Positions 1 to 64,000 of a stretch of 64,000 nt of DNA are shown piece after piece. Position numbers and translations under genes: made by a program. Source of the DNA: Luteolibacter sp. LG18 (GTDB taxonomy: Bacteria; Verrucomicrobiota; Verrucomicrobiia; Verrucomicrobiales; Akkermansiaceae). The stretch is taken from the NCBI RefSeq assembly GCF_036322585.1, contig NZ_AP024600.1, positions 1,426,001 to 1,490,000 on the forward strand. Direction: 5' to 3'. Position 1 is the stretch's first letter. Each line of letters starts with the position of its first letter. Under the pieces are notes generated by a model. That model saw only the letters and a list, made by a program, of their open reading frames with translations, was not told the DNA's origin and searched no databases.

Positions 1-1344
1 CGGCACGCCGTCCATGGCGGCGGCGATGTTGCCGAAGAGCGCCTGCTGCTGGGCATCGCTCATCAGGCGGAACAGGTTGCCGGGCTGGGTGTAGTCGTCG
101 TTGCCCTCGCGGTGGTTGTAGCGGTCCGCATCGCCGGAGATTTTCAGCGGCGGCTCGGCGAAGCGCTCGTGCTCGATGGGACCGTTGAAGCTATTCGGTT
201 CGTAGTAGGCGTCGCTGGCGGCGGGCGTGGCGAAGTTCATCGCGCCGTCCTGGTGGTAGTGGTTGGCCGCGGACTTCGGACGGTTCACCGGCAGGGCCTC
301 ATACCAGGTGCCGACGCGGTAGCGGTGGGCGTCCGCGTAGGAGAAGATGCGGGCCTGGAGCATTTTATCCGGCGAGAAGCCGATGCCCGGCACGATGTTG
401 GAAGGGGAGAAGGCCGATTGCTCGATCTCCTGGAAATAGTTCGCGGGGTTGCGGTTCAGCTCCAGCACGCCCACGTCGATGAGCGGGTAGTCGCCGTGCG
501 GCCAGACCTTGGTGAGATCGAAGGGATTGAGGTGGTACGTCTCCGCATCGGCCTCCGGCATCACCTGGATCTTCACGTCCCACCTCGGGAAATCGCCCCG
601 CTCGATCGCCTCGTAGAGATCGCGCTGCGACGATTCGCGGTCCTTGGCGATGACCTGTTCGCTTTCGGCATTGGTCATGGTCTCGATGCCCTGGCGGGTC
701 TTGAAGTGGAACTTCACCCAGAAGCGTTCGCCCGCGGCATTCAGCAGCGAGTAAGTGTGGGAACCGTAGCCGTTGACGTGGCGGTAGCTCTTCGGCAGGC
801 CGCGGTCCGACATCAGGATGGTGACCTGGTGCAGACTCTCCGGAGAGAGCGACCAGAAATCCCACATCGCGGTGGCGCTGCGCAGGTTGGTGCGCGGATG
901 GCGTTTCTGGGTGTGAATGAAGTCCGGGAATTTCAGAGGATCGCGAACGAAGAAGACGGGCGTGTTGTTGCCCACCAGATCCCAGTTGCCCTCGTCGGTG
1001 TAGAACTTCAGCGCGAAGCCGCGCACGTCGCGCTCGGCATCGGCCGCGCCGCGTTCACCGGCCACGGTGGAGAAGCGCAGCAGCGTTTCCGTCTGCTTGC
1101 CAACCTGGGAGAAGATGGCGGCCTTCGAGTACTTCGTGATGTCGTGGGTCACGGTGAAAGTGCCGAACGCGCCGGAGCCCTTCGCATGAACCACGCGCTC
1201 GGGGATGCGCTCGCGGTTCTGGTGGGCGAGCTTCTCAATGAGCTGGTAGTCCTGCAGCAGCAGCGGACCGCGCGGTCCGGCGCTGAGGGAGTTCTGGTTG
1301 TCGGCGACGGGATTGCCTGCGGTGGTGGTAAGGGTCGGTTTCAT
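1..1344 (-). CDS. katA: Catalase (monofunctional heme catalase), 3' end beyond window
   Basis: This is a heme catalase that breaks down hydrogen peroxide to water and oxygen in the cytoplasm. The reverse strand reads 448 codons from the ATG at 1342-1344 to the window edge without a stop, so the C-terminus is missing. Visible family marks are the distal histidine in [14 protein letters not shown] (His53), the [18 protein letters not shown] segment, FWVKFHFKT, and the proximal heme region [14 protein letters not shown] with the Tyr ligand. It is transcribed away from an OxyR-type regulator, with a small membrane ORF between them. That layout is typical of peroxide-inducible catalases, so OxyR control is likely but inferred. 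Confidence 0.95.
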
Positions 1345-1353
1345 GGGTTGCGG

Positions 1354-1509
1354 TCAGGAAAGGAAGAGGATGCCGAGGATCGAGAGCCCGGAGAGCACGG
1401 CGGCAATGACATGGCGGAGGCGGTTGCCATCGGCGGGCGTGGTTTCCCGCCACATCAGGACGAAGCTCCGGAACTCGGCGGGGTAGTGGTTTCGCAGGAA
1501 GTAGATCAT
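1354..1509 (-). CDS. Small single-span membrane protein upstream of katA (51 aa)
   Basis: A short ORF sits between katA and the divergent oxyR gene and reads in the katA direction. It starts at the ATG at 1507-1509 and stops 9 bp before the katA start. The N-terminal half is basic and aromatic (MIYFLRNHYPAEFRS), and the C-terminal half is one hydrophobic stretch (HVIAAVLSGLSILGILFLS), which suggests a tail-anchored peptide. I recognise no family. Position and spacing suggest co-transcription with katA, possibly translational coupling, but no strong ribosome binding site is visible. It could be a chance ORF. Confidence 0.45.
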   Translation of the reverse strand: MIYFLRNHYPAEFRSFVLMWRETTPADGNRLRHVIAAVLSGLSILGILFLS

Positions 1510-1562
1510 GGCCTTTGAGGAACGACGTGATCATGCCCGGAAACCCGCCATCCAGGTAATCG

Positions 1563-1592
1563 CTTGTTGCGAAACAAGGCATTGGATTTACT
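1563..1592 (+). promoter_or_regulatory. Candidate OxyR operator and oxyR promoter
   Basis: The katA-oxyR intergenic region holds a perfect inverted repeat CTTGTT-GCGA-AACAAG (1563-1578), which includes the T-N11-A pattern of LysR-type regulators. It overlaps a possible -35 (TTGTTG, 1564-1569), followed after 17 bp by a weak -10 (TTTACT, 1587-1592). The oxyR ATG lies at 1608. Autoregulation and divergent control of katA are inferred from this position. Confidence 0.45.
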
Positions 1593-1607
1593 TATGGATC
1601 GGACACC

Positions 1608-2489
1608 ATGGAAATCCGCCAGCTCGAACTCCTGCGCGCGATCCTCGAGGAGGGATCGCTCACCGCCGCGGCGAAACGCTGCCATCTCTCGCAGCCCGCC
1701 CTCAGCCAGCAGATCCAGGCGCTGGAGGCGGAGCTGGGCGAACCGCTGCTGATCCGCAAGCCGCGCGGCGTGGAACCCACCGCCGCGGGCACGCTGCTGA
1801 TGGAGCACGCCGGACGCATCTTGGAGGAAACGGAGCGGGTGAAGGATGCCTTCACCGGGCGGCGCGAGCTCCAGTCCGGGCGGGTGGCGTTCGGGATCAT
1901 CCCCACCATAGCGCCCTACCTGTTGCCGCGCTTGCTGGGACCGTTCCGGAAGCGGTTTCCCGGGATCGACCTCGCGGTGTCCGAGGCCCGCACCGCGGAT
2001 CTGATCCCGCAGGTGGTGTCAGGCGCGATCGAGTTCGCGATCCTCAGCGACGTGGCGGAAGCGGAGCGCAAACGCTGGTCGCTGCACCTGCGCGAGTTGT
2101 TCCGCGAGCCGCTGCTGCTGGCCGCCCCGGCGGATCATCCGCTGGCGACCCGTAAAGCCCCGCCGACGCCCGCGGACCTGGATGCGTCGGAGTTGATCCA
2201 CCTTCAGGGCGGGCACTGTCTTTCCGACCGCACGCTGCGGGTGTGCAAGATCCGCGAGCCGAATCCCGGGCTGCGCTGCGACCAGCTCTCGACCGCGCTG
2301 GCGATGGTCGCCGCAGGTCTGGGGGTGACCGTGGTGCCGAAGCTAGCGGTGCGGGACCTCGGGGATGGGGTCGTGTTCCGGCCGTTTGCAAGGGAGGGAT
2401 TGCACCGGGTGATCAGCCTGATGAAACGCCGCGGCACGGGGACCAGCCCGGCAGCGGGGGAGTTGCTGAGGCTCTTCACCAAGGGGTAG
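1608..2489 (+). CDS. oxyR: OxyR-type LysR-family peroxide-sensing regulator
   Basis: This is a 293-residue LysR-family transcription factor. Residues 1-60 form the winged helix-turn-helix (MEIRQLELLRAILEEGSLTAAA, then LSQPALSQQIQALE), and about 90-290 form the substrate-binding fold. The segment GHCLSDRTLRVC places Cys204 and Cys213 with eight residues between them, the same spacing as the redox pair Cys199/Cys208 of E. coli OxyR, so peroxide sensing by disulfide formation is well supported. It is divergent from katA. The stop codon lies at the edge of a palindromic repeat shared with the convergent gene. Confidence 0.92.
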   Translation: MEIRQLELLRAILEEGSLTAAAKRCHLSQPALSQQIQALEAELGEPLLIRKPRGVEPTAAGTLLMEHAGRILEETERVKDAFTGRRELQSGRVAFGIIPTIAPYLLPRLLGPFRKRFPGIDLAVSEARTADLIPQVVSGAIEFAILSDVAEAERKRWSLHLRELFREPLLLAAPADHPLATRKAPPTPADLDASELIHLQGGHCLSDRTLRVCKIREPNPGLRCDQLSTALAMVAAGLGVTVVPKLAVRDLGDGVVFRPFAREGLHRVISLMKRRGTGTSPAAGELLRLFTKG

Positions 2490-2566
2490 GGACATTCCTG
2501 TCCCGTTTAAAAAAACCACCCAGCTCCGCTGGCAAGTATTCAAGAGACGGGACAAGAATGTCCCTA
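2487..2566. repeat. 80-bp palindromic repeat, copy 1
   Basis: The element has two outer hairpins, GGGACATTCCTGTCCC (2489-2504) and GGGACAAGAATGTCCC (2549-2564), around an inner hairpin CCAGC-TCC-GCTGG (2520-2532). The ends are inverted, reading TAGGGACA outward, so it supplies the TAG stop codons of both oxyR and the convergent Coq4-like gene. A second copy lies at 32272-32409, with its inner 20-bp core in the opposite orientation. It may act as a bidirectional terminator. The layout resembles REP/BIME-type or small non-autonomous elements. Confidence 0.75.
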
Positions 2567-3145
2567 CTCCTTGTGAAGCCTCCGGCAGGCGGTGATCTTC
2601 GGGTTCCGGGTGGCTTCGACGTTGTAGTAGGCTTGGAGGAGCTCCTCCTCGATCCCGAGCTTTCGGCGGGCTTCATGGAGGGTGAGTCCCATCAATGGTT
2701 CGAAGTCGATGCGATCCAGTGGCTTGCATTCCGATACCGCTCCCAGATGCACGGCATCGGTGAAGATGCGGCGGGCGGATTTAGGAAAGCGATACGGTTT
2801 CGGATACCACCGCCCCGCCACGGTGGCGAACCAGCGGGTGGCGGCGGTGCTCATTTCCTTCGAGGAACCCATCGTGAAGCCAATGGTGAAAGCCTCGTCG
2901 TAGAGCGTGGTGCCTCGCCCGAGCAAGAGGTGCACGCAATCGTGCTGCTCCAGCGTGACCCGGCCGCGGAACATCGACAGCGGCGGCAGGTCGAACGCCG
3001 GGTTTTCCATGATTTTCACCAGGAACGGCACCTCGCCCTGGTCGTTGCCGATGGCCAGCAGCCGCCGCATGCCCTCGCGCAGCGTGATGGAGTGGTCCCA
3101 CAGGGGGATGAGGAAGACCTGCAACGCGGGATTGTAGATCGCCAT
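2564..3145 (-). CDS. Coq4-family protein
   Basis: This 193-residue protein starts at the ATG at 3143-3145 (MAIYNPALQV). It carries HDCVH-x11-E (His68, Asp69, His72, Glu84), which matches the metal-binding HDxxH-x11-E signature of the Coq4 family (PF05019). In eukaryotes Coq4 takes part in coenzyme Q ring modification. The role of bacterial homologues is unclear, and no other quinone gene lies nearby. A longer in-frame reading upstream is very Arg/Pro-rich and looks non-coding. The family call rests on the motif and size, and the function is unknown here. Confidence 0.65.
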   Translation of the reverse strand: MAIYNPALQVFLIPLWDHSITLREGMRRLLAIGNDQGEVPFLVKIMENPAFDLPPLSMFRGRVTLEQHDCVHLLLGRGTTLYDEAFTIGFTMGSSKEMSTAATRWFATVAGRWYPKPYRFPKSARRIFTDAVHLGAVSECKPLDRIDFEPLMGLTLHEARRKLGIEEELLQAYYNVEATRNPKITACRRLHKE

Positions 3146-3219
3146 GGAGCATTCTCGCACAAAACCCGCCACCGGAGCAAGAATGAGACGCGCTAAAGCC
3201 TCGACTCCGGCCCCGCGGC

Positions 3220-5961
3220 TTGCATGCTTTCCGCCCCTTGCCCACCACCGCCGCCATCCGTGACTACCTCGAAAACCTCCTCTGGCAGGAGCGTTTCGAC
3301 GAGGAGCACCTGGCCGCCGGGCAGAAGCTGAAAAGCAAGGTCCGCGAGCTGGCCGCCGAGCGGCCGGACGACAACAACCTGACGCTGCGGGCCACCGTGG
3401 CCGGGGAGGACTGCGAGGTGCCGCTGTGGGTGGCCGGGGACGGCTGGCAGTTCGAAACGAACTGCTCGTGCGAGTTCGGCCGGTTCTGCCCGCACGCCGC
3501 GGCGATCCTGACCGAGGCTTCGAAACCGAAAACGCTGGTCCGGGTGCTGGAGGGCGCGACCGTCCGCAGCCGCCAGGCCCCTGAGCTCGCGACCGCCGCC
3601 GAGCTGGTGCCCGCGCCCGAGGACATCCCGCACGTCGAGATCGCCCCCGCCTTCCATCTTTCACTGGTCCGCGAGTCCACCGACTCGAAGGTGATCCGAC
3701 TGCTGCTCCAGGCGTTGAAAATGCCGGACCAGGGCGACTGGGTGGTCGCGCGCCCGTTCGCGATCTACGGCGAGCATCGTATCCCGCTGGCCGGCACGGC
3801 CGCGCCACGTGAATTCCGCGTGGACACGAAAAAGGGGCCGCTGGTGATCCGGCGCGACGTGGCGGCGGAATACAACGCGGTGCAGACGCTCCAGCAGGTG
3901 GGTCTCGGCAGCCTGGCGGGCCACGCCGAGTTCCGTTTCCTGCTATCGCTGGCCGGGAAGAAAGGTTCCGCGAAGGAGGCGGGCCTGTGGTTCCCCTCGC
4001 CGGTGCACGGCCCGATCAACGAGTTCTGGCCGTGGCTGCGTTCGCGCGGCCGCGAGCTGCTGGAAGCGGCGAAATGGACCTTCGAGGTGGATCGCGACGT
4101 GGGCTACGACGTGATCGACCTCGACCCGGACAACTGGGTGTTCACCCTCGAGGACGACTCCACCGGCTGGTTCCACCTCTCGGTAGGCATCGAGGTGGCG
4201 GGCAAGTCGATCGACCTGCTGCCGATCCTCGCCGCGCTGCTCGACAAGGGCGCGCTGGAGGAATCGCTGGAGTTCCCCGCCGACGGCCACTTCCTGCACT
4301 ACCTGCCGGACGGCACCGCGCTGCGCCTGCCCGCCGCGCGGGTGCGGAAGATTCTCAAGCATTTCGCCGCGCTGATCGACCCGCGCCGGTTCAAGGGCGG
4401 CAAGATGCCGCTGCACCCGCTCGACGCCGCCGCGCTGGGACTGGCCGAGTTCGGGATCGAGCCGCCGCCGCGCCTCGCCGAGCTGGCGGAGAAGCTCAAC
4501 GGCTTCGAGGGCATCAACCCGGAACCGCCGCCGGAGGGGCTGAAGGCCGAGCTGCGTCCGTACCAGCTCTCCGGTTTCCGCTGGATGCAGTTCCTCGCCC
4601 GCCACGAGCTTCACGGCATCCTGGCCGACGACATGGGCCTCGGCAAAACGCTCCAGACCATCACCCACATCCTCGCGGAGAAAGCCAGCGGCCGCAATGC
4701 GAAGCGGCCGTCGCTGGTGATCGCGCCGACGAGCGTGGTGCCGAACTGGCAGGCGGAGATCCGGAAGTTCGCCCCCGAGCTGCGGATCCTGCTGCTCGAT
4801 GGCCCGGAGCGGAAAAAGTACTTCCGCTCGATCCCCTACGCGGACGTGGTCCTCACCTCGTTCGCCCTGCTCCAGCGCGACATCGACAAGCTCGCCGAGC
4901 ATTCGTTCCACCTCGCGGTGCTGGACGAGGCGCAGAACATCAAGAACCCGTCGGCGAAGGTCGCGCAGGCCGCGTGCAAGCTCAACGCCCGCCACCGCCT
5001 GTGCCTGTCCGGCACGCCGGTGGAGAACCACCTCGGCGAACTGTGGAGCCAGCTCAAGTTCCTGATGCCCGGTTTCCTCGGCAGCCAGGAGGATTTCAAC
5101 CGCCGCTTCCGCACGCCGATCGAGCGCAATGGCGACGAGGAACGCCAGGCCGCGCTGAAAAAGCGCGTGGCCCCGCTGATCCTGCGCCGCACCAAGGACC
5201 AGGTGGCGAAGGAACTGCCGCCGAAGACCGAGCTGGTCCACATGGTCGAGCTGACCTCCGGCCAAAAGGATCTCTACGAAACCATCCGCGCCGCCATGGA
5301 CAAGCGGGTGCGCCAGGCGATCGCGGCTCGCGGTTTCGACAAGTCGCAGATGGTGTTCCTGGAGGCGCTGATGAAGCTGCGCCAGATCTGCTGCGACCCG
5401 CGGCTGCTGAAGCTCGAAGGCGAGTCGAAGCTGGAGGCGGAACTCGCCGGCTCCGGCAAGCTGGACTACCTCTTCGAACTACTGGAGACGCTGGTCGAGG
5501 AAGGCCGCCGCACGCTGCTGTTCTCCCAGTTCACCTCGATGCTCCAGATCATCGAGGACGGGCTGAAGGCGCGGAAGATCTCGTTCCTGAAACTCACCGG
5601 TGAATCGAAGAACCGCGGCGGGCTGGTGAAGGAGTTCCAGGAGGGCGATGCCTCGGTGTTCCTGATCTCGCTGAAGGCGGGCGGCACCGGTCTCAACCTG
5701 GTGGCGGCGGACACCGTGATCCACTACGACCCATGGTGGAACCCCGCCGCCGAAGCCCAGGCCACCGACCGCGCCTACCGGATCGGCCAGGACAAGCCGG
5801 TCTTCGTCCACAAGCTGATCTGCCAGGGCACGGTCGAGGAGCGCATCCACAAGCTCCAGCAGCAGAAGAGCCAGCTCGCCAACGCCCTGCTCGCCGACGC
5901 GGACGTCTCCACCCGCCTCGACTCGAACACCCTCGGCGCGCTGCTGGCCCCGATGGAGTGA
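3220..5961 (+). CDS. SNF2-family DNA translocase with SWIM zinc finger
   Basis: This 913-residue protein is an ATP-dependent DNA/chromatin-type translocase of the SNF2/Rad54/HepA superfamily. The N-terminal SWIM zinc finger has the form CxCx5CxH (Cys82, Cys84, Cys90, His92). A long middle domain follows, then the helicase core: DMGLGKTLQT (Walker A, about 471-480), LDEAQNIKNP (DEAQ box, 569-572), LSGTPVENHLGELW, and the C-terminal GGTGLNLVAADTVIHYDPWW and QATDRAYRIGQ motifs. No ATG fits the N-terminus; the reading frame opens at TTG 3220 and the true start could be slightly downstream. It probably acts in transcription recycling or repair. Confidence 0.9.
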   Translation: MHAFRPLPTTAAIRDYLENLLWQERFDEEHLAAGQKLKSKVRELAAERPDDNNLTLRATVAGEDCEVPLWVAGDGWQFETNCSCEFGRFCPHAAAILTEASKPKTLVRVLEGATVRSRQAPELATAAELVPAPEDIPHVEIAPAFHLSLVRESTDSKVIRLLLQALKMPDQGDWVVARPFAIYGEHRIPLAGTAAPREFRVDTKKGPLVIRRDVAAEYNAVQTLQQVGLGSLAGHAEFRFLLSLAGKKGSAKEAGLWFPSPVHGPINEFWPWLRSRGRELLEAAKWTFEVDRDVGYDVIDLDPDNWVFTLEDDSTGWFHLSVGIEVAGKSIDLLPILAALLDKGALEESLEFPADGHFLHYLPDGTALRLPAARVRKILKHFAALIDPRRFKGGKMPLHPLDAAALGLAEFGIEPPPRLAELAEKLNGFEGINPEPPPEGLKAELRPYQLSGFRWMQFLARHELHGILADDMGLGKTLQTITHILAEKASGRNAKRPSLVIAPTSVVPNWQAEIRKFAPELRILLLDGPERKKYFRSIPYADVVLTSFALLQRDIDKLAEHSFHLAVLDEAQNIKNPSAKVAQAACKLNARHRLCLSGTPVENHLGELWSQLKFLMPGFLGSQEDFNRRFRTPIERNGDEERQAALKKRVAPLILRRTKDQVAKELPPKTELVHMVELTSGQKDLYETIRAAMDKRVRQAIAARGFDKSQMVFLEALMKLRQICCDPRLLKLEGESKLEAELAGSGKLDYLFELLETLVEEGRRTLLFSQFTSMLQIIEDGLKARKISFLKLTGESKNRGGLVKEFQEGDASVFLISLKAGGTGLNLVAADTVIHYDPWWNPAAEAQATDRAYRIGQDKPVFVHKLICQGTVEERIHKLQQQKSQLANALLADADVSTRLDSNTLGALLAPME

Positions 5962-6534
5962 TCAATGCCCACCGTGCCTGAGCGGCTCGGAAACCCACGC
6001 CAGCACGCGGCTGCGGTTCGGCTGTCCGGCAAGCCAGTCCCGGAACTCGAGCGCCCGTGCGTAACCTTCCTCGCCGAGCTGTTCGCGGAACCCCGCTTCC
6101 AAGGCCTCATGGGCGGCATCGGAACGGACGCCCCTCTGCCAGACATCGGTGAAAACGCGGTGGATTTCGTCGTGAAAGTTCCGCTCTTTCAGCGCCGTCC
6201 ATTCCCCGGCATCCAGCCAGAATCCGCCGGTGGGCGAACGGTCGATAAAGAAGGAGAATCCATGGCCGACGCGGAAGCGGGTCATGAGCGAGCCGGACTC
6301 CGGACAAATACGGGCGGGAGCATCGGCATCCTCCAACACCGCGGCGGAACCACCTCGTGCAGGCAACGTCTCCATGCGCCCCGGCTGATGTGCGAGCCAT
6401 TCCCAGTAGTCGGCGGACTTCAGATAAGCGCCACCGGACTGGGAATCGCTCCACGCGGGAAGACCGGATTCGAGCTCGATGGGGACCAGTTGGGCGTGCG
6501 GTTCGACGGGGCTGTTCATACGGGAACATCCCAA
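5962..6534 (-). CDS. Protein with degenerate zf-TFIIB-like motif
   Basis: This is a 190-residue protein convergent with the SNF2 gene; its stop directly abuts the SNF2 stop. The middle part, CPESGSLMTRFRVGHG then DRSPTGGFWLDAGEW, has the outline of a zf-TFIIB zinc ribbon (CPxCG...CxxCGGxWLDxGE), but three of the four cysteines are replaced, so zinc binding is doubtful. The rest is acidic and helical. GGAG five bases before the ATG at 6532-6534 supports this start, although a second Met at 6517-6519 is possible. No role can be named. Confidence 0.6.
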   Translation of the reverse strand: MGCSRMNSPVEPHAQLVPIELESGLPAWSDSQSGGAYLKSADYWEWLAHQPGRMETLPARGGSAAVLEDADAPARICPESGSLMTRFRVGHGFSFFIDRSPTGGFWLDAGEWTALKERNFHDEIHRVFTDVWQRGVRSDAAHEALEAGFREQLGEEGYARALEFRDWLAGQPNRSRVLAWVSEPLRHGGH

Positions 6535-6640
6535 CTCCGATCATCCCCCACCGCCATGGGAAACGCCGGGCTCTTTTCGAATGTCAGCGCGTGGAAAACC
6601 TGCATTCCCAACACCATCCTTTTCCTCCATCCTCCCACTG

Positions 6641-7774
6641 ATGCTCCGCACCCTCCACCTCCGCGGCTACCGCTCCCTGCTCGACTTCCGGTTGGAACTG
6701 GGGCGCGTGACCGTGGTGACCGGCGGCAATGGCGTCGGGAAGTCCAACCTCTACCGTGCACTGGCGATGATGCAGCGGATGGCGGAGGGGAACTTCGCCG
6801 CGGCAATCGCGGCCGAGGGCGGCATGCCAAGCGTGGCCTGGGCGGGACAGCGGAAAAAGGACAAGCCGATCCGGGTGGAGTGGGAGCTGGAGCACGACTT
6901 CTTCCACTACACGATGGAGTGCGGATTGGTTCCCACTGTTCCCGGACAGGACACCGACTTCCGCACCGATCCGGATCTCAAACAAGAAAGCCTGCGCCTG
7001 CACCAGAAGGGCAAGGGACGGGAAGTCGCGCGTCGCAAGGGGCCCGCCGTGCAGCTCCGTAACCGCGAAGGGGTGTTCGAGTCTTCGCCGCTGCCGCTGC
7101 ATGCACCGGAATCGATGCTCTCGGAAATCCGGGACGGGATTGAGTTCCCGGGACTTTCCGCGGCACGGGAGATCCTGCTGTCGTGGCGGTTCTACCACCA
7201 GTTCCGCACGGACCTGGATTCCATCCTCCGTCGTCCGCAGGTCGGCGCATGGTCACCGGTCTTGGCCCACGACGGAGCGAATCTCGCGGCGACCCTGCGC
7301 ACCATCGTCGAGACTGGTCGCGGCGAACCATTGCGGGAGGCCGTGGAGCAGGGTTTCCCCGGCACCCGCTGGAGGACGCTCGATGCAAACGCGCGCTTTC
7401 AGCTCCAGATCCTGCGTCCGGGCCTGAAGCGCTGGATGGACGCCAGCGAGTTGTCCGATGGCACGCTGCGTTTTTTTTGCCTGTGCGCCGCGCTACTCAC
7501 CCCGAAGCCGCCGCCACTGATCGTGCTCAATGAACCAGAGAACAGCCTGCATGCCGGACTGATGCCGGCACTCGCGGGATTGATTGCCGCCGTGCCGCCG
7601 GAGACCCAATTGATTGTCGTCACCCACTCCGAGGCCCTGGCCCGAGAGATCGGAGAGCGGACGGATTCCCGAAAAATCGACCTCATTAACCAAGACGGCG
7701 AAACCCGCCTCGCCGAGCACGCGGGTCCGCGCCGGGTGTGGACCTTCAGCGGACGCGATGAGGATGATGATTGA
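6641..7774 (+). CDS. AAA-family ATPase (AAA_21 / RecF-like)
   Basis: This 377-residue ABC-like ATPase starts at MLRTLHLRGYRSL. The P-loop GGNGVGKSN lies near residue 29 and a C-terminal Walker B/D-loop region reads VLNEPENSLHAGLMPAL, followed by VVTHSEALA, the H-loop. This is the layout of stand-alone OLD/RecF-type predicted ATPases (COG4637-like). The acyltransferase-like gene downstream begins near its stop, and the two may form an operon. Some ATPases of this class work in phage defence or repair, but nothing here shows that directly. Confidence 0.8.
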   Translation: MLRTLHLRGYRSLLDFRLELGRVTVVTGGNGVGKSNLYRALAMMQRMAEGNFAAAIAAEGGMPSVAWAGQRKKDKPIRVEWELEHDFFHYTMECGLVPTVPGQDTDFRTDPDLKQESLRLHQKGKGREVARRKGPAVQLRNREGVFESSPLPLHAPESMLSEIRDGIEFPGLSAAREILLSWRFYHQFRTDLDSILRRPQVGAWSPVLAHDGANLAATLRTIVETGRGEPLREAVEQGFPGTRWRTLDANARFQLQILRPGLKRWMDASELSDGTLRFFCLCAALLTPKPPPLIVLNEPENSLHAGLMPALAGLIAAVPPETQLIVVTHSEALAREIGERTDSRKIDLINQDGETRLAEHAGPRRVWTFSGRDEDDD

Positions 7775-7848
7775 GGGTTCCTCCGCGTGAGCCGCGGATT
7801 TTCGTCGTGCCCCATCCCACCGGAGAGCATGATGCAAGGGTCTCCCCC

Positions 7849-8913
7849 ATGACCCGCACGGAAACCGCGCTTTCTCCCCTGATCCGCAATGCGGAGGCGA
7901 CCTTGGTGGAACATGTCGTGGAAGGAGTCCAGGTGCCCGTGATCATCCCGGACCTCGATCCGACATTGCCGCCCGCCGAGCGCTGTTGGACCACCTGCCT
8001 GGAGTCCGCGGTGGTGGGATTCGTGATGGACGAATGGCGGGCGAAGCGGAGGCCCACGGGACTGGCGGCGGTGCTCGGAAATGCCGCGGCGGGAGTGCTG
8101 TCCTGCGGTCCATGGCAGCGCGCGGTGCAGGTCGGCAGCCTGCCTTTCTCCACCACGCTGCGCTCGGAAGAGGATGAACGGGCGATGTGGCGGCTGCTGC
8201 CGGAACTGCGTGAGGAGATGCCGGAGCGCCCGTTCGCGATCCGCCATGTGTTGCCGGACGAGGTGCCCGCGGAATGGCGGGCGGAGACGGTGCTACTGCC
8301 CGCCCGGGTGGTCTATCTCCAGGATTTCACGGATGGCCAAGCTCCCCCGAGCAAGGATTACCGCCGGGACCTCAAGCGCCTGAATGTTTCCGGGTTGGTT
8401 CATCTAACAGATCCGGATTTCGACAACGGCCGCGTGAACGAGGTGATCGGGCTTTACCGCCAGCTCTACCGGGACCGCTACACGATCCGGCATCCGGACT
8501 ACACGCCCGGGATGATCGAACTGGCCCGGCAACGCGGCTGGCTGTCGCTCGGCGGGCTGGCCGATCCGGCGAATGGTCGGTTGCTGGGGTTCTTCGGCAT
8601 CCATGCCGGGGGGCGCGTGATGACCACACCCATCCTCGGCCACGACACGACCCTGCCGCAGAAAGCCGCGCTTTACCGGCAGCTCTCCGCGATGGCCACC
8701 GAGCACGCGATGCGGGAGCGGATGTGGGAAAATGCCTCGAGCGGTGCGGGGGACTTCAAGCGCCGCCGGAATTTCAAGCCGGTGCTGGAGTATCTGCTGG
8801 TGCTGCCCCCGCTGGCCGGGCGGCGGCGCTTCAGCGACCGGGCCATCCTGAAAGCGTGTGGGAAGATGACCAAGCGGGTGACGATGGAGGACTTCATCGC
8901 CGCAGGCGGATGA
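7849..8913 (+). CDS. GNAT/FemAB-like acyltransferase-type protein
   Basis: This is a 354-residue protein read from the ATG at 7849; an extended start at TTG 7771, overlapping the ATPase stop, is also open. The second half has a GNAT/FemAB-like pattern: DYRRDLKRL, LYRQLYRDRY, a strand segment GRLLGFFGI, and SSGAGDFKRRRNFKP near the end, as in peptidoglycan- or lipid-modifying acyltransferase families. The first half is not recognised. The gene follows the AAA ATPase closely, so the two are probably co-expressed. The substrate is unknown. Confidence 0.6.
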   Translation: MTRTETALSPLIRNAEATLVEHVVEGVQVPVIIPDLDPTLPPAERCWTTCLESAVVGFVMDEWRAKRRPTGLAAVLGNAAAGVLSCGPWQRAVQVGSLPFSTTLRSEEDERAMWRLLPELREEMPERPFAIRHVLPDEVPAEWRAETVLLPARVVYLQDFTDGQAPPSKDYRRDLKRLNVSGLVHLTDPDFDNGRVNEVIGLYRQLYRDRYTIRHPDYTPGMIELARQRGWLSLGGLADPANGRLLGFFGIHAGGRVMTTPILGHDTTLPQKAALYRQLSAMATEHAMRERMWENASSGAGDFKRRRNFKPVLEYLLVLPPLAGRRRFSDRAILKACGKMTKRVTMEDFIAAGG

Positions 8914-9012
8914 GCCGCCATGGCCCGCAGTTGTGACCGGCTTGAACAGCGTGCATGGACCGGGAGCCATGGCGGCTTGCAGGGGCCGCGGCAACCGGCC
9001 ATTTTCTCCGCC

Positions 9013-9882
9013 ATGTCCGACCTTCCCGCTTGCGTCCGCCTGACCCACCCGGCCGAGAACTACCCGGTCCTGGAGATCGAACACCCGTCCTGCCGGGCGA
9101 AGGTGGCGCTGCACGGCGCGCACGTGATGGAGTGGACCCCGGCGGGCCACGAGCCGGTGCTCTACCTGAGCCCGAAGACCGGCCTCAAGGAGGGCAAGGC
9201 GATCCGCGGCGGCATCCCGGTGTGCTGGCCGTGGTTCGGTCCGCATCCGTCCGACTCCACCAAGCCCGCGCACGGCTTCGCCCGCGGGAAATTTTGGAAG
9301 CTGCTGGGCTGCCGGGACGAGGGCGCCTCGGTGGAGCTGCGGTTCGGCCTGAAAGCCGACGAGCAGACCCGCGCGCTGTGGCCGCACGAGTTCGAGGCGA
9401 TCGTCGAAGTCCGCCTCGGCGCGGAGCTGCACGTTTCCCTCGCCGCCCACAACACCGGCACGGAGCCGTGGGTGGAAACGGCCGCCCTGCACACCTATCT
9501 CACCATCAGCCACGTCGATGAAATCGAGATCACCGGCCTGAACGGCGCGACGTTCCTTGAGAAAGCCGGCGGCCTGAACGTCCCCGGCGACCAAGCCGGT
9601 CCGGTGCGGATCGTCGGCGAGGTCGACCGTGTCTACGACTCCACCGCCGACCTGGTGCTGCGCGATGACGCGCGCGTGATCCACGTCCACAAGCACGGCA
9701 GCGGCTCGACGGTGGTGTGGAATCCCGGCCCGGAAAAGGCCGCCACGCTGGGCGACCTGCCGCTGGAGGACTATCCGCATTTCGTCTGCATCGAGGCGGC
9801 CAACGGCCCCGGCGCGGAGGTCACCGTGGCCCCCGGCGCCCACCACGTGCTGCGCACCCGGATCACGGTCGAGCGGTCTTGA
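9013..9882 (+). CDS. D-hexose-6-phosphate mutarotase (YeaD-like)
   Basis: This 289-residue aldose 1-epimerase-fold protein interconverts the anomers of hexose-6-phosphates such as glucose-6-phosphate in the cytoplasm. Family marks are KVALHGAHVMEWTP, GKAIRGGIPVCWPWFG with the PAHGFARG segment after it, ALHTYLTI, and VVWNPGPEKAATLGD. The usual length is about 290 aa and the gene is full length. The ATG at 9013 gives the expected N-terminus. No clear operon partner is present. Confidence 0.9.
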   Translation: MSDLPACVRLTHPAENYPVLEIEHPSCRAKVALHGAHVMEWTPAGHEPVLYLSPKTGLKEGKAIRGGIPVCWPWFGPHPSDSTKPAHGFARGKFWKLLGCRDEGASVELRFGLKADEQTRALWPHEFEAIVEVRLGAELHVSLAAHNTGTEPWVETAALHTYLTISHVDEIEITGLNGATFLEKAGGLNVPGDQAGPVRIVGEVDRVYDSTADLVLRDDARVIHVHKHGSGSTVVWNPGPEKAATLGDLPLEDYPHFVCIEAANGPGAEVTVAPGAHHVLRTRITVERS

Positions 9883-9921
9883 GCTTGTGAAGCGCCCGCG
9901 GATCAGGCAGGGTGCGAGGCC

Positions 9922-10944
9922 ATGAGCGAGGAAGCCGTAGCCTCCCCCGAGGCCCCGAAGCCGCGTGCCACCACCGTGGGTGAACTGATGTCCCCGCCGG
10001 TGGGCGTGTTCCGGAGGGACATGACCGTGGCGGAGACGATCGAAAGCCTGCGCGAGATGACCCGCGCGGCCTTCATCACCTATGGCTACGTCACCGACGC
10101 GGACGGCAAACTGGAGGGCGTGGTGGTGATGCGGGACCTGCTGCTGGCCACCCCGGAAACGAAGCTCGGCGACATCATGCTCAAGGATGTCTTCTCGCTG
10201 CGCGAGTCGATGCCGATGCCCGAAGCGCTCAAGGCGGCGCTCGCGAAACATTTCCCGGTCTATCCGATCTGTGACGACCAGGGCCGCCTCAAGGGCTTGG
10301 TTCGCGGCGACAGTCTCTTCGCCGAACAGGTCGTGGAGATCAGCGCGCAGGCCGGTAGCATGGTGGGTGTGGAGAAGGAGGAACGCCTCGCCACGCCGAT
10401 CCCGCGGAGCCTGAAACTCCGCCACCCGTGGCTCCAGATCAACCTGCTCACCGCCTTCCTCGCGGCGGCGGTGGTCGGCTGCTTCGAGGACACGATCAAC
10501 CGTTTCGTCATCCTCGCCGTGTTCCTGCCGGTGATGGCCGGTCAGTCCGGCAACACCGGCTGCCAGGCGCTGGCGATGTCCCTGCGCGGCATGACGCTGG
10601 GCGACGTGAAGAAGGGCAAGGAGCGCACCCTGATCCTCAAGGAAATGACCCTCGGCCTCGCCAACGGCGTGCTGGTGGGGTTCACCGCCGGCATCGGCAT
10701 GTTCATCTATGCCAGCATGCAGAAGAACGCCCACCCGCTGCTGATGGGGGCGATCGTGATGATGGCGATGACGGCGAGCTGCGTGATCAGCGGCCTGTCC
10801 GGCGCATTGATCCCGCTCACGCTGAAACGCCTCGGCGCGGACCCGGCCACGGCTTCCAGCATTTTCCTGACCACCGCCACGGACATCGCGAGCATGGGAA
10901 TTTTCCTGTCGCTGGCGAAGATGCTGGTGCCTGTTGGCGCGTGA
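9922..10944 (+). CDS. mgtE: MgtE-family magnesium transporter lacking the N domain
   Basis: This 340-residue inner-membrane Mg2+ channel has two CBS domains (about residues 15-145; VGELMSPPVGVF and GDIMLKDVF) followed by five hydrophobic segments with the pore signature FLPVMAGQSGNTGCQA. The N-terminal MgtE_N regulatory domain of classical 450-residue MgtE is absent, as in the shorter subgroup. A protease gene follows within 26 bp, and a CNNM/CorC gene lies beyond it, so two Mg2+-linked membrane proteins occur close together. Confidence 0.88.
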   Translation: MSEEAVASPEAPKPRATTVGELMSPPVGVFRRDMTVAETIESLREMTRAAFITYGYVTDADGKLEGVVVMRDLLLATPETKLGDIMLKDVFSLRESMPMPEALKAALAKHFPVYPICDDQGRLKGLVRGDSLFAEQVVEISAQAGSMVGVEKEERLATPIPRSLKLRHPWLQINLLTAFLAAAVVGCFEDTINRFVILAVFLPVMAGQSGNTGCQALAMSLRGMTLGDVKKGKERTLILKEMTLGLANGVLVGFTAGIGMFIYASMQKNAHPLLMGAIVMMAMTASCVISGLSGALIPLTLKRLGADPATASSIFLTTATDIASMGIFLSLAKMLVPVGA

Positions 10945-10969
10945 TCGATCCGGAGGTATGCTGGAACAC

Positions 10970-12586
10970 ATGCATCCGATGCTCGGGAACCGGGTGATGG
11001 GGAGCACCATGGCGATCCTGGCGATCGCCACCGTCCAGTCCCACGCGCTCGCGATCCGGACCTACAGCGCCACGCGCCACGACCGGTTCACCGGCTTTCC
11101 CTCGGCGCCGGTTCTCAACACCGGCTCCTGGTTCACTGGAGCCAACTACACCGGCGTCGGCTGGCTGGTTTCCGACACCCGGCGGCAGTTCGCCCTGGTG
11201 TCGCCGCAGCATTTCGTCATGCCCTCCCACTGGGGCGTGGGCATTGGCGACCAGATCCGGTTTCTTTCATCCGGTGGCCAGCTCGTGACCGCCACGATCG
11301 CCTCCACCACCATCATCCAAGAAAGCTCGGTCAACACCGACCTGACGCTGGGCCGTTTCACCGCGCCCATCCCCACCGGTTCCGGGGTGACGGCGTTTCC
11401 TTACGCGAGCACCAGCGAGAGCTACTACTCAATGGGCAATCCAACGCGGAGGGCCCTGCGGGTGTTCGGGCTCAATACCCGGGTGGGAGGCGGCACCCTG
11501 ACCTCCTTCTTCAATGTCGATCTGGGCAATGGCACCGTGACCCGGATGTATTCCTTCCCCTACACGCTGGCGTCCGGAGGGCAGGATGATTCGTATTTCG
11601 AGGACGGGGATTCCGGTTCGCCCTCGTTCATCGACCCATCCGGTTCGAAGCCGCTGCTGACCGGCACCCATTCCGCCGCGGACAGGGTCTCCTCCACCAC
11701 GACCTACACGAGCTATGACACGTTCGTGCCTCATTATGTCAGCCAGTTGAACACCCTGATGGCCACCGATGGCTATCAGATGATCCCGTCGTCCCCCTCG
11801 GCCACCACGCTCGCCTCTTCGAAGACCTCCACCAGCCCGGCGACACTGCGCCGCGTCCAATCCGGCTCGGCCACCTTCACGGTTTCCAATTCAGGAAGCA
11901 GCACCACCAACGTCGTGGTCACCCTGACTTTTCCCACCGGCAACGGCCCCACGTCGGTGAGCGGTGTCGATTGGCTCGTCGAAACGACCGGACCTGACGT
12001 TTGGATCATCCACCGCGCCACACTGGCCAACGCGGCCAACGCGCCGTTCACCGTGTCCTGGAACTCCATCCCGGACGTGGCGAGCCTGCCGGTCACGGTG
12101 GCCGCACAGAGCGATGGCAGCAACCTCCCGAGCAATGTCTACGACCTGGCCCCCGCCGTCTCCTACGCCCAGTGGAGCGCCGCGCTGGCGCAGCCCGCCG
12201 CCACCGCCGATCCGGATGGCGATGGCCGGACCAACCTTGTCGAGTATGGCTTCGGCGGCGACCCCATGGCGGGCACGGACGTTCTCGCGGCAGGCGTTCC
12301 GGCCGGAACGGTGCTGACGACGGCCTCCGGCACCGCCACGCTGCGGTTTCCCGTTCGCTCGGATTCCCAAGTACGAGGGCTGACGTATGTGACCGAATGG
12401 TCGGACAATCTTACCTCCTGGAGCCAGACCGCCCCGGGCGGCACGGCCACCACCTATCAAGCGTATGTGCCCGCGGTTTCCGGCTTCAAGGAGGCGGTGG
12501 TCACCTTTCCGGCGAACGCGGCGCGGAAGTTCGCGCGGGTGCGGGTGACGCTGGACGAGACCACGGCGGGGATGACGGTGCCCTGA
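10970..12586 (+). CDS. Secreted trypsin-like serine protease with C-terminal DPDGDG motif
   Basis: This is an exported protein of about 538 residues. The N-terminus (HPMLGNRVMGSTMAILAIAT) is a probable signal peptide; several ATGs (10958, 10970, 10979) could start it, and GGAGG at 10952-10956 best suits 10970. The catalytic serine motif is DGDSGSPSF, an Asp candidate lies in NTDLTLGRF, and the His region SPQHFVMPSHW is atypical. An Ig-like/CARDB-type segment follows, then DPDGDGRTNLVEYGFGGDP, a calcium-binding type 3 repeat-like motif also seen in the giant metalloprotease at 54.2-58.5 kb. The target is unknown. Confidence 0.78.
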   Translation: MHPMLGNRVMGSTMAILAIATVQSHALAIRTYSATRHDRFTGFPSAPVLNTGSWFTGANYTGVGWLVSDTRRQFALVSPQHFVMPSHWGVGIGDQIRFLSSGGQLVTATIASTTIIQESSVNTDLTLGRFTAPIPTGSGVTAFPYASTSESYYSMGNPTRRALRVFGLNTRVGGGTLTSFFNVDLGNGTVTRMYSFPYTLASGGQDDSYFEDGDSGSPSFIDPSGSKPLLTGTHSAADRVSSTTTYTSYDTFVPHYVSQLNTLMATDGYQMIPSSPSATTLASSKTSTSPATLRRVQSGSATFTVSNSGSSTTNVVVTLTFPTGNGPTSVSGVDWLVETTGPDVWIIHRATLANAANAPFTVSWNSIPDVASLPVTVAAQSDGSNLPSNVYDLAPAVSYAQWSAALAQPAATADPDGDGRTNLVEYGFGGDPMAGTDVLAAGVPAGTVLTTASGTATLRFPVRSDSQVRGLTYVTEWSDNLTSWSQTAPGGTATTYQAYVPAVSGFKEAVVTFPANAARKFARVRVTLDETTAGMTVP

Positions 12587-12649
12587 GCGGCGGTCTTTCC
12601 TAGCTTGCACAAAGCCGCCGCATGGGTTTGGGTGCAGGGATTTCAAAAG

Positions 12650-13930
12650 ATGTCACCCTGGCTTCCCGCACTCGCCATCCTGTTCCTGATCGCTCTCAAC
12701 GCCTTCCTCTCGACGGTCGAGATCGCGCTGGTGCTGTGCCGTGAATCGAAGCTGAAGGCCGGGGACGAAGGCACGGAGGACGCGCTGTTCCTGCTGCGCG
12801 CGCCGGACAACGCGCTTTCCTCGTCCCAGGCGATCGTGACGCTGGCCACGGTTCTAACAGGAGCCTTCGCCTCGGAAGGCCTGGCCGCGCCGCTGGCTGC
12901 CGCGGTGAGCCCGCTGCTCCACGACGCCGGTTGGGTGGCTCCGCTGGCCCGCGTGCTGGTGGTGCCCGCGGTGGCGGGCTCGGTGCTGCTGTTCGGCGCG
13001 CTGGTGCCGAAGCGGATCGGGCTGGCCCATCCAGAGGCGGTGCTGCGTTTCACGGCGAGGACGGTGCGGAAATGGACCGCCGTCTTCGGCCCGCTGGCCC
13101 GCTTGTTCGGCCAAACCGCGGACGCGATCACGGCGGTGCTGCGGATCAAGCCCGCGGAGGTGGAGACGGTGAGCGAGGACGACGTGAAGCAGATCGTCCG
13201 CGAGGGCGGCAAGAGCGGCGCGCTGCTGCCGGAGGAATCCGAAATGGTGGAAGCGGTGCTGGGGCTGGACAGCCTGCGCGTGCGCGAGCTGATGACGCCG
13301 CGGGGCGACATGGTGTGGCTGGATGCCGCCGCACCGGTGAACCACTCCTTCGACTTGATGCTGTCCAGCGGCCACACCCGCTTCCCGCTCCACGAGGGCC
13401 GCCGCGACAATGTGCTGGGCGTGGTCTTCATCCAGGACGTGTTCATTGCCCAGCGGACGGGCGGCACCGTGGACCTGAAGGCGCTGGCCCGCCCGGCGCT
13501 GCTGGTGCCTCCGACCCAACCGGTGATCCGGCTGCTCGAAACCTTCCGTACCTCCGGGTCCACCTTCGCGCTGGTGGCGGACGAGTTCGGTGGCATCAGC
13601 GGGATCATCACCATGCAGGACGCGGTGGAGGCGATCATCGGCGATTTCCAGGAATCCCCCGATGCGGAACCTTCCGTGGTGGAGCGCAAGGACGGCTCGT
13701 GGCTGGTGGACGCCTCGCTGTATTTCGACGAGATCGTCGAACGGTTCCCGGATTTCCCGAACGAGGACGAGGGCGCACGCCATTATCTGACGCTCAACGG
13801 TTTCATCCTTCAGAAACTCGATCACATGCCGACCACCGGCGAAACGCTGGAAGCCGGTCCCTACCGGATCGAAGTGCTCGATCTGGACCGCAACCGCGTC
13901 GACAAGGTGCTGGTGACACGGATGGTCTGA
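12650..13930 (+). CDS. CNNM/CorC (HlyC) family membrane protein
   Basis: This 426-residue protein has an N-terminal CNNM (DUF21) transmembrane domain (four hydrophobic segments, including ALAILFLIALNAFLSTVEIA), two CBS domains around LRVRELMTPRGDMVWLD and FALVADEFGGISGIITMQD, and a C-terminal CorC_HlyC domain. Members are linked to magnesium or cobalt efflux and resistance rather than hemolysis. The ATG at 12650 is preferred over a TTG at 12605 because it places the first membrane helix at the N-terminus. Its closeness to mgtE supports a role in divalent cation balance. Confidence 0.87.
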   Translation: MSPWLPALAILFLIALNAFLSTVEIALVLCRESKLKAGDEGTEDALFLLRAPDNALSSSQAIVTLATVLTGAFASEGLAAPLAAAVSPLLHDAGWVAPLARVLVVPAVAGSVLLFGALVPKRIGLAHPEAVLRFTARTVRKWTAVFGPLARLFGQTADAITAVLRIKPAEVETVSEDDVKQIVREGGKSGALLPEESEMVEAVLGLDSLRVRELMTPRGDMVWLDAAAPVNHSFDLMLSSGHTRFPLHEGRRDNVLGVVFIQDVFIAQRTGGTVDLKALARPALLVPPTQPVIRLLETFRTSGSTFALVADEFGGISGIITMQDAVEAIIGDFQESPDAEPSVVERKDGSWLVDASLYFDEIVERFPDFPNEDEGARHYLTLNGFILQKLDHMPTTGETLEAGPYRIEVLDLDRNRVDKVLVTRMV

Positions 13931-13934
13931 AACC

Positions 13935-16034
13935 TCACGGCACGATCTTCACGCGGTCGCCCGTTTGGGTCATCGAGAAGAGTTTCTGCGCATTCCCGGA
14001 CGGGACGCGGATGCAGCCGTGGGACGCCGGATAACCAGGGACCACGCCCTCGTGCATGCCGAAGTCCGCGCCGCTGAGGCGCTGGAAGAATGGCATCTCC
14101 GCATGGTAGAGGGTGGACTTCCACTGGCGGTTCTTGTCGGTGATGGCGAACTCGCCGGTCTTGGTGGCGAAGCCCGGTTTGCCGGTGGAAACCTTGGTGG
14201 TGTAGATCTCGTCGCCGTACTGGTTGTAGACCCGCGCGCGCTGCTCGGAGAGGCTGACGACGATCACCCGCTCCTCGATCCACGGATCGCGCCCGAGGAT
14301 GACGCGCATCATCCGCACGTCCTCGGCGAACGAGGCGAAATTGATCGGCCAGAAATGGGTCTCGCGGGTGGTGATGTCCTTCTTCGCGCCCGCGGCCAGC
14401 AGATGCAGGGTGGTGGTGATTTCCCCGCTGGCGGCGGCGAGCATCAGCGGCGTCACATTCTTGTCCTCCCGCAGCACGTAGCGCATCGAGCCCGACTTCA
14501 CATGCTTCAGGAACGACGGCCGGGCCGGGGAAATGCACGGGACGTTCGGGTTCGCGCCCATTTTCAGCAGCGTGAACACCACTCCGGGGCGCTGCAACGC
14601 GATGGCGAGGTTCATCGGCGCCTGTCCTTCGGTGGGACGCAGGAACGGATGCGCCCCGCGCTGGAGCAGGAGGATGGCGAGGCGGTCGTCCCCGGAACGG
14701 ATCGCCGCTCCCAGCGGAGTATCCAGCCACGGCGCACGGGACGGATTCGGAGACACGCCATAGGCGAGCAGCAGGCGGGCCATGCTGCGGTTGCCAGTGA
14801 CACAGGAAAGATACAGCGAATCCCCGGCGGGAGCACCCGCATCGAGAAGGACCCGCACCAGCGACCCCCGGCCGTAAAGCGCGGCGGTCTCGACCGGCAG
14901 GCGGCGGAATGGATCGGGCCGGTCCGCCTTCACCCCCATGGTCAGAAGGCGGCGCACCATCGGAACATCGCCCATCGCCAAGGCGCGGGACAACCAGCGG
15001 TTCCAGCCACCTTCGACCGGTTTCGCGCCGTAGCCGATGAGTTCCGCGGCGAGATCGCAATCACGCGTCTCCATGGCATAGGCCATCGGGGTCTTGCCCG
15101 CGGCATCCGGGCGGTTGAAATCAGCTCCGGCCTTGGCCAGCAAACCGCGGCCTTCGACCCAACCCGACCGCATCACCAGATTGACGGGGGAATCCCCGGC
15201 GGGATTGCGAAGTCCCGCATCCCCGCCTGAGGCGAAAAGGGTCTTGAGCAACTCCCCGTCCTGCTTCCGGATGGCGAATTCCACCGGCGTGCAACCCTGG
15301 GGATCGGCGAGATTGGGATCCGCCCCGGCCTTGAGCAGGCGCGGCACCAGATCGAACCATTCCCGCTCCAGCGCCTGGTGGAGCAAACTTTTCCCCTTGG
15401 CATCGAGGGACGCGCCATCGGCCCCGCGTTCCAGCAGCACGGCCAGCACCTCGCGGCGGCCGTTCGCCATCGCCACCTGCACCAGCGGATTGCCCTTGCT
15501 GTCGGTGGCATGGGGGTCGGTGCCCTTTTCCATGGCGTGGCGGACAAAGGCCAGGCGGCCCTCGCGGATCGCCCACGGCAACAGTTCCTCGCCATCCGGC
15601 ATCACGCCATCGGTCTTCGCGCCCGCGTCCAGCAGGCGGTCGGCGATGGCGGTTTCCTGCGCAACCAGCGCGTAACCGAGGGCGGTGACGCCGTGGACAT
15701 CGGCCACATCAAGATCGCCGGTGCCTGCCCCCAGCAGGAGCAGGGCGGTGGCGACGTCATGACGGAGAATCGCGAGTTGCAGCGGCGTGCGCCCCTCCTC
15801 ATCGCGATGGCCGGTGTGGACTCCGGCCTCCACCAACAGGCGGGCCTCACCGGAATCCCCGGTTTTCATGGCCTCCAGCAGCGCCTTGCCGCTCGGCTCG
15901 ACGCCGCGCTCGGACAACTGGCGGAGGGCCCGTTTCTGCGGGGACTCACAGGATACGACGAGGCATCCGCAGAGAACCAGCGGAGCAAGGGAGGTCAGGG
16001 CACCGTGCGCCTTTTTCACGACGCTCGACACCAT
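13935..16034 (-). CDS. Ankyrin-repeat lipoprotein fused to L,D-transpeptidase
   Basis: This is a 699-residue envelope protein. The start MVSSVVKKAHG leads a signal peptide ending in a lipobox-like LVVSC (Cys29). Residues about 45-560 are tandem ankyrin repeats (for example DEEGRTPLQLAI and LLEAGADPN-like units with TPLMLAAASG near the end). The last 130 residues are a YkuD L,D-transpeptidase domain with ASHGCIRVPSGNAQKLF; Cys674 is the predicted catalytic cysteine. L,D-transpeptidases crosslink peptidoglycan or attach proteins to it. Joining ankyrin repeats to this enzyme is unusual and suggests the repeats position it on a protein partner. An upstream Met (16073) is possible. Confidence 0.85.
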   Translation of the reverse strand: MVSSVVKKAHGALTSLAPLVLCGCLVVSCESPQKRALRQLSERGVEPSGKALLEAMKTGDSGEARLLVEAGVHTGHRDEEGRTPLQLAILRHDVATALLLLGAGTGDLDVADVHGVTALGYALVAQETAIADRLLDAGAKTDGVMPDGEELLPWAIREGRLAFVRHAMEKGTDPHATDSKGNPLVQVAMANGRREVLAVLLERGADGASLDAKGKSLLHQALEREWFDLVPRLLKAGADPNLADPQGCTPVEFAIRKQDGELLKTLFASGGDAGLRNPAGDSPVNLVMRSGWVEGRGLLAKAGADFNRPDAAGKTPMAYAMETRDCDLAAELIGYGAKPVEGGWNRWLSRALAMGDVPMVRRLLTMGVKADRPDPFRRLPVETAALYGRGSLVRVLLDAGAPAGDSLYLSCVTGNRSMARLLLAYGVSPNPSRAPWLDTPLGAAIRSGDDRLAILLLQRGAHPFLRPTEGQAPMNLAIALQRPGVVFTLLKMGANPNVPCISPARPSFLKHVKSGSMRYVLREDKNVTPLMLAAASGEITTTLHLLAAGAKKDITTRETHFWPINFASFAEDVRMMRVILGRDPWIEERVIVVSLSEQRARVYNQYGDEIYTTKVSTGKPGFATKTGEFAITDKNRQWKSTLYHAEMPFFQRLSGADFGMHEGVVPGYPASHGCIRVPSGNAQKLFSMTQTGDRVKIVP

Positions 16035-16078
16035 AACTCCTGCTCCGCATGACGCAAGAAATGGCGCTAACAAATCGC

Positions 16079-17311
16079 TCAGGAAACCAGCGCCTGCAGG
16101 CGGCGGCAGACTTCCTCGACGTTGGCGCGGGAATTGAACGCGGAAATGCGGAACCAGCCCTCACCGGCGGCACCGAAACCGGAGCCCGGGGTGATGACGA
16201 CCTGGGCTTCCTCCAGCATCTTGTCGAACATGTCCCACGAGGTCAGGCCCGCCGGGCAGCCGACCCAGACATACGGGGCGTTCACGCCACCGAAGACCTG
16301 GAGGCCGAGAGCCTGGGCGGTTTCGCGGAGCAGCTTGGCATTGCCCATGTAGTGCTCGATCAGCGCGGAAACCTGCTCCTTGCCTTCCGGCGAGAAGACG
16401 GCGGCGGCGGCCTTCTGGACCGGATAGCTGGCGCCGTTGAACTTGGTGCTGTGGCGGCGGGACCAGAGGCGGTGAAGCGGGATCCGCTCGCCGGACTCGG
16501 ACTTGCCGGTGACGGTCTTCGGGATGATGACGTAGGCGCAGCGGACGCCGGTGAAGCCGCCGTTCTTCGAGAACGAACGGAATTCGATGGCGACGTCGCG
16601 GGCACCTTCGATTTCAAAAATGGAGCGCGGGACCGAGGCGTCCTGGACGAAGGCCTCGTAGGCGGCGTCGAAGAGGATGATGGTGTCGTTCTCCTTCGCG
16701 TACTTCACCCAGGCCTCAAGCTGCTCGCGGGTGGCGACGGCACCGGTCGGATTGTTCGGGAAGCAGAGGTAGACGAGGTCGAGCTTCTCGGCCGGCGGGG
16801 CGGCGACGAAGCCGTTGGCGGCGTTGCACTCCAGGTAGACGAGGCCCTCGTAGGCACCGTTGTCGTTGGAGTCACCGGTGTTGCCGGCCATCACGTTGGT
16901 GTCGACGTAGACGGGGTAGACCGGGTCGGTGATGCCGGTGCGGTTGCCCTTGCCGAAGATGTCGAGGATGTTGCCGGTGTCGCACTTCGAACCGTCCGAG
17001 ATGAAGACCTCGTCGGCCTCGATGCCGAGGTCGGCGAACTGGTTGTCCACGATCGCCTGGCGGAGGAACTCGTAGCCCTGCTCCGGGCCGTAGCCGTGGA
17101 AGGTGCTGCGGTTCGCGAGCTCATCGACGCCCTCGTGCATGGCCTTCACCACGGCAGGCGGCAGGGCCTCGGTCACGTCGCCGATGCCGCAGCGGATGAT
17201 GCGGCCGGCCTTGTCCGGGTTCGCTTCCGAGTAGGCCTTCACGCGGCGGGCGATTTCGGGGAAGAGGTATCCGGCTTTGAGCTTCAGGAAATTGGAATTG
17301 ATCGTGGCCAT
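16079..17311 (-). CDS. dapL: LL-diaminopimelate aminotransferase
   Basis: This 410-residue PLP enzyme converts tetrahydrodipicolinate to LL-diaminopimelate in one step, serving lysine and peptidoglycan synthesis. Marks include the N-terminus [30 protein letters not shown], the fold-type I core [20 protein letters not shown], and the PLP lysine in [11 protein letters not shown]. Length equals that of plant and chlamydial DapL, and the DapL route is common in the PVC superphylum. It starts at the ATG at 17309-17311. Confidence 0.95.
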
Positions 17312-17453
17312 GGCGGCGGGACGTTTAGCGGGACCGCCGCGGGTGCGCAAGGGTCTAGCGGCGGGTTCCGGACGCGGAATTCGCCACTTGCCTGCCATTT
17401 TCCGGTCAGCTTCCCCGCCGCCGGGAGATACACTGGCAAGCGGACCTGCCACC

Positions 17454-18008
17454 ATGACCATTCCCTTTCCAGCCCCCGGCGAGCCCCCGCGGCTCTCCGA
17501 GGAGGAATTCCACCAGTTGCTGGCGGCCTCCCAGCCGCGGCTGAAGGGATACGTGGCCTCGATCCTGGGCGGCTGGTCGGACGTGGACGACATCGTGCAG
17601 GAGACCAATCTGGTGCTGCTCCAGAAGCAGGGGGTGTTCGAAGCCGGGACCAATTTCATCTCGTGGGCGTTCCGGGTGGCCTATTTCAAGGCGACGACCT
17701 GGCGGCGCGACCGCCAGCGGGAAGGCCGGGTGGTGTTCAGCGAGCACGCCTTCCAAGAGCTGGCCGCCCATGCCGAGGAGCGCTTCCACAACCGCGGCAA
17801 CCCGGGCGAAGCACTGGCGGAATGCCTGAAACGGCTGCCCGCCCAGGAACGGGAGCTGGTGGAGGTGAAATACGCCCAGCGGCGTTCGCTGGTCGATCAC
17901 GCCCGGACCCTCGGCTGCAGCGCGCAGTCGCTCCACAAACGGATTTCCCGGATCCGGTTGGCGCTGCGGGAGTGCATGCGCCGCCAATCCCACTCTGAAC
18001 TGTCATGA
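17454..18008 (+). CDS. ECF-type RNA polymerase sigma factor
   Basis: This 184-residue sigma-70-like protein has region 2 at about residues 15-90 ([47 protein letters not shown]) and region 4 at about 125-175 ([18 protein letters not shown], helix-turn-helix at [17 protein letters not shown]). It matches the planctomycete/verrucomicrobial ECF families. The start at 17454 (MTIPFPAP) is chosen because upstream sequence overlaps the dapL promoter and looks non-coding. Its stop overlaps the FecR-like gene by 4 bp, indicating coupled expression with its likely anti-sigma partner. Confidence 0.88.
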
Positions 18009-19447
18009 AAGCACCTGATTCCGAACTCCGGCGGCTCACCGACGCCTGGCACGACGGGACGATCTCCCGCGCCGATGCCGGGCGGCTGGAGGAACGCCTG
18101 CTCGCCGATGCCGGAGCGCGGGATTACTTCTTCGAGATCTCGGAACTGGAGGCTGCCCTGCCGGAAGCCGCCGGGTTGCTACCCGCGGTGGCGGCCCCGC
18201 CGCGGCGGACGATGGACGGGTGGTGGAAGATGGCGGCCGTGTTCGTGATCGGTGCGGCCAGCGGCGCGCTGGCGTGGAAGACTCTGGCACCGGGAATTGC
18301 GACCGGTAGGAAGCTTGCCGGTCCGGAAGCGACCATCACCGGCATGATGGGCGTGACCTGGGACGGGATGCCCGGCGAACGGGCCGTGGACCTGAACCAC
18401 GGCAAGGGCGCGACCCGCATCGCCTCCGGGCTCCTGGAGGTCACCTTCGGCAGCGGCACCCGCGCGGTGGTGGAAGGCCCCGCCGATTTCGAGGTCACGG
18501 GCCACAATGCGATGACGCTGGCCTACGGCAAGGTAGTGGCGGACGTGCCGAAGGGGGCGGAGGGATTCACCGTGAACTACGCGGAGGGCCGCATCGTCGA
18601 CCTTGGCACCGAGTTCGGCATCGACATCGACCGGAACGCGAAGGGGGCCAATTTCGGCGTCTTCCGCGGCGAGATCGAATTCCAGCCGAAAGGCGACGGC
18701 GGCAAGCCGGTGCGGCTGCTGGAAAACCACGCCATCCTCGCCGAAGACGGCCGCGTCCAATCGGTGCCTTTCGACCAAGCGAAATTCACCCGCCGCCTCC
18801 CCTCGCGCGAGTTCGCGTGGGAGATCAAGGGGGACGACCCGCCCACGACGTGGGATTACGACATCAGCCATCTCGTCTGGAAGCCGGGCCACTACCGGAC
18901 CATCTGCAAGTGGATGACCGGCCCCCACGGACTGATCCTCGAAGGCGCGGAGCTGCTGCTGGACGATCAGCCGGTGGCCACGGACGGACATCGCGGATTC
19001 GCCGGTGTCGCCTGGTCGTCCAAGGGCAATGAATACGACCTGGAGGTCACCCCGGAACTCTACCGCCGTGGCAAATGGACACTGCGGCTCCATGCGAAAG
19101 CAGACGGGTTGTCCACCCGTCCCGAGATGACCCGCGGCGTGCTGCTGGTGGAGGAAGGCCTGGCCGTGAACGCCAAGGCGGAGGACTTCATCGGCACCTG
19201 GGAATACCTCCACGACGGGGCGTCGTTCAAGCGGACCTTCCTGGCGGACGGAACGGCCACCCTCACGATCGACGGTAAACCCTACAGCACGTTCACCCAC
19301 AGCCATTGGATCGTGAAGGATGGTTGCCTGGAACTGACCGTCCCGGAAAGCGGTGGACCGATCATCGAACGGCACCTCCTGCGGGATCCGGACACGCTGG
19401 TCTTCACAAACCGGCCCTACCGGGACGCGATCCGGGCGAAAAAGTGA
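18005..19447 (+). CDS. FecR-like anti-sigma protein with C-terminal lipocalin-like domain
   Basis: This 480-residue membrane protein is translated from an ATG overlapping the sigma gene stop (ATGA). A short cytoplasmic N-terminal region (SELRRLTDAWHDGTISRADA) is typical of anti-sigma FecR relatives. One membrane span follows (about 72-92, MAAVFVIGAASGALAWKTLA), then a FecR domain (GSGTRAVVEGPADFEV, VNYAEGRIVDLGTEFGID). The C-terminal 90 residues (FIGTWEYLHDGASFKRTF onward) look like a small lipocalin-type beta domain. It probably holds the sigma factor at the membrane. The signal is unknown. Confidence 0.82.
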   Translation: MKAPDSELRRLTDAWHDGTISRADAGRLEERLLADAGARDYFFEISELEAALPEAAGLLPAVAAPPRRTMDGWWKMAAVFVIGAASGALAWKTLAPGIATGRKLAGPEATITGMMGVTWDGMPGERAVDLNHGKGATRIASGLLEVTFGSGTRAVVEGPADFEVTGHNAMTLAYGKVVADVPKGAEGFTVNYAEGRIVDLGTEFGIDIDRNAKGANFGVFRGEIEFQPKGDGGKPVRLLENHAILAEDGRVQSVPFDQAKFTRRLPSREFAWEIKGDDPPTTWDYDISHLVWKPGHYRTICKWMTGPHGLILEGAELLLDDQPVATDGHRGFAGVAWSSKGNEYDLEVTPELYRRGKWTLRLHAKADGLSTRPEMTRGVLLVEEGLAVNAKAEDFIGTWEYLHDGASFKRTFLADGTATLTIDGKPYSTFTHSHWIVKDGCLELTVPESGGPIIERHLLRDPDTLVFTNRPYRDAIRAKK

Positions 19448-19482
19448 CCGCGTGCCGGAAACGGCGCGACCGGTGACGGGCA

Positions 19483-19510
19483 TTGATGTTTCGGGAACCC
19501 CCGCTATTTT
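19483..19510 (+). promoter_or_regulatory. Candidate promoter of the first SAT gene
   Basis: TTGATG (19483-19488) and TATTTT (19505-19510) are separated by 16 bp and sit 13 bp before the ATG at 19524. This is the best sigma-70-like pair at the upstream end of the encapsulin/sulfur locus. No known sulfur-regulator site is recognisable. Confidence 0.35.
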
Positions 19511-19523
19511 CAATCCCTCACGC

Positions 19524-20510
19524 ATGAACCCCGAACGCGCCGATGGCCCCCAGCGCCGTCTCCAGCCCGACCCGGAGACGCTCCAGATCCTGGCCCACAC
19601 CTTCGACCCCCACGTGGCGGCGCTGCTGGCGTCCTACGCCCAGGTCGGCGGACTGAACCACCGCGACGCCCTCGACATGCCGTCGACCGGCGCGATCGGC
19701 AACATCTGCCGGGACCTGCTCAAGATCCTCTTCCCCGGCTTCCACGACGATGACGCGATCCAGGAGGACACCCTGGAATGCATCACCCGCAAGCGCCTCG
19801 TGCGGGTGGTGGAGCGCCTCACCGATCAGGTGAAAAAGAGCGTGAACATCGGCAAGCAGTTGGGCGGTGACGATCCGGTGCCGGGGATCATGCAGCGGTT
19901 CTGCAAGTCCCTGCCAATGGTCCGCGAACTGCTGCGCACGGACATCGAGGCCGCCTACGAAGGCGACCCGGCGGCGACCTGCCACGAGGAGATCATCCTT
20001 TCGTATCCATGCATTGAGGCCATCGCCATCCAGCGCGTGGCCCACCGGCTCTACCGCCTCGGCGCGCCGATCATCCCTCGGATGATGACGGAGTGGGCGC
20101 ACTCCCGCACCGGCATCGACATCCACCCGGGCGCGCGCATCGGCGCGGGCTTTTTCATCGACCACGGCACCGGCGTGGTGATCGGGGAGACCTGCGTGAT
20201 CGGCAACCACGTGAAGCTTTACCACGGCGTGACGCTCGGCGCGCGCAGCTTCGAGAAGGACGAGCAGGGCCACATCGTGAAGGGCCTTAAGCGCCACCCG
20301 AACGTGGAGGACAACGTCACCATCTATCCGAACTCCACCATTCTCGGCGGGGAAACGGTCATCGGCGCGAACAGCACCATCGGCGCGAACGTGTTCCTGA
20401 TGCACAGCGTGCCCGCGCACTCGCTGGTGGTGTATGAGGAGAAGCAGCTCAGCATTCTCAACAAGAAATCCCGCCATCCGAAACCGGATGATTTGGATTT
20501 CGTGATTTGA
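19524..20510 (+). CDS. Serine O-acetyltransferase (SrpH/EpsC type), copy 1
   Basis: This 328-residue enzyme makes O-acetylserine from serine and acetyl-CoA, the carbon precursor of cysteine. The long helical N-terminal domain (about 1-200) is followed by the left-handed beta-helix with hexapeptide repeats: HSRTGIDIHPGARIG, GFFIDHGTGVVIGE, CVIGNHVKLYHGVTLG, and a final GANVFLMHSVPAHSLV. The C-terminus ends in LDFVI, as in the second copy at 24.3 kb. Size and domain order match the long SATs found beside family 2A encapsulins. It lies 503 bp upstream of the shell gene, so it may be a separate transcript. Confidence 0.9.
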   Translation: MNPERADGPQRRLQPDPETLQILAHTFDPHVAALLASYAQVGGLNHRDALDMPSTGAIGNICRDLLKILFPGFHDDDAIQEDTLECITRKRLVRVVERLTDQVKKSVNIGKQLGGDDPVPGIMQRFCKSLPMVRELLRTDIEAAYEGDPAATCHEEIILSYPCIEAIAIQRVAHRLYRLGAPIIPRMMTEWAHSRTGIDIHPGARIGAGFFIDHGTGVVIGETCVIGNHVKLYHGVTLGARSFEKDEQGHIVKGLKRHPNVEDNVTIYPNSTILGGETVIGANSTIGANVFLMHSVPAHSLVVYEEKQLSILNKKSRHPKPDDLDFVI

Positions 20511-21013
20511 GAATTTCCTCCCATGGACGCGACGGTTCCATCGTCGCGATGGGGATGGCAACGCGCTGACTCCAATCGCATTCTCCGCGGCCGGAGCCGG
20601 AGTGGCAGTTGTGGTTTTCGATAACTGCCGCCGCGGGCGACCGCTGCCGGTGACGCCCCCGCCCGGATAAATGGTTTGACGCGGCACGGGCTTCGGGCGA
20701 AGCATGCCCACGTTCCGTCCAAGCCCGCGTTCACACGCGGAGATTGAGTTCCACGGAAATCGACCGACTGACCGGAAGACCGGAGGCCGCGAGATTTCGC
20801 CCACGCGAATCCCTCCGAAGTTCCTTCCATCCCTGTCCCCGTGACATCCGTTCCGGTCATCCGTTTCCAGCCATCGGGCTGCTGTTGTCGCCGTTTGGCC
20901 GCAGCCGCCTGATGCCACGCGCGTTTCCCTCATGGGAGCCGCCGCGTGCGCGATGAAGCCGCCCTCCGTGGCTTCGCGTCCCCGTCTTTCCATCATTCCC
21001 GACCTGTCTGTCC
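20511..21013 (+). promoter_or_regulatory. 503-bp intergenic region with hairpins upstream of encapsulin
   Basis: I see no convincing gene here. It contains three hairpins: CGCGACG/CGTCGCG (20528-20534 with 20542-20548), which may end the upstream SAT transcript; GGCAGTT/AACTGCC (20604-20610 with 20623-20629, 12-nt loop); and GAAGCC/GGCTTC (20954-20959 with 20969-20974), 39 bp before the encapsulin ATG. None has a T-run. A TTGACG at about 20676 lacks a good -10 partner. The region probably holds the promoter and any regulatory leader of the shell operon, but no known riboswitch is recognised. Confidence 0.4.
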
Positions 21014-21961
21014 ATGAGCCCACAGCCCAACAACTCCGCCCCGCTCAGCCTGAGCGCCCAATCCGCCCGCAATCTGGCCACCGCCACCGTGACCCCACCG
21101 CAGTGGGATGAGATCACGCCGCGCTGGCTGCTGAAACTGCTGCCCTATGTCGATGTCGACGGCGGCGTCTACCGCGTCAACCGCGTGAAGCAGAAGGAGG
21201 GCGCGCCGACGCTCGACCTGCTGACCGTGGACGATGGCGAACCGAAGCTGCCCGCCACCTTCGTGGACTACGAGGAGGACCCGCGCGAGCACCACCTCAG
21301 CACGATCCAAACCGTGCTCCACACCCACACCCGCATCACCGATCTCTACAGCAACGCGATCGACCAGCTCCGCGAGCAGGTCCGCCTGACGGTGGAGGCG
21401 GTGAAGGAGCGCGAGGAGTGGGAACTCCTCAACCACCCGCAGTTCGGCCTGCTGCACGAGGTCGCCCCGGAGCAGGTGATCAAGACCCGCAAGGGCCCGC
21501 CGACGCCGGACGATCTCGACGAGCTGCTGGCGAAGGTGTGGAAGAAGCCCGCCTTCTTCCTGGCGAACCCGAAGACCATCGCCGCCTTCGGCCGTGAAGC
21601 CACCCGCCGAGGCGTGCCGCCGCCAACCGTGACGCTGTTCGGCTCGCCGTTCATCACCTGGCGCGGCATTCCGCTGATCCCGACCAGCAAGATCGAGGTC
21701 GATGACAAGGGCAAGACGAGTATCCTCCTGGTCCGCGTGGGCGAAGGCCAGCGCGGCGTGGTCGGCCTGCAGAAGGCCGGCGTCACCGGCGAGATCGAGC
21801 CGGGCCTGTCGGTGCGCTACATGGGCACGAACGAGCGCTCGCTGGCCTCGCACCTGGTGACCCGCTACTTCTCGGTGGCGGTGCTGGGTGAGGACGCGAT
21901 CGCGCGCCTCGATGATGTCTTCGTCGGCAACTACCACGAGTATGTCTATCCCAAGGCTTGA
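21014..21961 (+). CDS. Family 2A encapsulin shell protein (SrpI-like)
   Basis: This 315-residue HK97-fold shell protein self-assembles into a protein nanocompartment. The sequence follows the SrpI type of family 2A: N-terminal arm with SAQSARNLATATVTPPQ, ITPRWLLKLLPYVDV, FVDYEEDPREHHLSTIQTV, HTRITDLYSNAIDQLREQVR, GPPTPDDLDELLAKVWKKP, AAFGREATRRGVPPPTVTLF, FITWRGIPLIP, and EPGLSVRYMGTNERSLASH. It ends in a short HEYVYPKA tail. The cysteine desulfurase start overlaps its 3' end by 20 bp, so shell and cargo are translationally linked. In Synechococcus and Acinetobacter such shells enclose a cysteine desulfurase, and in the latter they store elemental sulfur. The identification is strong; sulfur storage here is inferred. 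Confidence 0.93.
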   Translation: MSPQPNNSAPLSLSAQSARNLATATVTPPQWDEITPRWLLKLLPYVDVDGGVYRVNRVKQKEGAPTLDLLTVDDGEPKLPATFVDYEEDPREHHLSTIQTVLHTHTRITDLYSNAIDQLREQVRLTVEAVKEREEWELLNHPQFGLLHEVAPEQVIKTRKGPPTPDDLDELLAKVWKKPAFFLANPKTIAAFGREATRRGVPPPTVTLFGSPFITWRGIPLIPTSKIEVDDKGKTSILLVRVGEGQRGVVGLQKAGVTGEIEPGLSVRYMGTNERSLASHLVTRYFSVAVLGEDAIARLDDVFVGNYHEYVYPKA

Positions 21962-23738
21962 TCCCGGTGCCCTCTCCGGCAGCGCGGATCCCTTCGGCAC
22001 CGCGTTGATCACGCGGCTGGCGAACGAGCTGTTCCGCGAGGGCAGGCACGCGCCGTCGTCGCCGGTGTCGCCCCCGACCACCCTCGCGGGCGTTCCGGCG
22101 AACGGTCCCGCCGTACCCACCGGCCCGGCCGCGGCTCCTTCGCCGGAAAGCTCCGACATCGGGCTTTCCGGGGGCTTCCCGACCGCGGCCCCCTCGTCCC
22201 CGCCGCCGGTGCATCCGACGGTGGTGGGCGCGGCCCCGCACTCCCAGGCGCATGACAATGCCACCGATTCCGGCGGCCACGAGAAAGGCTCCACGGATTC
22301 GTATGAGTTCGGCGAGCCGCGCTCGTACACGGACACCTTCCACAGCCACGTGCCGGAATCGCGCGGCCGCGATTTCCCGGCGGAGACACGCTGGAGCGAT
22401 CATCCGCAGCCACCGGTCGGATTGCCGGGCCTCAACGAACCGCAGTTCTATTTCCTGGAAAGCGTGCGCGAGGTTTCCGCGCCCGCGTTCCGAGGTGAAG
22501 ACGCGCCGGCGAAGGCGGCGCTCGCGCCCTTCGACGTGCAGGGCGTGCGCAAGGACTTCCCCGCGCTGCACCAGAAGGTGAACGGGCGGCCCCTGATCTG
22601 GCTCGACAACGCGGCCACCACCCACAAGCCGCACGCGGTCATCGACGCCACTTCCTCGTTCTACTCGCGGGACAATTCGAACATCCACCGCGCGGCCCAC
22701 GTGCTGGCGGAACGTTCGACCGCCTTGTTCGAAGCGGGCCGCGAGAAGGTGCGGCAGTTCCTCGGCGCGGGGGACAAGCACGAGATCGTGTTCCTGCGCG
22801 GCACCACCGAGGGCATCAACCTGATCGCGAACAGCTACGGCCGCCAGAACATCGGCGAGGGCGACGAGATCATCCTCACCACGCTGGAGCATCACGCGAA
22901 CATCGTGCCGTGGCAGTTGCTCGCGCAGCAGACCGGCGCGGTGATCCGGGTGGTGCCGATCAACGACCGCGGCGAGCTGATCCTGGAGGAATACGTGCGC
23001 CTGCTGAACCCGCGCACCAAAATCGTGTCCGTGACCCACGTTTCCAACGCGCTGGGCACTGTGAACCCGGTGGAACAGATCATCGCGCTGGCCCATGCAC
23101 ACGGCGTGCCGGTGGTGGTGGATGGCGCGCAATCGACTCCGCACATCCCGATCAATGTCACGGCGCTGGACGCGGACTTCTTCGTGTTCTCGGCGCACAA
23201 GATCTTCGGGCCGACCGGGATCGGCGCGCTCTACGCGAAGGCGCACCTGCTGGAATCGATGCCGCCCTGGCAAGGCGGCGGCCACATGATCAAGGACGTC
23301 ACCTTCGAGCGCACGGTGTATCAAAGCGCGCCGGAGAAGTTCGAGGCCGGCACCCCGGACATCGCCGGGGTGGTGGGACTCGGCGCGGCGATCGATTACC
23401 TCACGGCCACCGGCATCCCCGCGCTGGCGGCCTACGAGCACACGCTGCTCGAGTACGCCACCGAGGCGCTCTCCACGGTGCCGGGCCTGCGTCCGATCGG
23501 CACGGCGGCGAACAAGGCCAGCGTGCTGTCGTTCGTGATCCCCGGCATTCCGAACGAGAACATCGCGCGGCACCTCGACCAGCACGGGATCGCCGTGCGG
23601 GCCGGGCACCACTGCGCGCTGCCCGCCCAGCGGCACTTCGGACTGGAGACCACCGTCCGGCCGTCGCTGGCGTTCTACAACACCCACGAGGAGGTCGATC
23701 TCCTGGTGGAGGTCCTGAAGAAACTTCCACGCCGCTGA
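21942..23738 (+). CDS. Encapsulated SufS-like cysteine desulfurase with N-terminal cargo-loading domain
   Basis: This 598-residue PLP enzyme removes sulfur from cysteine, giving alanine and a persulfide. Residues about 1-195 are low-complexity, rich in Pro, Ser, Gly and Ala, and predicted disordered, apart from short conserved-looking stretches such as GTALITRLANELFREG near residue 20 and FGEPRSYTDTFHSHVPE. This is the cargo-loading extension expected for family 2A encapsulins. From FDVQGVRKDFP on, the SufS/CsdA domain shows WLDNAATTHKP, TTLEHHANIVPWQ, VDGAQSTPH, the PLP lysine in FSAHKIFGPTG (Lys420), and the persulfide cysteine in RAGHHCALP (Cys558). The ATG at 21942 lies inside the encapsulin gene. 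Confidence 0.92.
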   Translation: MSIPRLDPGALSGSADPFGTALITRLANELFREGRHAPSSPVSPPTTLAGVPANGPAVPTGPAAAPSPESSDIGLSGGFPTAAPSSPPPVHPTVVGAAPHSQAHDNATDSGGHEKGSTDSYEFGEPRSYTDTFHSHVPESRGRDFPAETRWSDHPQPPVGLPGLNEPQFYFLESVREVSAPAFRGEDAPAKAALAPFDVQGVRKDFPALHQKVNGRPLIWLDNAATTHKPHAVIDATSSFYSRDNSNIHRAAHVLAERSTALFEAGREKVRQFLGAGDKHEIVFLRGTTEGINLIANSYGRQNIGEGDEIILTTLEHHANIVPWQLLAQQTGAVIRVVPINDRGELILEEYVRLLNPRTKIVSVTHVSNALGTVNPVEQIIALAHAHGVPVVVDGAQSTPHIPINVTALDADFFVFSAHKIFGPTGIGALYAKAHLLESMPPWQGGGHMIKDVTFERTVYQSAPEKFEAGTPDIAGVVGLGAAIDYLTATGIPALAAYEHTLLEYATEALSTVPGLRPIGTAANKASVLSFVIPGIPNENIARHLDQHGIAVRAGHHCALPAQRHFGLETTVRPSLAFYNTHEEVDLLVEVLKKLPRR

Positions 23739-23742
23739 AACC

Positions 23743-24276
23743 ATGAGCACGATCACTCCCGTTGCCCTCCAACAGCGTTTCGCCGCCCGGCCGGACCTCG
23801 TCCTGCTGGATGTGCGGACGCCCGCGGAGTTCGACGAAGTCCATGTGCCGCAGGCACGGCTGGAACCGCTCGACCGGTTCCAGTCGGAGGCCACCATCGC
23901 GGCGCTGGGTTTGCCGAAGGACCAGCCGCTCCACCTGCTGTGCCGGTCCGGCGCGCGGGCCGCGCAGGCCGCGGCGAAATTGCAGGCCGCGGGCTACGAA
24001 CCCGTCGTGGTGGAAGGCGGCACACTCGCGTGGATCAAAGCCGGACTGCCGGTGGTCCGCGGCGAGCGCAAGGTGATCGGCCTCGAACGGCAGGTGCGCA
24101 TCGCCGCCGGGGCACTCGTGCTCACGGGTGTGATCCTGTCACTCACTGTCCACCGCGGGTTCATCGGGCTGTCCGGTTTCGTCGGCGCGGGCCTCGTCTT
24201 CGCCGGGATCACCGACTGGTGCGGGATGGGCCTGCTCCTCGCGAAAGCTCCCTGGAACCAACGCCGACCGTCATGA
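23743..24276 (+). CDS. Rhodanese fused to a two-helix membrane domain (DUF2892-like)
   Basis: This is a 177-residue sulfurtransferase starting 4 bp after the desulfurase stop. Residues 1-108 form a rhodanese domain (LVLLDVRTPAEFDEVHVPQA, active-site loop LLCRSGARAA, VVEGGTLAWIKAGLPV). Residues 115-177 hold two membrane helices (IAAGALVLTGVILSL and FIGLSGFVGAGLVFAGI) ending in CGMGLLLAKAPWNQ, like DUF2892. It should place sulfane sulfur chemistry at the inner membrane. It overlaps the second SAT gene by 4 bp. Rhodanese genes are known companions of family 2A encapsulins; the membrane tail means it is probably outside the shell. Confidence 0.9.
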   Translation: MSTITPVALQQRFAARPDLVLLDVRTPAEFDEVHVPQARLEPLDRFQSEATIAALGLPKDQPLHLLCRSGARAAQAAAKLQAAGYEPVVVEGGTLAWIKAGLPVVRGERKVIGLERQVRIAAGALVLTGVILSLTVHRGFIGLSGFVGAGLVFAGITDWCGMGLLLAKAPWNQRRPS

Positions 24277-25253
24277 GCCACGATTCGTTTCCAAAAGGCC
24301 GCTCGCAACCGAACGAGCGGACGCTGGCGATCCTCGACCATTCCTTCGACCCGTATGTCACCAGCCTGCTGGCGTCCTACGAGAAGATGGGCGGCCTGAA
24401 CATCAGCGACTCGCTGAACATGCCGTCGAAGCGGGCGATCGGCGAGATCTGCCGCGACCTGCTCCAGATCCTGTTCCCCGGGTTCCACGACGACGACTCG
24501 ATCGCCAACAGCTCGCTGGAAACGGTGACGCGCGAGCGCCTGACCAGCGTGGTCGAGCGGCTCGCCGACCAGGTGCGGAAGAGCGTGCGCATCGGCAACC
24601 CGGATCTGCCCACCGGCCGCACGCCGCCGATCATGCAGCGGTTCTGCAAGGCGCTGGCGGTCGTCCGCGAGCTCCTGCGCACCGACATCGAGGCCGCCTA
24701 CGCGGGCGACCCCGCGGCCAGCAGCTACGATGAGATCATCCTGTCCTACCCGTACATCGAAACCATCGCCATCCAGCGGCTGGCGCACCGGCTCTACCGC
24801 CTCGGCGCGCCAATCATCCCGCGGATGATGACGGAGTGGGCGCACTCCCGCACCGGCATCGACATCCACCCGGGCGCGCGCATCGGCCTCGGCTTCTTCA
24901 TCGATCACGGCACCGGCGTGGTGGTCGGGGAAACCTGCGTGATCGGGAACCACGTGAAGCTCTACCACGGAGTGACGCTCGGGGCGCGCAGCTTCGAGAA
25001 GGACGACGACGGCAACCTGGTGCGCGGCACCCGCCGCCATCCTCAGGTGGAGGACCACGTCACCATCTATCCGAACTCGACCATCCTCGGCGGAAACACC
25101 CGCATCGGCGCGCACTCGACCATCGGCGCGAACGTTTTCCTGATGAAAAGCGTGCCAGCCCACTCGCTGGTGATTTATGAGGAGAAGCAGCTGAGCATCT
25201 TCAACAAGAAGGAGAAGCCCCGCCAGGACAACGGCCTCGATTTCGTGATCTGA
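24273..25253 (+). CDS. Serine O-acetyltransferase (SrpH/EpsC type), copy 2
   Basis: This 326-residue paralogue of the SAT at 19.5 kb keeps the same architecture: a helical N-terminal domain (DHSFDPYVTSLLASYEKMGG) and a C-terminal beta-helix (GIDIHPGARIGLGFFIDHG, GNHVKLYHGVTLGARSF) ending in LDFVI. The two differ mostly near the N-terminus and at scattered positions, so the duplication looks old and both copies appear intact. The ATG overlaps the rhodanese stop (ATGA) and the stop overlaps the cysK ATG by 1 bp, so these genes are one operon. It supplies O-acetylserine to CysK. Confidence 0.92.
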   Translation: MSHDSFPKGRSQPNERTLAILDHSFDPYVTSLLASYEKMGGLNISDSLNMPSKRAIGEICRDLLQILFPGFHDDDSIANSSLETVTRERLTSVVERLADQVRKSVRIGNPDLPTGRTPPIMQRFCKALAVVRELLRTDIEAAYAGDPAASSYDEIILSYPYIETIAIQRLAHRLYRLGAPIIPRMMTEWAHSRTGIDIHPGARIGLGFFIDHGTGVVVGETCVIGNHVKLYHGVTLGARSFEKDDDGNLVRGTRRHPQVEDHVTIYPNSTILGGNTRIGAHSTIGANVFLMKSVPAHSLVIYEEKQLSIFNKKEKPRQDNGLDFVI

Positions 25254-26254
25254 TGAACCCACCCACCTACCACGGCGTCGACGGCCATGTCGGCAACACC
25301 CCGCTCATCCACCTGCGACGCCTGTCGGAGCTGACCGGCTGCGAGATCCTCGGCAAGGCGGAGTTCATGAACCCCGGCGGCTCGGTGAAGGACCGCGCGG
25401 CGCTCGGCATCATCACCGATGCCGAGGAGCGAGGCCTGCTGAAGCCGGGCATGACCATCGTGGAAGGCACCGCCGGCAACACCGGCATCGGGCTCACCGT
25501 GGTCGGCGCGGCCCGCGGTTACCGCACCGTGATCGTCATTCCCGAAACCCAGGCCCCGGAGAAGATCACGCTGCTGCGCACGCTCGGCGCGGATGTCCGC
25601 ACCGTGCCCGCGAAACCGTACAGCGATCCGGACAACTACAACCACATCGCGCGGCGGCTGGCCGAGGAGAACGGTTGGTTCTGGGCGAACCAGTTCGACA
25701 ACACCGCCAACCGCGAGGCCCACCGCCGCACCACCGGCCCGGAAATCTGGGAGCAAACCGGCGGCACGGTGAGCGCGTTTTCCGCCGCCATCGGCACCGG
25801 CGGCACGCTCGCGGGCGTGTCCCAATTTCTGAAGGAGAAGAATCCCGCCATCACCACCGTCTGCGCCGATCCCTACGGCGCGGCGATGTGGTCGTGGTTC
25901 ACCAACGGCCACACCGATGACGACGACGGCGATTCCGTGGCGGAAGGCATCGGCCAGAGCCGCGTCACCGCGAACGTCGCCGATGCGCCGGTGGACAAGG
26001 CGTTCCGCATCGATGACCAGACGGCGCTGACGATCCTCAACCAGCTGCTGCGCGAGGAGGGCCTGTTCCTCGGCCTCTCCAGCGGCATCAACATCGGCGG
26101 CGCGCTGGGCCAGGCGATCGAAGGCGGCCCGGGCCAGACCATCGTGACGATCCTCTGCGACAGCGGCCACAAGTATCAGTCGAAGCTCTACGACCGCGAA
26201 TGGCTCGCGGAAAACGGCCTCGATCCGGATCTGCCGTTGGAGTCGCTGTTCTGA
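25253..26254 (+). CDS. cysK: Cysteine synthase (O-acetylserine sulfhydrylase)
   Basis: This 333-residue fold-type II PLP enzyme joins sulfide and O-acetylserine to form cysteine. Marks are the PLP lysine in NPGGSVKDRAALG, the substrate loop GTAGNTGIGL, the phosphate-binding GTGGTLAG, and GLSSGINIGGAL. It closes the operon SAT-CysK beside the encapsulin and matches SrpG of the Synechococcus sulfur-regulated set. The insertions AMWSWFTNGHTDDDDGDS and AEENGWFWANQFDN fit the CysK/SrpG branch. A truncated copy of its 3' half lies 1.1 kb downstream. Confidence 0.94.
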   Translation: MNPPTYHGVDGHVGNTPLIHLRRLSELTGCEILGKAEFMNPGGSVKDRAALGIITDAEERGLLKPGMTIVEGTAGNTGIGLTVVGAARGYRTVIVIPETQAPEKITLLRTLGADVRTVPAKPYSDPDNYNHIARRLAEENGWFWANQFDNTANREAHRRTTGPEIWEQTGGTVSAFSAAIGTGGTLAGVSQFLKEKNPAITTVCADPYGAAMWSWFTNGHTDDDDGDSVAEGIGQSRVTANVADAPVDKAFRIDDQTALTILNQLLREEGLFLGLSSGINIGGALGQAIEGGPGQTIVTILCDSGHKYQSKLYDREWLAENGLDPDLPLESLF

Positions 26255-26280
26255 GGTAGGCGGAGTGGTGACACTTCGGA

Positions 26281-26378
26281 TTGGGCGGATCTACTACATC
26301 CCTCCGACCTCCAGTTTCCCATTTCGCTCCCGCCAGCTCCAGTTGGCGGTGGCGGGATGATCCGCCTTCCTTGCCCAA
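26281..26378. repeat. 98-bp imperfect palindrome after cysK
   Basis: Nested inverted segments pair across this stretch: TTGGG/CCCAA (26281-26285 with 26374-26378), GGCGGATC/GATCCGCC (26284-26291 with 26359-26366), CATCCC/GGGATG (26297-26302 with 26354-26359) and a central hairpin CCGCCA/TGGCGG (26330-26335 with 26344-26349). It could terminate the sulfur operon or be a small mobile palindrome. The sequence just before it (about 26256-26284) is repeated after the cysK fragment at 27.74 kb, so the duplication ends at its edge. The rest of 26379-26557 shows no gene. Confidence 0.5.
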
Positions 26379-26557
26379 CCCCTCAAAGGCGGACTGGACG
26401 TACATGGATCTTCGCTCTCCTTCGAGCCCACGCGGACACAACTGCATCCACCCTCCGCCCCCGTGAATACCAATTTCTTATCACGTGGGTTCAAAACCGG
26501 ACATATCAATAATGCAGGTTGATTGATGACTTGGAACGAGGGATACCGGCAGTCATC

Positions 26558-27370
26558 ATGAGCCGGAGATCGTTGTCATTCCGCCCGGAGATCGTTGCCG
26601 CCTTCGCGTTCTCCATGGCCGCGCTCGCCGCCTCGCCAGGGTCCGCCGCCATCACGGTGAACAACCCCGGCTTCGACACTGGCACCGGCGGCCAGATCGC
26701 CGGCGTGCTGACTCTGGTCGCCGGCACCTCCACCGCCGGGCCCCTCCAGATCGGCACCTCCGCCTGGTACGGCCGCTCGGTTGCCACCAACCTCGTCGTC
26801 GCCGTGCCAGTCGCCGGCTTCCGCGCGGCCATCGCGGTAAACAACAGCGGCACCAACCTGGGCAACGCCGAAATCAACTACACGCTCGGACCCAGTCTCG
26901 GCGGTCTGGCCGGGCTCGAGCTTCCCGAGGCGGATCTCTGGCAGCCGATCACCGGAACCTCGCTGGTTGCGAACTCCACCTACATCCTTGGCGTGGATGT
27001 GGACGCCGGCAGCCTGCTTTCCGCCTCCAGCTTCGCCGGTGCCGGATTCGGCATCGGTCTCTCCACCGGCGCGTCCGCCACCACGCTCGGCACGATGTTC
27101 TCCGATTCGCTCACCAATCCTGCGCTGCTGGATATCTCGCTCCTCTCCGGCACCAACCAGCGCCTCACCCTCACCTTCACCACCGGTGGCAGCGTCCCCG
27201 GCGGTGACATCGGCATCGTCCTCTTCGGCGGCCGCGGCACCCAGACGATCAGCCTCGGCCTGCTGCAGGACTACCACATGGACAATGTCTCGCTGGTGCT
27301 GATCCCCGAGCCCGGACCGGTGGCGCTGTGGGCCCTCGGCACGCTCGTCCTGCTCCGCCGCCGCCGCTGA
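26558..27370 (+). CDS. PEP-CTERM sorted exported protein
   Basis: This 270-residue secreted protein has an N-terminal signal peptide (start MSRRSLSFRPEIVAAFAFSM at 26558, cleavage near GSAA) and a beta-rich Gly/Ser/Thr/Ala body. It ends in a PEP-CTERM tag, a PEPGP motif then a hydrophobic helix and an RRRR tail, for removal by an exosortase at the cell envelope. The middle resembles the jelly-roll or SGNH-free PEP-CTERM families with lectin-like folds; no catalytic motif is seen. It lies between cysK and a broken cysK copy, so it was probably inserted or captured there. Confidence 0.85.
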   Translation: MSRRSLSFRPEIVAAFAFSMAALAASPGSAAITVNNPGFDTGTGGQIAGVLTLVAGTSTAGPLQIGTSAWYGRSVATNLVVAVPVAGFRAAIAVNNSGTNLGNAEINYTLGPSLGGLAGLELPEADLWQPITGTSLVANSTYILGVDVDAGSLLSASSFAGAGFGIGLSTGASATTLGTMFSDSLTNPALLDISLLSGTNQRLTLTFTTGGSVPGGDIGIVLFGGRGTQTISLGLLQDYHMDNVSLVLIPEPGPVALWALGTLVLLRRRR

Positions 27371-27760
27371 CCCGCGAGGCACTCAACGCCGCGCCACCGG
27401 CCCGGAAATCTGGGAGCAAACCGGCGGCACGGTGAGCGCGTTTTCCGCCGCCATCGGCACCGGTGGACAAGGCGTTCCGCGTCGACGACCAAACGGCGCT
27501 CACGATCCTCAACCAACCCCTGCGCGAGGAAGGCCTGTTCCTCGGTCTCTCCAGCGGCATCAACATCGGCGGCGCGCTACGCCAGGCGATCGAAGGCGGC
27601 ACGGGCCAGACCATCGTCACAATCCTCTGCGACAGCGGCCACAAGTACCAGTCGAAGCGCTACAACCGCAAATGGCTCGCCGAGGACGGCCTCGATCCGG
27701 ATCTGCCGCTGGAGTCGATCTTCCAAGCGTAGCGGAAGTGGTGACACTTCAGGCTGGGCA
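27371..27760 (+). pseudogene. Internally deleted duplicate of the cysK 3' half
   Basis: Bases 27371-27465 closely match cysK at about 25706-25802; the sequence then jumps to the region matching 25990-26254 and a further 30 bp of downstream DNA. About 190 bp are lost at the junction, where CCGGCGG and CCGGTGG in the parent give a short homology. No start or N-terminal PLP domain remains. An open frame survives from about 27463 to the TAG at 27730-27732, reading LTILNQPLREEGLFLG, but it lacks the PLP lysine and cannot be an active enzyme. Substitutions relative to cysK show the copy is not recent. Confidence 0.85.
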
Positions 27761-27788
27761 TGCAAGGCCCCCATGGGTTCCCGCCACC

Positions 27789-28154
27789 TTACGACACGAA
27801 GTCTCCGGGACCGCCGGAAATGTCTTCCAGCAAAATGAACATGCTCAAGTAAAACCACGCCGCCACCAAAATGGCCCCGATCACACACTGCGCGACCAGG
27901 TAGGCCAAGGTGAACAACACCACGTTCCTCATGAGGAACCGCGGTTTCAACAACCGCACGAAACCCACCAGGGACGCGGCTGCAACGGCCAATACGAGCG
28001 CGGAGCTCCACTCGAGGAAATGCCCGTTCATCGGGCAAACCAAGGCCAGCGCCATCCATGCCACGATCCCCACGGGTGGCGCGAGCAAGCAAAGCCACAG
28101 CCTCCCGCGGGGAATACGCGGAGGCTGGGCGATCCGTTCAAGCGATGGCTCCAT
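27789..28154 (-). CDS. Small membrane protein of a local paralogous family (1)
   Basis: A 121-residue protein with a short proline/basic N-terminus (PRIPRGRLWLCLLAPP) and about four hydrophobic segments. The third to fourth reads FTLAYLVAQCVIGAILVAAW. The RGRLW..LLAPP entry and the Y-L-V-x-Q helix recur in the protein at 31.8-32.2 kb, so the two are paralogues. No functional family is recognised. It is likely an inner-membrane protein, on the same strand as the other members between 28.2 and 32.2 kb. Confidence 0.7.
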   Translation of the reverse strand: MEPSLERIAQPPRIPRGRLWLCLLAPPVGIVAWMALALVCPMNGHFLEWSSALVLAVAAASLVGFVRLLKPRFLMRNVVLFTLAYLVAQCVIGAILVAAWFYLSMFILLEDISGGPGDFVS

Positions 28155-28199
28155 GGCACTTGTCTAACAACTCCTGCCACCGGAAGTCGACCGCCAAGC

Positions 28200-28511
28200 T
28201 CAGGCGCTTGCAAAAGCTCCCGCGAGGAAAAATCCAACCGCAAACTGGATGAGGGTGAACGCCAGCGCGCCCAGCCATAACCGGGATTTCCCCGCCAACC
28301 GCGCGTCCAACCAGCCGATGGCGAACGTACCCAACAACCACGAGGACAGCACCACCCACGGCAGCCAGGTAGGAAGCCGTGAAGAGGGATGATGATGCCA
28401 TCTCCACCATTCGCCGACATAGGCCAAGACGATCATGAAACTCAACGGCACGATCCGCAGCACCCACCGGTAAAGGATCACGCCAGGTTGAGGCGGGGAT
28501 TCGAGCGCCAT
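28200..28511 (-). CDS. Small membrane protein of the local family (2)
   Basis: This is a 103-residue protein from ATG 28509-28511 (MALESPPQPGVILYRW); an upstream ATG at 28574 is possible. Four hydrophobic stretches are visible, with a Trp/His-rich loop (VGEWWRWHHHPSSR) between the first two and a last helix pair around FTLIQFAVGFFLAGAF. The glutamine inside that helix matches the other five members of this neighbourhood. Function is unknown. Confidence 0.6.
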   Translation of the reverse strand: MALESPPQPGVILYRWVLRIVPLSFMIVLAYVGEWWRWHHHPSSRLPTWLPWVVLSSWLLGTFAIGWLDARLAGKSRLWLGALAFTLIQFAVGFFLAGAFASA

Positions 28512-28664
28512 TTCCAAATAGGTTGGATGCGCCGGGCTGGATTCATCAAGAACGAAGAGCGTGGCGACACCCATGGCAGGGCATGATCGCGCCCTCTCTT
28601 TTCCAGGTTTCCGAGGCCTTCACGGGTGACTGGAGACGCGAGGAACTCCACAGGTCTTCCCACT

Positions 28665-28683
28665 CGCAAGTTGAAAACTTGCG
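28665..28683 (-). terminator. Hairpin downstream of the Lgt-like gene
   Basis: A perfect 8-bp stem CGCAAGTT/AACTTGCG with a 3-nt loop sits 3 bp past the Lgt-like stop codon. No T-run follows on that strand, so it is either a weak terminator or a short dispersed palindrome. Confidence 0.45.
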
Positions 28684-28686
28684 CTA

Positions 28687-29361
28687 CTACTTGGCAGCCC
28701 GCTTGCGGTAGGCGATGACGGCCGCCGCCGCGGTGGCCAGGGCGATCCATTGGTAGCCGGAGGTGCCGAAGAGCGGCTTCGGGGTGGCGCGCAGGAACTC
28801 GTGGAGGAACCGGAAGATCCCGTAGGCGATCAGGTAGAGATGGAAGTGCTGGCCGGTTTGCAAGCCACGCCGTCCCATCCACCACAGCCCCGCGAGCGCG
28901 AACACTTGGAACGCGATCTCCACCTCGACCGAAGGCCAAAGGCCGAACGAGCAGGCGATGCCCTTGCAACAGCCCGCGTTGAGACAACCGATGCGGCCGA
29001 GGATCAGCGCGGGGGGAATCAGCCGGGCGAACTTGTCGCCGGTGATCTTCCGGTAACCGAGCGCCTTCTTCGCCGCCTCAACCCCCGCCCAACCGCCGGG
29101 CAGCGCGCCCATCACCGACTTCCCGGACAGCCAGATCATCCAGCGGTTCGGATCGTGGAGATAAAGCCAGCCTTCCGCGAACAGGAACGCGAGCTTCGCC
29201 CCGAGGAAGGCTCCCGCCAAACCACCTGCGTAAATCAGCGCGACGCGGCCATCCGTCTTCGATTCCCGGAACCAATACACCGCGCCCCACGCGATGCCGC
29301 AGAGCAGCATCAGCGAGTAGATCGGGGAACCGGCGGGCAGGATCGCGTGCATGAGGGCCAT
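28687..29361 (-). CDS. Lgt-like (prolipoprotein diacylglyceryl transferase family) membrane protein
   Basis: This 224-residue protein has about six membrane segments and is distantly like Lgt, which moves a diacylglyceryl group from phosphatidylglycerol to lipoproteins. The conserved region reads ALILGRIGCLNAGCCKG, where standard Lgt has a GRxGNFxN-type motif; HGxxGG-like and R-rich loops are reduced (MGALPGGWAGVEAAKK). The Cys-rich variant marks a side branch, so it may transfer lipid to another target. It starts at ATG 29359-29361. It lies just downstream of the Tes-like radical SAM gene and one small membrane gene on the same strand, suggesting a shared lipid-related role. Confidence 0.72.
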   Translation of the reverse strand: MALMHAILPAGSPIYSLMLLCGIAWGAVYWFRESKTDGRVALIYAGGLAGAFLGAKLAFLFAEGWLYLHDPNRWMIWLSGKSVMGALPGGWAGVEAAKKALGYRKITGDKFARLIPPALILGRIGCLNAGCCKGIACSFGLWPSVEVEIAFQVFALAGLWWMGRRGLQTGQHFHLYLIAYGIFRFLHEFLRATPKPLFGTSGYQWIALATAAAAVIAYRKRAAK

Positions 29362-29372
29362 GGGCGGAGTCG

Positions 29373-29804
29373 CTAGAACTTGTTCCCGGGCATGGAGCAA
29401 TAGGCGTAGATCATGGCGACGATCGAAATCGGCATAATCAGGATCTGCACCAGGAAAAACAGGATCGTGCGCTCCGCCAACCGTACCGACCGTCGCCCTT
29501 CCGGCGCGGTGCGAACCCTCCTGGAAAGCAGCGCGGAATAACTGCCCACGCCCAACGTGAAAACCACGCACACCCCCAACGTCAGTTGGAGTCCCAGATA
29601 GGCAGACGCCCCGGACACCACCAGCGCAATCATGAAGGCGCTCGGCATGAGCCACAACAGCGCCGCGAAGCAGCCCTGCGCGCGGTTCATCGGCGGATCG
29701 GCCGGCGTTTCCAGCTCTTCCACCTCCGGAGTCTCGCTTTCCGACGAGATGAGCTTCCGGTAGGGAAATGGAGCACCGGGTTTTTCCGAAGGATCCTCTT
29801 TCAT
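29373..29804 (-). CDS. Small membrane protein of the local family (3)
   Basis: A 143-residue protein with a 45-residue acidic, Pro/Glu-rich cytoplasmic-type N-terminus (SESETPEVEELETPADPP), then about four hydrophobic segments. The last holds FFLVQILIMPISIVAMIYAY with the family glutamine. Its ATG overlaps the stop of the radical SAM gene by 4 bp and it ends 11 bp before the Lgt-like start, so the three are very likely one operon. Function is unknown. Confidence 0.7.
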   Translation of the reverse strand: MKEDPSEKPGAPFPYRKLISSESETPEVEELETPADPPMNRAQGCFAALLWLMPSAFMIALVVSGASAYLGLQLTLGVCVVFTLGVGSYSALLSRRVRTAPEGRRSVRLAERTILFFLVQILIMPISIVAMIYAYCSMPGNKF

Positions 29805-31147
29805 CGTGCCGGGTCGGAGTAGTAGCGGCAGAACGAATCGAGCGCGCCGTCCGGGCGGATGACGTGGGTGCAGCAGCGGTCGATGCGGTCCTGGTCCCAG
29901 GTCCAGGAATCCATGAACGGCTTGATGAACAGGCGGTAGGCGTCCTTCTCCTTCATCTCGAAGCGGTGCAGGATCTCGCCCAGCTCGGTGTTCTCGCAGC
30001 CGCACTGGATCAGGTCGGAGAGCTCGTAGCGGACCTTGTCCCGCAGGAAGCCCTGGACGCTGGCGAAATCGATGAACTCGGAAATACTGCGGACCCCGTA
30101 GGGCGTGCGCAGCAGGTAGCCGATGGTGGCGCAGTTCGGATCCCCGCAGGGCAGCGGGGTGAAGTCCTCGAAGCGCAGCCGCCCGCCGGACTGCTCCACC
30201 GCGCCGAGGATGATGTCCGCGGTATTCAGCCGCGCGCCGGGGTCCTGCATCACGCGGCCGCTGCCGAACATCGGCTGGAACGACACTCCGCGGCAGGTTT
30301 CGTAGCGCAGCCCCTCCGCAATGGTGTCCCACAGGTGCGGCAGGTTCGCGGGCGTGACGGTCATCGCCAGCGTGAACGGGATCTTCTCCGCCTCGCAGCG
30401 GTCCATGACGAGGCGTTTCATCGCGCGCAGATCGGTGCCGCGCAGCTCGTGCTGACCTGCTTCCTGGGGGCCATCGAACTGGAGATAGAGCTGGAAGTGG
30501 CCGCGGCGCGCGCGTTTCCCCAGCTCCTCCAGGAAGGCATCCTCCTTCGCGATCCGCACGCCGTTGGTGTTCACCAGGCAGTAGTCGATGCCGGGCTCGG
30601 CGTGGATCCAATCGAGCAGCTCGAAGAACTCCGGGTGCAGCGTCGGCTCCCCGCCGGAAAGCTGGAGGATCTCGATGTGGCCCTTCCGCTCGAGCACGCC
30701 GCGGATGCGGGACTGGAGTTCCGATAGCGGGTGCGATTTCAATTTCGACCCCGCCGCGCCCACCGGCGAATCCGCGAAACAGGTCGGGCAGGCGAGATTG
30801 CAGGAATCGACGATCTCGATCAGCGCGAGGCAGGTGGAGAGGACCTCGACGGCATTGCTGGCGGCGTTCGCGTTTCTTCCCAAGGTGCCCGCGATGCCGG
30901 TGGGATCGGCGGAGCAGGCGCAGCCGGGGCCGCAGGCGTTCGCGGGATCGCCCTGTGCCAGCCAGTAGAAACGGGCGTCGCTGGAGATGCAGGCGTCGTG
31001 CGTGCCGTGGTCCGGACAGGTGCGGGTGAGATAGACCTTCGAGGGGGTCCCGGTGGTCTTCCACACCTCGCCCGCGGCGGGCCGGTGGCAGACCGGACAG
31101 CGTGAGGTGGTGCGTTTCAGGGTTTCCTTGAGCGACGGCAATTGCAT
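29801..31147 (-). CDS. Radical SAM enzyme of the Tes/MJ0619-like architecture
   Basis: This is a 448-residue enzyme. The N-terminal zinc-type module has CPVCHRP (Cys17, Cys20) and TRTCPDHG (Cys44), followed by CGPGCAC. The radical SAM cluster motif is SCNLACPTCFA (Cys116, Cys120, Cys123), with LSGGEPTLHP as the SAM-binding GGE segment. The C-terminal part has further cysteines (PLPCGDPNCATIGYLL, QCGCEN, DRCCTH). This order matches archaeal tetraether synthase (Tes) and bacterial relatives proposed to join lipid tails (Mss). Coupling acyl or alkyl chains is therefore a reasonable inference, supported by the Lgt-like neighbour, but the substrate is not shown. Confidence 0.78.
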   Translation of the reverse strand: MQLPSLKETLKRTTSRCPVCHRPAAGEVWKTTGTPSKVYLTRTCPDHGTHDACISSDARFYWLAQGDPANACGPGCACSADPTGIAGTLGRNANAASNAVEVLSTCLALIEIVDSCNLACPTCFADSPVGAAGSKLKSHPLSELQSRIRGVLERKGHIEILQLSGGEPTLHPEFFELLDWIHAEPGIDYCLVNTNGVRIAKEDAFLEELGKRARRGHFQLYLQFDGPQEAGQHELRGTDLRAMKRLVMDRCEAEKIPFTLAMTVTPANLPHLWDTIAEGLRYETCRGVSFQPMFGSGRVMQDPGARLNTADIILGAVEQSGGRLRFEDFTPLPCGDPNCATIGYLLRTPYGVRSISEFIDFASVQGFLRDKVRYELSDLIQCGCENTELGEILHRFEMKEKDAYRLFIKPFMDSWTWDQDRIDRCCTHVIRPDGALDSFCRYYSDPAR

Positions 31148-31158
31148 GGGCGCTTCCA

Positions 31159-31488
31159 CTAACGCAGTTCCATGAACCCCAGGCAAGAACCGGCCCACAC
31201 GCCGATCCCAATGACGACCTGCCCGAGGAAATAGAAGCAGTTCAACATTACCCGTGAGCGCCCCCGGTAGCGCGGCCTGATGGCACCGGAAAACAGGATG
31301 GTGCCGAAGATAACCGCCAACAACCCGATCGGCAGGATGTTGAGGAAGTTTTCCCCATAAGGTCCCGGGCTGTTCGCTGCCACGACGGCATTGCCCACGG
31401 TCACCACACCGGATGGCAAAAGCAGCGCCGACCACATCCGCCGCCGGTCGATGGTCGGAGGAGGGCCAGGCTGGAGAGGATCGCTCAT
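31159..31488 (-). CDS. Small membrane protein of the local family (4)
   Basis: This 109-residue protein (start MSDPLQPGPPPTIDRRRMW) has a proline-rich N-terminus, RRRMWSALLLPSG entering the first helix, and four hydrophobic stretches ending YFLGQVVIGIGVWAGSCLG. It ends 11 bp before the radical SAM start and reads the same way. It shares the N-terminal and glutamine-helix pattern of the other members. Function is unknown. Confidence 0.68.
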   Translation of the reverse strand: MSDPLQPGPPPTIDRRRMWSALLLPSGVVTVGNAVVAANSPGPYGENFLNILPIGLLAVIFGTILFSGAIRPRYRGRSRVMLNCFYFLGQVVIGIGVWAGSCLGFMELR

Positions 31489-31520
31489 GCCGATGAGCAT
31501 ATCAGGCTTGCGCCGCGATG

Positions 31521-31832
31521 TCAGTGGATACCCACCCACGAACAAACGCCCATCGCCACCGCGCCGCAGATGGCGATCTGGCCGACCGCGTAAAGGAATC
31601 CCATCACCGCCATGCCAAGCCCGCCGAAGCGCCCGCGCAGCGCGCGCCCGAACGCGCCCACCCCCATGAGGATCGCGACCGGAAAAATCACCAGCTCGAA
31701 GACCCCGAAAAACGCACCGATCCCCACCGCCAGCGGCGGCAGCAAGAGGGCCTTCCAGAGCGTCGATGGAGCGGGCACCTCTTCACCGGGACCCGAATCC
31801 GTTTCCGGCGGTTGGTAGGGATCGTCGCTCAT
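31521..31832 (-). CDS. Small membrane protein of the local family (5)
   Basis: This 103-residue protein starts MSDDPYQPPETDSGPG, then STLWKALLLPPLAVG begins the first of about four membrane segments, and the last reads YAVGQIAICGAVAMGV. The N-terminus MSDxxYQPP and the helix glutamine tie it to the other local members. It is 3 bp from the upstream gene's stop, so it is probably in one transcript. Function is unknown. Confidence 0.68.
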   Translation of the reverse strand: MSDDPYQPPETDSGPGEEVPAPSTLWKALLLPPLAVGIGAFFGVFELVIFPVAILMGVGAFGRALRGRFGGLGMAVMGFLYAVGQIAICGAVAMGVCSWVGIH

Positions 31833-31835
31833 CGC

Positions 31836-32225
31836 CTAGAAACCGGAGCCTGCCATCAGCAGCAAACAGCCACCGAAAAACACGGCGAAGCACACCACCG
31901 CCTGGCCGACCAGGTAACCGAGGATAAGCAAGGCGATGCTGCCTCCGATGTAGCGGCGGGAGACCAGCAGGATGAACTGAATCAGCGAGACCAGCATCAC
32001 CGCGCCAGTCACGACCATGAGCAGCCAGGGAATCCAATCGTTGCCGGACAAGGCGTGCGCTTGATCGAGCAGGACCACCAGCCCCAGCGAGGCCCCTGTC
32101 GCGAACGGCGGGGCGAGGAGAGACGCCCACAACCTGCCACGCGGCATCCGCGGCGGTTCCGGCATCGGCGGCGGAGCTCCCGGCGCGGATGGGATCTGAT
32201 AGGGGCCTTCCATGATTGGGGGCAT
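31836..32225 (-). CDS. Small membrane protein of the local family (6)
   Basis: This is a 129-residue protein (125 if the second Met at 32213 is used). The proline-rich N-terminus PPPMPEPPRMPRGRLW leads into ASLLAPPFATGASLG; the last helices read LLILGYLVGQAVVCFAVFFGG. RMPRGRLW..LLAPP almost repeats the protein at 27.8 kb (RIPRGRLW..LLAPP). It is the first gene of the leftward series reaching to 27.8 kb. Function is unknown. Confidence 0.7.
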   Translation of the reverse strand: MPPIMEGPYQIPSAPGAPPPMPEPPRMPRGRLWASLLAPPFATGASLGLVVLLDQAHALSGNDWIPWLLMVVTGAVMLVSLIQFILLVSRRYIGGSIALLILGYLVGQAVVCFAVFFGGCLLLMAGSGF

Positions 32226-32271
32226 GTTGCCGGAAAAAGAATCCTCAGGCCAAGGCTTCTTTCACAACAAG

Positions 32272-32409
32272 GAGCAGGGACATTCCTGTCCCGTCTCACG
32301 AACACTTGCCAGCGAAGCTGGGTGAATTGTGAAAACGGGACAGGAATGCGGAAGACCCAATCAAACGGGAAGCGGTGACTGGCATGGCCGGAGGCAATGT
32401 CCCTGCTCC
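32272..32409. repeat. Palindromic repeat, copy 2, with 51-bp insertion
   Basis: The outer hairpin GGGACATTCCTGTCCC (32277-32292) and inner hairpin CCAGC-GAA-GCTGG (32309-32321) match copy 1 at 2487-2566; the inner 20 bp are inverted with one mismatch. The right outer hairpin GGGACAGGAATG/TGTCCC is split: 47 bp plus a repeated AATG (32345-32348 and 32396-32399) are inserted. The outermost ends GGAGCAGGGACA and TGTCCCTGCTCC are inverted. It fills the gap between the uvrA stop and the small membrane gene. Confidence 0.75.
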
Positions 32410-32415
32410 CAGCCA

Positions 32416-37986
<5,571 letters not shown>

Positions 37987-38042
37987 GCCCGGACTCTAGG
38001 CAGGAATGCCCGCTCCGCCAGTGGAACCCGCGCCGGAATCGA

Positions 38043-39281
38043 TCACGGCGCGTCGATCGTCGGATCCGCCTTCGGCGGGGACGTCGATCCGAAGGGAGAC
38101 GAGGACTCCTCCACCGGTTTCGGCAAGGGCTTGATGGCCCCGGTGGCGGACGGAATCTTCGGCGCGGCGGGCTCCGGAGCGGCAGGCGCGGATTGAGTCG
38201 GCGGCTCAGGGGCGTCGCCCTTTTGGAAATGGACGCCGTTCTTCACGATGTACCAGGCAATCGCCACGACCCCGCCAAGCAGCAGGATGGTGGTGAGCCA
38301 GCCGGAGCTGCCCTTGCCGCCGGCATAGCTGGCGCGGGCACGACCGGCAACCGGTGCACGGCGCACCGGAGCCGGCGCTCGGTTTGCCCCGGTGCCGGGA
38401 ACCTTGCCGGGCATCCGGTGGAGCGACGTGGGAGCGCGCAGATTGACCGCATGGGTCGCCTGGCCGAGGGCCTCCTCCAAGTGGTGGAGCTCGCGGGCCA
38501 TCACCCCGGCATTCGCGTAACGCATTTCCGGCATCGGGTGGGTGGCGGTGCGGACGATGGCGTCGAAGCGGATGTCACAGCCGCTGATCACGGACGGCAC
38601 GCGCGGGTCATCCGCGGGCACCTTGCCGGTGAGCAGTTCGTGGAGCACCACGCCGATCGAGAAAATGTCCGCACGGGCATCCACCGCGGTCGGGCGGTTC
38701 AAGACCTCCGGGGCGGTGTAGTGCGGGGTGCCGAAAACGGTTTCCGAGCCATCCTCGTGGGCCCCGATCGGGCGGGCGAGGCCGAAGTCCCCGATCTTCG
38801 GGCGGGCCTGGAGATCGAGCAGGATGTTCGCGGGCTTGATGTCGCGGTGGAGGATCCCGGCCTCATGGGCGTGGGCGAGGCCATCGCAGGAGGCGGCGGT
38901 GATGCGGGCGACCTCGCGAGGGTCGATCCGGTTGCCATAGGCCGCGTGGTAGAGCGAACCACCGGCGACATACTCCATGATGATGTAGGGCATGCCCTCC
39001 ACCTCACCGAAATCGAAGACCCCGATCAGGTTCGGGTGGTTCAAGCGGGCCATCGCCTTGGCCTCGGCCTGGAAGGCCTGGCGGAAGGACGGGTCCGCGC
39101 CGAACTCGCGCGGCAGGATCTTGATTGCCACAGTGCGGTCCAGCGAGCGCTGCACGGCCTGGTACACCGCGCCCATGCCGCCGCAGGCCACCAGCCCCAC
39201 GATGTCGTAGCCGGGGAACAACTCGGCGAGATGTTCCGGGGTGGGGGCCTCGAAGGTGGGAGGATGGTCAACTGCGGTCAT
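38043..39281 (-). CDS. Ser/Thr protein kinase with membrane span
   Basis: This 412-residue Hanks-type kinase has its catalytic domain at about 25-275: glycine loop VACGGMGAVYQA, VAIKILP (ATP lysine), catalytic loop LHRDIKPANILL, DFGLARP, APE. A Pro/Ala-rich linker leads to one membrane helix (TTILLLGGVVAIAWYIV, about 330-346) and a Pro-rich tail of about 60 residues outside. No sensor domain such as PASTA is visible in the tail. Substrates are unknown. A truncated hemoglobin and a second kinase are upstream. Confidence 0.9.
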   Translation of the reverse strand: MTAVDHPPTFEAPTPEHLAELFPGYDIVGLVACGGMGAVYQAVQRSLDRTVAIKILPREFGADPSFRQAFQAEAKAMARLNHPNLIGVFDFGEVEGMPYIIMEYVAGGSLYHAAYGNRIDPREVARITAASCDGLAHAHEAGILHRDIKPANILLDLQARPKIGDFGLARPIGAHEDGSETVFGTPHYTAPEVLNRPTAVDARADIFSIGVVLHELLTGKVPADDPRVPSVISGCDIRFDAIVRTATHPMPEMRYANAGVMARELHHLEEALGQATHAVNLRAPTSLHRMPGKVPGTGANRAPAPVRRAPVAGRARASYAGGKGSSGWLTTILLLGGVVAIAWYIVKNGVHFQKGDAPEPPTQSAPAAPEPAAPKIPSATGAIKPLPKPVEESSSPFGSTSPPKADPTIDAP

Positions 39282-39362
39282 GAGAGGTTCGGAAAGGGAT
39301 CGGAAACGGCTGCGGCTAGCCTGCCGACCGAATGAAGGTCAAGGGCTATCGGGCGGCCTCCG

Positions 39363-39376
39363 GACATACAAATGTC
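39363..39376 (+). promoter_or_regulatory. Inverted repeat in the kinase-globin divergent region
   Basis: GACAT-ACAA-ATGTC forms a perfect 5-bp dyad between the leftward kinase and the rightward globin gene. The TACAAATGT core is reminiscent of BlaI/CopY-type operators, but no such regulator is nearby. An AT-richer stretch (AAAATTATCAACTTAATAAC, 39410-39429) follows and could hold the globin promoter. Confidence 0.3.
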
Positions 39377-39507
39377 GTAGGGAGACGGTTTTGTGACCCG
39401 TTCCTTGGGAAAATTATCAACTTAATAACCCCGCGCCAGCCCAACCGTTTCGAAACTCGCTGGAAAAGCCGCCTCTCCCGGACCAGTTCTTGGCCGTGGA
39501 CGAGCAA

Positions 39508-39882
39508 ATGACCTTCGAGGCGATGGGCGAGGACGGGATCACCCGCCTGGTCGCGGCCTTTTACCGGCGCGTGAAAACCGACGACCTGCTGGGGCCGATG
39601 TACCCGCCGGACGACTGGGAGGGCTCGGAGAAGCGGCTGCGGGATTTCCTGCTGTTCCGGATCGGTGGGGTCACCCGCTACCTGGAGGAACGGGGTCACC
39701 CGCGGCTGCGCATGCGCCACATGCCCTTCACCATCAGCGAGCGCGAGCGCGACCGCTGGGTGGCGCTGATGCGCGAGTCCATGGACGAAACCGCCGTGCC
39801 AGCCGAGGCGCGGCTGTGGCTGGGTCCGTTTTTCGAGCAAGTGGCGGATTTTCTGAGGAATCATCCCGGGCATGGAGGGTGA
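39508..39882 (+). CDS. Truncated hemoglobin, group II (trHbO type)
   Basis: A 124-residue 2-on-2 globin that binds heme and probably oxygen, NO or peroxide species. The B10 tyrosine is in AAFYRR (Tyr19), the proximal F8 histidine in HPRLRMRHMPF (His71), and the G8 tryptophan in RDRWVALM (Trp84), all typical of group II. Length is normal. Starts at TTG 39490 or GTG 39496 are possible; the ATG at 39508 matches the family's N-terminus. It sits between two Ser/Thr kinases read on the other strand. Confidence 0.88.
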   Translation: MTFEAMGEDGITRLVAAFYRRVKTDDLLGPMYPPDDWEGSEKRLRDFLLFRIGGVTRYLEERGHPRLRMRHMPFTISERERDRWVALMRESMDETAVPAEARLWLGPFFEQVADFLRNHPGHGG

Positions 39883-39936
39883 TGAGCCCTCCATAGCAGG
39901 ATTCCTTCCAACTTCCCGGGTGTTAGCGGAACCCGC

Positions 39937-41697
39937 TCACCTCACCGGGGTCCCGAAGGGATTGGTGGGGCCGAAGATGCCCTTGTACTCATTGACCTCC
40001 TCGATGACCGGATTCGCCGGCTGGAGGGTGCCGCCGAGGCTGGTGACCCAGATGGCGAGGTCGGAGGTGGCGGAGAGGCGCTGGCTGAGCTGGCCGGTGC
40101 TCTGGCCCTTCCCCTTCGCTTCCTCGATGGCGGTGCGCATCTTCGGAATGTAGAAATCGCGGATGCGGCCGACCTTGGTGGCGTAGGTGGTGTCGATCTG
40201 CTTCTGGGCCTCCGCGGCGCGGGCGAGGGACTTCGCCATGGCCGGGGTGGCCTTGACCGGACCGCCATCCGGGATGGTGACCGGAACGCGGAAATCGCGG
40301 ACGAAGCCCTTGAGCTTGTCGATCTCGGCCTGGGTGGCGGCTTGTTCCTTCTTCGCCAGCGAGCGGATGCCGGAGTCGAGTTCGGAGGCGAAATTGCGGA
40401 CGTTGGTGGTGAGCGCCTGGGTGCGTTCCTTTTCAGCGGCGGCGATCAGCTCGCGGGCCTTGTCGGTGAACTGGTCGGGAGCCTCGTTGCCCGAGGCCGT
40501 TTCGGTGGTCTTGGTGTCCGTCTGGCCGCCGGTCCCCGGGACCGGGGTGCCGAAGGGCGAGGGTTCGTCCGCACGCGGGGTGCCGCCGCGGGGAATGAGG
40601 CTGGTGCCGGAGGATTTGGAAGATCCCGAGTCACCGGAGGTCCCCGGTGCCGGTTTGGAAACATCCGAGGTCGGAGCCGAGCTGAAGCCGCCTTCGTTGT
40701 ACTTGTTCCACAGGAAGTAGCCACCGCCGCCGAGAACGCCGAGGAGGATCAGATTGACCAACACCCCGCCGAAGCCGCCCTTGCGGACCTCCTGGATCTC
40801 GTCCTCCTCCAGACGTTTCGCCGGGGCACGCAGCGGGGCAGCGGCGCGGGCCGGAGTTTCCGCTTCGGGCGTGGCACCGGAAGCCGCCGCGGCGGCGGCA
40901 CGACCGGCGAGCTTCTGCTTGAGCCAGGCGGAGAGGTCGGCGGCGAACTCATGGCAATCCGGGTAGCGGAAACCGGGATTCGGATTGGTGGCACGCTGGA
41001 AGATCCGGTCGAGCTCGCCATCCACCGAGCAAACCACGGAGGGCAGGGGTGAAACGGCGTGCGGCTCGGCCCCGGCGAGCAGGGTGTAGAGGATGATACC
41101 GACGGAGTAGACATCCGAGCGGCGGTCGGCCACCTCCGGCTGGCGAAGCACCTCCGGAGCGATGTAGGCCCCGTTCTCACCGCCCGCCTCTCGCAGGTCG
41201 GCAAGGCCGAAGTCACCGATCTTCGGTTCCGCCTTCTGGTTGAGCAGGATGTTGGCGAGCTTCAGGTCGCGGTGGATCACGCCGTTGTCGTGGGCGTGGG
41301 CGAGGCCCTTGCTGATGGCGATCACCAGCTCGGCGGCCTGGGCGGGATCGATCTTCTTGCCGCTGGCGGAGCGTTGCAGGGACTTGCCCGGCACGAATTC
41401 CATGACGAGGTAGGGCATGCCATCGACCTCGCCGCAGTCGTACACCGAAATCAGGTTCGGGTGATTCAGGCGGGCGAGCACGCGCGCGCCGCTCTCGAAG
41501 GCTTGGCGGACCTTGGGATCTGCCATCCGCTCGGGCGGTAGGATCTTCACCGCCACATCGCGGTCGAGGGACTTCTGGCGGGCCTTGTAAACGGCACCGG
41601 TGACGCCGGAGGCGATCAGCATTTCGAAATCATACGCCGACATCCGCGCGGCGAGGGCCTCGGGCGCGGGAGCATCAAAGGAGGAGGGCAGACTCAT
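39937..41697 (-). CDS. Ser/Thr protein kinase with atypical glycine loop
   Basis: This is a 586-residue kinase. The catalytic domain (about 20-270) has VAVKILP, HRDLKLANILL (Leu where Pro is usual), DFGLADL and APE. The P-loop is weakened to IASGVTGAVYKA, with only part of the GxGxxG pattern. A linker rich in Ala/Glu follows, then one membrane helix (LVNLILLGVLGGGGYFLW, about 315-332), a Ser/Thr/Gly-rich linker, and a coiled-coil-like tail (about 410-560, many Glu/Lys/Ala). The external helical tail is a candidate sensor. Related to the kinase at 38.0 kb in its N-terminal half. Confidence 0.88.
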   Translation of the reverse strand: MSLPSSFDAPAPEALAARMSAYDFEMLIASGVTGAVYKARQKSLDRDVAVKILPPERMADPKVRQAFESGARVLARLNHPNLISVYDCGEVDGMPYLVMEFVPGKSLQRSASGKKIDPAQAAELVIAISKGLAHAHDNGVIHRDLKLANILLNQKAEPKIGDFGLADLREAGGENGAYIAPEVLRQPEVADRRSDVYSVGIILYTLLAGAEPHAVSPLPSVVCSVDGELDRIFQRATNPNPGFRYPDCHEFAADLSAWLKQKLAGRAAAAAASGATPEAETPARAAAPLRAPAKRLEEDEIQEVRKGGFGGVLVNLILLGVLGGGGYFLWNKYNEGGFSSAPTSDVSKPAPGTSGDSGSSKSSGTSLIPRGGTPRADEPSPFGTPVPGTGGQTDTKTTETASGNEAPDQFTDKARELIAAAEKERTQALTTNVRNFASELDSGIRSLAKKEQAATQAEIDKLKGFVRDFRVPVTIPDGGPVKATPAMAKSLARAAEAQKQIDTTYATKVGRIRDFYIPKMRTAIEEAKGKGQSTGQLSQRLSATSDLAIWVTSLGGTLQPANPVIEEVNEYKGIFGPTNPFGTPVR

Positions 41698-41758
41698 GAA
41701 TACAGGGAACAGGTAACAACGGAACGACCGCTTTGCGATGGGAAACCCCGGGGACGCC

Positions 41759-43123
41759 TCAATGGAGCGAAGAATGGTAAACCAGCCACTCGGGCACCTT
41801 CACCGCCGCGTTGTAGAGCAGGTGGAGGACGATCGCCGTCGGCAGGTTCCGGGTGGCGGCATAGACGAGGGCGCAGGTGAAGCCGAACGCCCCCACGCTC
41901 GCAAGTCCATAAAGGTCATAGAAATGCACCAAGGCGAAGGCTCCCGCGGAAAGCAGCGCCCCGGCGAGGATGCCGAATCGATTCCCGAGCGAGCGGAACA
42001 ACACGCCGCGGTAAACGATCTCTTCGGCAATGGGAGCCATCAGGCAGGCGGAAACCAAGGCCACGGTGAGCCCCCACATCCCGTCCTCGCCAAATCCCAG
42101 CCCACCGGTGGGATCGGGCGGCGAGTAGTGCTTGAGCGGGGGCAAAACCAGCTCATTGATCCAGCCCACGAGGGCGAAAGCCCCCAGCACGATCCCCCAG
42201 GAAGGCGCGCGGTTCAGGCCGAAGACGCGGATCGCATGGCCGGGACGCCGGAACAACAGCCCGATCGCGATCAAAGCGGGAAGCAGGCGCATGGCGGTAT
42301 CAAGCGCCAACACCAGCCACTCCGGCACATCCTGCACGGCAGTGAACCCGGCCCGCATCGACAAGCTGAACCCGATCCAAGCCAACGTGGCCGCGAGAAA
42401 CACGACCATGCCGAGCGAGGCCGACCAGCCGCTGATGTACCCCCGGTCCTTCCAATGACGCAGCGCGGCGAGCCGCCGCAACGTCAGCGGAATGCAGAAC
42501 GTGCCTGCCACCACGACCAGCCAAACAGCGCATCGGCCGATGATCGCACGCTTCCGCAGGGTCGCCGAGCCATCGTCGAACATCTTCAGCGCCACCGCCA
42601 TCTCGCCGCTGATCGGACGCTCCGCGATGTAGGCGCGCGCCAACGAGCGATCCCACCAGCGGCCCTCACCTGCCAGCATCCGGCCGATCACCGTTTCATA
42701 GCTTTCGGGAAATTCCACCCCTTGGAGCGCGGCACCGGTCTGGCGCAGGGTTTCCAGCACCGGCTTGTGATCCTGCTCGGACTCCGCCACCACCAACGCG
42801 CCCAGCCCTTCCGAGCCGAGGCTCTTCTCATTCGCGAGCAACCACAGGGCATCAATGCCACGACGGCGGGCCTTTTCCGGAGACCCCACGCCGACGAGCG
42901 CCCGCAGCCAATGGGGATCGCCCGACATGGCCTCGGCGAGGCGCACGTCCCGGTCCATCTTGACCAGCGCGATCTGGTCGGTGCCGGGCTCGTAGCCTTC
43001 CTTCACGCCGAAATAGTGGTCCCACAGCCACACGCCGAGCAGGAAGGCGAGCAGCGCGATGAACGGCTCGGGAAAGCGGCGGCTGAGGATTTGCCGGTAG
43101 GGATTCGGAGTCGGTACCGGCAT
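41759..43123 (-). CDS. CPBP-family intramembrane metalloprotease (large)
   Basis: This 454-residue membrane protein is read from MPVPTPNPYRQ; the frame is open further upstream to 43243. The first 190 residues after one helix form a charged extracytoplasmic domain rich in helices. The C-terminal half has about seven membrane segments with the CPBP (CAAX protease and bacteriocin-processing) motifs: IAEEIVYRGVLF, FALVHFYDLYG and VLHLLYNA, which supply the glutamate and histidine ligands. The substrate is unknown. It is divergent from a second CPBP gene with a 105-bp gap. Confidence 0.85.
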   Translation of the reverse strand: MPVPTPNPYRQILSRRFPEPFIALLAFLLGVWLWDHYFGVKEGYEPGTDQIALVKMDRDVRLAEAMSGDPHWLRALVGVGSPEKARRRGIDALWLLANEKSLGSEGLGALVVAESEQDHKPVLETLRQTGAALQGVEFPESYETVIGRMLAGEGRWWDRSLARAYIAERPISGEMAVALKMFDDGSATLRKRAIIGRCAVWLVVVAGTFCIPLTLRRLAALRHWKDRGYISGWSASLGMVVFLAATLAWIGFSLSMRAGFTAVQDVPEWLVLALDTAMRLLPALIAIGLLFRRPGHAIRVFGLNRAPSWGIVLGAFALVGWINELVLPPLKHYSPPDPTGGLGFGEDGMWGLTVALVSACLMAPIAEEIVYRGVLFRSLGNRFGILAGALLSAGAFALVHFYDLYGLASVGAFGFTCALVYAATRNLPTAIVLHLLYNAAVKVPEWLVYHSSLH

Positions 43124-43228
43124 GAGGAAGGGAGACAGCCCCTCCACAATCGTCAATTCCTCCGGACTGACAAGCCATCTTAACGATCCATCCGGAAGCC
43201 TCCTTCGATTTTCCCTCTGGCGGAGCGG

Positions 43229-44305
43229 ATGGACCTGACCCACTCTGCCGCCGTGTTCGACCTGATCGCCGAAACCACCCCCGCCGTTGTCAGCCCGGAA
43301 TTGATCCTCGTCTTCAAGGGCAGCTTTCTGGCGGCGCTGGTGATCATCGCGGTGGCGATCGCGGTGCGATCCATGCTCGCCAAACGGGATCAGGAGCTGG
43401 AACCGGAGGCCGCCCCTTTGCCCCCGCAGCCCTGGGCCCCACCGTCATTCCCACCGCTGCCGCCGGTAGCGGAGCTCAATCCTTCGCCCTACACCCCGCC
43501 GCTGGCTCCTGGCATGACGCAGGCGGAACTGATGACCGCGGTGCAGACGGAGGCTGTGATGGAGGAGTCCCCGGTGGCCACGCCGGGCGTGAAAACGCGC
43601 CATTTCCACCCGCTGGACCTGGCGGCGGTGGGGTTCTTCTTCCTGTTCTTCTTCGCCCAAGCCGTGGCCCAAGCCAAGATGCCGACAGGCGGGGAGGTCA
43701 AATACACGCCCGCCGCCCTGATCGCCGCTCTGGTCTTCCAAGCCGGGATGGCCGGGGGCGTGCTGGCGATCATGTTCGCACGGGTGCGGCCGGTGGCGTT
43801 GCTGGGTCTGCGCTGGCCGAAGTGGCCGTGGGCGCTGCTGATCGGCCCGGCGGGGGTCTTCACCATGTGGGGGATCCTGTTCGGCGTGCAGGCCGCAGGC
43901 TACATGAAGTGGGCGCAGTCGCTCGGCGGCACGGCCCAGGACACGGTGGAGCTGCTCAAGACCAGCCACGATCCGGTGGTGCTGGGCCTGATGGCCTTCA
44001 TCGCGGTGATCGTGGCCCCGGTGTGCGAGGAGGTCATTTTCCGCGGCTACATCTACCCGGTCACGAAGAAGTTCGGCGGCAAGTGGGCAGCGGCGGTGTT
44101 CACGGCGCTGGTCTTCGGTGCGGCCCACGGCAACCTGCCGGCGCTGCTGCCGCTGTTCCTCCTCGCGCTGGGGCTGATCTGGCTGTATGAGAAAACCGGC
44201 TCGCTATGGGCCCCGATCGCGGTGCACCTGTGCTTCAACGGGGCCACCGTGCTGATCCAGGCGCTGGTGCGCTACCTCGATCTCAAGGTGGACCCCGGGT
44301 TGTGA
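43229..44305 (+). CDS. CPBP-family intramembrane metalloprotease
   Basis: This 358-residue membrane protein has an N-terminal helix (SFLAALVIIAVAIAVRSML) and a Pro-rich linker (PPQPWAPPSFPPLPP), then the CPBP domain: VCEEVIFRGYIYP, VFGAAHGNLPA and VHLCFNGATVL. Its stop overlaps the thiL GTG start by 4 bp, so the two are co-transcribed. It may process envelope proteins. It lacks the large N-terminal domain of the divergent CPBP neighbour. Confidence 0.87.
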   Translation: MDLTHSAAVFDLIAETTPAVVSPELILVFKGSFLAALVIIAVAIAVRSMLAKRDQELEPEAAPLPPQPWAPPSFPPLPPVAELNPSPYTPPLAPGMTQAELMTAVQTEAVMEESPVATPGVKTRHFHPLDLAAVGFFFLFFFAQAVAQAKMPTGGEVKYTPAALIAALVFQAGMAGGVLAIMFARVRPVALLGLRWPKWPWALLIGPAGVFTMWGILFGVQAAGYMKWAQSLGGTAQDTVELLKTSHDPVVLGLMAFIAVIVAPVCEEVIFRGYIYPVTKKFGGKWAAAVFTALVFGAAHGNLPALLPLFLLALGLIWLYEKTGSLWAPIAVHLCFNGATVLIQALVRYLDLKVDPGL

Positions 44306-45222
44306 AAAAGACGCTCCAAGACCTCGGCGAGGACGCCCTGATCGACCGGCTGGTGCGACTGGTGCCACGCGACCCCGATGCCCTTGCCGGACCGGGCGAT
44401 GATTGCGCCGTGATCGACACCGGCACTCCCCGCGTGCTCCAGCTTCTGAAAACCGACGCCATGGTGGAAGGGGTGCATTTCCTGCCGGACGCCCCGCCGC
44501 GCAAGATCGGCTGGAAGGCCGCCGCGCGGGTGCTCTCCGACTTCGCCGCGATGGGCGGGACCCCCGACCGCTTTCTGGTCACCATCGCGCTGCCCCCGGC
44601 CTGGCCGGTGGAGCGGATCGAGGGGATCTACCGCGGTTTCGGTGAATGCCTGGCCCGCCACGGCGGATTCCTGGCGGGCGGGGAAACAACGCGGGTGCCC
44701 GCGGGCTCCGCCGCCGTGATCTCGATCGCCGCCACCGGCAAGGTGGCACCGGGGCACCTCATCACCCGCTCAGGCGGTCGACCCGGAGACCTGGTGCTGG
44801 TAACCGGCAAGCTGGGTGGCTCGATCGGCGGGAAGCACCTGAGTTTCACCCCGCGGCTGGCCGAAGCGGCGTGGCTGGTGAGGCACCTGAAGCCGACCGC
44901 GATGATGGATCTCTCCGACGGAGTGGCGAAGGACCTGCCACGGCTGGCGAAAGCCAGCGGACTGGGCTTCACGCTGGATCGCACGGCCGTGCCGCGGACC
45001 AAGGGCTGTTCGGTGGAGCAGGCGCTCGGCGACGGCGAGGATTTCGAGCTGCTGCTGACCCTGCCCGCCCGGAAGTGGACGGCACGCGCCGCCGCGGCCT
45101 GGAAGGAAGCATTTCCAAAGCTGACGCTGACGGTGATCGGCAGGCTGGTGGAGGGGCAGGGGGAAGCTCTGGCGGGAGGATGGGACCATTTCGGCGCGGC
45201 AAAAGGCACGCCTCGGCCCTGA
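44302..45222 (+). CDS. thiL: Thiamine-monophosphate kinase
   Basis: This 306-residue enzyme phosphorylates thiamine monophosphate to thiamine diphosphate. Marks are LAGPGDDCAVI near residue 30, LKTDAMVEGVHF, RVLSDFAAMGGTPD (the metal- and ATP-binding AIR synthase-like half), MMDLSDGVAKDLP and LGDGEDFELLLTLP. It starts with GTG at 44302 within a GTGA overlap with the CPBP gene; the longer ATG frame from 44206 lies inside that gene and is rejected. Confidence 0.93.
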   Translation: MKKTLQDLGEDALIDRLVRLVPRDPDALAGPGDDCAVIDTGTPRVLQLLKTDAMVEGVHFLPDAPPRKIGWKAAARVLSDFAAMGGTPDRFLVTIALPPAWPVERIEGIYRGFGECLARHGGFLAGGETTRVPAGSAAVISIAATGKVAPGHLITRSGGRPGDLVLVTGKLGGSIGGKHLSFTPRLAEAAWLVRHLKPTAMMDLSDGVAKDLPRLAKASGLGFTLDRTAVPRTKGCSVEQALGDGEDFELLLTLPARKWTARAAAAWKEAFPKLTLTVIGRLVEGQGEALAGGWDHFGAAKGTPRP

Positions 45223-45498
45223 TTTTCAGCCCCTTGCGGAAAGCTACGTATTTTCCCGAAAAAAATCGCTAGCTTGGCCTCGGAACTGCGTATTGTCCGG
45301 TGTCGCGACACACAGGCGGTCCGGCCGAAGAGCCTCTAGGTTTATTGGGTTTTTCCTCTAGGTTTATCGGTCGGGCCGCCTCCTTTTTTGGCCGGAACGC
45401 CTTGAAGCTCCGATCTATCGGATAAACGCCACCGCCCACCGGATCGGCCACTAGGCTTGCGCCACGGCGGCGGCAGGTCGATCTGATCGGGGGAAAGA
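45223..45498 (+). promoter_or_regulatory. Structured region between thiL and GH127
   Basis: This gap holds a perfect palindrome TGTCGCGACA (45301-45310), then a long imperfect stem with GGCGGTCCGGCCGA at about 45316 pairing with TCGGTCGGGCCGCC at about 45367. A run of six T's follows at about 45384, like an intrinsic terminator. The loop carries two 13-bp direct repeats CCTCTAGGTTTAT (45333-45345 and 45355-45367), 22 bp apart, about two helical turns. It probably ends the thiL transcript and may hold the GH127 operator. Confidence 0.5.
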
Positions 45499-47370
45499 AT
45501 GACGACAGGCGTACGGTGGATGATCGCGGTGCTGGGCCTCGCCCGGACCGCGGCGGTGGAGCTGCCCGTGATGGAGGTGACGGGCATCCCGGTGGCGGAC
45601 GTGCGCCTGCTCGACGGACCCTTCCGCGACGCCCAGAAGCGGGATCTCGATTACCTGCTCACGCTCGATCCGGAGCGGCTGCTTTCCGGGATGCGGGCCG
45701 CGGCCCACCTGCCGCCGAAGGCCCCGCTCTACGGCGGCTGGGAAAAGAACGGTTCGGGCATCGTGGGCCACTACCTGAGCGCTTGCGCGTGGATGTTCGC
45801 CGCCACCGGCGACCCGCGGGTGAAGGAGAAAATGGACGCGGTGGTGCGGGGGATGGCGGAGTGCCAGCAGAACGCTGGCAACGGCGGGCTGGCGTCCAAC
45901 GCATGGGAGGCGGACCGTTGGTATCCGGGACTGGCGAAGGGCGGCACGACCTTCGGAAACGTGGTGCCGTGGTACGTGGGCCACAAGACGCTGGCCGGGC
46001 TGCGCGATGCCTGGCTGACCGGCGGCAGCGAGCAGGCGAAGGACGTGCTGCTGCGCTACGCCGACTGGTGCGTGGAGATCACCGCGAAGATGACGGACGC
46101 GCAGTGGGCGGCGATGACGATGAAGGAATTCGGCGCGCCGAACGAGGTCTTCGCCGACCTTTACGCCCTCACCCGGAAGCCGGGGTATCTCGCGCTGGCG
46201 AAACGCTTCACCAAGGAGCCGATGCTCGCCGCGCTGGCCCGCGACGAGGGCGGCGCGATCAACGGCCACCACGCGAACACCCAGATCCCGCTCTTCGTGG
46301 GCTACGAGCGCGTTTACCAGGTCACCGGCGAAACCCGCTGGCACGACGCGGCGAGGAACTTCTGGGAGGTGGTCGTGAACCGCCAGAGCTTCGTGATCGG
46401 TGGCAACAGCATCTGGGAGTCCTTCATCAACCCGGCCGAGTACGACCGCAAGCTGACCGAGGCCTGCGGGCCGGAGACCTGCAACACCTACAACCTGCTG
46501 AAGCTGACGAAACAGCTCCACGAGCTGCGTCCGGACGCACGCTACGGGGACTATCTGGAGCGGGCGTTGTTCAACCACATCCTGTCGTCGATCGGACCGG
46601 CGCCGGACAACGGTTTCGCCTACTACACGCCAGTGCGGCCGGGGCACTACAAGCGCTACTCGCTGCCATTCGATTCCTTCTGGTGCTGCGTGGGCAGCGG
46701 CATGGAGAACCACGGTCGCTACGGGGCCTACCTCTACTCCGCCGCCCCGGACCGGCTGCTGGTGAACCTCTACATCCCCTCGCAGGTGCGCTGGAAGGAA
46801 CGCGGGGTCGAGATCCGGCAAACCACGGCGTTTCCCGCGGACGGGGTGGTGAACTTCGCGGTGAAGGCGGAGAAGCCTGCGACCTTCGAGTTTGCCGTGC
46901 GTTGCCCGGGCTGGAGCGATGCGGCCAAGGCGCGGCTGCGGGTGAATGGCAAGGACGTGCCGCCCACCTCGCAGGCACACGGCTATCTCGGCGTGAAACG
47001 GGAATGGCGGGATGGCGACACGTTCCAGGTGTGGTTCCCGGTGGGACCGCGGATCGAAACCAGCCTCGGCGGCGGCTACGAGGCCTGCTTCCACGAACCG
47101 CTGCTGCTGGCCGCGCCGCTGGGCACGGAGGGGCTGGAGAAGAAGGATTTCTACGCGGACGGCAGCGTGCCGTTCATCCAGCTCGGCCGGAAGGATCTCG
47201 ACCAGGCGAAGGTCCCGGCGGTCGCGCGCGGCAGCGGGACGTCGGTGTTGAAACCGGACCCGAAGAACCCGCTGCGCTACACCCTGCAAACGACCACCGG
47301 CAGCGTGCCGCTGGTGCCGTTTTACCAAGTCGGGCTGGAGCGTTACTCGGTCTATTTTCCGGTGAGGTGA
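45499..47370 (+). CDS. GH127-family glycoside hydrolase (beta-L-arabinofuranosidase type)
   Basis: This 623-residue exported enzyme probably cleaves beta-L-arabinofuranosides or related plant cell wall sugars. A signal peptide-like start (VRWMIAVLGLARTAAV) is followed by the alpha/alpha barrel (GHYLSACAWMF, NGHHANTQIP). The zinc-cysteine active site of HypBA1 is matched: Glu326 and Cys328 in GPETCNTYN, and Cys396-Cys397 in SFWCCVGSGMENHGRYG. A beta-sandwich C-terminus follows. It is a single gene with no CAZyme partners nearby. A small inverted-repeat element starts 3 bp after its stop. Confidence 0.9.
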   Translation: MTTGVRWMIAVLGLARTAAVELPVMEVTGIPVADVRLLDGPFRDAQKRDLDYLLTLDPERLLSGMRAAAHLPPKAPLYGGWEKNGSGIVGHYLSACAWMFAATGDPRVKEKMDAVVRGMAECQQNAGNGGLASNAWEADRWYPGLAKGGTTFGNVVPWYVGHKTLAGLRDAWLTGGSEQAKDVLLRYADWCVEITAKMTDAQWAAMTMKEFGAPNEVFADLYALTRKPGYLALAKRFTKEPMLAALARDEGGAINGHHANTQIPLFVGYERVYQVTGETRWHDAARNFWEVVVNRQSFVIGGNSIWESFINPAEYDRKLTEACGPETCNTYNLLKLTKQLHELRPDARYGDYLERALFNHILSSIGPAPDNGFAYYTPVRPGHYKRYSLPFDSFWCCVGSGMENHGRYGAYLYSAAPDRLLVNLYIPSQVRWKERGVEIRQTTAFPADGVVNFAVKAEKPATFEFAVRCPGWSDAAKARLRVNGKDVPPTSQAHGYLGVKREWRDGDTFQVWFPVGPRIETSLGGGYEACFHEPLLLAAPLGTEGLEKKDFYADGSVPFIQLGRKDLDQAKVPAVARGSGTSVLKPDPKNPLRYTLQTTTGSVPLVPFYQVGLERYSVYFPVR

Positions 47371-47372
47371 TG

Positions 47373-47577
47373 CTCTGATGTGGAGTGCGGCGAGCGATCG
47401 CCGCTTTGAGCGGAGACGAGACATCGCCGGGGGCAACACCTGCTTTCGCCCATTCGCTCCCTCGTTCCAGAATCACCTCCTCTCTGGTTCCCGCTCCTCT
47501 TCCATGGCTCCACTGCATCCCCGTCGATTCTCTCCCGCACCCAAAGCGGCGATCGCTCGCCGCACTCCACATCAGAG
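47373..47577. repeat. 205-bp element with perfect 36-bp terminal inverted repeats
   Basis: Positions 47373-47408 and 47542-47577 are exact inverted copies, 36 bp each, containing the self-complementary core GGCGAGCGATCGCC in part. The 133 bp between them are pyrimidine-rich and hold no gene. It resembles a MITE or a cruciform-forming repeat inserted between the GH127 stop and the NrtR promoter. No clear target duplication is seen. Confidence 0.8.
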
Positions 47578-47601
47578 ACACGAACCCGCTTTCGCTTGAC
47601 T

Positions 47602-47620
47602 AAGTGTCCAATAAACACTT
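47602..47620 (+). promoter_or_regulatory. Candidate NrtR operator and promoter
   Basis: A perfect dyad AAGTGT-N7-ACACTT (47602-47620) lies between TTGACT (47596-47601, a good -35) and TTTCTT (47619-47624, a weak -10). The 17-bp spacer is almost entirely the dyad. Its place before a NAD-regulator gene suggests autoregulation of the NAD operon. If this is the promoter, the GTG at 47604 cannot be the start and GTG 47631 would begin near the transcript's first base. Confidence 0.45.
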
Positions 47621-48317
47621 TCTTGCCGCCGTGGCACACACTTACGAATATCCCCGCCCGGCGCTCACGGTGGACTGCGTGGTTTTCGGCTTCGATGGCG
47701 AGGGGCTGCAACTGCTGCTGATCCGCCGCGGCATCGAGCCCTTTCTCGGCACGTGGGCGCTGCCCGGGGGCTTCGTCCATATGGATGAGGATCTCGACGC
47801 GGCAGCGCGGCGCGAGCTGCTGGAAGAAACCGGCGTGCGGGACTTGTTCCTGGAACAGCTCTACACCTTCGGCACCCCGGAACGCGACCCGCGCGGACGG
47901 GTGGTGAGCGTGGCCTATCTGGCACTGGTGAAACCGGACGAGCACCCGGCCACCGGCGACACCGACGCGGCGGAGGCCAAATGGTTCCCCGTGACCGAGC
48001 TGCCCGCGTTGGCCTTCGACCATGCGGCGATCGTGGAAAAGGCACTGGAACGCCTGCGCGGAAAGATCCGCTGGCAGCCGGTGGGCTTCGAACTGCTGCC
48101 GGAGAAATTCACCCTCACCGACCTGCAATCGCTCTACGAAGCGATCCTCGGCCGCTCGCTCGACAAGCGGAACTTCCGCAAGAAGCTGCTGCAATTCGAC
48201 TTCGTGGTGGCCCTCGACGAACACCGCTCGGGCCGCAACCGCCCGGCGCGCCTCCACCGTTTCGACCGCAAACAATACGAGCACCTCGTGCGCGCCGGCA
48301 TTCACTTCGAACTTTGA
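47604..48317 (+). CDS. nrtR: NrtR-like Nudix transcriptional regulator of NAD metabolism
   Basis: This protein of 237 residues (228 if GTG 47631 is the start, [15 protein letters not shown]) has a Nudix-fold N-terminal domain ([26 protein letters not shown]) and a C-terminal winged helix ([25 protein letters not shown]). NrtR proteins bind ADP-ribose through the Nudix domain and repress NAD salvage genes. The Nudix box [21 protein letters not shown] is mostly kept; its first part departs from GX5EX7REUXEE, so hydrolysis may be lost. It heads pncB and nadE, which supports the assignment. Confidence 0.85.
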
Positions 48318-48330
48318 CTTTTCCCCTGAC

Positions 48331-49772
<1,442 letters not shown>

Positions 49773-49773
<1 letters not shown>

Positions 49774-51740
49774 TGAACGCGATCCATCTCACCGCCGCCG
49801 CGCTGAACCAGACGCCGCTGGCCTGGACCACGAACGCGGCGAACATCCGCGCCGCGCTCGATGAAGCACGCGCCGCGGGCTCGGCGCTCGTGTGCCTGCC
49901 GGAGCTGTGCATCACCGGCTACGGCTGCGAGGATGCCTTTCTCGGCGAGGCGACGTGCCTGCGGGCGTGGGACCAATTGCTGGCGCTGCTGCCGGAAACG
50001 CGTGGCCGGGTGGTCTCGATCGGGCTACCGCTGCTGCACGGCCACTGCGTCTACAATGTCGCCGCACTGGCGGTGGATGGCGCGCTGGCCGGGTTGGTGG
50101 CGAAGCAAAATTTGGCGGGCGATGGCATCCACTATGAACCCCGTTGGTTCAAGCCGTGGCCCGCGGGCGTGGTGGACCGGTTCCGCTGTCCGGTGACGGG
50201 GGCGGAGCATCCGCTCGGCGACCTGGTGTTCGAGGTTGGCGGCGTGGCGATCGGGTTCGAGATCTGCGAGGACGCGTGGGTGGCGGACCGGCCGGGCACG
50301 CGGCTGGCCTCGCGCGGGATCGACGTGCTGCTCAATCCCAGCGCCAGCCATTTCGCCTTCGGCAAGGACGCGATCCGCCGCGGCTTCGTGACCGAGGGCT
50401 CGCGCGCGTTCTGCTGCGCCTACGTCTACGCGAACCTGCTGGGCAACGAGGCGGGGCGGGTGATCTACGACGGTCAGACGCTGATCGCCGCCGGTGGCAC
50501 GCTGCTGGCGGAGGGGCCGCGCTTCGGTTTCGGCGACCGGCGGTTGCTGCACGCGGTGGCCGACCTTTCGCTGACACGGCCGGGCCGCAGCCGCTCGGCC
50601 AGCTATCGGCCGGACCTGCCGCTGGCCCACGATGGCAGCCGGGTGCGGCTGGACTTCGATTGGCCGGAGGCCCTGCCCGCCGCGGCGGCGGTGACACCGG
50701 TGCCATGGGAGGCCGGGGACAAGAAGGCGGAGGAATTCACCCGCGCGGTGACGCTGGGGCTCTTCGACTACCTGCGGAAATCGCGGGCGCGGGGCTACGT
50801 GGTCTCGCTCTCGGGCGGCGCGGACTCGGCGGCGGTGGCGGCACTGGTGCGGCTGATGCTGGACCTCGCCGTCGACGAGCTGGGCCACGACGCCTGCGCG
50901 GCGCGGCTGGGATTCGCCCAGGCGGAGCTGACGCCCGCTCAACTACTATTCACGGCGTATCAAGCGACCGCCAACAGCGGCGACGTGACCCGCCAGGCCG
51001 CCCGCGAGGTGGCGGCGGCGCTGGGAGCGGACCACCGCGAGCTGGAGATCGAGGCGATCCACGCCGCCTACAAGGCGCTGGCGGGCGAGGCGGTCGGACG
51101 CGCGCTCGATTGGGCGCACGACGACATCCCGCTCCAAAACATCCAGGCGCGGGTGCGCTCGCCCGGAATCTGGATGCTCGCGAACCTGCGCAACGCGATC
51201 CTGCTTTCGACCAGCAACCGCAGCGAGGCGGCGGTGGGTTACGCGACCATGGACGGCGACACCTCGGGCGGGCTCGCGCCGGTCTCGGGGATCGACAAGG
51301 CGTGGCTCCGGCAGTGGCTGCGCTGGCTGGAGACGATCGGGCCGCGGGTGGGGGAGGCCCACCGCCCGATCCCCGCGCTGGCGGCGATCAACCGCCAACA
51401 GCCGACCGCGGAACTGCGCCCGCCCGGCGAAGGCCAGACCGACGAGGGCGACCTGATGCCGTATCCGGTGCTCGACTTCATCGAGCGCGCCGCGATCCGC
51501 GACAAGCGCCCCCCGATGGACATCCTGCCGTTGTTGCTGGTCCGCTTTCCGGCACACGACCGAGAACAACACGTCGCGTGGCTGAAGCGGTTCTTCCGGC
51601 TGTGGAGCCGCAACCAGTGGAAGCGCGAGCGTTACGCGCCGGGCTTCCACCTCGATGACGAGAACCTCGACCCGAAAACCTGGTGCCGCTGGCCGATCCT
51701 CAACGGAGGATTCGAGGAAGAGCTGGCGGAGCTGGGATAG
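49773..51740 (+). CDS. nadE: Glutamine-dependent NAD+ synthase
   Basis: This 655-residue two-domain enzyme aminates nicotinate adenine dinucleotide to NAD+. The nitrilase-type glutaminase (1-300) has Glu44 (LPELCITGYG), Lys111 (LVAKQNL) and Cys165 (GFEICEDAW) as the catalytic triad. The synthetase domain has SLSGGADSAAVA (347-352 for the P-loop core) and STSNRSEAAVGYATMDGD. It follows pncB with a 1-bp overlap. Full length and intact. Confidence 0.95.
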
Positions 51741-51775
51741 ATCCACCTCCACGAAACCATCACCCTGTTAGAACC

Positions 51776-52120
51776 ATGGACACCACCACCCTTTACCGTC
51801 CCGTCGGCCCGGAGGAACTCGCGCTCATCGAGGCCAGCGGCTGGACCGCGTTTCCACCGCGCCTGCCGGACCAGCCGATCTTTTATCCGGTGACGAACGA
51901 GGACTACGCCGTCCAGATCGCCCGCGATTGGAACGTGCCGTCCTCGGGATCGGGGTTTGTCACGAAGTTCGCGGTGCAGTCCGCGTTCCTGGAAAAATAT
52001 CCGATCCAGACCGTGGGCGGGCGCATGCACACCGAGCTGTGGGTGCCCGCGGAGGAGCTCGACGAGTTCAACCACCACATCGTCGGCCCCATCGAGGTGA
52101 CACGGCGGTTTCCCGAATGA
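51776..52120 (+). CDS. Crystallin J1/ADP-ribosylation-like small protein
   Basis: This 114-residue cytoplasmic protein starts LYRPVGPEELALIEASG, with FPPRLPDQPIFYPV and HTELWVPAEELDEFN as the conserved-looking parts. Databases label such proteins ADP-ribosylation/crystallin J1, though that name is uncertain. It lies 35 bp after nadE on the same strand and upstream of KptA, so a NAD-related role (perhaps an ADP-ribosyl fold) is suggested by context. No proven activity is known to me. Confidence 0.65.
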   Translation: MDTTTLYRPVGPEELALIEASGWTAFPPRLPDQPIFYPVTNEDYAVQIARDWNVPSSGSGFVTKFAVQSAFLEKYPIQTVGGRMHTELWVPAEELDEFNHHIVGPIEVTRRFPE

Positions 52121-52140
52121 AGATCCGCCCTCCAGCTCCG

Positions 52141-52812
52141 GGTCCCAACGGGACCGCTCATCAAAGCCTGGGACGCAGTCCCAGGTTCGGGCGGACTGCG
52201 GGTTTGTATCCTGAAGGGACACCTCATGCGGGGAACGATCCATTAATCCCACATGAAGCGCTCATCGCCCTGCATCTTGTATTTCCGCAGCAACGCCCGG
52301 TATTCGTCCGCGAACCCGATCTTGCGGTGATGGTCCTCCTGTCCGTCGATGTACTCGATGAGACGCGCCAACTGCGATTGGCCGATGGAGAAGGAACCGT
52401 AACCGCGCTGCCATTCGAAAGCGGCGTGTGGCCGGGATTGCTCTTTCAGCCAAACGGAGCTGGTTTGCTTCACCTTCTTGACGAACTCGGAAACGCTCAC
52501 CGTGCGGCCGAGATCGATGGCGAGGTGGACATGGTCGTCCACACCGCCGATGCGGAAGACCTCGCAACCGAGATCCCGGCCGACCGCGGCCATGTAGCCG
52601 TAAAGCGCGGGCCGCAGCGGGGCATCGAGCCAACGCTCGCGGTTCTTGGTGGAGAACACGAGATGGAGCAACACGCGCGCAAGGGATTGAGGCACGTGAC
52701 CAGTCTAACACATGCCGCAAGACGCATGAGGTGTTCCTTCAGAACACGGATCCGGAGGCGGGCATTACCTGGGACTTCGTCCCAGGCTTTGATGAAAGGT
52801 CCCCTTGGGACC
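52141..52812. mobile_element. REP-flanked Y1 transposase unit (RAYT-like)
   Basis: A Y1 transposase gene is framed by inverted pairs of hairpins. On the left, hairpin A (GGTCCC-AAC-GGGACC, 52141-52155) precedes hairpin B (CCTGGGACGCAGTCCCAGG, 52167-52185). On the right, B' (52768-52786) precedes A' (GGTCCC-CTT-GGGACC, 52798-52812). The spacer CATCAAAG between A and B is also inverted on the right (CTTTGATG). This matches the arrangement of REP-associated tyrosine transposases rather than a simple IS200 unit. It interrupts the NAD gene series on the opposite strand. Confidence 0.75.
52243..52695 (-). CDS. Y1 (IS200/REP-associated) transposase
   Basis: This 150-residue HUH-type nuclease cuts and joins single-stranded DNA at hairpins. 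The metal-binding motif is VDDHVHLAIDL (His-x-His), preceded by the strand VLLHLVFSTKNRERWL, and the catalytic tyrosine is in LIEYIDGQEDHH near residue 115. Length is normal and the frame is intact. The REP-like hairpins on both sides are its probable substrates. Confidence 0.85.
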   Translation of the reverse strand: MPQSLARVLLHLVFSTKNRERWLDAPLRPALYGYMAAVGRDLGCEVFRIGGVDDHVHLAIDLGRTVSVSEFVKKVKQTSSVWLKEQSRPHAAFEWQRGYGSFSIGQSQLARLIEYIDGQEDHHRKIGFADEYRALLRKYKMQGDERFMWD

Positions 52813-52905
52813 GAGAAGAAGAGCCGGCTACGGGCCGAGGGTTCGGAAAACCGGCACAAACCAACCAGAGGCGCTCTGCGCCCGAAACACACACTTTGAT
52901 TTGAA

Positions 52906-53454
52906 ATGAAACGTCCAAACCCCATCCAGACCAGCAAGCTGCTGAGCATGGTCCTGCGGCACCAGCCGCGCATGATCGGTATCTCGCTCGACAAGGCGGG
53001 CTGGGTCGACACCGCCGTGCTGCTGGCGGCCTTGCAACGTCACGGCCACCAGGTGGACCGCGCGTATCTCGAGGAGATCGTCGCGACGAGCGACAAGAAA
53101 CGCTTCGCCTTCAACGAGGACGGCAGCCGCATCCGTGCCAGCCAGGGGCACTCCCTGACGGTGGACCTGGAACTGGCACCCCAGGTGCCGCCGGAAACCC
53201 TCTGGCACGGCACCGTGGACTACTTTCTCGATTCCATCCGCGCCACTGGCTTGGAGAAACGCCAGCGCCACCATGTCCACCTCAGCGCGGACACCGCGAC
53301 CGCCACCATCGTCGGCGAGCGCCGCGGCAAGCCGGTGCTGCTCCGCATCCGGGCCGCGGCGATGCACCGCGAAGGCCTGCGGTTCTTCCGCTCGGACAAC
53401 GGCGTGTGGCTCACCGACCACGTGCCGCCCCGTTACATCGCTTTCCCCGAATGA
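52906..53454 (+). CDS. kptA: RNA 2'-phosphotransferase (Tpt1/KptA family)
   Basis: This 182-residue enzyme uses NAD+ to remove an internal 2'-phosphate from RNA, forming ADP-ribose 1'',2''-cyclic phosphate and nicotinamide. Marks are TSKLLSMVLRHQP (Arg18, His19), SLDKAGWVD, KKRFAFNEDGSRIRASQGHS, LWHGT, and HVHLSAD. Bacteria without tRNA ligase pathways often carry it with unknown RNA targets. It makes nicotinamide, and the next gene, pncA, recycles nicotinamide, so the order is logical. The stop overlaps pncA by 4 bp. Confidence 0.93.
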   Translation: MKRPNPIQTSKLLSMVLRHQPRMIGISLDKAGWVDTAVLLAALQRHGHQVDRAYLEEIVATSDKKRFAFNEDGSRIRASQGHSLTVDLELAPQVPPETLWHGTVDYFLDSIRATGLEKRQRHHVHLSADTATATIVGERRGKPVLLRIRAAAMHREGLRFFRSDNGVWLTDHVPPRYIAFPE

Positions 53455-54095
53455 CCCCTATGAAAAAGAAACGCTGCCTTTTGATCGTGGACGTGCAGAA
53501 CGATTTCATGCACGGCGGGGCCCTGGCCGTCCCCGATGCGGAGGATATCCTGAAGCCCATCAACCACGCGCTGTGCCGTCACAAGTTGGCGGTGGCGACC
53601 CAGGACTGGCATCCGGCGGGCCACGGTTCGTTCGCGGCGAACCACCCCGGACGCGCGGTGTTCGAAACCATCGACCTCAACGGCCTGCCGCAGGTGCTGT
53701 GGCCGGTGCACTGCGTGCAGCACACCGGCGGGGCCTTGTTCGCGCCCGGTTTGCGCACCGACCTGATCGACCGCGTGTTCGTGAAGGGAACCGATCCGGA
53801 GGTGGACAGCTACAGCGGCTTCTTCGACAACGGCCGCCGCAAGGACACCGGCCTCGCCGCCTGGCTGCGGGAGCAGGGGGTGACCGCGCTGGATGTCTGC
53901 GGAGTGGCCACCGACTACTGCGTGAAATTCACCGTGCTCGACGCGCTGGCGGAGGGGTTCGAGGTGAACCTGCTGACGGAGGCCTGCCGCGGAGTGGAAT
54001 TGCAGGAGGGCGACATCCGGAAGGCACTCGCGGAAATGCATCAAGCGGGGGCCACCATGACGTTCTTCAACAAACCTCTCGTCCCCTGGGAGTAG
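53451..54095 (+). CDS. pncA: Nicotinamidase
   Basis: This 214-residue enzyme (isochorismatase-like fold) hydrolyses nicotinamide to nicotinate and feeds PncB. The catalytic Asp is in LLIVDVQNDF, Lys in FVKGTDPEVDSYSG, and Cys in GVATDYCVKFT; the metal-binding DWHPAGHGSFAANH is present. The ATG at 53451 overlaps the kptA stop (ATGA); a second Met at 53460 is possible. It completes the salvage set nrtR-pncB-nadE-kptA-pncA. Confidence 0.94.
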   Translation: MTPMKKKRCLLIVDVQNDFMHGGALAVPDAEDILKPINHALCRHKLAVATQDWHPAGHGSFAANHPGRAVFETIDLNGLPQVLWPVHCVQHTGGALFAPGLRTDLIDRVFVKGTDPEVDSYSGFFDNGRRKDTGLAAWLREQGVTALDVCGVATDYCVKFTVLDALAEGFEVNLLTEACRGVELQEGDIRKALAEMHQAGATMTFFNKPLVPWE

Positions 54096-54242
54096 AAGGC
54101 TGGGTTTCACTGCACAAGCGAACTGTACAGGCGAAAGACGTGGAAGGAACTGGCAGCCCATCGTTTTTCCGATAGGGGAGAAATCCTACCGGCTCCGGGA
54201 GTTTGCAAAAACCCCCTCCCGCATTCCCGGTTTCCCCTCCGG

Positions 54243-57200
54243 ATGCAACGCTTGCCCGCCCTTTTCACGATCGTCCGCGTGCTCGGAATGCTCGCCGCCC
54301 TGCTGTGGGGGAGAGCCGCTGCGCAGACCACGCCGCCGGCGACGTTTAGCCGCACCATCAGCACCTCGGGCGGATCGGTGACGGCGAATTTCACGCTGCA
54401 TCCGATACGCGGCGCGAACTTCAAGGTGCTGGTGCAGCAGGCGGATGGATCGTTCACGGAAATGGCGGCGGATGTGCCGCGGACCTACCTCGGGACGGTG
54501 GACGGTTATCCCGGTGCGGTGGCCGCAGCCCTGGTGCGGGCGAACGGCACGGTTTACACGCGGGTCAGCTTCGAGGACGGAGTAGAGTGGTACAGCTACG
54601 GCGGCACGGCGTCGGTGCGCGGCAGCACGAACTGGACCCCGGCATGGCCGACCACGGTGGTGGGCACCGGCGGCGCAGGCTCGACGGTGCGCGGCGCGGA
54701 AGTGGGGGTGGATGCCAGCTACCGGCAGTACCTCGCCTGCGGCTCCGATCCGGTGGCGGCGCTGGACATGATCGAGTTCTGCCTCGTCTCCACGGACTAC
54801 GTTTACCTGCGGGACGCGGCGATCCTGATGAAACTGGGCCGGGTGTTGATCCGGGCGAACCAGACGCAGGACCCCTACGAGGCGGATGGCGGCGACACCG
54901 GCCTGCTGCTGCCCCACATCCGGGACCAGTGGAACACCACCATCGCCAGCACCGTGGGCAGCACCCATGACCTCGCCCTCGTCGCGCGGCCAGGAGCTGG
55001 CGGGGGACTGGCCTACGTGGGGACGATCGCGACCAGCAGCCGCTACTCGGCGAACGGCGCGGATTCGAACGGCGACTTCTACGTGATCTGGCGCCACGAG
55101 GCGGGCCACAACTGGGGCTCCAGCCACTACGAGGGCGGCGGCAAGCCGGAGGGGCCGACGATCATGTCGGACAACAGCCTGTCCCGCTTCTCCAGTTCGG
55201 AGCTGGCGAAGATCATCGCGCACCGGAATTCGAAGGTCGCCAGCCTGGACGACCTCGGCCCCTATCCCGTCCCGCTGCCGCCGCGGGCGAACATGGACCG
55301 CGCGATCTTCCTCCCCGGCTCGCCGCTCGCCATCGACGTGCTCAACAACGATTCCGACTCGAACGGCGACGCGCTCAGCCTGCTCTCGTTCGACGCCACC
55401 TCGGCGCGCGGCAGCACGCTCACGCTCTCCGCGGACACCGGTCCCGGCGGCCGCGACCAGATCCTCTACACGCCGGCCTCCGGTTACGACAGCGGCACCG
55501 ACACCTTCAGCTACCGCATCACCGACTCCACCGGGCGGACGGCGAAGGGCTACGTGGCGATGTCACCGGTCGGCGAGCTTTCGCCCATCGATTGGTGGAA
55601 GCTCGACGAAACCAGCGGCAGCACCGCGGCCAACGCGATCTCCGGCCGCACCAGCGGCAGCCACAGCAGCGTGACGGTGAACCAGGCGGGCGCCACCTCC
55701 GTGACCGGGAAGGGCGCGGCCTACAATGGCACCAGCAGCCGCACCAGCGCGGGCACTCCCAGCTACAACACCAGCGTGCTGACGCTGACGACGTGGGTGA
55801 AGCGCAATGGCTCCCAGTCCGCCCAAGCGGGCGTGGTGTTCTCCGGCACCACCTCCTCCGGCAGCGGCCTGTGCATCGGCCCCGCGAACGACCTCCAGTT
55901 CCGGTGGAACGGGGCGGGTTACAAGAGTTCGCCCTCTCCCGCGCTCACCCTGCCCGACGGCGTGTGGTGCCTGGCGGCGATGAGCGTTTCGCCGAACTCG
56001 GTGACCGTCCACCTGCGGACGCCAGACGGCATCCAGAGCGCCACCACCAACGGCACCTATAGTAGCACGTCCTTCGGATCGACGCTCTACTTCGGCCGGG
56101 ACAACAACACGACCCCGCATTATTTCAAGGGCTCGCTCGATGACGTGCGGGTCTATGGCGCGACGTTCTCGGCGGACCAGATCGAATCGCTCTACCAGCA
56201 GGGCGTGGACCCGCCGGTGCTGGCGGTGAGCTCGCCCACGACCGGAGGTTCGGTGCCGGCTCTGGAGGTGCCGGTGGCCGCGGCGGTGACGAATGGCAAG
56301 GTGGACTCGCTCACGTTCCTCGACGGCGCCACCACGCTGGGCACCCTCACGGACGATCCCTACGCGCTCACGCTGCCGTGGCTCTATCCGGGCAGCCACA
56401 CGGTCACGGCCCGCGCTTCCTATGGCGACTGGGGTTACACCGTGGATTCGCCGACGGTGGCCTTCACCGTGCAGACGCCGCCGCTGCCGGTGGTGACGAT
56501 CGCGGGCACCGGCACGCCCTCGCGCTCCGGCCTCATTTCCGGGGCCTTCGTCATTTCGCGGAACCACCCGATCGGCGCGGTCACGGTGCCGATCACGGCC
56601 GGTGGCACGGCGGTGCCCGGCACCGACTACACGGCGCTGCCCGCGAGCGTGGTGATGGCGGACGGCGTGCTCAGCACCGCCATCAGCGTGGACCCTCTGG
56701 CTACCTCGGTGCCCGGCACGAACCTCACGGTGACCGCCACCCTGCAAGCCGACCCGAGCTACACCGCGGGCACGCCCGCGAGCGCCACGCTCACGATCGA
56801 CGACCACATCACCTCCATCGCCAGCAGCGCGTGGAACGTGGCCACCACCTGGACCCACAACACCGCCGCCCCCACCACCGGCACGCAGGGGACCGGGCTC
56901 GATTACGCGGTGGCGCACACGGTGGTCTCGAACGACTCCGCCTCGAACAGCCAGGCCCTCATCGGGAAATCGCTGCGCCTCCAGAGCGGCGGCGTCCTCG
57001 ATCTCTACCGCTCCCACGGCACCACGCTCCAGACGGTGACCTACAACCTGCCGCCGCTGACCTTGCAGGACGGCAGCACGATCCGTTTCACCGCCGGCAC
57101 CGGCAGCGACCTGCACGTCATCCCGGCGGCGATCACCACCTCCGGCAGCGCCACCCTGCTGATCAACGCGGGCTCGTACGACAACGGTGCCAGCCTCACC

Positions 57201-58454
57201 GGCACGCTCTCCGGCAGCGGCACCCTCAACGTGGTCTGCCAGAGCAACGCGGGCTCCGGCACCTACGTCCGCACCGTATCCATCGGCTCCGCGAACAATC
57301 CCTACTCCGGCGATTGGTTCGTGAACTTCACCCCGACCTCGTCCGACGACCAGACCGGCCTGCGGGCGAGCGCCGCCAACGCGCTGGGCACCGGCACCGT
57401 GACGGTGGGCAATCGTTCACAACTCATCAACAATGCCGCCAACGGCATCAACTCTCTGGCCGGGGTGGTGCTCGAAGGCACGACCTCGTCGCTGGTGCTG
57501 AACCAAGCCTGGAACAAGTCCACCGCCAGCCTCGCGCTCACCGGCGACAGCGCGGCCGTGGCGCTCGGCAACGCGGCCTCGTCGATCGGCAACCTCTCCG
57601 GAACGACCGGCACGATCAGCGGCAGCGGCTCCACCGCGTCCCTCACCGTGAACCAGACCACCGACGCCACCTTCGCGGGCGCTCTGGGCACCAACGTGAA
57701 GTTCACCAAATCCGGCGCGGCCACCCTGCTGCTCACCGGCACGCTGAACGGCGCGCTGCCGCTCACGATCGCGAATGGCGGGCTCGGCTTCGATGGCGGC
57801 ACCCCGTCGATCGCCTCGCTCACCCAGAGCGGCGGCCAGCTCCTGCTGACGCCGGGCACCCCCGGCACGGCGCGGCTCATGCTTTCCGGAAACTACACCC
57901 GCACCGGCGGCGGCATCACCGTCACGGCGGAGGCGGTGCCGGAACTGGGCGTCCCCCACAAGCTGGTGTCCTACGGCGGCTCCCGTAGCGGCACGCCACC
58001 GGTCACCTTCGTGAACCACAGCGGCACCGTGCTCGAAACCACGGTGGACTACGGGGCGGCCTCGAACTCCGCGATCACCCTCACCTTCAGCCTGCCCGAT
58101 CCCTTCACCCCGTGGGTGGCCGGCTTCGGCCTGCAGGGAGCCGCCGCCGCGAAAACCGCCGACCCGGATGGCGACGGACTGACCAACCTCCAGGAAATGC
58201 TGCTGGGCTTCGATCCCACGAAGCCCGGCTCGCGGTTGATCCTGTCCATGGCCTCGATGGATGCCACCACCGTGCACCTGCGGCTGAACCGGGTGATCGT
58301 CACCGGCACCTTCGCCCTGCAGAGCGCGGATTCCCCGGCCGGTCCGTGGACCGAAACCCCGGTCACGGTGGGCGCGGACGGCTACGACCTGGCCATCGAC
58401 GTTTCCCGCTCGGGAGTGAAGCGGTTCTACCGGGCGGTGTATCGGGAGCCGTGA
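54243..58454 (+). CDS. Giant secreted metzincin-type metalloprotease with LamG and beta-repeat domains
   Basis: This is a 1403-residue exported protein. After a signal peptide (LFTIVRVLGMLAALLWG, cleavage near AAAQ), the zinc protease domain (about 140-340) carries HEAGHNWGSSH, the HExxHxxGxxH metzincin motif. Then come a cadherin/Ig-like unit (DVLNNDSDSNGDALSL), a LamG-like sandwich (WWKLDETSGSTAANA to YFKGSLDDVRVYGATF), an Ig-like unit, a Calx-beta-like unit (TAGGTAVPGTDYTALP), and a long autotransporter-type beta-repeat region. It ends with DPDGDGLTNLQEMLLGFDP and a terminal beta domain. No outer-membrane barrel is seen. It probably digests or binds extracellular proteins or polysaccharide. 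Confidence 0.85.
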   Translation: MQRLPALFTIVRVLGMLAALLWGRAAAQTTPPATFSRTISTSGGSVTANFTLHPIRGANFKVLVQQADGSFTEMAADVPRTYLGTVDGYPGAVAAALVRANGTVYTRVSFEDGVEWYSYGGTASVRGSTNWTPAWPTTVVGTGGAGSTVRGAEVGVDASYRQYLACGSDPVAALDMIEFCLVSTDYVYLRDAAILMKLGRVLIRANQTQDPYEADGGDTGLLLPHIRDQWNTTIASTVGSTHDLALVARPGAGGGLAYVGTIATSSRYSANGADSNGDFYVIWRHEAGHNWGSSHYEGGGKPEGPTIMSDNSLSRFSSSELAKIIAHRNSKVASLDDLGPYPVPLPPRANMDRAIFLPGSPLAIDVLNNDSDSNGDALSLLSFDATSARGSTLTLSADTGPGGRDQILYTPASGYDSGTDTFSYRITDSTGRTAKGYVAMSPVGELSPIDWWKLDETSGSTAANAISGRTSGSHSSVTVNQAGATSVTGKGAAYNGTSSRTSAGTPSYNTSVLTLTTWVKRNGSQSAQAGVVFSGTTSSGSGLCIGPANDLQFRWNGAGYKSSPSPALTLPDGVWCLAAMSVSPNSVTVHLRTPDGIQSATTNGTYSSTSFGSTLYFGRDNNTTPHYFKGSLDDVRVYGATFSADQIESLYQQGVDPPVLAVSSPTTGGSVPALEVPVAAAVTNGKVDSLTFLDGATTLGTLTDDPYALTLPWLYPGSHTVTARASYGDWGYTVDSPTVAFTVQTPPLPVVTIAGTGTPSRSGLISGAFVISRNHPIGAVTVPITAGGTAVPGTDYTALPASVVMADGVLSTAISVDPLATSVPGTNLTVTATLQADPSYTAGTPASATLTIDDHITSIASSAWNVATTWTHNTAAPTTGTQGTGLDYAVAHTVVSNDSASNSQALIGKSLRLQSGGVLDLYRSHGTTLQTVTYNLPPLTLQDGSTIRFTAGTGSDLHVIPAAITTSGSATLLINAGSYDNGASLTGTLSGSGTLNVVCQSNAGSGTYVRTVSIGSANNPYSGDWFVNFTPTSSDDQTGLRASAANALGTGTVTVGNRSQLINNAANGINSLAGVVLEGTTSSLVLNQAWNKSTASLALTGDSAAVALGNAASSIGNLSGTTGTISGSGSTASLTVNQTTDATFAGALGTNVKFTKSGAATLLLTGTLNGALPLTIANGGLGFDGGTPSIASLTQSGGQLLLTPGTPGTARLMLSGNYTRTGGGITVTAEAVPELGVPHKLVSYGGSRSGTPPVTFVNHSGTVLETTVDYGAASNSAITLTFSLPDPFTPWVAGFGLQGAAAAKTADPDGDGLTNLQEMLLGFDPTKPGSRLILSMASMDATTVHLRLNRVIVTGTFALQSADSPAGPWTETPVTVGADGYDLAIDVSRSGVKRFYRAVYREP

Positions 58455-58521
58455 AGGAGTGGCTGGAAAAGACATGACTCCTGCGGATGGACCGGAGTTG
58501 AAATGTTGGAAGGGCCCTGAC

Positions 58522-60321
58522 ATGACTATCGACAAGCCCTTTCGCATGAACCCGCCTTGGTCCTCCCGCCTGTTGCCGCTGCTGTTCCTTCCCCTGCTGG
58601 CGCAGGCGGCCCCACCCGAGCCGGACGCGGATGCCCCATGGTGGGATCCCGCCGTCGTATGGGAGGAGAACGGCGAAATCAGGCCGCAAAGCCGGAGCCT
58701 GCTCCAGGATGATGAATTCCTGAAACGGCAGCCCGCCTCGCGGCTGCGCACGGTGGCGGGCCAGCTGATGGACGAACAACTCCGCACGGGCTCCTATACG
58801 AAGCGTGAGGATTCGGACGCCTCCAGCCACGTCATTTTCTATTGGGCGGTGGTCGATCCGGAAGGAGTGATGGATTTCATCGGCTCGATGAAAGGAGACA
58901 GCTTCCGCTATTCCGCGATCCTGAGCGCGGCCCACGCGATGGCCCAGACCGACCCCGCGGGCGCGTTGGAGAAGACGGCGCGGTTCCGTGATCCGCAAAC
59001 CCGCGAGTACTTCCGGATCAAGCTGGCGCGTGCCCTGACCCAGACCGATCGCGAGCTTTGGATGAAATGGGTGCAGGCGGAACCGATACTCGGCGAGGAC
59101 AGCTCCACGCCATACTTGGACAATTGGCTGGTGGAGGAACCCGCGCGGTTCATCCGGCTGCCTCAGCGGATCCAGGAGGTGGTGCTGAATGGATTTGCCT
59201 CGCAGTGGGCACGTCAGGACCGGGATGCCGCCTTCGCATGGGCGCGGACCTTGGAGCCAGCGGCGTGGCGGACGAGGATGTTGAAGGCCATGGGCGACCA
59301 ACCGAACGGGAACCGCCCACTAAAGCCGGAGGCGCAAGTGGTCCAGGAAGCCGCCCGACAACGTATCCGCCAGGATTGGAAAGGGGGTGTCAGTCCGGAG
59401 ACTGCCTTGGACGAGCTCGGTCCGGTTGATCGGAAAATGGCCATCCAAGGCCTGCTGACAAGCGACGAGCCTCTCGATCCTCGGCTGCGGATCCTGCTCA
59501 CCGGGCTGGTGGCTCCCGAGTACCGGACCGAAAAATCCAACCGGCGGCTGGTGGCCGATCTCGCGGTCACGGATCCCGCCGCCGCCTTCAAACATCTGGC
59601 GGCGCTGCGCACGACCACCGGCCTGCAGATAAGCTACCAGAGGGTTTTTCTGGACTGGGTGAAGAAGGACGCGAACGCGGCCTTCCACCATTTCCGCGAG
59701 GTGCCCCGCAGTTACCGGATGGTCGTGTTGAGCGCGATGGCACCGGGCGCGCGAAGCCCCGAGGCGATTCTCGAGTGGGCCCGTGCGCAAGGCGAGGGGG
59801 CTGTCACACTCGTTCCCGCGGCGATGAGTGTCCATCCCTGGCCGGATGGCGAAGTAAAGGCCCGGGAGTTTGCCCTGCTGCCGGGCCGCAATGATCCGGA
59901 GCTAGCGCCCCTGATGACGGACGCGGCTTCGGCCATCGCCTGCGGATGGATTCTGCGTGAGCCGCTGAAGGCAACCGAATGGGTGGTGGCGTTGGAGGAC
60001 GAGAAACTCCGGGAGCAGGTGTTGCTGCGGATGGTGAATGCACAGGATGATCCCGGGGCAATCGACCGCTGGCTGGCGGCCTGCCCGGAAGGGGCAAGCC
60101 GGGATGCGGTGGTCGCGGCGCATGCCCTCTGGCTGGCCGATGAGGATCCTGCTGCCGCCTTGAAGCTCGCGGCGGCGATTCCGGATGGCGAGCGGCGGCG
60201 GAAGGCCCTGTTCCGATTGCTTGATGGCTCCACGAACCCGCGCGTCGATTGGCGGCGCACCGTCGGAAATTCCGGCCTCCCGCCGGAATTCCGCCAATCC
60301 CTTTTGGATCACCTCCGATGA
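58522..60321 (+). CDS. Secreted helical-repeat protein (1), unknown function
   Basis: This 599-residue exported protein starts at ATG 58522, preceded by GGAAGG at a good distance. The signal peptide is SSRLLPLLFLPLLAQA. The body is helical with a loose recurring unit of the type Asp-x-x-Ala-Ala-x-x-Trp-Ala (RDAAFAWARTL, DPAAAFKHL, DPAAALKLAAAI), like TPR/HEAT-type solenoids. No catalytic motif is seen. It overlaps the next gene, a paralogue, by 4 bp. Confidence 0.75.
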   Translation: MTIDKPFRMNPPWSSRLLPLLFLPLLAQAAPPEPDADAPWWDPAVVWEENGEIRPQSRSLLQDDEFLKRQPASRLRTVAGQLMDEQLRTGSYTKREDSDASSHVIFYWAVVDPEGVMDFIGSMKGDSFRYSAILSAAHAMAQTDPAGALEKTARFRDPQTREYFRIKLARALTQTDRELWMKWVQAEPILGEDSSTPYLDNWLVEEPARFIRLPQRIQEVVLNGFASQWARQDRDAAFAWARTLEPAAWRTRMLKAMGDQPNGNRPLKPEAQVVQEAARQRIRQDWKGGVSPETALDELGPVDRKMAIQGLLTSDEPLDPRLRILLTGLVAPEYRTEKSNRRLVADLAVTDPAAAFKHLAALRTTTGLQISYQRVFLDWVKKDANAAFHHFREVPRSYRMVVLSAMAPGARSPEAILEWARAQGEGAVTLVPAAMSVHPWPDGEVKAREFALLPGRNDPELAPLMTDAASAIACGWILREPLKATEWVVALEDEKLREQVLLRMVNAQDDPGAIDRWLAACPEGASRDAVVAAHALWLADEDPAAALKLAAAIPDGERRRKALFRLLDGSTNPRVDWRRTVGNSGLPPEFRQSLLDHLR

Positions 60322-61907
60322 ACATGCCGCGTCCGTTTACCCGCCATCTTCTCCGCCTGTCGCTGCTGGTGCTGGCGGGATATACCCACGCGGTGGAGCC
60401 CGCGCGGCCGACATCCCGTGAGACCGCCTTCCTCGCCGAATACGAAGCGGCGCCGCCGGAGCAAAAACCGAGGGTGGCCCAAGAGGTGGCGCTGAAGTGG
60501 GCGGACACCGATATGGAAGCGGCGGTTGCCTGGGTCCGCACGCTCGACAAGAACCTCCAGAGCGAGATTGCGGATCACCTCATCGAACACGCGCCGTTCG
60601 ACGATCCAGGACCGCTCCTACGGTTCCTCAACACGTTTCCCGCAACACCGTCCACCCGCCCCAGGGTCCCGCCGGAAAGGAAACTGGATGGAGCTTTCCG
60701 GAAACTGGCGACAACCCATTTCGAACTGGCAGTAAAGGGGGCGCTAGCGCTCCCGGACCAAGAGCTGGCCGCCGATTACCTGGTGCGGACGCTTTACCTG
60801 TGGAGCGGGCAGATGAGTCTGCCGTGGGAAAGCATCGGGTCCTATCCCCGGATCACCGAGCCCGCGCGGCGGCAGCAGATCGCCACCGCGCTGGGGGCGG
60901 CCATTGGGGGGCAGTCCCATCAGGAAGCAGCCCCGATAGCGGCACGTTTCGCCACAGCTGAGGAACGCGGAGCTTTCTTGGCGGGCTTTGCCAAAGGCCG
61001 GGCGGAGAGCGATCCGGAAGCCGCGCTGGCGGCCCTGATGCAGGATCCAGCCAACCGGGCGACGAATTCGAGAGAGCTGCTGTCGACCGTGGCGCGGGTG
61101 GCGGCACGCGATCTGGACCGCGCGATCCAAATCATCCTGACCTCCGAGGCGGGGACGGGCCGGGACGCCCTGGTGACCCAGGCGCTCAGCGCCGCCGCCA
61201 CCACCGATCCAGCGAAAGCCGCCGCCTTTCTGGCCGCCATGTCTCCCTCCCAGGAGGCGAGCCGCGCCTTGTGGGTGCGGACCCTGGCCTCGGAATGGAT
61301 GCGGTGGGACCGGAAGGCCGCCTGGCAATGGGCATCGCAATTGAAAGGGAACGACCGCTTCGCGGCCTTGGTTCCGTTCATCCGGGAGCAGGGACCGGTT
61401 CCGGCGGACCTGGCCGCCACCGTCACAGCTCTCATCAAGGAAAAGCCGGATGCTTCCGAACTGGCGACCGCCATTTCATCAATGGTCCAGCGCTGGGTGG
61501 AAGCCGATCGCACGGCGGCCTTGGCTTGGATCGCAACCCTGTCGACAGGGGCCGTGAAGGACGCTGCCGCGAAGAGCGCGGTGGAAGCCATTTGCAGAGT
61601 CGATCAGGATCCGTTCGCCGTGGATCGCTGGTTGCGGGCGCTGCCTGCGGGTGCGGACCGTGACCGGCTGCTCCATCGAGTGATCACGGAGGCCCAGCGA
61701 TGGGACATGCCGACATGCCTAGCGTGGGCACGATTACAGTCTCCGGACTCAGGCACGCGATCGGACGACCTCCGGTGGGCAGCCCGCGTATGGAGGGGGC
61801 AGGATCATACGGGATTCCGGGCGGCCATGTTGGCACAGGATCTTACACTGGAAGACCGGAAGCTGGTGTTGTCTCCGGGACGGAGCGGGGTGGAACCACC
61901 CCGGTGA
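60318..61907 (+). CDS. Secreted helical-repeat protein (2), unknown function
   Basis: This 529-residue paralogue of the upstream gene has the start overlapping its stop (ATGA). Signal peptide: HLLRLSLLVLAGYTHA. Repeating units include DTDMEAAVAWVRTLD, DPEAALAALMQ, DPAKAAAFLAAM, DRKAAWQWASQL and DRTAALAWIATL. The pair probably forms a tandem duplication in one operon. Such proteins are common in Verrucomicrobiota genomes with no assigned role; an envelope scaffold is a guess. Confidence 0.75.
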   Translation: MNMPRPFTRHLLRLSLLVLAGYTHAVEPARPTSRETAFLAEYEAAPPEQKPRVAQEVALKWADTDMEAAVAWVRTLDKNLQSEIADHLIEHAPFDDPGPLLRFLNTFPATPSTRPRVPPERKLDGAFRKLATTHFELAVKGALALPDQELAADYLVRTLYLWSGQMSLPWESIGSYPRITEPARRQQIATALGAAIGGQSHQEAAPIAARFATAEERGAFLAGFAKGRAESDPEAALAALMQDPANRATNSRELLSTVARVAARDLDRAIQIILTSEAGTGRDALVTQALSAAATTDPAKAAAFLAAMSPSQEASRALWVRTLASEWMRWDRKAAWQWASQLKGNDRFAALVPFIREQGPVPADLAATVTALIKEKPDASELATAISSMVQRWVEADRTAALAWIATLSTGAVKDAAAKSAVEAICRVDQDPFAVDRWLRALPAGADRDRLLHRVITEAQRWDMPTCLAWARLQSPDSGTRSDDLRWAARVWRGQDHTGFRAAMLAQDLTLEDRKLVLSPGRSGVEPPR

Positions 61908-61990
61908 AAGGCCGTGCACGGAACTCCCCCCGGGCGCCGTGTAAAATGCAATGTACTTCCCTGCGCCCGGGCCTCTGCTAGGAAGGCGGC

Positions 61991-62539
61991 GTGACCCATG
62001 AGCAACGCGCCGGTTTCGCCCGGACCCTTTTCACCTGGACCCTCCTCATTCTGGCGGTGGTGGCCGCGTTTTGGTTCTTCTCCGGCAAGAAGGAGACCAA
62101 GCCCGAGCCAAATGCCGTGGTGAAGGGCCTGGACCCGGATGCCATGAAGAAGGCCCAGGCCGCGGCCAACTGCCTGACGGTCATCCACCACTTCATGCCG
62201 GGCAACGTCGACTGCGAGAAGCTGGCCAAGGCCATGGAGCACCTCGACGCCCAGTTCGGCGACGACGTGAAGTTCCACACCCTCGACGCGAAAAAATACC
62301 CCGAAGCCTCGAAGCAGGAGGGCGCGAAGCAGTATCCGCACCTCGACATCTTCTTCGAAAACCAGAAGGTCTTCACCCACGAGGGCCCGATGACCGAGGC
62401 CGAGCTGCGGGCGAAGCTCGAGGAACTCATCCGCGGCCTGGTGAAGCGCACCCACAAGGGCTGGCTGCCCACCGTCAACGGCATGCAGCCGAACAAGGGC
62501 CAGAGCGTGATCCCGATCGACCCACCGGACAAGCGGTGA
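61991..62539 (+). CDS. Membrane-anchored thioredoxin-fold protein without CXXC
   Basis: This 182-residue protein starts with GTG 61991, after GGAAGG at 61981-61986. An N-terminal helix (FTWTLLILAVVAAFWFF) anchors it, and residues 55-150 look like a thioredoxin fold (DVKFHTLDAKKYPEAS, YPHLDIFFENQKVF). The usual CXXC site is missing; two cysteines (NCLTV and DCEKL) are 14 apart. It may be a redox-inactive or single-thiol periplasmic protein. No function is assigned. Confidence 0.65.
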   Translation: MTHEQRAGFARTLFTWTLLILAVVAAFWFFSGKKETKPEPNAVVKGLDPDAMKKAQAAANCLTVIHHFMPGNVDCEKLAKAMEHLDAQFGDDVKFHTLDAKKYPEASKQEGAKQYPHLDIFFENQKVFTHEGPMTEAELRAKLEELIRGLVKRTHKGWLPTVNGMQPNKGQSVIPIDPPDKR

Positions 62540-62591
62540 GAGGGCTGCCCGCCTGGCATTTTTCGGTGTTTATTTCACACCAGAAACCCCC

Positions 62592-62620
62592 TTGTCCTCC
62601 ACTCACCACGTGGGTATAGT
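62592..62620 (+). promoter_or_regulatory. Promoter of the toxin-antitoxin pair
   Basis: TTGTCC (62592-62597) and TATAGT (62615-62620) are spaced by 17 bp. The predicted transcript start is about 62627, one base before the antitoxin ATG at 62628, so the mRNA would be leaderless. The dyad CCACGTGG inside the spacer is a possible operator for autoregulation. Confidence 0.55.
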
Positions 62621-62627
62621 CAGCGCC

Positions 62628-62951
62628 ATGAAACCGGTGAAAGCCACCCGCAAGCCAGGACGGCCGCCCTCCAGCAAGGCCGCTCCCACCGTGCGGATCA
62701 GCCCACATTTTCCGGAGGCTTTGGCCGAGCGGGTGCGGCAGGCGTCCGCGCTGCGCGGACTTTCAGTGGTCTCGTTCGTCATGGAAGCCGCGCGTCGCGA
62801 AGCCGAACGCGTGATCGAAGAAGAAGGTCGCTTGCGGTTCACCGAGGAGGAAACCCGCACCCTTGCCACGCTGCTGGCCCGTCCTCCGAAAGCAAACGCC
62901 GCCGCCCGCAAGGCGGCCACCCGAGCCGCCGGTGTCGAAATTCGCTCTTGA
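62628..62951 (+). CDS. DUF1778 (TacA-type) antitoxin
   Basis: This 107-residue protein has a basic N-terminus (VKATRKPGRPPSSKA), a ribbon-helix-helix-like domain (TVRISPHFPEALAERVRQASALRG, SVVSFVMEAARREAE), and a C-terminal tail (TEEETRTLATLLARPP) typical of the toxin-neutralising part. It overlaps the GNAT gene by 20 bp. RHH antitoxins of this type bind their own promoter and hold the acetyltransferase toxin inactive. Confidence 0.88.
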   Translation: MKPVKATRKPGRPPSSKAAPTVRISPHFPEALAERVRQASALRGLSVVSFVMEAARREAERVIEEEGRLRFTEEETRTLATLLARPPKANAAARKAATRAAGVEIRS

Positions 62952-63429
62952 GCGCTTGGATACCAGCCATGACCGCCGGGAATTCTCCAGCGGCTTGGAA
63001 ACGGTGGACCGCTACCTGAAGGAAACCGCACGCGGGCACACGGAAAAGGGCGTCGCCATCACGCGGGTGCTGGTCGATCATCAGGCCGTCGCCCCGAAGA
63101 AAATCCTCGGCTACTTCACGCTGACTCCCTGCATGGCCACGGCAGCCTCCTGGGAGGGTTCTCCCAAAGGGCTGCCGAAATCTCCGGTCGGCATGGTCCT
63201 GCTGGGGCGGCTGGCGGTGGATTCCACCACGCAGGGACAGGGCCTCGGCGGCACGTTGCTGGCGCTTGCCAGGCAGATCGCCCATGATTCGCTGGCCGCC
63301 ACTGGCGGGATCGGAATGGTGGTCGATGCAGCTGGCGAGGAAATCGTCGCCTTCTACACGCACCATGGCTTCCGGCGAACCGCCCCGGACTCGCTGCGTC
63401 TTTTTCTGCCGACCGCCGCGTTGGTCTGA
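62932..63429 (+). CDS. GNAT-family toxin (TacT-type)
   Basis: This 165-residue N-acetyltransferase begins at GTG 62932 inside the antitoxin gene. The opening LERLDTSHDRREFSSGLETVDRYLKETARGH matches TacT-like proteins that acetylate aminoacyl-tRNA and stop translation. Acetyl-CoA binding is shown by GRLAVDSTTQGQGLGGTLL, and the C-terminal strand has AFYTHHGFRR. The pairing with a DUF1778 antitoxin gives the assignment strong support; the tRNA target is not known. Confidence 0.9.
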   Translation: MSKFALERLDTSHDRREFSSGLETVDRYLKETARGHTEKGVAITRVLVDHQAVAPKKILGYFTLTPCMATAASWEGSPKGLPKSPVGMVLLGRLAVDSTTQGQGLGGTLLALARQIAHDSLAATGGIGMVVDAAGEEIVAFYTHHGFRRTAPDSLRLFLPTAALV

Positions 63430-63528
63430 AACCCGGGATTCACCCCCTTCCCGAAACCCCACCCCCCGGTTTGACAACCGGGCATCGCCCCCCCAACCTC
63501 CCGCCGAACTCCAATTCCTGCAATCCCC

Positions 63529-64000
63529 ATGGCATACGATCTCATCGTCATCGGTGGCGGCCCGGCCGGCTATGTCGCCGCCATCCGCGCCGCCCAACTC
63601 GGTAAAAAAGTCGCCTGCGTCGAGGCGGACCGCGCCGGCGGCACCTGCCTCAACTGGGGCTGCATCCCGACCAAGGCCCTCCTCAAGAACGCCGAGCTCT
63701 ACCAGACGCTCACCAAGAAGGCGACCGAGTTCGGCCTGAAGTTCGACAACCTCACCTACGACTGGTCCGCCGTCGTCGGCCGCTCCCGCAAGGTGTCCGA
63801 CAAGCTCGCCGGTGGCATCGAGTTCCTCTTCAAGAAGAACAAGGTCGACTACGTGCGCGGCCTCGGCTCGATCGAAGGCCAGGGCAAGGTCGGCGTCACC
63901 GCCGCGGACGGCACCAAGTCCGTGCTGGAAGCGAAGAACGTCATCATCGCCACCGGCGCGAAGTCCCGCCCGCTGCCGCCGCTGCCCTTCAACGGCACCA
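63529..64000 (+). CDS. lpd: Dihydrolipoamide dehydrogenase, 3' end beyond window
   Basis: The first 157 codons of an E3-type flavoprotein of 2-oxoacid dehydrogenase complexes are visible. The FAD Rossmann motif is VIGGGPAGYVAAIRAAQLG and the redox disulfide is GGTCLNWGCIPTKALL. IATGAKSRPLPPLP marks the end of the FAD part. The frame runs off the window. Glutathione reductase-like relatives share this fold; the CLNWGC spacing favours dihydrolipoamide dehydrogenase. Confidence 0.92.
   Translation, partial: MAYDLIVIGGGPAGYVAAIRAAQLGKKVACVEADRAGGTCLNWGCIPTKALLKNAELYQTLTKKATEFGLKFDNLTYDWSAVVGRSRKVSDKLAGGIEFLFKKNKVDYVRGLGSIEGQGKVGVTAADGTKSVLEAKNVIIATGAKSRPLPPLPFNGT

Follow-up and report, generated by a model that had tools for sequence, protein, structure and literature searches.

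A desulfurase extension with four conserved islands, a candidate encapsulation tag, at a family 2 encapsulin locus of Luteolibacter sp. LG18

The SrpI/CyD system of Synechococcus elongatus PCC 7942 pairs a family 2 encapsulin shell with an adjacent SufS-like cysteine desulfurase that carries a long disordered N-terminal extension. According to the parts of its description that concern loading, the extension of CyD is both necessary and sufficient for packaging: sfGFP is loaded when it carries residues 1-225, and loading is abolished without the N-terminal domain. The loading motifs named in those parts are LARLANEFFS and AASPYYFLDG only (PMC8049743). Family 2A in current use denotes SrpI-like shells without a cNMP/CBD insertion, in the portion of the source drawn on here (PMC12407261), and family 2B shells have such a domain inserted in the E-loop. 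In plasmid-borne 2A systems of Azospirillum, Variovorax, Paraburkholderia, Methylosinus and Aliarcobacter the shell also adjoins the desulfurase, and several of the starts overlap. A 2024 paper reportedly deals with the Acinetobacter SrpI system and elemental sulfur, and may contain more motif data.

We analyzed a stretch of 64,000 nucleotides of Luteolibacter sp. LG18 contig NZ_AP024600.1, hereafter the window. Its shell and desulfurase genes (Table 1) are a known family 2 encapsulin/desulfurase system. The window has in common with SrpI/CyD the shell type, the adjacent desulfurase with its extension, the two motifs, and acetyltransferase, cysteine synthase and rhodanese neighbours.

Table 1. 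Features of the encapsulin locus, in positions of the window
Feature	Position	Strand	Basis
Family 2 encapsulin shell gene, no cNMP domain	21014..21961	+	PF19307 344 bits; NCBIfam models; PDB relatives
SufS-like cysteine desulfurase with N-terminal extension (cargo)	21942..23738	+	domain matches, NF041166
20-base overlap; cargo ATG out of frame from shell tail codons TAT GTC (Y-V)	21942..21961	+	
N-terminal extension, residues 1-195, predicted mostly disordered	21942..22526	+	pLDDT, composition
Island 1, PFGTALITRLANELFRE, residues 17-33; predicted helix 21-35	21990..22040	+	matches published LARLANEFFS
Island 2, GLSGGFPTAAPSSPPPVHPTVV, residues 74-95; overlooked in the original prediction	22161..22226	+	conservation scan
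Island 3, SGGHEKGSTDSYEFGEPR, residues 110-127; overlooked in the original prediction	22269..22322	+	conservation scan
Second island of the original prediction, RSYTDTFHSHVPE, residues 127-139, not conserved	22320..22358	+	conservation scan
Island 4, NEPQFYFLES, residues 165-174; overlooked in the original prediction	22434..22463	+	matches published AASPYYFLDG
Desulfurase catalytic part, residues 196-598	22527..23735	+	Pfam, PDB alignment, predicted structure
Rhodanese with YgaP-like membrane part; 4-base gap after desulfurase	23743..24276	+	
Serine O-acetyltransferase; ATGA overlap with rhodanese gene	24273..25253	+	
Cysteine synthase; TGATG overlap with acetyltransferase gene	25253..26254	+	

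The shell protein has 315 amino acids and matches PF19307 continuously in the Pfam search. It exceeds the cut-offs of both NCBIfam models, with 464 bits against 380 for the 2A model NF041162 and 446 bits against 400, in two stretches, for the 2B model NF041163; the nearest solved chains are 8t6r and 6x8m. No cNMP family was matched in the shell by Pfam and the shell has no insertion, which places it in family 2A by definition and outside 2B. In the shell tree, however, the core of the window shell descends with the 2B shells (support 100/99) and does not cluster with the other 2A shells, and a single clade of all 53 cNMP-less shells is rejected (p-AU 0.003). In these trees, a division into 2A and 2B according to the presence of a cNMP domain does not match descent. 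The best segments of family 2B shells (Methylobacterium and PVC types) are 70-77% identical to the window shell, differing from it by the cNMP insertion, which leaves a match gap of ~150 residues, whereas SrpI is 57% identical and lies in another clade; the plasmid-borne 2A systems are on the canonical side (96/95). The two sides also differ in the proposed cargo-contact residues. The positions of SrpI F262/Y273 hold F/Y in 12/12 canonical rows and Y/H in 53/53 rows of the window shell's clade, being Y269/H280 in the window shell and the same residues in family 2B.

The original prediction had placed about 195 low-complexity residues ahead of the SufS domain and held that ordinary SufS lacks them, and both points are borne out. 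The extension comprises 195 residues, 55% of them P/A/S/G/T compared with 36% in the catalytic part. The Pfam Aminotran_5 match begins at residue 219, alignments to the best SufS-type PDB chains start at about residue 193-203, and the closest other homologue in the same genome (48% identity) aligns from residue 191, its open frame being too short for such an extension. Values of pLDDT below 50 cover residues 1-17, 33-115, 119-121 and 124-193. The protein scores 787.1 bits against NF041166, below the cut-off of 800, with the match starting at residue 149. It combines the features of a CyD-type cargo: a SufS-like domain, a long extension predicted to be disordered and both published motifs. Searches at E<=10 recovered no PDB relatives of the extension and no other protein of its own genome that carries the tag. 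Among 145 relatives examined, the extension profile matches 10/11 shell-bearing genomes and 2/134 without a shell; one genome (G029) has kept the tagged desulfurase although no shell was found. In the desulfurase tree, which left out L043 and L126, the canonical desulfurases group together (SH-aLRT 94), and the long branch L130 joins the outgroup.

An unbiased scan of homologues against shuffled versions revealed four conserved islands within the extension. Island 1, containing TALITRLANELF, is conserved well over shuffled homologues in all five groups, and islands 2-4 are conserved in Verrucomicrobiota. Island 2 follows the pattern LSGGFP...PPVHP, island 3 the pattern SGGHxxGSxxSYEFGEPR, and island 4 has the core PQFYFL; the residues invariant across 25 rows are V90 and H91 in island 2, G111 and G124-E125-P126 in island 3, and Y170 and F171 in island 4. 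Islands 2 and 3 are a hallmark of the Verrucomicrobiota/Nitrospira lineage. Both occur in the window, whereas canonical SrpI systems and the plasmid-borne 2A systems show them weakly or not at all. The patterns were composed after the scan and the pattern counts per group are descriptive; the rows are related by descent, their counts not being independent. The L121 extension as used is without island 1, which lowers the canonical counts; the start given in that record lies 68 bases ahead of the shell end. The amphipathicity of the island 1 helix is only weakly above that of shuffles (0.059 of them as high) and is given no weight here.

Two islands had been named as candidate targeting motifs, to be judged by their conservation across homologous extensions. 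TALITRLANELF passed this check, whereas RSYTDTFHSHVPE failed it and is ruled out as a targeting motif: its mean z is 0.3, with z>3 in 2/32 Verrucomicrobiota homologues and in 0/7, 0/6, 0/44 and 0/7 homologues of the other four groups. It can be recognised by eye in L099, which belongs to the same genus, has a 97% identical shell and was left out of the count of 32. The real island 3 sits directly to the left of RSYTDTFHSHVPE.

In shell, cargo, gene order and two motifs the locus is homologous to SrpI/CyD, in which loading was put to the test, and this suggests that the extension is an encapsulation tag. That it loads the enzyme into the shell, as originally proposed, is strongly supported by its homology to CyD. 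Could the extension instead be without function, as translated low-complexity padding or the product of a wrong start that reads through upstream sequence? Its low complexity, a GC content of 0.71 against 0.67 in the catalytic part and a mean column identity of 26% in the alignment would agree with this, but the conservation of the islands far over shuffles, the invariant residues in islands 2-4 and the homology to the tested CyD tag make it very improbable. Our overall account, to which we assign a probability of roughly 85%, is that residues 1-195 form a tag holding the desulfurase in the shell encoded upstream; contacts by the middle islands and a coupled start belong to this account as its less certain parts. 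The disordered tag would hold the SufS-like enzyme on the inner wall of the shell, with the island 1 helix as the main anchor, a contribution from the FYFL island, and spacers in the stretches between islands. PPVHP and SYEFGEPR may be further, lineage-specific shell-contact modules matched to the changed docking face of the shell.

We slightly favour the reading in which both middle islands contact the shell. A less favoured, though serious, possibility is that only islands 1 and 4 bind it, the target of PPVHP and SYEFGEPR being the enzyme (its dimer, active site or sulfur release) or another partner. It is in keeping with the published loading motifs, which are solely of the island 1 and 4 types, and with canonical systems loading cargo though their middle islands are weak or absent. 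The Y/H change is fixed, too, in the Methylobacterium-type rows, where most cargo is without island 3 (8/45), and the altered shell face therefore does not track islands 2-3. Speaking against an action on the enzyme, islands 2-3 are distant from the catalytic part and lie in predicted disorder. A partner role is countered by the 7/7 Nitrospira loci that keep island 3 without a match of at least 40 bits to the window's rhodanese, a search that other rhodaneses could escape, and by locus L025, with none of the three partner genes within its 11.7 kb. These loci make it less likely that the rhodanese or acetyltransferase of the operon docks on islands 2-3. Little can be drawn from L048, which also has none of the three genes but is nearly devoid of sequence upstream, or from L036, where the downstream sequence amounts to 528 bases. 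An upstream palindrome of three other loci (L158, L103 and L105), GCTCANNTGAGC, is absent from the window.

The desulfurase gene begins 20 bp ahead of the shell stop, as originally noted: the ATG occupies 21942-21944 and the TGA 21959-21961, in the +1 frame. In CyD, by comparison, the start lies 234 bases past the shell end, and family 2B starts overlap mostly at -14. An out-of-frame ATG within the Y-H-E-Y tail of the shell is present in 99/105 loci and missing in 6, compared with 58.1 expected from synonymous codon use; Nitrospira shows no excess (5 against 4.8 expected). Start codons were picked by a rule, with manual assignment at ten loci. Where the Tyr site is unable to give an ATG, a neighbouring His or Tyr codon does so in 13/13 Verrucomicrobiota loci. 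In 16/35 Verrucomicrobiota rows an in-frame stop closely precedes the overlapping ATG, the open frame beginning at -41 to -29, and no other ATG lies between that stop and the shell stop.

Since the cargo ATG is formed by codons of the shell tail, ribosomes ending the shell could restart there, which would keep shell and cargo in proportion. This coupling of cargo translation to shell translation is, in our judgement, somewhat more probable than not, and fits both the conserved position of the start codon and the later operon junctions, which overlap by 4 bases and then by 1 base. The offset of -20 falls outside the range of -8 to +6 called indicative of termination-reinitiation (PMC10666635); four Verrucomicrobiota loci have an offset of -8. 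A possible but less favoured alternative is that gene packing and a conserved shell tail gave rise to the overlap as a neutral side effect, which does not set the amount of cargo. Genes often overlap, and among long overlaps this frame phase is the more frequent one (PMC10666635), the tail residues are conserved for the shell itself, and S. elongatus works with its distance of 234 bases. Neutrality is, on the other hand, opposed by the surplus of embedded ATGs, by their supply from neighbouring codons, and by G029, where start codon and shell tail persist although the shell is gone. The absence of a Shine-Dalgarno sequence was discarded as evidence of coupling: the shell, rhodanese, upstream acetyltransferase and cysteine synthase starts also lack one, as do the first candidate starts of 48/72 long ORFs in the window.

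The function of the extension is already known in kind and comes as no surprise. New for this branch are a conserved tag with four islands rather than two, the exact residues being given, and proposed cargo-contact shell residues that differ between two clades. Tentatively, and at somewhat less than even odds, the lineage may be a third kind of family 2 desulfurase compartment, with a shell from the 2B side without cNMP domain, a docking face changed from F262/Y273 of SrpI to Y/H, a tag of four modules, two of them (PPVHP and SYEFGEPR) new and shell-binding, and a start encoded in the shell tail that sets the ratio of cargo to shell. If the middle islands bind the shell, they would serve as extra loading tags for a cage whose docking face differs, and the embedded start codon offers a cheap handle on whether reinitiation sets the cargo-to-shell ratio.

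The shell and the overlapping desulfurase are encoded in a genome assembled as one contig of 5.8 Mb, and among named records the nearest encapsulin relatives are those of Verrucomicrobiota. The solved structures closest to the shell are 8t6r and 6x8m; 6x8m carries the name of SrpI, the shell of the Synechococcus elongatus family 2A system. A serine O-acetyltransferase, a rhodanese and a cysteine synthase are all found at the locus; the first two belong to the gene types that are the most enriched accessories in the family 2A desulfurase operons of PMC8346489, which counts 1281 of them. The system is already known in kind.

Features of the shell-desulfurase locus in the window
Feature	Coordinates	Remarks
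Serine O-acetyltransferase gene, upstream	19524-20510	75% identical to the downstream gene over 317 residues
Shell ORF	21014-21961	PF19307, 344 bits
Desulfurase ORF	21942-23738	class-V aminotransferase domain from residue 219
Serine O-acetyltransferase gene, downstream	24273-25253	75% identical to the upstream gene over 317 residues
Cysteine synthase gene	25253-26254	
89-codon fragment	27463-27732	resembles the C-terminal part of the cysteine synthase gene

The low-complexity extension of about 195 residues, proposed to be absent from ordinary homologues, was borne out: P, A, S, G and T make up 55% of the residues before 196, and the alignment with the closest other homologue in the same genome (48% identity) begins only at residue 191, the open frame of that homologue being too short upstream for a comparable extension. 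With the NCBI model of family 2A cargo desulfurases the protein reaches 787 bits, below the cut-off of 800, and the match begins only at residue 149, so the extension is poorly covered by this model. According to PMC8049743, the N-terminal 225 residues of CyD, the S. elongatus desulfurase, load sfGFP; loading stops without the N-terminal domain, is less effective with the first 100 residues, and is not seen with a fragment carrying AASPYYFLDG alone. The general reading of the original prediction, a loading tag on a desulfurase that starts inside the shell gene, is right: the overlapping start is present, and homology to CyD strongly supports the tag.

Using 109 shell-desulfurase loci, including that of the window (a further shell locus, L073, lies on a 3.5 kb contig without a desulfurase), we compared each 13-residue stretch of the extension with 96 homologous extensions, with 100 shuffles per homologue. 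These comprised 32 from Verrucomicrobiota, 7 from Nitrospira, 6 other 2B, 44 Methylobacterium-type 2B and 7 canonical (SrpI-type) 2A extensions; the window itself, L099 as too close a relative, the duplicates L100 and L104, and L074, L108, L124, L126, L129 and L135-L138 were omitted. Island 1, ALITRLANELFRE, is conserved in all five groups (mean z 6.0, 10.1, 6.7, 5.0 and 4.7, in that order). The scan upheld one of the two islands named beforehand; the other, RSYTDTFHSHVPE, proved wrong (mean z 0.3, 0.2, -0.2, 0.0 and 0.1), and the first reading missed three real ones. Island 2, PPPVHPTVVGAAP, stands out in Verrucomicrobiota (mean z 5.6), as does island 4, PQFYFLESVREVS (4.4), the counterpart of AASPYYFLDG; island 3, KGSTDSYEFGEPR, reaches 6.9 in Verrucomicrobiota, 6.7 in Nitrospira, 2.8 in other 2B, 0.1 in the Methylobacterium type and 0.7 in canonical loci. 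Pattern counts are consistent with the scan: FGEP-type letters (island 3) occur in 33/33 Verrucomicrobiota, 7/7 Nitrospira, 3/5 PVC 2B, 8/45 Methylobacterium-type and 1/8 canonical extensions, and PPVHP-type letters (island 2) in 33/33, 4/7, 4/5, 39/45 and 1/8, respectively. Residues V90, H91, G111, G124, E125, P126, Y170 and F171 are invariant across 25 aligned extensions. By eye, the FGEP module occurs twice in the Nitrospira loci L026, L027 and L032, as if modules could be added to the extension. AlphaFold2 (31 sequences) gave pLDDT below 50 across nearly all of residues 1-193, the main exception being a predicted helix over island 1 (residues 21-35).

The motifs named in the available part of PMC8049743 are LARLANEFFS and AASPYYFLDG, and two of the three missed islands are not among them; the literature searched, which covers few subscription papers, yielded no paper describing these two. 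They may bind the shell. SrpI residues F262 and Y273, which PMC8049743 places close to suggested cargo density, are replaced by Y269 and H280 in the window shell. The two sites hold Tyr and His, respectively, in all 53 rows of the clade containing this shell (34 Verrucomicrobiota, 7 Nitrospira, 5 PVC 2B and 7 Methylobacterium type), and Phe and Tyr in 12/12 of the canonical ones; the other 7 2B rows are mixed at the first site and have Tyr at the second. Of the 26 positions that are fixed in the clade's cNMP-less rows and absent from canonical rows, six fall within 269-286. The change of the docking face is clade-wide and insufficient alone to account for islands 2 and 3, because island 3 is mostly missing in Methylobacterium-type cargo.

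Tag and shell tend to occur together. Among 145 relatives, 11 genomes have the shell, 12 match the extension profile and 10 have both; in a phylum-wide set of 387 genomes, 5 match the profile, and all 5 belong to the 12 that bear shells. Both searches scored limited first-look candidates per genome (22 and 8), so some hits may have been missed. A search of the window's genome at E<=10 gave no other protein with the tag. G121 gives a weak match (2.8e-4) in a frame that looks different, and G132, whose shell is frameshifted, is not matched by the profile. The frameshift divides the G132 shell gene (L108) into two frames, the tagged desulfurase remaining open; either the shell is decaying or the assembly is at fault.

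The congeneric genome G029 retains a tagged desulfurase with all four islands (L158, G029:C37:8000-20845, 7527-9348), 75-76% identical to those of L105 and L103, and no shell over the cut-off was found in its assembly (92% complete, 950 contigs). Immediately 5' of the desulfurase lies an eight-codon frame, ATG AGT GCC CCC CAT GAA TAT GCC TAA (M-S-A-P-H-E-Y-A), a shell-like start fused to a shell-like tail. The palindrome GCTCANNTGAGC precedes this frame by 174 bases and the shell start by 175 in L103 and 183 in L105, where it has one mismatch; a nearby 39-base stretch of G029 matches L105 at 82%. This arrangement is best read as loss of the shell by in-frame deletion, with the cargo start codon retained; a misassembly is a possible alternative. 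The palindrome, at near-constant distance in the three loci, is a possible regulator site; it was sought in the window and is absent there.

The cargo ATG chosen lies at -20 relative to the shell gene end in 26 of 35 Verrucomicrobiota rows, and at -8 (4), -14 (2), -23 (1) and -17 (1) in others, with the frameshifted L108 set apart; for 2B the position is -14 in 47/53 rows. Overlapping starts always use the same frame, within the codons of the shell tail Y-[HY]-[ED]-Y. We compared tail ATGs, counted without conditioning on their presence, with the number that synonymous codon use in the same genes would give, leaving out L100, L104, L108 and also L129, which does not have the tail pattern. A tail ATG was found in 34/34 Verrucomicrobiota loci (18.9 expected), 51/52 2B (28.1), 9/12 other loci (6.3) and, with no excess, 5/7 Nitrospira (4.8); the overall 99/105 against 58.1 is not a probability, since the rows are related. 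The six loci without one are S. elongatus, Variovorax L121, Methylosinus L123, Nitrospira L029 and L031, and L131. If no G follows the last Tyr codon, the adjacent His/Tyr codon supplies the ATG (13/13 Verrucomicrobiota loci). In PMC10666635, -4 and -1 overlaps dominate and -8 to +6 is called indicative of reinitiation, so the -20 overlap makes translational coupling plausible rather than established. Further along the operon the junctions are tight as well, with one gap of 4 bases followed by ATGA and TGATG.

The two serine O-acetyltransferase genes flank the shell, desulfurase and rhodanese genes; in the nearest relative, L099, only the downstream copy was seen within the stretch examined. 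Together with the cysteine synthase fragment, the extra acetyltransferase suggests local duplication and decay.

By the rule in use, the absence of an inserted cNMP/CBD domain (PMC12407261), the window shell is 2A. It exceeds both NCBI cut-offs, 2A and 2B. In the best-matching segments it shares 70-77% identity with 2B desulfurase shells, compared with 57% with SrpI. We built trees of 72 shells, one of them on the core region only, with the Methylobacterium type thinned to 7/46 and L100, L104 and L108 omitted. The window shell falls in a clade of 53 rows (100/99) together with 40 further shells that lack the cNMP domain and 12 2B desulfurase shells; the 12 canonical shells group together (96/95, core-region tree). 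A constraint placing every cNMP-less shell in a single clade (again 53 rows: 41 from the window clade and 12 canonical) was rejected (p-AU 0.003, core-region tree). Several 2B rows have long branches. Since branching inside the window clade does not resolve, the trees fit either a single cNMP loss followed by regains or more than one loss. In both trees, family 2 shells without the cNMP domain fall into more than one clade. Judged from the shell sequences, the names 2A and 2B track architecture rather than descent.
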